From: Eubacteriales bacterium
GTDB taxonomy: Bacteria > Bacillota > Clostridia > JANYKE01
Length of the DNA stretch: 16,940 nucleotides
NCBI GenBank assembly: GCA_025361685.1
Contig: JANYKE010000047.1
Location: 1-16,940, forward strand
Direction: 5' to 3'
The number at the start of each line of letters is the position of its first letter. Position 1 is the stretch's first letter. The translations under genes were made by a program, and so were the position numbers. The notes under the pieces were generated by a model. It was not told the DNA's origin, made no database searches, and saw nothing but the letters and a program-made list of their open reading frames with translations. Positions 1-16,940 of the stretch are shown in pieces.

Positions 1-1
1 T

Positions 2-46
2 ATTCCAAACGGCAACGAAAATCCAACAAATGTTATAGGAGGATAA
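2..46 (+). CDS. Possible 3' tail of an upstream gene (partial)
   Basis: A frame open from the window edge ends at a TAA (44-46) that overlaps the ribosome site of the next gene, giving a 14-residue tail ending NPTNVIGG. Overlap of a stop with the next gene's AGGAGG is usual in packed operons. Another frame, ending at TAG 36-38, is equally open, so the choice is uncertain. No function can be read from so short a piece; by context it would be part of the pilus locus. Confidence 0.3.
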   Translation: MPNGNENPTNVIGG

Positions 47-53
47 ATTCGCT

Positions 54-506
54 TTGTTTCCATTTTCTGAAATCATCAAACCGACCTTGACAATATTGTT
101 GATTTTAACATGTTTAGTTACGGATATAAAAACAGCCACAATAAAAAACTATATATGCATAATATTTGCTGTTTTCGGTCTACTACTCAACATATTTAAC
201 CCCTTTGATTCAATGATTGGAGTCATCATTCCTATCGCCCTATTATATATCATGTTTAGATTCAATGTTCTTGGCGGAGGCGACATTAAGCTGTTTGCCG
301 CGATTGGTGCAATTAATGGTTCAGCATATGTTTTTGCTTGCATGCTCTATTCATTTGTATTTGGAGGTGTTATCGGCCTAATATACTTTGTTGTAAAAAA
401 GTTTCGCAAGCATGATTTAAAAATTCGTAACATAAAAATTATTTTTACTCCTGCAATTCTCTTAGGTGCAATCTACGGATATGTATGCGGGTTTCAAATA
501 TTCTAG
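54..506 (+). CDS. Type IV prepilin peptidase, A24 family (TadV/CpaA-like)
   Basis: Membrane aspartyl protease expected to cleave the leader of type IVb/Flp prepilins at the inner face of the membrane. The 150-residue protein is almost wholly hydrophobic with about five or six membrane segments. It keeps both family aspartates: D24 in the VTDIKT stretch after the first segment, and D77 in GGGDIK, the GxGD motif. It lacks the N-terminal methyltransferase domain of full PilD enzymes, which is the usual form in Tad loci. The start is a TTG at 54, 11 bases after AGGAGG (37-42); an in-frame stop at 36-38 and the absence of any ATG leave little choice. The next gene follows after 14 bases and encodes a DUF6382 protein, which supports a Tad pilus setting, but no pilin is visible here. 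Confidence 0.85.
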   Translation: MFPFSEIIKPTLTILLILTCLVTDIKTATIKNYICIIFAVFGLLLNIFNPFDSMIGVIIPIALLYIMFRFNVLGGGDIKLFAAIGAINGSAYVFACMLYSFVFGGVIGLIYFVVKKFRKHDLKIRNIKIIFTPAILLGAIYGYVCGFQIF

Positions 507-520
507 AAAGGAATAGCAAT

Positions 521-1849
521 ATGATAATTAAAGATGATCCCCAAAAAAACCGCATTTCAATATGCTTCCCTGATCCCGAAGACTTTATTTCATATTATCC
601 TGAAATGCTTATTCAGAACTCGCTTCCGTATTTTCTTCAGCTTTCTTTATACACTGAAGATAATATTCCAAATTTGTTTTATGAAAAGCGTGGTGTTTCA
701 CTCGATGAAATGATTGAAAACAATCAATGCAAAAAAGGAAGCGCAGTAATGGACTTCTTGTTAAGTGAACTTGAATTGTTGAAAAATGATTTGTCGAGAT
801 ATCTGATTGCCGAAAAAACAATAATGTTCGAACCCAACTATATTTATTATGTTGCGGAAGATTCCAAATATCCTTTCAAGTTTATTTGTATCCCATCGAA
901 AAAACTTTTGTCGGCACCGATGTCTCTTGATGCATCGCCAATACGCAAATTTATTGACTCCATCAACTATACTCCAAAAATCAAGGAAGACGCTATGACA
1001 TTTGATCTGCCGAAATGGCCTGAACCAATCCCATCGTATACTGCGCCTGATAGCTCTGAAAAAGAAGAAGCGCCTGCAAGCAATTTCAAAAACAGCATTT
1101 ACAATTCTGAAGTAAAAAAAATTGATTTGCAAACCAGATTACTCAACATTCCTCTGAAAGTTTGGCTTGCAATTACTGCTTGCCAAATGGCAATTCTTGC
1201 TTCGTATTTTTCTTTTGACATGATATCAGAAAATGTACTGATATTTGCTGAGATTGCTTGGCTTGTTATCATTTATTTGATGTATATCAAGTTTTCTAAA
1301 GCAATTCCTCTTCCTGAAAAAATTCCAAATTTAGGCACAGAAGCTCCAAACAATTTGCAAGAAACATATACTCCTCCATCCAATGAATTCTATTTCAGAG
1401 CGGTTATGCAGAATGGCAAGATGAATATTGAACCTGTTGTTTGTGAACAAACTGCCACCTCAAATTTTACTGTATCTGTTTCTCCTCCTTCGCAATCATT
1501 TTCCGGCAACGCACCCATATTAAAGATAAAACATAACCTCACGACTCAAATTATCAACTTAAACAGCGAACACACAATAATAACAACCAATTCATTTATT
1601 TCAAAAAATCCAAATTTCTTACCTGCTGAATATTCCTCAGCATCCGTCACAGCCATCACAGCATTTGATGATAAAGATGTTCTGATTGCTGTAACTCAAA
1701 AGAATTCATTGTATTTCATCGAAAATCTACTACGCAACAATAATATACTTCTAAATTCACGTCAAATTATAACCTTTGTGCGATACAATCTGAACAATGG
1801 CGATGAAATTACAATAGCAGGACTATACGCCTATTTTTCATACCAATGA
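521..1849 (+). CDS. DUF6382 membrane protein with degenerate FHA-like C-terminus
   Basis: The 442-residue protein has three parts. Residues 1 to about 150 resemble DUF6382, including the 'ELELLKNDLSRYLI ... FEPNYIYYV' type of stretch, a domain found in Firmicutes beside Flp/Tad pilus genes and often followed by an FHA domain. Two membrane helices lie near residues 214-234 and 239-255. After a proline-rich linker the last roughly 100 residues read like an FHA beta-sandwich (closing with NNGDEITIAG), but the phosphothreonine-binding GR and SxxH residues are not recognisable. I start at ATG 521, preceded by AAAGGAA (507-513) with a 7-base spacer; the in-frame ATG at 485 lies inside the peptidase gene and has no ribosome site. 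The biochemical role is unknown; a structural or regulatory part of the pilus machine is inferred from context. Confidence 0.78.
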   Translation: MIIKDDPQKNRISICFPDPEDFISYYPEMLIQNSLPYFLQLSLYTEDNIPNLFYEKRGVSLDEMIENNQCKKGSAVMDFLLSELELLKNDLSRYLIAEKTIMFEPNYIYYVAEDSKYPFKFICIPSKKLLSAPMSLDASPIRKFIDSINYTPKIKEDAMTFDLPKWPEPIPSYTAPDSSEKEEAPASNFKNSIYNSEVKKIDLQTRLLNIPLKVWLAITACQMAILASYFSFDMISENVLIFAEIAWLVIIYLMYIKFSKAIPLPEKIPNLGTEAPNNLQETYTPPSNEFYFRAVMQNGKMNIEPVVCEQTATSNFTVSVSPPSQSFSGNAPILKIKHNLTTQIINLNSEHTIITTNSFISKNPNFLPAEYSSASVTAITAFDDKDVLIAVTQKNSLYFIENLLRNNNILLNSRQIITFVRYNLNNGDEITIAGLYAYFSYQ

Positions 1850-1916
1850 ATAGTGTGAAAACAGTTGACTCTGTGTCATTAATAAATTTGTGAAGATTGT
1901 TCGAAAAATTAAAAAA

Positions 1917-1946
1917 TTGTTCACTATATCTTCATATTTGTATATT
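1917..1946 (+). promoter_or_regulatory. Weak candidate promoter for the ABC exporter
   Basis: TTGTTC (1917-1922) and TATATT (1941-1946) are separated by 18 bases, about 30 bases before the ribosome site AAAGGAG (1973-1979). The -35 box is a poor match. It overlaps the second copy of the heptamer ATTGTTC (1896-1902 and 1916-1922, 20 bases apart), an arrangement that would suit an activator binding next to polymerase. The rest of the 1850-1992 spacer shows no convincing terminator or RNA. Confidence 0.3.
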
Positions 1947-1992
1947 CCCATTAGGCTGTTGTTAATAAAAGCAAAGGAGCTGATGGATTTAT

Positions 1993-3561
1993 ATGTACAT
2001 TATCAAAAACGCACTTAAAAGCATCGCCAGGAGCAAAGGTAGAAACATACTGATAGGAATAATTATTGTCGTTATTGCTATCTCAAGTTGTATCGCTCTC
2101 TCAATTAAAAATGCGGCAGATGCTTCAGCCGCACAGGGTCTTCAACAACTGAATGTCACAGCGACAATTTCTGTTGACAGACAAAAGTTAATGCAAGCAG
2201 CCCAAGGTCAAAGTCAGGCAGACATCAGAACGCAGATGCAAAAATATGAAGGCCTTTCTCTTACCGATATGCAGAAATACGCCGGCTCAAAATATGTAAA
2301 GAGTTTCAATTATACGTTGACAAGTTCAATGTCCAAAAGCGGCACTTTAACACCATTTACAACGACAGCAAGTTCTCCAAGCAGCACTCCTGCCCCTGCC
2401 AATTCAAATGCGTTTGCCGGCAATCGAACCGGAGCAGATACATTCAGATTTAGTGCCATGGGAGAGCAAGGTGATTTTTCTGTGACCGGAGCTAGTTCTG
2501 AGGCGGCGATGCCTGATTTCGTCAGCGGGACTTCACAAGTAACATCAGGGCAAATATTTGATTTTACTTCGGCGGATTATTCTTGCATCATCAGTAGTGA
2601 TTTGGCAACCTTTAACAGTATTAAAATCGGCGATAAAATTACCTTGGCTAATCCAAATACATCAACTGAGATATATTGGTTTACTGTTGTTGGAATATAT
2701 ACTAACTCTGCCTCCACTCAAAGTACCAACGGTCCAAGATTTTCAGCTTCAATGGATCCTGCCAATCATATATATACGAGTTACAATTCACTTAAGTCAG
2801 TAACTACGACATCAGCAAGTGTTGCTACCGTTACAACTGATTCGACCACCGGACTTTCAAATACGACAGCACTGCGCGAACAAGTTAGCGGCAAATATGT
2901 TTTGCCGGACGCCGCCTCACTTGATTCATTTAAGGCAGATGCAAGTTCAATGGGGCTGGATCCAAATTACACCGTTACTTCACCGGATGTCACTACATAT
3001 CAACATAGTTTAATTCCTCTAAAGAACTTAAGTGATTTTGCATCAACATTATTGCTAATTGTAATTCTGATTGGCGGAATAATTTTAATTGTGTTTAACA
3101 TATTCAATATTCGCGAGAGAAAATTTGAGGTTGGCGTTCTCACAGCAATAGGAATGAAAAAAGGAAAAGTTGCAATGCAATTTGTTGTTGAACTATTCGT
3201 TGTAACTTTTATTTCCATAATTATTGGCACGTCAATTGGGGCAGTCGCCTCAGTTCCAACAGCCAATATGCTTCTTGCCAATCAAATAACTGCGCAACAA
3301 ACGCAGTCTACTCAGCAAAATCAAAACTTTGGACGCCCACAGCAAGGTGGAAATCAGGGTGGTTTTCCGGGTGGTTTTAATGCAATTGCCGGCAACAATG
3401 CAAATGTAAGTTATGTGGATCAAATAAATGCAGTAATGGATCTATCAATATTGCTTCAACTGATAGGCTTGGGCATTTTATTGACACTGCTGTCAAGTGC
3501 CGCAGGAGTAATTTTTGCACTGCGATATGAACCGCTAAAAATCTTGGCCAATCGAGCATAA
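1993..3561 (+). CDS. MacB-type ABC transporter permease (FtsX fold)
   Basis: The 522-residue membrane subunit of a MacB/FtsX-class mechanotransmission ABC system, which normally exports peptides, antibiotics or lipophilic compounds, or transmits force across the membrane. Topology fits the family: an amphipathic start, TM1 about 18-40, a large external domain about 41-348, then TM2 about 350-370, TM3 about 397-420 and TM4 about 485-508. The RERKFEVGVLTAIGMKK stretch after TM2 is the usual cytoplasmic coupling region. The external domain is rich in Ser, Thr and Ala. The TM3-TM4 loop (about 435-468) is a low-complexity run of Gln, Asn, Gly, Phe and Pro. GGAG (1976-1979) sits 13 bases before ATG 1993, which is long; the only in-frame alternative before the stop at 1981 is ATT 1987. 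The ATPase gene follows after 20 bases. No adaptor (MacA-like) gene is present in the window, and the substrate is unknown. Confidence 0.9.
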   Translation: MYIIKNALKSIARSKGRNILIGIIIVVIAISSCIALSIKNAADASAAQGLQQLNVTATISVDRQKLMQAAQGQSQADIRTQMQKYEGLSLTDMQKYAGSKYVKSFNYTLTSSMSKSGTLTPFTTTASSPSSTPAPANSNAFAGNRTGADTFRFSAMGEQGDFSVTGASSEAAMPDFVSGTSQVTSGQIFDFTSADYSCIISSDLATFNSIKIGDKITLANPNTSTEIYWFTVVGIYTNSASTQSTNGPRFSASMDPANHIYTSYNSLKSVTTTSASVATVTTDSTTGLSNTTALREQVSGKYVLPDAASLDSFKADASSMGLDPNYTVTSPDVTTYQHSLIPLKNLSDFASTLLLIVILIGGIILIVFNIFNIRERKFEVGVLTAIGMKKGKVAMQFVVELFVVTFISIIIGTSIGAVASVPTANMLLANQITAQQTQSTQQNQNFGRPQQGGNQGGFPGGFNAIAGNNANVSYVDQINAVMDLSILLQLIGLGILLTLLSSAAGVIFALRYEPLKILANRA

Positions 3562-3581
3562 GGAATAAGGAGGAGAAAAAA

Positions 3582-4226
3582 ATGAGTGTTCTAAAATTAG
3601 AAAATATAGGTTATTCATACGACAAAAAAACAAAGGTGCTAAGCGATGTTTCGTATGAGTTTGAAAAAGGCAAGATTTATGCAATTGTCGGAAAATCAGG
3701 TGCAGGTAAGACAACTCTTCTGTCTCTGATTTCCGGGTTGACTTCTCCACATGATGGCAAGATTTATTTTGAGGATAAGGATATTGCAAAAATAGATAAA
3801 TATAATTATCGCAGCAAATTTGTAGGTGTTATTTTTCAAAGTTTTAATCTACTGCCACATTTAAATGCAGTTGAAAATGTTATTCTATCCATGGACGTTG
3901 CAAAAATGAAAATTAAGAATAAGCGTGAATATGCATTGGACATTTTGAAAAAAGTTGATCTGGATGGTGAAAAAGCGAAAAGGCGCATATTGAAACTCTC
4001 CGGCGGTGAGCAGCAGCGTGTTGCAATTGCACGAGCTCTGTCATACAACCCTGATATTATTCTTGCAGATGAGCCAACAGGTAATCTTGACGGTGTAACA
4101 AGCGAAGAAGTAATTTCGATATTCAGACGATTGGCAAATGAAGAAGATAAATGCATCATTATTGTTACGCATTCCCCTGAAGTTGCAAAAGCCGCAGACG
4201 CAGTTTACGAACTCACTGCAATTTAA
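3582..4226 (+). CDS. ABC transporter ATPase, MacB/LolD class
   Basis: The 214-residue soluble ATPase that powers the upstream permease at the inner membrane face. All motifs are intact: Walker A GKSGAGKTT (37-45), Q-loop Gln86, signature LSGGEQQ (139-145), Walker B IILADEP (159-165), D-loop NLD and switch His197 in VTHSPE. Its length and the EPTGNLD form are typical of the LolD/MacB/FtsE subgroup. A strong ribosome site, AAGGAGGAG, precedes ATG 3582, and the permease stop is 20 bases upstream, so the two genes form an operon. The transcript should end at the hairpin at 4267-4294. Substrate cannot be inferred from the ATPase. Confidence 0.96.
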   Translation: MSVLKLENIGYSYDKKTKVLSDVSYEFEKGKIYAIVGKSGAGKTTLLSLISGLTSPHDGKIYFEDKDIAKIDKYNYRSKFVGVIFQSFNLLPHLNAVENVILSMDVAKMKIKNKREYALDILKKVDLDGEKAKRRILKLSGGEQQRVAIARALSYNPDIILADEPTGNLDGVTSEEVISIFRRLANEEDKCIIIVTHSPEVAKAADAVYELTAI

Positions 4227-4245
4227 TTCTGCAGTTGAAAATATA

Positions 4246-5604
4246 TTAATTTCTCATGCTATGAATGGGGGCAGGTATTCTGCCCCCTCTTTTTATAAAA
4301 TCTGCGCTGGAGAATTTGTTTAGTTCCATCACCGGTCCTGAACCAAGCAATCCACCGAATTCGACTATGTCTCCAATTCCTTTACCTATTGCAGGAATTA
4401 TTCTAACAGCAGTTGTCTTTCCATTTATCACGCCTATGGCTGACTCATCTGCAATAATCGCTGCAATAGTTTCTGCACTTGTATCTCCGGGCACGGCGAT
4501 CATATCAAGACCAACAGAACATACGCACGTCATCGCTTCAAGCTTGTCAAATGAGAGTGCTCCACACTTTACTGCTTCAATCATCCCAATGTCTTCACTG
4601 ACCGGAATGAAAGCACCGCTAAGTCCCCCAACAAAGGAGGATGCCATGGTGCCGCCTTTTTTTACTGCATCGTTTAGCATTGCAAGTGCGGCAGTAGTTC
4701 CATGTGTTCCGCACTTTTCAAGCCCCATCTCCTCCAAAATATATGCAACACTGTCGCCGGCAAATGGCGTGGGTGCAAGAGACAAATCAACAATACCGAA
4801 TGGTACATTGAGTCTGCTTGATGCTTCACGTGCCACTAGCTGACCCATGCGTGTAATCTTGAATGCTGTCTTCTTAATTGTTTCTGCCAAAACTTCAAAA
4901 TCAGCTCCCCTAACTTTTTCAATAGCCGCTTTAATTGCACCCGGACCGCTAACTCCAACATTTATAACGCATTCACCCTCACCCACACCGTGAAACGCTC
5001 CTGCCATAAAGGGATTATCCTCAACCGCATTTGCAAATACGACGAGTTTTGCACAAGCACTTCCATTTTCAGACGAACTCATTTCTGCTGTACTTTTTAT
5101 TATTCTACCCATCAAGGAAACTGCATCCATATTTATTCCGGCTCTTGTCGTAGCAACATTTACTGAAGAACAAACTTTTTTTGTTGAACTAAGCGCTTCG
5201 GGTATAGAATTGACAAGTCTGGTATCTCCGACAGTAAATCCTTTGTGAACAAGCGCAGAAAATCCACCAATGAAATTTACGCCTGCGTTATCTGCAGCCT
5301 TATCGAGAGTCTCAGCAAATTTCACATAATTTTCTTCATCGCTACTCTCGGCAATCATCGAAATCGGTGAAACTGATATTCTTTTATTTATAATCGGAAC
5401 GCCATATTCTTTTTCAATTTGATTGCCGACCTTCACAAGATTCTTGGCAAGAAAATTTATTTTGTCATAAATTTTTTGTCTGCATCTATCAGCATTTGAA
5501 TCACAGCAATCTCGAAGAGATATTCCCATTGTAATAGTTCTTATGTCCAGCTTGTCTTGCTGAATCATCTTTATTGTCTCAATTACCTCATTTGTATTAA
5601 TCAT
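4246..5604 (-). CDS. UPF0210 / DUF711 (PFL-like fold) family protein
   Basis: The 452-residue protein matches UPF0210 over its full usual length. Landmarks are the N-terminal [14 protein letters not shown] region, central glycine-rich stretches ([29 protein letters not shown]) and the conserved end [11 protein letters not shown]. The family has a fold related to pyruvate formate-lyase-like proteins, but I know of no assigned reaction. I start at ATG 5604, which follows GAGGAA at a normal distance and gives the family N-terminus MINTNEV; a TTG at 5625 would add seven residues and lacks a better ribosome site. The ACT-domain gene ends 23 bases upstream, so the two are co-transcribed, as this pair is in many Firmicutes and archaea. 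Its 3' end overlaps the terminator of the convergent ABC operon. Confidence 0.93.
4267..4294 (+). terminator. Strong intrinsic terminator of the ABC exporter operon
   Basis: A perfect 8-bp GC-rich stem, GGGGGCAG (4267-4274) with CTGCCCCC (4280-4287), closes a 5-base loop GTATT and is followed by TCTTTTT (4288-4294). It lies 40 bases past the ATPase stop. On the other strand the same bases encode part of the conserved C-terminus of the UPF0210 protein (Gly-Gly-Arg-Ile-Pro-Ala-Pro), so it is a terminator embedded in a convergent coding sequence. There is no T-run on the minus-strand side, so it should act on plus-strand transcription only. Confidence 0.88.
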
Positions 5605-5627
5605 AATTTCCTCATTCCTTATCAAGT

Positions 5628-5897
5628 TTATATTCGATGCATTGATTTGAAAATATCTTCGTGCTGTATTCTGATGTCAAGTCCGATTTCCTTGCCGCAC
5701 TTTTCCAAAAGCTCAGATAACTTTATAAATTCTACATTCATTTTTGCAACCTCTACGTACATTACCATTGTAAATAAATTGTCCATAGTTGTTTGAGAAA
5801 TGTCGAGAATGTTTGCATTGCACTCACTTAGAATTTTGCTGATCGAGGATATGATTCCAACTTTATCCTCCCCAATTACTGTTACTACTGCTTTCAT
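5628..5897 (-). CDS. UPF0237 ACT-domain protein
   Basis: A small 89-residue protein that is essentially one ACT domain (beta-alpha-beta-beta-alpha-beta; residues 1 to about 75), starting [16 protein letters not shown], the typical UPF0237 opening with the GxDKxGI ligand-loop pattern. ACT domains usually bind amino acids and control partner enzymes, so a regulatory or ligand-binding subunit for the adjacent UPF0210 protein is a reasonable inference, not a demonstrated role. GGGGGAG lies just before ATG 5897. The gene is first in its own transcription unit: a near-consensus promoter at 5980-6008 and a terminator-like hairpin at 5924-5955 lie between it and dapL. Confidence 0.92.
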
Positions 5898-5923
5898 AAT
5901 ATTCTCCCCCTGATTATTTTTGC

Positions 5924-5955
5924 AAAAAAAATCAAATCATAGAATCTGATTTGAT
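5924..5955 (-). terminator. Intrinsic terminator or attenuator between dapL and the UPF0237 gene
   Basis: On the minus strand a perfect 9-bp stem, ATCAAATCA (5955-5947) with TGATTTGAT (5939-5931), closes a 7-base loop and is followed by at least seven T residues (5930-5924). The shape is that of a rho-independent terminator, though the stem is AT-rich. It can end the glnA-to-dapL transcript. It also lies downstream of the promoter at 5980-6008, so transcripts of the UPF0237-UPF0210 pair must cross it, which is the arrangement of an attenuator. Confidence 0.78.
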
Positions 5956-5979
5956 CTTTGTCTTTATTCATTTATCTTC

Positions 5980-6008
5980 ATTATAAATTAGCATACCAAA
6001 TAAGTCAA
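5980..6008 (-). promoter_or_regulatory. Near-consensus housekeeping promoter for UPF0237-UPF0210
   Basis: Minus strand: TTGACT (-35, 6008-6003), a 17-base spacer, TATAAT (-10, 5985-5980). This is one base from the sigma-A consensus with ideal spacing. It begins 11 bases after the dapL stop. Start of transcription is expected near 5972-5974, giving a leader of about 75 bases that contains the hairpin at 5924-5955. Confidence 0.85.
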
Positions 6009-6019
6009 TTTTCTCGGAC

Positions 6020-7201
6020 TCATTTTAAAATATCAGTGATTCTTTTCATTGCTTCTATTATATTGTCCTTGTCGCCAAATGATGTTAAGCGGAAAAAGCC
6101 TTCCCCGTTGGCGCCGAATCCTGCGCCCGGTGTGCCCACAACGTTAGCTTTGGTAAGCAGCAAATCAAAAAACTCCCACGATGATAAACCGTTTGGACAC
6201 TTAAGCCAGATGTATGGTGAATTTTTCCCACCGCTGTACCAAATCCCAAGTTTGCTAAGTGCATCAGAAATAATTTTTGCATTCTGCATATAATATGCAA
6301 TTCCTTCTTTTGTCTGATTTTGGCCTTCTTCGGAAAATACTGCTTCTGCGCCGCGTTGAACGATATATGATACACCGTTAAACTTTGTTCCTTGACGACG
6401 ACGCCACAATTTATTCAAGCCGACTTCATTTCTAACCAAGCTCTGTGGAACGATAGTGTATCCACAGCGAGTTCCGGTGAATCCTGCTGTCTTTGACAAT
6501 GAGCAAAATTCAATTGCGCATTTCTTTGCACCCTCGATTTGGAAAATACTTGTTGGAAGATTATCATCACAAACATATGCTTCATACGCTGAATCAAAAA
6601 GAATTATTGCATCGATTGAATTGGCATAATCTACCCAAATCTTTAACTGCTCTTTATTGTACACTGCGCCGGTTGGATTATTGGGCGAACAAAGATAAAC
6701 AATATCAAATTTCACATTTGTATCCGGCATTGGTAAAAAAGTATTTCCTATATTTCCATCAATGAAAGATGCTTCTCGGCCAACCATAATATTCGTGTCA
6801 GCATATACCGGATAAACCGGATCAGGAATCACTACTGCATTGTCTGCGCCAAAAATATCCAGTATATTTGCAGTATCACTTTTTGCTCCATCGCAAATAA
6901 ATATTTCATTCTCATCAATACTAACACCTTTTTTTGCATAATATCCGGCTACAGAACTTTTCAAAAAGTCATAGCCTTGATTATCATCATATCCACGAAA
7001 TGTTTTGGCATCGCCCATTTCGATTGCTGCGTTTTTCATAGCATCAACAACAACCGGTGCAAGTGGCAAAGTTACATCTCCGATACCTAGGCGAATAATA
7101 TCTTTATCCGGATTGGCTGCCTTAAACTCTTTAACTTTGCGCGCAATTTCAGCAAATAAATAATTGTCTTTTAGGTTTAGATAGTTCTGATTGATGTTCA
7201 T
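6020..7201 (-). CDS. dapL: LL-diaminopimelate aminotransferase
   Basis: PLP-dependent class I/II aminotransferase that converts tetrahydrodipicolinate plus glutamate directly to LL-2,6-diaminopimelate, bypassing the acylated intermediates of lysine and peptidoglycan precursor synthesis. The 393-residue protein has the DapL opening (YLFAEIARKV ... IIRLGIGDVTLPL). It also carries the SPNNPTG motif (172-178), Asp204 and Tyr207 in LFDSAYEAY for the cofactor ring, the Schiff-base Lys237 in SLSKTAGFTGTRCGY, and an arginine in FFRLTSFG near the C-terminus. AGGAGGAAAAT precedes ATG 7201, and the pyrG stop is 9 bases upstream, so dapL is the last gene of the operon. The enzyme for the next step, DapF, is encoded two positions earlier, fused to CarB. 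Confidence 0.95.
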   Translation of the reverse strand: MNINQNYLNLKDNYLFAEIARKVKEFKAANPDKDIIRLGIGDVTLPLAPVVVDAMKNAAIEMGDAKTFRGYDDNQGYDFLKSSVAGYYAKKGVSIDENEIFICDGAKSDTANILDIFGADNAVVIPDPVYPVYADTNIMVGREASFIDGNIGNTFLPMPDTNVKFDIVYLCSPNNPTGAVYNKEQLKIWVDYANSIDAIILFDSAYEAYVCDDNLPTSIFQIEGAKKCAIEFCSLSKTAGFTGTRCGYTIVPQSLVRNEVGLNKLWRRRQGTKFNGVSYIVQRGAEAVFSEEGQNQTKEGIAYYMQNAKIISDALSKLGIWYSGGKNSPYIWLKCPNGLSSWEFFDLLLTKANVVGTPGAGFGANGEGFFRLTSFGDKDNIIEAMKRITDILK

Positions 7202-7210
7202 ATTTTCCTC

Positions 7211-8809
7211 CTAAATTTTGTTAATTGCATTTTCGACAAATGCCGAGAATAGTGGGTGTGGCCTGTTTGGACGGCTTTTGAATTCCGGATGAAATTGAAC
7301 TGCGACATAAAAATCATTTTTCGAAATTTCAATTGCTTCAACAAGCATTTTGTCCGGTGAAAGCCCGCATATCTTAAATCCTTTTTCTTCGAACTCTTCC
7401 CTGTATGCATTGTTGAATTCATATCTGTGTCTGTGACGCTCATCAATATGATTTGTCTTGTACGCTTTCTCCATTATTGTTCCTTCAACAATATCGCATG
7501 GATATGAGCCAAGTCTCATTGTTCCACCCTTGTACTTGATTTTTTGCTGTTCTTCCATGAGATCGATTACACTGTTACAGCCGTTCTCATCAAACTCGCT
7601 CGAATTGGCATCACTGAGATTGCAAACATTTCTGGCAAATTCAATAGATGCGATATGCATGCCAAGACAAATTCCAAAATATGGAATATTGTTTTCTCTT
7701 GCATATTGTGCTGCGACAATCATGCCTTCAATGCCTCTTTCGCCAAACCCACCCGGAATGAGAATTCCTTGTGCAGCTTTGAGTACATCACCAACATTTT
7801 CTTTCGTAATCTTTTCACTATCTGTCCACATTATTTCAACCTTCGTGCCATATTCATATCCGGCATGGCTGAGCGCTTCAATAATTGATAAGTATGCGTC
7901 GCATAATTTTGTATATTTGCCAACAATTGCTATTTTAACGGTTTTATCTCTCTTCTTTATTATATTAACCATATCTTCCCATGAAGACATGTCCGGTTTT
8001 GGAGCATCTATTTTTAGTTCTCTGCAAACAACCTCATCGAGGCCATTCTCGTGCAGCATCACCGGTGCTTCATAAAGACAAGATAATGTCAGATTAACAA
8101 TAACGCAATCAGGTTTAACATTACAGAAAAGCGATATCTTAGATTTAATTCCGTCATCAAGTGGCTCATCTGCTCTGGCAATAATAATGTTTGGAGAAAT
8201 ACCGATTGAACGCAGTTCTTTAACCGAATGCTGTGTTGGTTTTGATTTGTGCTCATTCGATCCTCGTAAATACGGGACTAATGTTACATGGATAAACAAA
8301 CAATTTTCAGTTCCCACATCCAGTGAAACCTGTCTGATTGCTTCTAAGAACGGCTGGCTCTCGATATCACCGATTGTCCCACCGATTTCAGTTATCAGAA
8401 CATCGGCTTCGCTGTTCTTGGCGCTTGAATAGATAAAATCCTTTATCTCATTTGTAATGTGCGGGATAACCTGTACTGTTTCGCCAAGATATCCGCCGGC
8501 ACGCTCACGAGTTAACACATTGAAATAAACCTTACCGGAAGTTAGATTGGAAAACTTCGTGAGGTTCTCATCAATGAATCGCTCGTAGTGTCCAAGATCA
8601 AGATCCGTCTCGGCTCCGTCATCGGTTACATAAACCTCACCATGTTGAAACGGGCTCATCGTGCCGGGATCAACATTCATGTACGGATCAAGCTTTTGTG
8701 CGGCAACCTTTAAACCGCGCAGCTTTAGCAGTCGGCCCAGAGAAGCTGCAGTAATGCCCTTACCAAGTCCTGAAACAACTCCGCCTGTTACAAAAATGTA
8801 CTTTGTCAT
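7211..8809 (-). CDS. pyrG: CTP synthase
   Basis: Makes CTP from UTP, ATP and glutamine in the cytoplasm. The 532-residue protein has an N-terminal amidoligase domain (about 1-265; [13 protein letters not shown] with P-loop SGLGKG at 13-18; the [20 protein letters not shown] region) and a C-terminal class I glutaminase domain with Cys381 in GICLGMH and the His507/Glu509 pair in FHPEF. The glutamine that normally follows GICLGM is His385 here. Start is ATG 8809, preceded by AAGGAG inside the end of carB-dapF and overlapping that gene's TGA as ATGA, which implies translational coupling. An upstream in-frame start at 8863 would add 18 residues that do not belong to the family. dapL follows after 9 bases. 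Confidence 0.97.
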
Positions 8810-9645
8810 ATCTCTATCACTCCTTCGAAAACTTTTGTACAGCCCCCTGTCATATATACGCATTCATCGGTATAATTTACAACAAGCTCGCCACCAAGCA
8901 AAATCACCTTAACATCCTCACCTTTATTACAGTAGCCATTTAATACAGCAGCAACAACCGCGGCACATGCGCCTGTTCCGCATGCAAGAGTCTCGCCGCT
9001 TCCGCGCTCCCAAACTCGCATCTTCAATGTCTTGCTATCAATTACTTTTATAAATTCTGTGTTAACTCTTTCAGGAAACAGCGGATCATTTTCAAACTTC
9101 GGTCCGAGTTTTTCCAAATCAAGCATATCAACTTCATCATAAAATAAAATCGCATGCGGATTTCCCATTGAAACACATGTAATATTATATTCTTTGTCAT
9201 CAATAATGTACGGTGCATTTACAACCTGATCGCCTTTCATTTTTACAGGTATCTTTTCCGGATCAAGCTCTGCCTTACCCATGTTAACCTTGACTGATGA
9301 CACAAGCCCATTTTGCGTGTTGAGAAACAGTTCCTTAATTCCGCTCAAAGTATCAATCGTCATTGTGGTCTTAGGAATAATTTTGTTATCATACAGATAT
9401 TTTGCAACACACCTGATTGCATTGCCGCACATTTTGCCTTCACTTCCGTCCAAATTAAACATGCGCATTTTAGCATCAGCAATATCTGATTTGCAAATCA
9501 ATACTACACCGTCGCCGCCAATGCTGAAGTGTCTGTCAGACAAAACAACTGATAATGATTCCGGATAATTAATTTCGTTTTCAAGGCAGTTAATATAAAT
9601 ATAATCATTGCCCGATCCTTGCATTTTCGTAAATTCTACTCTCAT
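8806..9645 (-). CDS. dapF: Stand-alone diaminopimelate epimerase from an internal start (alternative product)
   Basis: Within the carB-dapF frame, ATG 9645 begins [15 protein letters not shown], which is where free DapF proteins start, and gives 279 residues, the family's normal size. Catalytic cysteines are C73 and C222 in this numbering. AGGAG lies 7 bases upstream (9657-9653), as good as any ribosome site in the operon. Three situations would look the same in sequence: a fusion only, a fusion plus free DapF by internal initiation, or two normal genes with an indel in this sequence. The domain identity is secure; that this segment exists as a separate protein is inferred. Confidence 0.5.
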
Positions 9646-12600
9646 ACGCTCACTCCTCATTTCATTAATATCAACCAGCTCAGTATTTATTTCACTATAC
9701 CTGCTCAAAATACTATCTGCCAGTGCATTTGCAGTATCTAGCGAAGTAAGACAGGGTATTCCAAGTATACAAGCTCGTCTTCGGATTTTAACATCATCGT
9801 CTGCCGGATTGCGTCCTTTTTCTGAAGTTGAAATTATGTATGCGAGCTTGCCACTTTCAATAATTGTCATCGTGTTATTATCCGGGCTATCGTGAATTTT
9901 ATTTAGCACAGAAACGTCAAATCCAGCGCTGCTGAGCACTTTTGCAGTACCTTCTGTTGCAAACAACGTAAAGCCGGCAATTGCAAATTTTTTAACAACT
10001 GCTGATATTTCCCCCTTGTCACTGTTCCGAACTGTAACAAGCACGCCTCCTCGCTTGCCCATCTTATATCCGGCTGCAACAAGTCCTTTATAAAGTGCCT
10101 CTTCAATATTCTTGCCTATTCCCAAAACCTCGCCTGTCGATTTCATCTCAGGCCCAAGGTGCGTATCAACATCAATAAGCTTTTCAAAAGAAAACACAGG
10201 AACCTTGACTGCGGTATATGGCGGTATTTTATATATTCCTGTTCCATAGCCGAACCCGCCAAGTTTTTCACCGATGCTTGCTCTTGTGGCAAGTTCACAC
10301 ATTGGCACACCTGTGACTTTACTTAAATATGGAACAGTTCGCGATGCTCGCGGATTAACCTCTATTACATATATTTCATTTTCAATAACAATGTATTGCA
10401 GATTTACCAATCCTTTGACATTTAATGCTAAACATATTTTTTTGGTCTCATCAAAAATTTCCTCTGCCAAGCAGTCTTCAATGTTAACCGATGGATATAC
10501 CGCAATGCTGTCCCCCGAGTGAATACCTGTACGCTCGATGTGCTCCATTATTCCCGGAATCAAAACCTCTTGACCATCACATATTGCATCAACTTCAATT
10601 TCGCGCCCGCTCAAATATTTGTCTATAAGCACCGGATTGCTCTGCTTCTGTCTGAGAATAATTTCCATGTACTCTTTAATATCATTTACGGTAAATGCAA
10701 TAATCATATTTTGACCGCCAAGCACGTATGATGGGCGCATCAAAACCGGATATCCTAAATCCTCCGCTGCCTTAACAGCCTCCTTTTCGGTCATAATGCT
10801 GTAGCCCTTTGGGCGCTTAAAGTTCAACTCTTCAAGAAGATTATCGAAGCGCTCTCTGTCTTCGCAAATGTCAATGCTTTCTGCAGATGTTCCTATAATG
10901 TTTACGCCATTTTCTGCAAGCTTTTGGGTAAGTTTAATCGCTGTCCCGCCTCCAAAAGCAACAATAACGCCAATCGGTTTTTCAATATTAATTACATTCA
11001 TTACATCTTCGATGTTGAGCGGTTCGAAATATAATCTGTCGGCTGTGTCAAAGTCAGTTGATACAGTTTCTGGATTATTATTTATTACTATTACCTCATA
11101 GCCCATACTTTTCAGTGCCCACACGCAGTGAACGCAAGCATAGTCAAACTCAATTCCCTGACCGATTCTAATCGGACCTGAACCAAGAACAATAACGCGT
11201 TCCTTCGTGCTTTTTTCAACAAACTCGCCCGCCTCATCTTCGCCACCGTAAATTGCATAAAAATACGGAGTCTCTGCAGCAAACTCGCCGCCACATGTAT
11301 CAACCATTTTATATATTGGCACGATAGGAGTGATATCTTTGCCGGATATTTGCTGCAATGCTGCATCGGTAAATCCAAGTTTCTTGCCTTCGTAATAATC
11401 AATGTCTTGTCCCTTGTTTTCAAAATCAGCGATGTTTTTTATCTTGTATAAAAACCAACGATCGACTTTTGTAATTTGGAATATCTCATCAATTTCTACT
11501 CCGCGCTTAATTGCTTCATACAACACAAACAAGCGCTCATCCGTCACGCGCGATAGCATTGCAACAATTTCTTTGTCAGTGCATCCTTTAAGCTTTTTCA
11601 AATTCAAAGTTTCCTGACCAATCTCCGCGCCTCGTACTGCCTTCATCAAGGCAAGTTCAAACGTATCGGCAATGCTCATAACCTCGCCTGTCGCTTTCAT
11701 CTGTGTTCCCAGATCTCTCTTGGCATAGACGAATTTATCAAATGGCCATTTTGGAAATTTAACTGCGACATAATCAAGTGTCGGTTCAAATGCAGAATAT
11801 GTTTTTCCGGTTACTGCATTGACAATTTCATCCAGCGTATATCCGATTGCGATTTTTGTTGCAATCTTGGCAATTGGATATCCTGTTGCTTTTGACGCAA
11901 GTGCCGATGATCTTGAAACACGAGGATTAACTTCAATAACTGCATATTCAAATGAATCCGGATGCAACGCAAACTGACAGTTACAGCCTCCTTCAACATC
12001 AAGTGCTGTAATAATATTCAATGCCGCCGAACGCAACATCTGATATTCTTTATCTGCGAGAGTTACGGCAGGTGCGATTACTATGCTGTCTCCGGTATGC
12101 ACTCCGACAGGATCAAGGTTTTCCATTGAGCAGACAGAAATTACGTTTCCAATTTTATCTCTCATAACTTCAAACTCGATTTCTTTCCAACCGGATATGC
12201 AGCTTTCAACCAGAATCTGATGTATTGGTGAGAGTGCTAATCCGTTTGTTGCAATTTCTATTAGCTCGGATTCATTATCAACTATCCCTCCACCGGTTCC
12301 TCCAAGCGTAAATGCCGGACGTACGATTACCGGATATCCGTTACCATTTGCAAACTTAATTGTTGTTTCGATATCTGTTGCAATTGCTGACGGAACAACG
12401 GGCTGATTTATGGACTGCATCGTATCTTTGAAAATCTGTCTGTCCTCAGCCTTATCAATCGTCTCGGGTGATGAACCAAGCAAGCGTACGTTCATCTTAT
12501 CAAGGAATCCATCCTTGGCCAGCTGCATGCACAGAGTAAGTCCTGTCTGCCCGCCAAGTCCTGACAGGATACTGTCCGGGCGTTCTTTTTCAATTATCCG

Positions 12601-12825
12601 TTCAATCGTAGTGAGCGTCAGCGGCTCTATATATATTTTATCCGCCATCGCATTATCTGTCATAATCGTTGCCGGATTAGAATTAACCAGCACAATTTCA
12701 ATGCCGTCTGCCTTGAGTACTCGGCAAGCTTGCGTACCGGCATAGTCAAACTCTGCTGCTTGTCCGATAACAATTGGTCCTGAGCCTATAACAAGAACTT
12801 TCTTTATCGATTTGTCGAGCGGCAT
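8806..12825 (-). CDS. carB-dapF: Carbamoyl-phosphate synthase large subunit fused to diaminopimelate epimerase
   Basis: One open frame of 1339 codons. Residues 1 to about 1055 are a complete CarB: N-half carboxyphosphate ATP-grasp (opening [25 protein letters not shown] at 90-95; [12 protein letters not shown] near 169), a central oligomerisation region, the carbamoyl-phosphate half (second IGSGP-like motif near 547; MRPSYVLGG near 696-704) and the C-terminal MGS allosteric domain (about 930-1050). Residues 1061-1339 are a complete 279-residue DapF with both catalytic cysteines, C1133 (MCGNAIRC) and C1282 (ACGTGAC). CarB uses ammonia from CarA; DapF turns LL- into meso-diaminopimelate. The linker is only about five residues. 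CarB usually ends near 1060-1075 residues, so neither partner is truncated. ATG 12825 directly abuts the carA stop, with GGAGGT inside carA. Residue 627 is Gly where the family FGGQT motif has Gln. A single-base difference near 9660 would split the genes, so an assembly or sequencing error must be excluded. Confidence 0.9.
9643..9657 (-). promoter_or_regulatory. Internal ribosome-binding site and ATG for dapF at the fusion junction
   Basis: Minus strand AGGAG at 9657-9653, a 7-base spacer, then ATG at 9645-9643. Both other frames meet a TGA at the junction: 9659-9657 and 9652-9650. An ancestral carB ending here and overlapping the dapF ribosome site would therefore need only a one- or two-base shift. 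The retained signal is the main evidence that separate DapF could still be made. Confidence 0.65.
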
Positions 12826-13896
12826 TTATTTTACCTCCATCGCGTTTATGAATTTATCAAACAAGAATGTCGTATCAAGAGGGCCGCCACAGGCCTCAGG
12901 GTGAAACTGTACCGAACATACCGGCACATTTTCATAAATGATTCCTTCGCATGTTTCATCATTAACATTTACAAACCACTCTTTTGCAATTTCTTTATCA
13001 ATGCTGTCGGATACAACAGCATATCCATGATTCTGACTTGTAATGTAAGTTCTGCCTGTCAATAAATCCTTGGCCGGCTGATTGGCTCCTCTGTGTCCAT
13101 ACTTTAACTTCTCCGTTTTAAATCCTTGCGAAAGTGCCAGCAATTGATGCCCAAGGCAAATTCCGAATATTGGTATTCCAGATGAAAACAGTTTAGCCAA
13201 ATTGCTGATTACCTCTGTGTTTTCTTCCGGGTCCCCCGGTCCGTTGGAAAGCATTATTCCATCCGGTGCAATCTTAATAATATCTTCTGCTGATGTATCG
13301 TGTGGCAGCACAGTAACACTGCATCCCCGCTTCATTAGCTCTCTTCCGATATTTTCCTTCAGCCCAAAATCCAGCAGTACAACTTTGAATTTGCCATCGT
13401 CATTATTTTCATATGAATTTTTTGTGGATACACTTTCAACTGCCTTAACAACTTTATAGTCCTTAATTTCATCAATATTTTCAAGCGAATTTGTCTTTGA
13501 TATTTTGCCATTCATTACTCCGCTTTCGCGAATGATCTTTGTCAATGTGCGAGTATCAATGTCATACAGTCCGATAATATTTTGTTCTTTTAGAAACTTA
13601 TCGATGTCGCCCTCGCTTCTAAAGTTTGAAGGTTCCTTGCACCATTCTCTGACAATGTATCCGCGTGCGGCAATTCTTTTGCTTTCGAAGTCAGGAGGTA
13701 TTACGCCATAATTTCCAATCAATGGAAATGTTTGAGTAATTATCTGTCCGTAATAACTTTTGTCGGTAAGCGTCTCCAAATATCCGGTCATTCCGGTGGT
13801 GAATACTACCTCTCCGATAATCTCACCCTCTGCACCGAATGACTTGCCTTCAAATACAGTTCCGTTTTCAAGTACTAAATATGCCTTTTCCGACAT
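12826..13896 (-). CDS. carA: Carbamoyl-phosphate synthase small (glutaminase) subunit
   Basis: Hydrolyses glutamine and passes ammonia to CarB for carbamoyl phosphate, the shared precursor of pyrimidines and arginine. The 356-residue protein has the N-terminal CarA-specific domain (about 1-150; LENGTVFEGKSFGA, VVFTTGMTGYLETLTD) and a class I amidotransferase domain (about 170-350) with nucleophile Cys247 in GICLGHQ and His332/Glu334 in FHPEACGGP. The start, ATG 13896, follows GGAGGAATAAGTA formed by the end of purF, three bases after that gene's stop. Its own stop touches the carB start with no spacer, so 1:1 synthesis by coupling is likely. Nothing unusual is seen in the protein itself. Confidence 0.97.
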   Translation of the reverse strand: MSEKAYLVLENGTVFEGKSFGAEGEIIGEVVFTTGMTGYLETLTDKSYYGQIITQTFPLIGNYGVIPPDFESKRIAARGYIVREWCKEPSNFRSEGDIDKFLKEQNIIGLYDIDTRTLTKIIRESGVMNGKISKTNSLENIDEIKDYKVVKAVESVSTKNSYENNDDGKFKVVLLDFGLKENIGRELMKRGCSVTVLPHDTSAEDIIKIAPDGIMLSNGPGDPEENTEVISNLAKLFSSGIPIFGICLGHQLLALSQGFKTEKLKYGHRGANQPAKDLLTGRTYITSQNHGYAVVSDSIDKEIAKEWFVNVNDETCEGIIYENVPVCSVQFHPEACGGPLDTTFLFDKFINAMEVK

Positions 13897-13899
13897 TAC

Positions 13900-15318
13900 T
13901 TATTCCTCCAAATTATTTTTTCTCTGCACGATAGTATTTCCGGTAAAACATTTTGTGCAAAACGATAATGAACTTTTGTTGCATGCCTTCTTAAGTCCTT
14001 CAATACTGATATATCCTAGACTGTCTGCGCCAATCTTTTCACATATCTTGGCAACATCCATTTTATTAGCAATTAACTTCTCTTCGTTGTCAATGTCTGT
14101 TCCATAATGACATGTGTATCGAAACGGCGGGGACGAAATTCGCATGTGTACTTCTTTTGCTCCTGCACTCTTGAGAAGCTTTACGATATTCGTACTTGTT
14201 GTTCCGCGAACAATGGAATCATCAACTAGGATTATTCTTTTGCCATCGATGTTAGCCTTAAGCGGATTTAGTTTAAGTCGCACTGCATTTTCCCTCTGCT
14301 TCTGTGTCGGATAAATGAAACTTCTTCCTATGTACCTGTTCTTAACGAATCCCGGCACAAGCGGAATTCCTATTTTGGCACTGTAGCCAAACGCCGCCTC
14401 AAGTCCGCTATCCGGAACGCCGCACACCACATCGGCCTCTATCGGATATTCTTCTGCAAGAACCGCGCCCATATTATATCTCGCTTCATAAACCGACAAG
14501 CCATCAATAATTGAATCCGGGCGGGCAAAATAAATATATTCGAATATGCAAAGTCCGCTGGCAGCATCCGTCTTTTCGATATGAATGCCTGAATAAGTAA
14601 TCCTGCCATCTTCTATTACCATTACTTCACCTGCAGCAATATCACGAATAAACCTAAATCCGCAGCTGTCAAGCGCGCAACTCTCAGATGCAACAGCGAT
14701 GCCGTCTTCATTTTCTCCGACACATAAAGGACGATATCCGCTCGCATCACGAACCGCAATCATTTTACCATTATCGCACATTACAATCAAGGTAAATGCA
14801 CCTTCAAGCATTTGCACTGCATTTATAACTCCTTGAAGCGCATCATTGGCCTTAACTATATGAAAAGCGATGAGCGAAGAAATAACTTCACTATCGCTTG
14901 TCGCTTCAAATCGAACTCCATAAGTTTTTAATTTCTCTCTTATCTCTTTTGCGTTTGTAACATTTCCATTATGTACTGTCGCGATTCTTCCGGTCAAATA
15001 TTCGGTGATGAACGGTCCCAAATTCATTTTTGTGTTGCTGCCGGTTGTTGAATATCTGTTATGACCGATTGCAACATTGCTGTCCGGAAGTTTTTCGAGA
15101 ACTTTTGTTGTAAACACTTCACTCACAAGACCTATGTCCTTGTGGCAGATTATTTTATTGCCATCCACAACTGCAATACCGCAGCCCTCCTGCCCTCGGT
15201 GGTTCATCGCAAGTAATGCGTTGTATGTGATTCCTACTGCTTCAAAACTATTAATGTTTATCCCAAAGACTGCGCATTCTTCTTTAAGTTTATCGGTAAT
15301 ATTCATTTTAGTTTTCAT
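13900..15318 (-). CDS. purF: Amidophosphoribosyltransferase (glutamine PRPP amidotransferase)
   Basis: First committed enzyme of purine synthesis: PRPP plus glutamine gives phosphoribosylamine. The 472-residue protein has an N-terminal nucleophile glutaminase domain with Cys15 in EECAVFGI preceded by a short propeptide, as in Bacillus PurF. It also has a phosphoribosyltransferase domain with the PRPP motif ILVDDSIVRGTTS (363-375). C257, C403, C454 and C457 match the spacing of the four [4Fe-4S] ligands of the Bacillus enzyme, so it should be an oxygen-labile cluster protein matured by self-cleavage. Two starts are possible: ATG 15318 (used here; AGAGGAG 13 bases upstream, overlapping the ANTAR gene by 11 bases) or ATG 15306 (one base after the ANTAR stop, with a 10-residue propeptide). 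Placement beside glnA and carAB, not in a pur cluster, points to control by nitrogen status. Confidence 0.96.
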   Translation of the reverse strand: MKTKMNITDKLKEECAVFGININSFEAVGITYNALLAMNHRGQEGCGIAVVDGNKIICHKDIGLVSEVFTTKVLEKLPDSNVAIGHNRYSTTGSNTKMNLGPFITEYLTGRIATVHNGNVTNAKEIREKLKTYGVRFEATSDSEVISSLIAFHIVKANDALQGVINAVQMLEGAFTLIVMCDNGKMIAVRDASGYRPLCVGENEDGIAVASESCALDSCGFRFIRDIAAGEVMVIEDGRITYSGIHIEKTDAASGLCIFEYIYFARPDSIIDGLSVYEARYNMGAVLAEEYPIEADVVCGVPDSGLEAAFGYSAKIGIPLVPGFVKNRYIGRSFIYPTQKQRENAVRLKLNPLKANIDGKRIILVDDSIVRGTTSTNIVKLLKSAGAKEVHMRISSPPFRYTCHYGTDIDNEEKLIANKMDVAKICEKIGADSLGYISIEGLKKACNKSSLSFCTKCFTGNTIVQRKNNLEE

Positions 15319-15877
15319 AAGTTTTTAAAATCTCCTCTGCAACAGCTCTCTTTTTCATTCTCATATCCATTGCTTGTTTTTCAATGTATTTATGTGCTTC
15401 GGGTTCTGTCATGGAAAGATAAGATACCAAAATGCATTTTGCTCTGTCAACAATTCGGATGTCCTCTATCCGCTGCATCAGTCTCTTGTTCCCGGCTTGC
15501 ATTATCTGCATTTTCTTATGCGCAACTTTTGTTAGCTTGAGCGCATTCCAGAACAGAAGATGACTTATCGGCTTTGAAATAGTTATGACCCCATAGTCCT
15601 CAACCTTGTCAGAAATCTCATCAAAAATCTCCGCCCTTACAACTAATATAACTTCGCTTATACCTTTTGTTGCTATGTTTATTGCAAGACTTTCTCCAAA
15701 CTCATCAGGAAGCGGAGCGCTGACGATACATAAGTCGTAATCAGTTTTGATTAACAATCGCCTTGCCTCTCCCGCAGTAGGAACAGTAGTAATTTTATTG
15801 ACATGCGCTTGTCCGAGTATTTCGGTAAAAACAGGAATGCTTTTTTCATTACTCGAAACAATTAATACACTATCCGT
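15308..15877 (-). CDS. ANTAR-domain RNA-binding antiterminator (NitR-like), apparent ACG start
   Basis: Predicted nitrogen regulator that binds paired hairpins in nascent RNA to prevent termination; NitR beside glnA in Clostridium is the closest described type. Residues about 1-120 form a receiver-like domain without the phosphoacceptor aspartate (VSAPLPD around residues 52-58), though the SKP lysine remains. Residues about 125-185 are the ANTAR three-helix domain (DRAKCILVSYLSMTEPEAHKYIEKQAMDMR). The frame is open from 15892, just after TAG 15895-15893. No ATG, GTG or TTG occurs before TTG 15757, which would remove the first 40 residues and the first two strands. At the place where family members start (M-D-S-V-L-I-V-S-S) the codon is ACG (15877-15875), behind a purine-rich AAGGGTGGGG. 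I annotate from ACG, giving 189 residues, the normal length. A point mutation, a sequencing error or true ACG initiation are all possible. Confidence 0.8.
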   Translation of the reverse strand, partial: TDSVLIVSSNEKSIPVFTEILGQAHVNKITTVPTAGEARRLLIKTDYDLCIVSAPLPDEFGESLAINIATKGISEVILVVRAEIFDEISDKVEDYGVITISKPISHLLFWNALKLTKVAHKKMQIMQAGNKRLMQRIEDIRIVDRAKCILVSYLSMTEPEAHKYIEKQAMDMRMKKRAVAEEILKTYEN

Positions 15878-15892
15878 AAAATCCCCACCCTT
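15875..15892 (-). promoter_or_regulatory. Translation start region of the ANTAR gene with ACG in place of ATG
   Basis: Minus strand AAGGGTGGGG (15892-15883) followed by ATTTT and ACG (15877-15875). The purine tract is at the right distance for a ribosome site, although its match to the consensus is only moderate. The six codons between the upstream stop and ACG (Lys-Gly-Gly-Asp-Phe, then the ACG) include no recognised start codon, so the position of the start rests on homology and on this tract. Confidence 0.5.
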
Positions 15893-15918
15893 CTATATTA
15901 TACTATAATTTTAAATTA

Positions 15919-16940
15919 TTATACACCCTCTTTTTCTTTATAATTGATGTATTTATCAAAAACTTCAGCACCAATGCACTGTTTTACAAACGTCGATTTT
16001 TTTGCAAGAGCAATCGCATCAGACAAGCTTGTCGGCAAACAAGTCAGTAAGTCGGTTATGCTCTCATCTGCGTTGTATAAGTCCAGATTAACTGCATCCG
16101 GCAATTCAAGTTTTCTTTTGACACCGTCAAGTCCAGCATTAATTATAAGTGTAAACGCAAGATAAGGATTAACGGCCGGATCAGGAGATCGAAGCTCCAT
16201 ACGAACTTTTTCGCCTTTGGCTGCAGGAATTCTAACAAGCTGCGAACGATTTTGATGAGACCATGAAACATATTTTGGTGCTTCACATGCGCCGAATCTT
16301 TCGTATGAATTGGGAATTGGATTTAGGAACGCTGTAATCTCAGGTGTTTTTTCGAGTATTCCTGCGATAAAACTCTCAGCATCCTTTGAATGAACTCCGC
16401 TCATATTCTCAAATATATTTACTCCATTCTGCGTGAGCGATAAGTTAACATGAAGGCCGTTTCCGCTTTTGTCAGGAAGAGGCTTTGGCATAAAAGATGC
16501 AAATAAACCATTGCTATCGGCAATGGTTTTAACAACTGTCTGAAAAGTCAATAGATTATCTGCACAAGCAAGCGCACCAGAGAATTGAAAATCAATTTCG
16601 TTCTGACCGGGGCCTTGCTCATGGTGAGAACTTTCAGGTTTGATTCCCATTTCTTCGAGACAAAGACATATCTCTCGTCTGACATTTTCCCCGTTATCAA
16701 GAGGTGAAATATCAAGATATCCGCCACTGTCAAGCGGGATATCTGTTGGTTCACCGCTAGCGTCCGTTTTGAAAAGATAGAATTCGCACTCGGCACCCAC
16801 TTTGCAAACATAACCGCTTTCTTCATTCATTTTAAGTGCATTCTTTAAAATGCCGCGCGTATCACATGCAAATACTGTGCCGTCCGGATTTTTTATGTCA
16901 CAATAAAATCTGACAACCCTGCCCTGCTGAGGTCTCCACG
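15919..16940 (-). CDS. glnA: Glutamine synthetase, type I (5' end outside window)
   Basis: ATP-dependent ligation of ammonia to glutamate, the main ammonia-assimilation step and source of glutamine for PurF, CarA and PyrG encoded downstream. The last 339 codons are present. The frame is open to the window edge beyond the internal ATG 16830 and reads as glutamine synthetase throughout: WRPQQGRVVRFYCDI near the edge, VGAECEFYLF, HHEQGPGQNEIDF, the SGNGLHVNLSL stretch of the active site, NRSQLVRIPAAKGEKVRMELRSPDPAVNPYLAF, and a short C-terminus. About 100 residues should lie to the right. The length after the active-site motifs fits the roughly 440-residue Gram-positive GSI-alpha form, which is not adenylylated, and the C-terminal region lacks the adenylylated NLYDLP context of the enterobacterial enzyme. 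The ANTAR gene follows after 41 bases. The promoter and any ANTAR target hairpins would lie outside this window. Confidence 0.95.
   Translation of the reverse strand, partial: WRPQQGRVVRFYCDIKNPDGTVFACDTRGILKNALKMNEESGYVCKVGAECEFYLFKTDASGEPTDIPLDSGGYLDISPLDNGENVRREICLCLEEMGIKPESSHHEQGPGQNEIDFQFSGALACADNLLTFQTVVKTIADSNGLFASFMPKPLPDKSGNGLHVNLSLTQNGVNIFENMSGVHSKDAESFIAGILEKTPEITAFLNPIPNSYERFGACEAPKYVSWSHQNRSQLVRIPAAKGEKVRMELRSPDPAVNPYLAFTLIINAGLDGVKRKLELPDAVNLDLYNADESITDLLTCLPTSLSDAIALAKKSTFVKQCIGAEVFDKYINYKEKEGV

Follow-up and report, generated by a model that had tools for sequence, protein, structure and literature searches.

Across the stretch of Eubacteriales DNA analysed here (16,940 nucleotides, hereafter the window), carB and dapF are genuinely joined in one gene. 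Specifically, an ATG-initiated open reading frame of 1339 codons, read from the sequence, runs uninterrupted on the minus strand (8806..12825) and encodes a full-length CarB, the large subunit of carbamoyl-phosphate synthase (CPS), followed by a full-length DapF, as the first-pass annotation of this DNA had reported. The 1339 aa product belongs to the CarB family TIGR01369 (residues 4-1037, 1391 bits against a cut-off of 1027) as well as to the DapF family TIGR00652 (residues 1064-1337, 283 bits against a cut-off of 114.65), and at 100 bits against a cut-off of 350 it falls outside NF038284, which describes bifunctional DapF/glutamate racemase. The CarB part (residues 1-1055; 9661..12825, minus strand) contains both ATP-grasp halves and the MGS domain (residues 940-1027 by Pfam), and the DapF part (residues 1061-1339; 8806..9645, minus strand, stop included) begins at Met1061 (nucleotide 9645) and directly follows the MGS domain, which is the position next to an allosteric domain that had been pointed out before. 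The spacer between the two is indeed only a few residues long, but the conserved stretch ahead of DapF (TELVDIN) is not part of it, being the native CarB tail (compare LVDINTL, followed by a stop, at the C-terminus of unfused CarB). Tail and linker together span 20 residues (9646..9705, minus strand) and are recognisable in fused relatives. Beyond what the annotation had claimed, the fused proteins make up a family that is both old and widespread, in which many members are without the first catalytic cysteine of DapF.

With respect to catalysis, both cysteines named in the annotation are present in the window, at residues 1133 (9427..9429, minus strand) and 1282 (8980..8982, minus strand), which correspond to Cys75 and Cys224 of Anabaena DapF. 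Residues that contact DAP analogues in the Anabaena enzyme were taken from the portion of PMC12039745 consulted. All ten that were checked are found in the window protein, namely N13, N64, G74, N75, N162, N195, E213, R214, G223 and T224 in the numbering of the DapF part. On the CarB side, the catalytic E/N/R residues of both ATP-grasp halves are present, and they occur at a frequency of 1.00 in the groups of fused proteins that keep or have lost the first DapF cysteine (Cys-kept and Cys-lost) and in unfused CarB alike. The MGS residues K937, T957, T960 and K976 are also in place, and the two lysines (10017-10015 and 9900-9898, minus strand) belong to the nucleotide site. Ddh makes meso-DAP without DapF, and the best match to it in the window genome (G000) reached 18.7 bits against a cut-off of 180.6; no second DapF and no second CarB were found there either, in an assembly of 237 contigs that, at 76% completeness, may have left out Ddh or a further dapF. 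Because both cysteines and all ten contacts are kept, and the fusion carries the sole DapF found in this 76% complete genome, with no Ddh, the window protein is predicted to be, probably, a working bifunctional enzyme.

The fused gene sits in a tightly packed run of genes, whose names were assigned by sequence reading, in the order glnA, ANTAR-like, purF, carA, carB::dapF, pyrG and dapL. A purF-like gene (13900..15318, minus strand) and carA (12826..13896, minus strand) lie upstream, the latter directly so; a pyrG-like gene (7211..8809, minus strand) overlaps the end of dapF in an ATGA, and it is followed by a dapL-like gene (6020..7201, minus strand) for an LL-diaminopimelate aminotransferase, whose product would make the substrate of DapF. 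Of the 114 fused loci whose flank exceeds 1300 nt, 107 have a CarA relative upstream, and the window was likewise assigned a CarA partner. DapL relatives were seen, within the available flanks, near 30 fused loci, of which 29 are Cys-kept (72 of 128 overall). In three loci (L127, L137 and L140), the gene immediately downstream of the fusion is a second, separate dapF, and relatives of pyrG and dapL come after it. Downstream of dapL, the window also contains a PFL/DUF711-like protein with an ACT-domain-like neighbour (4246-5897; names again by sequence reading).

The same arrangement recurs in many other genomes. When protein databases were searched with the DapF part for single CarB-plus-DapF proteins, as the annotation had proposed, 7018 of 7993 scored protein clusters matched, the window's own protein among them (candidates were limited to 736-2343 aa); the 120 rows listed all have CarB-type Pfam domains, as judged by eye, and the source names given among them are carbamoyl-phosphate synthase. 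At class level (391 genomes) at least 47 genomes, and at phylum level (398 genomes) at least 16, in each case with the window's own included, matched through both parts without a stop; G091 appears in both searches, and the class-level match in G011 is cut at query residue 1305. The order-level search returned the window's own genome alone, and the best match among 235 plasmid records was limited to query residues 1-1085. In named GTDB genomes, the 80 loci that best matched the DapF part divide into 61 fused and 19 unfused, and the fused records include one without a MAG label, from Ruminococcus sp. FC2018 (L126). The 129 fused loci collected contain at least two genomes duplicated across collections (L084 = L116 and L048 = L174, with identical CarB rows). 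In four of the loci (L083, L084, L085 and L086) the fused protein is 1314-1318 aa long and is missing about 30 residues near 470-504, around the oligomerisation domain, compared with the window.

These relatives also bear on whether a sequencing or assembly error removed a stop codon, a concern that the fragmented and incomplete window assembly might raise. The same junction is found in 68 distinct fused loci of many families, including the single-contig genomes G567, G591 and G192; all 68 have the tail motif and 65 share the same spacing to DapF, the exceptions being a longer linker in L046 and L095 and a variant in L082. The in-frame junction in relatives from other genomes rules out such an artefact, to which we assign a practically negligible probability. 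There is no sign of the indel near the junction that the annotation had named as a possible refutation, nor did separate carB and dapF genes with the same flanks turn up in close relatives, the nearest relatives found being fused.

In terms of origin, the CarB trees favour a single fusion event, after which the DapF part was lost on at least three occasions. In a FastTree phylogeny of 162 CarB rows (160 different), all fused rows fall in one clade together with three nested unfused rows, and the fused/unfused label needs four changes, for which a gain followed by three losses is the simplest account; with IQ-TREE, 39 of these rows gave five changes, at least four of them on starred branches, and placed the unfused L098 at the unresolved base of the fused clade. 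The three nested CarBs (L096, L102 and L115) appear to have lost the DapF part later. The DapF tree is less clear, with seven changes (four on starred branches), several standalone DapFs (L261, L120, L248, L151, L163 and L263) interspersed with fused DapFs, and L045/L046, although fused, outside the main fused group. Independent fusions, considered as an alternative, are not favoured by the CarB trees, the DapF tree being less clear on this point. Five of the standalone proteins (L261, L120, L248, L151 and L163) look, with modest support, like re-excised or copied domains. L045/L095 and L046 combine a longer linker with a CarB part inside the fused clade and a DapF part outside the main fused group, and a swapped DapF part is possible in L045/L046. 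One unfused carB-dapF pair lies adjacent, 47 nt apart (L097 = L156); it may be a candidate for the source of the fusion, but its DapF groups apart from the fused ones in a weakly resolved tree.

Unlike the window protein, many fused relatives lack the first catalytic cysteine. Among 128 fused proteins (L012, whose sequence ends before the site, was left out), this position holds Cys in 72, Ala in 26, Gly in 20, Ser in nine and Phe in one, so that the cysteine is lost in 56; on the CarB tree its state changes 17 times, with 10-11 changes forced by starred branches. Standalone DapFs, a set that includes two copied pairs (L156/L260 and L227/L259), have both cysteines in 62 of 63 cases, the exception being L258 (from G023), a DapF-like protein with Ser at both sites. 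In the 56 Cys-lost parts, nine contact positions are 95-100% kept (N64 in 55, G74 in 54, N75 in 56, N162 in 55, N195 in 53, E213 in 55, R214 in 53, G223 in 56 and T224 in 55), and erosion is seen at N13 (kept in 45) and at the second cysteine (46). The 57 non-pocket columns that are conserved in the Cys-keeping set are on average 94% kept in the same group, and pocket retention is thus only slightly better than fold retention. Pairwise Nei-Gojobori dN/dS values, for which several pairs are near saturation at silent sites, are 0.02-0.18 for the DapF part of 30 Cys-lost pairs, 0-0.06 for that of 21 Cys-kept pairs, and 0.014-0.068 for the CarB part of all 51 pairs; in most Cys-lost pairs evolution is faster in the DapF part than in the CarB part. 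These ratios indicate purifying selection on the DapF part, with some relaxation once the cysteine is lost. In the CarB alignment, K937 is missing in 19 of 25 Ala-type Cys-lost proteins and K976 in 13 of 25; both lysines are kept in all 20 Gly-type and all eight Ser-type proteins, and K937 is found in 68 of 70 Cys-kept proteins.

We searched 69 fused genomes for other sources of meso-DAP, scoring Ddh as a match to TIGR01921 above cut-off, and used 67 of them (G023, where the site is cut, and G773 were left out). A second DapF was found in 26 of 35 Cys-lost genomes, with Ddh in eight of the other nine, as against six of 32 Cys-kept genomes, with Ddh in 20 of the remaining 26. The association of a second DapF with cysteine loss gives a Fisher p of 7e-6 with relatedness ignored; when relatedness is respected, there are seven independent pairs with a median p of 0.25 and hardly any in the opposite direction. 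Counting any other meso-DAP source, 34 of 35 Cys-lost genomes have one and so do 26 of 32 in the Cys-kept group (Fisher p 0.048), a property that separates the two groups poorly. Of the seven genomes with neither a second DapF nor Ddh, the window's own (G000), G592, G004, G325 and G176 keep the cysteine; so does G354, in a divergent DapF part where the rest of the pocket fails to align, and G378 (88% complete) is without it.

The annotation had proposed that the fusion ties the two activities together stoichiometrically. The fusion itself stands, yet strict stoichiometry is doubtful, since a Shine-Dalgarno sequence, AGGAG (9657-9653), precedes an ATG (9645-9643) at the start of DapF (9643..9657, minus strand) and forms a probable internal start. 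An ATG occurs at this position in 29 of 129 fused loci. In these, the Arg codon that forms the Shine-Dalgarno sequence is AGG in 14 of 29 cases, where the Arg codon usage of each gene predicts 3.1 (P 7e-8, relatedness ignored), as opposed to 9 of 94 against 11.6 expected in loci without the junction ATG. Moreover, a Shine-Dalgarno match of at least five bases precedes 11 of the 29 junction ATGs (18 clusters at 80% identity) but only 6.5% of the 1054 ATGs found elsewhere inside these genes (P 2e-6, again with relatedness ignored). Given this enrichment of the combination above internal controls, we consider it probable that a subset of fused loci, among them the window, produces free DapF in addition to the fusion. 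Among Cys-kept proteins 23 of 72 have the junction ATG, as against five of 56 Cys-lost proteins (p 0.002, relatedness ignored). Many fused loci also have an in-frame Met upstream (INxMR), and within the 18 codons ahead of the F.KM motif 20 of 68 loci have a start with a Shine-Dalgarno match of at least four, so that internal starts at other sites are possible. Separate translation without a fusion product is unlikely, since an ATG is missing from the DapF start in 100 of 129 loci (in 94 of them GTG and TTG as well) and the linker is conserved.

Judged from these sequence features, the simplest reading of the window is an active bifunctional enzyme plus free DapF: a CPS large subunit with DapF tethered behind its allosteric MGS domain would be made next to CarA, both halves would work, and the internal start would add free DapF. 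For the family, we lean, at a little under even confidence, towards a real bifunctional CPS/DapF in which the tethered DapF has an additional non-catalytic, DAP-binding role on CPS. Such a second role is suggested because the Cys-less DapF part persists under selection, and DAP binding is the favoured candidate because the contact residues stay. The tethered domain would most likely bind LL- or meso-DAP and pass its state to CPS, with the effect exerted through the neighbouring MGS domain. CarB and DapF share no substrate, as the annotation rightly stated, yet by general biochemistry the carbamoyl-phosphate and DAP routes both end in UDP-MurNAc-tripeptide, and carbamoyl phosphate (towards UTP) might thereby be matched to DAP as two inputs of this precursor. 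Where another meso-DAP source is present, catalysis could go, with Ala, Gly or Ser replacing the first Cys, and the binding pocket would stay; loss of the catalytic residue with retention of the pocket in some relatives hints at a regulatory role. More specifically, the tethered DapF could serve CPS as an allosteric sensor of DAP, an epimerase recruited for this purpose that stays catalytic where needed and became a pseudoenzyme many times elsewhere, and pyrimidine supply would thereby be coupled to that of cell-wall precursors. This proposal is possible but tentative, and the strong retention of non-pocket columns means that a structural role fits nearly as well.

That structural alternative would make the DapF part an oligomerisation or structural module that stabilises or assembles CPS, with catalysis secondary. 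DapF enzymes are dimers, and the whole fold, including the 57 non-pocket columns, is conserved in Cys-lost members; against this, the nine contact positions are kept slightly above those columns, the three nested CarBs do without the DapF part, and only one of 110 MGS columns is fused-specific, with no cluster that would mark a fused-specific MGS interface. The module is rather unlikely but a serious rival. Somewhat unlikely, and likewise a serious rival, is a chance fusion in a packed operon through loss of the carB stop, in which DapF was kept because it was needed, the halves are functionally unlinked, and the DapF part decays once another meso-DAP source appears. The tight gene packing with its ATGA overlap, the alternative sources in all but one of the Cys-lost genomes, the three nested CarBs without a DapF part, the faster evolution of the DapF part in Cys-lost groups, and the erosion of N13 and the second cysteine would all agree with it. 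However, a useless tail of 280 aa should soon be truncated by nonsense changes, whereas the Cys-lost parts stay open, with low dN/dS in all 30 pairs and with nine contact positions nearly invariant. Finally, the Cys-lost members could be alive and use a single base for an altered reaction, with DAP or a related amino acid as substrate, in line with their mostly intact substrate contacts and the second cysteine in 46 of 56; related enzymes with an altered first Cys exist. The replacement varies, however, and offers no single new acid/base residue, and we regard this reading as highly improbable.

No description of a CarB-DapF fusion was found in the open-access literature, subscription papers lying mostly outside that scope, which agrees with the annotation; the parts of PMC545781, PMC3478167 and PMC2705460 consulted do not describe one. 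Both enzymes were already known, and the fusion is new in print as far as the open-access literature goes. The protein is common in gut, rumen and other anaerobic Clostridia-type bacteria and is labelled CarB alone, and genome surveys of lysine and peptidoglycan synthesis can thus easily overlook its DapF half. Were the tethered DapF to regulate CPS, pyrimidine and peptidoglycan supply would be linked directly at the enzyme level, and the repeated cysteine losses constitute a natural series of catalytic variants.

Among known systems, CAD and URA2 are multi-enzyme CPS proteins in which the partners are a glutaminase part or pyrimidine enzymes. These proteins and mitochondrial CPS1, which was a match in the similarity search, share with the window protein a large CPS part fused to another enzyme or subunit, whereas the partner here is an enzyme of lysine and peptidoglycan synthesis. 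The Tyr and Thr of the ornithine site of E. coli CarB align with other residues in the window. E. coli CarB (PDB 1bxr/1a9x) otherwise resembles the window protein in its full length, both synthetase halves, MGS domain and adjacent carA, but lacks the C-terminal DapF. Likewise, DapF structures (PDB 2otn and 9mro) share the whole domain, both cysteines and the DAP-contact residues checked, but are not tethered to CarB, and 56 of 128 fused relatives differ from them in having lost the first cysteine. According to the portion of PMC4227774 consulted, E. coli DapF acts on another enzyme, RppH, by binding to it; there, however, the two are separate proteins and the process is mRNA decay, whereas here the partner is CPS.
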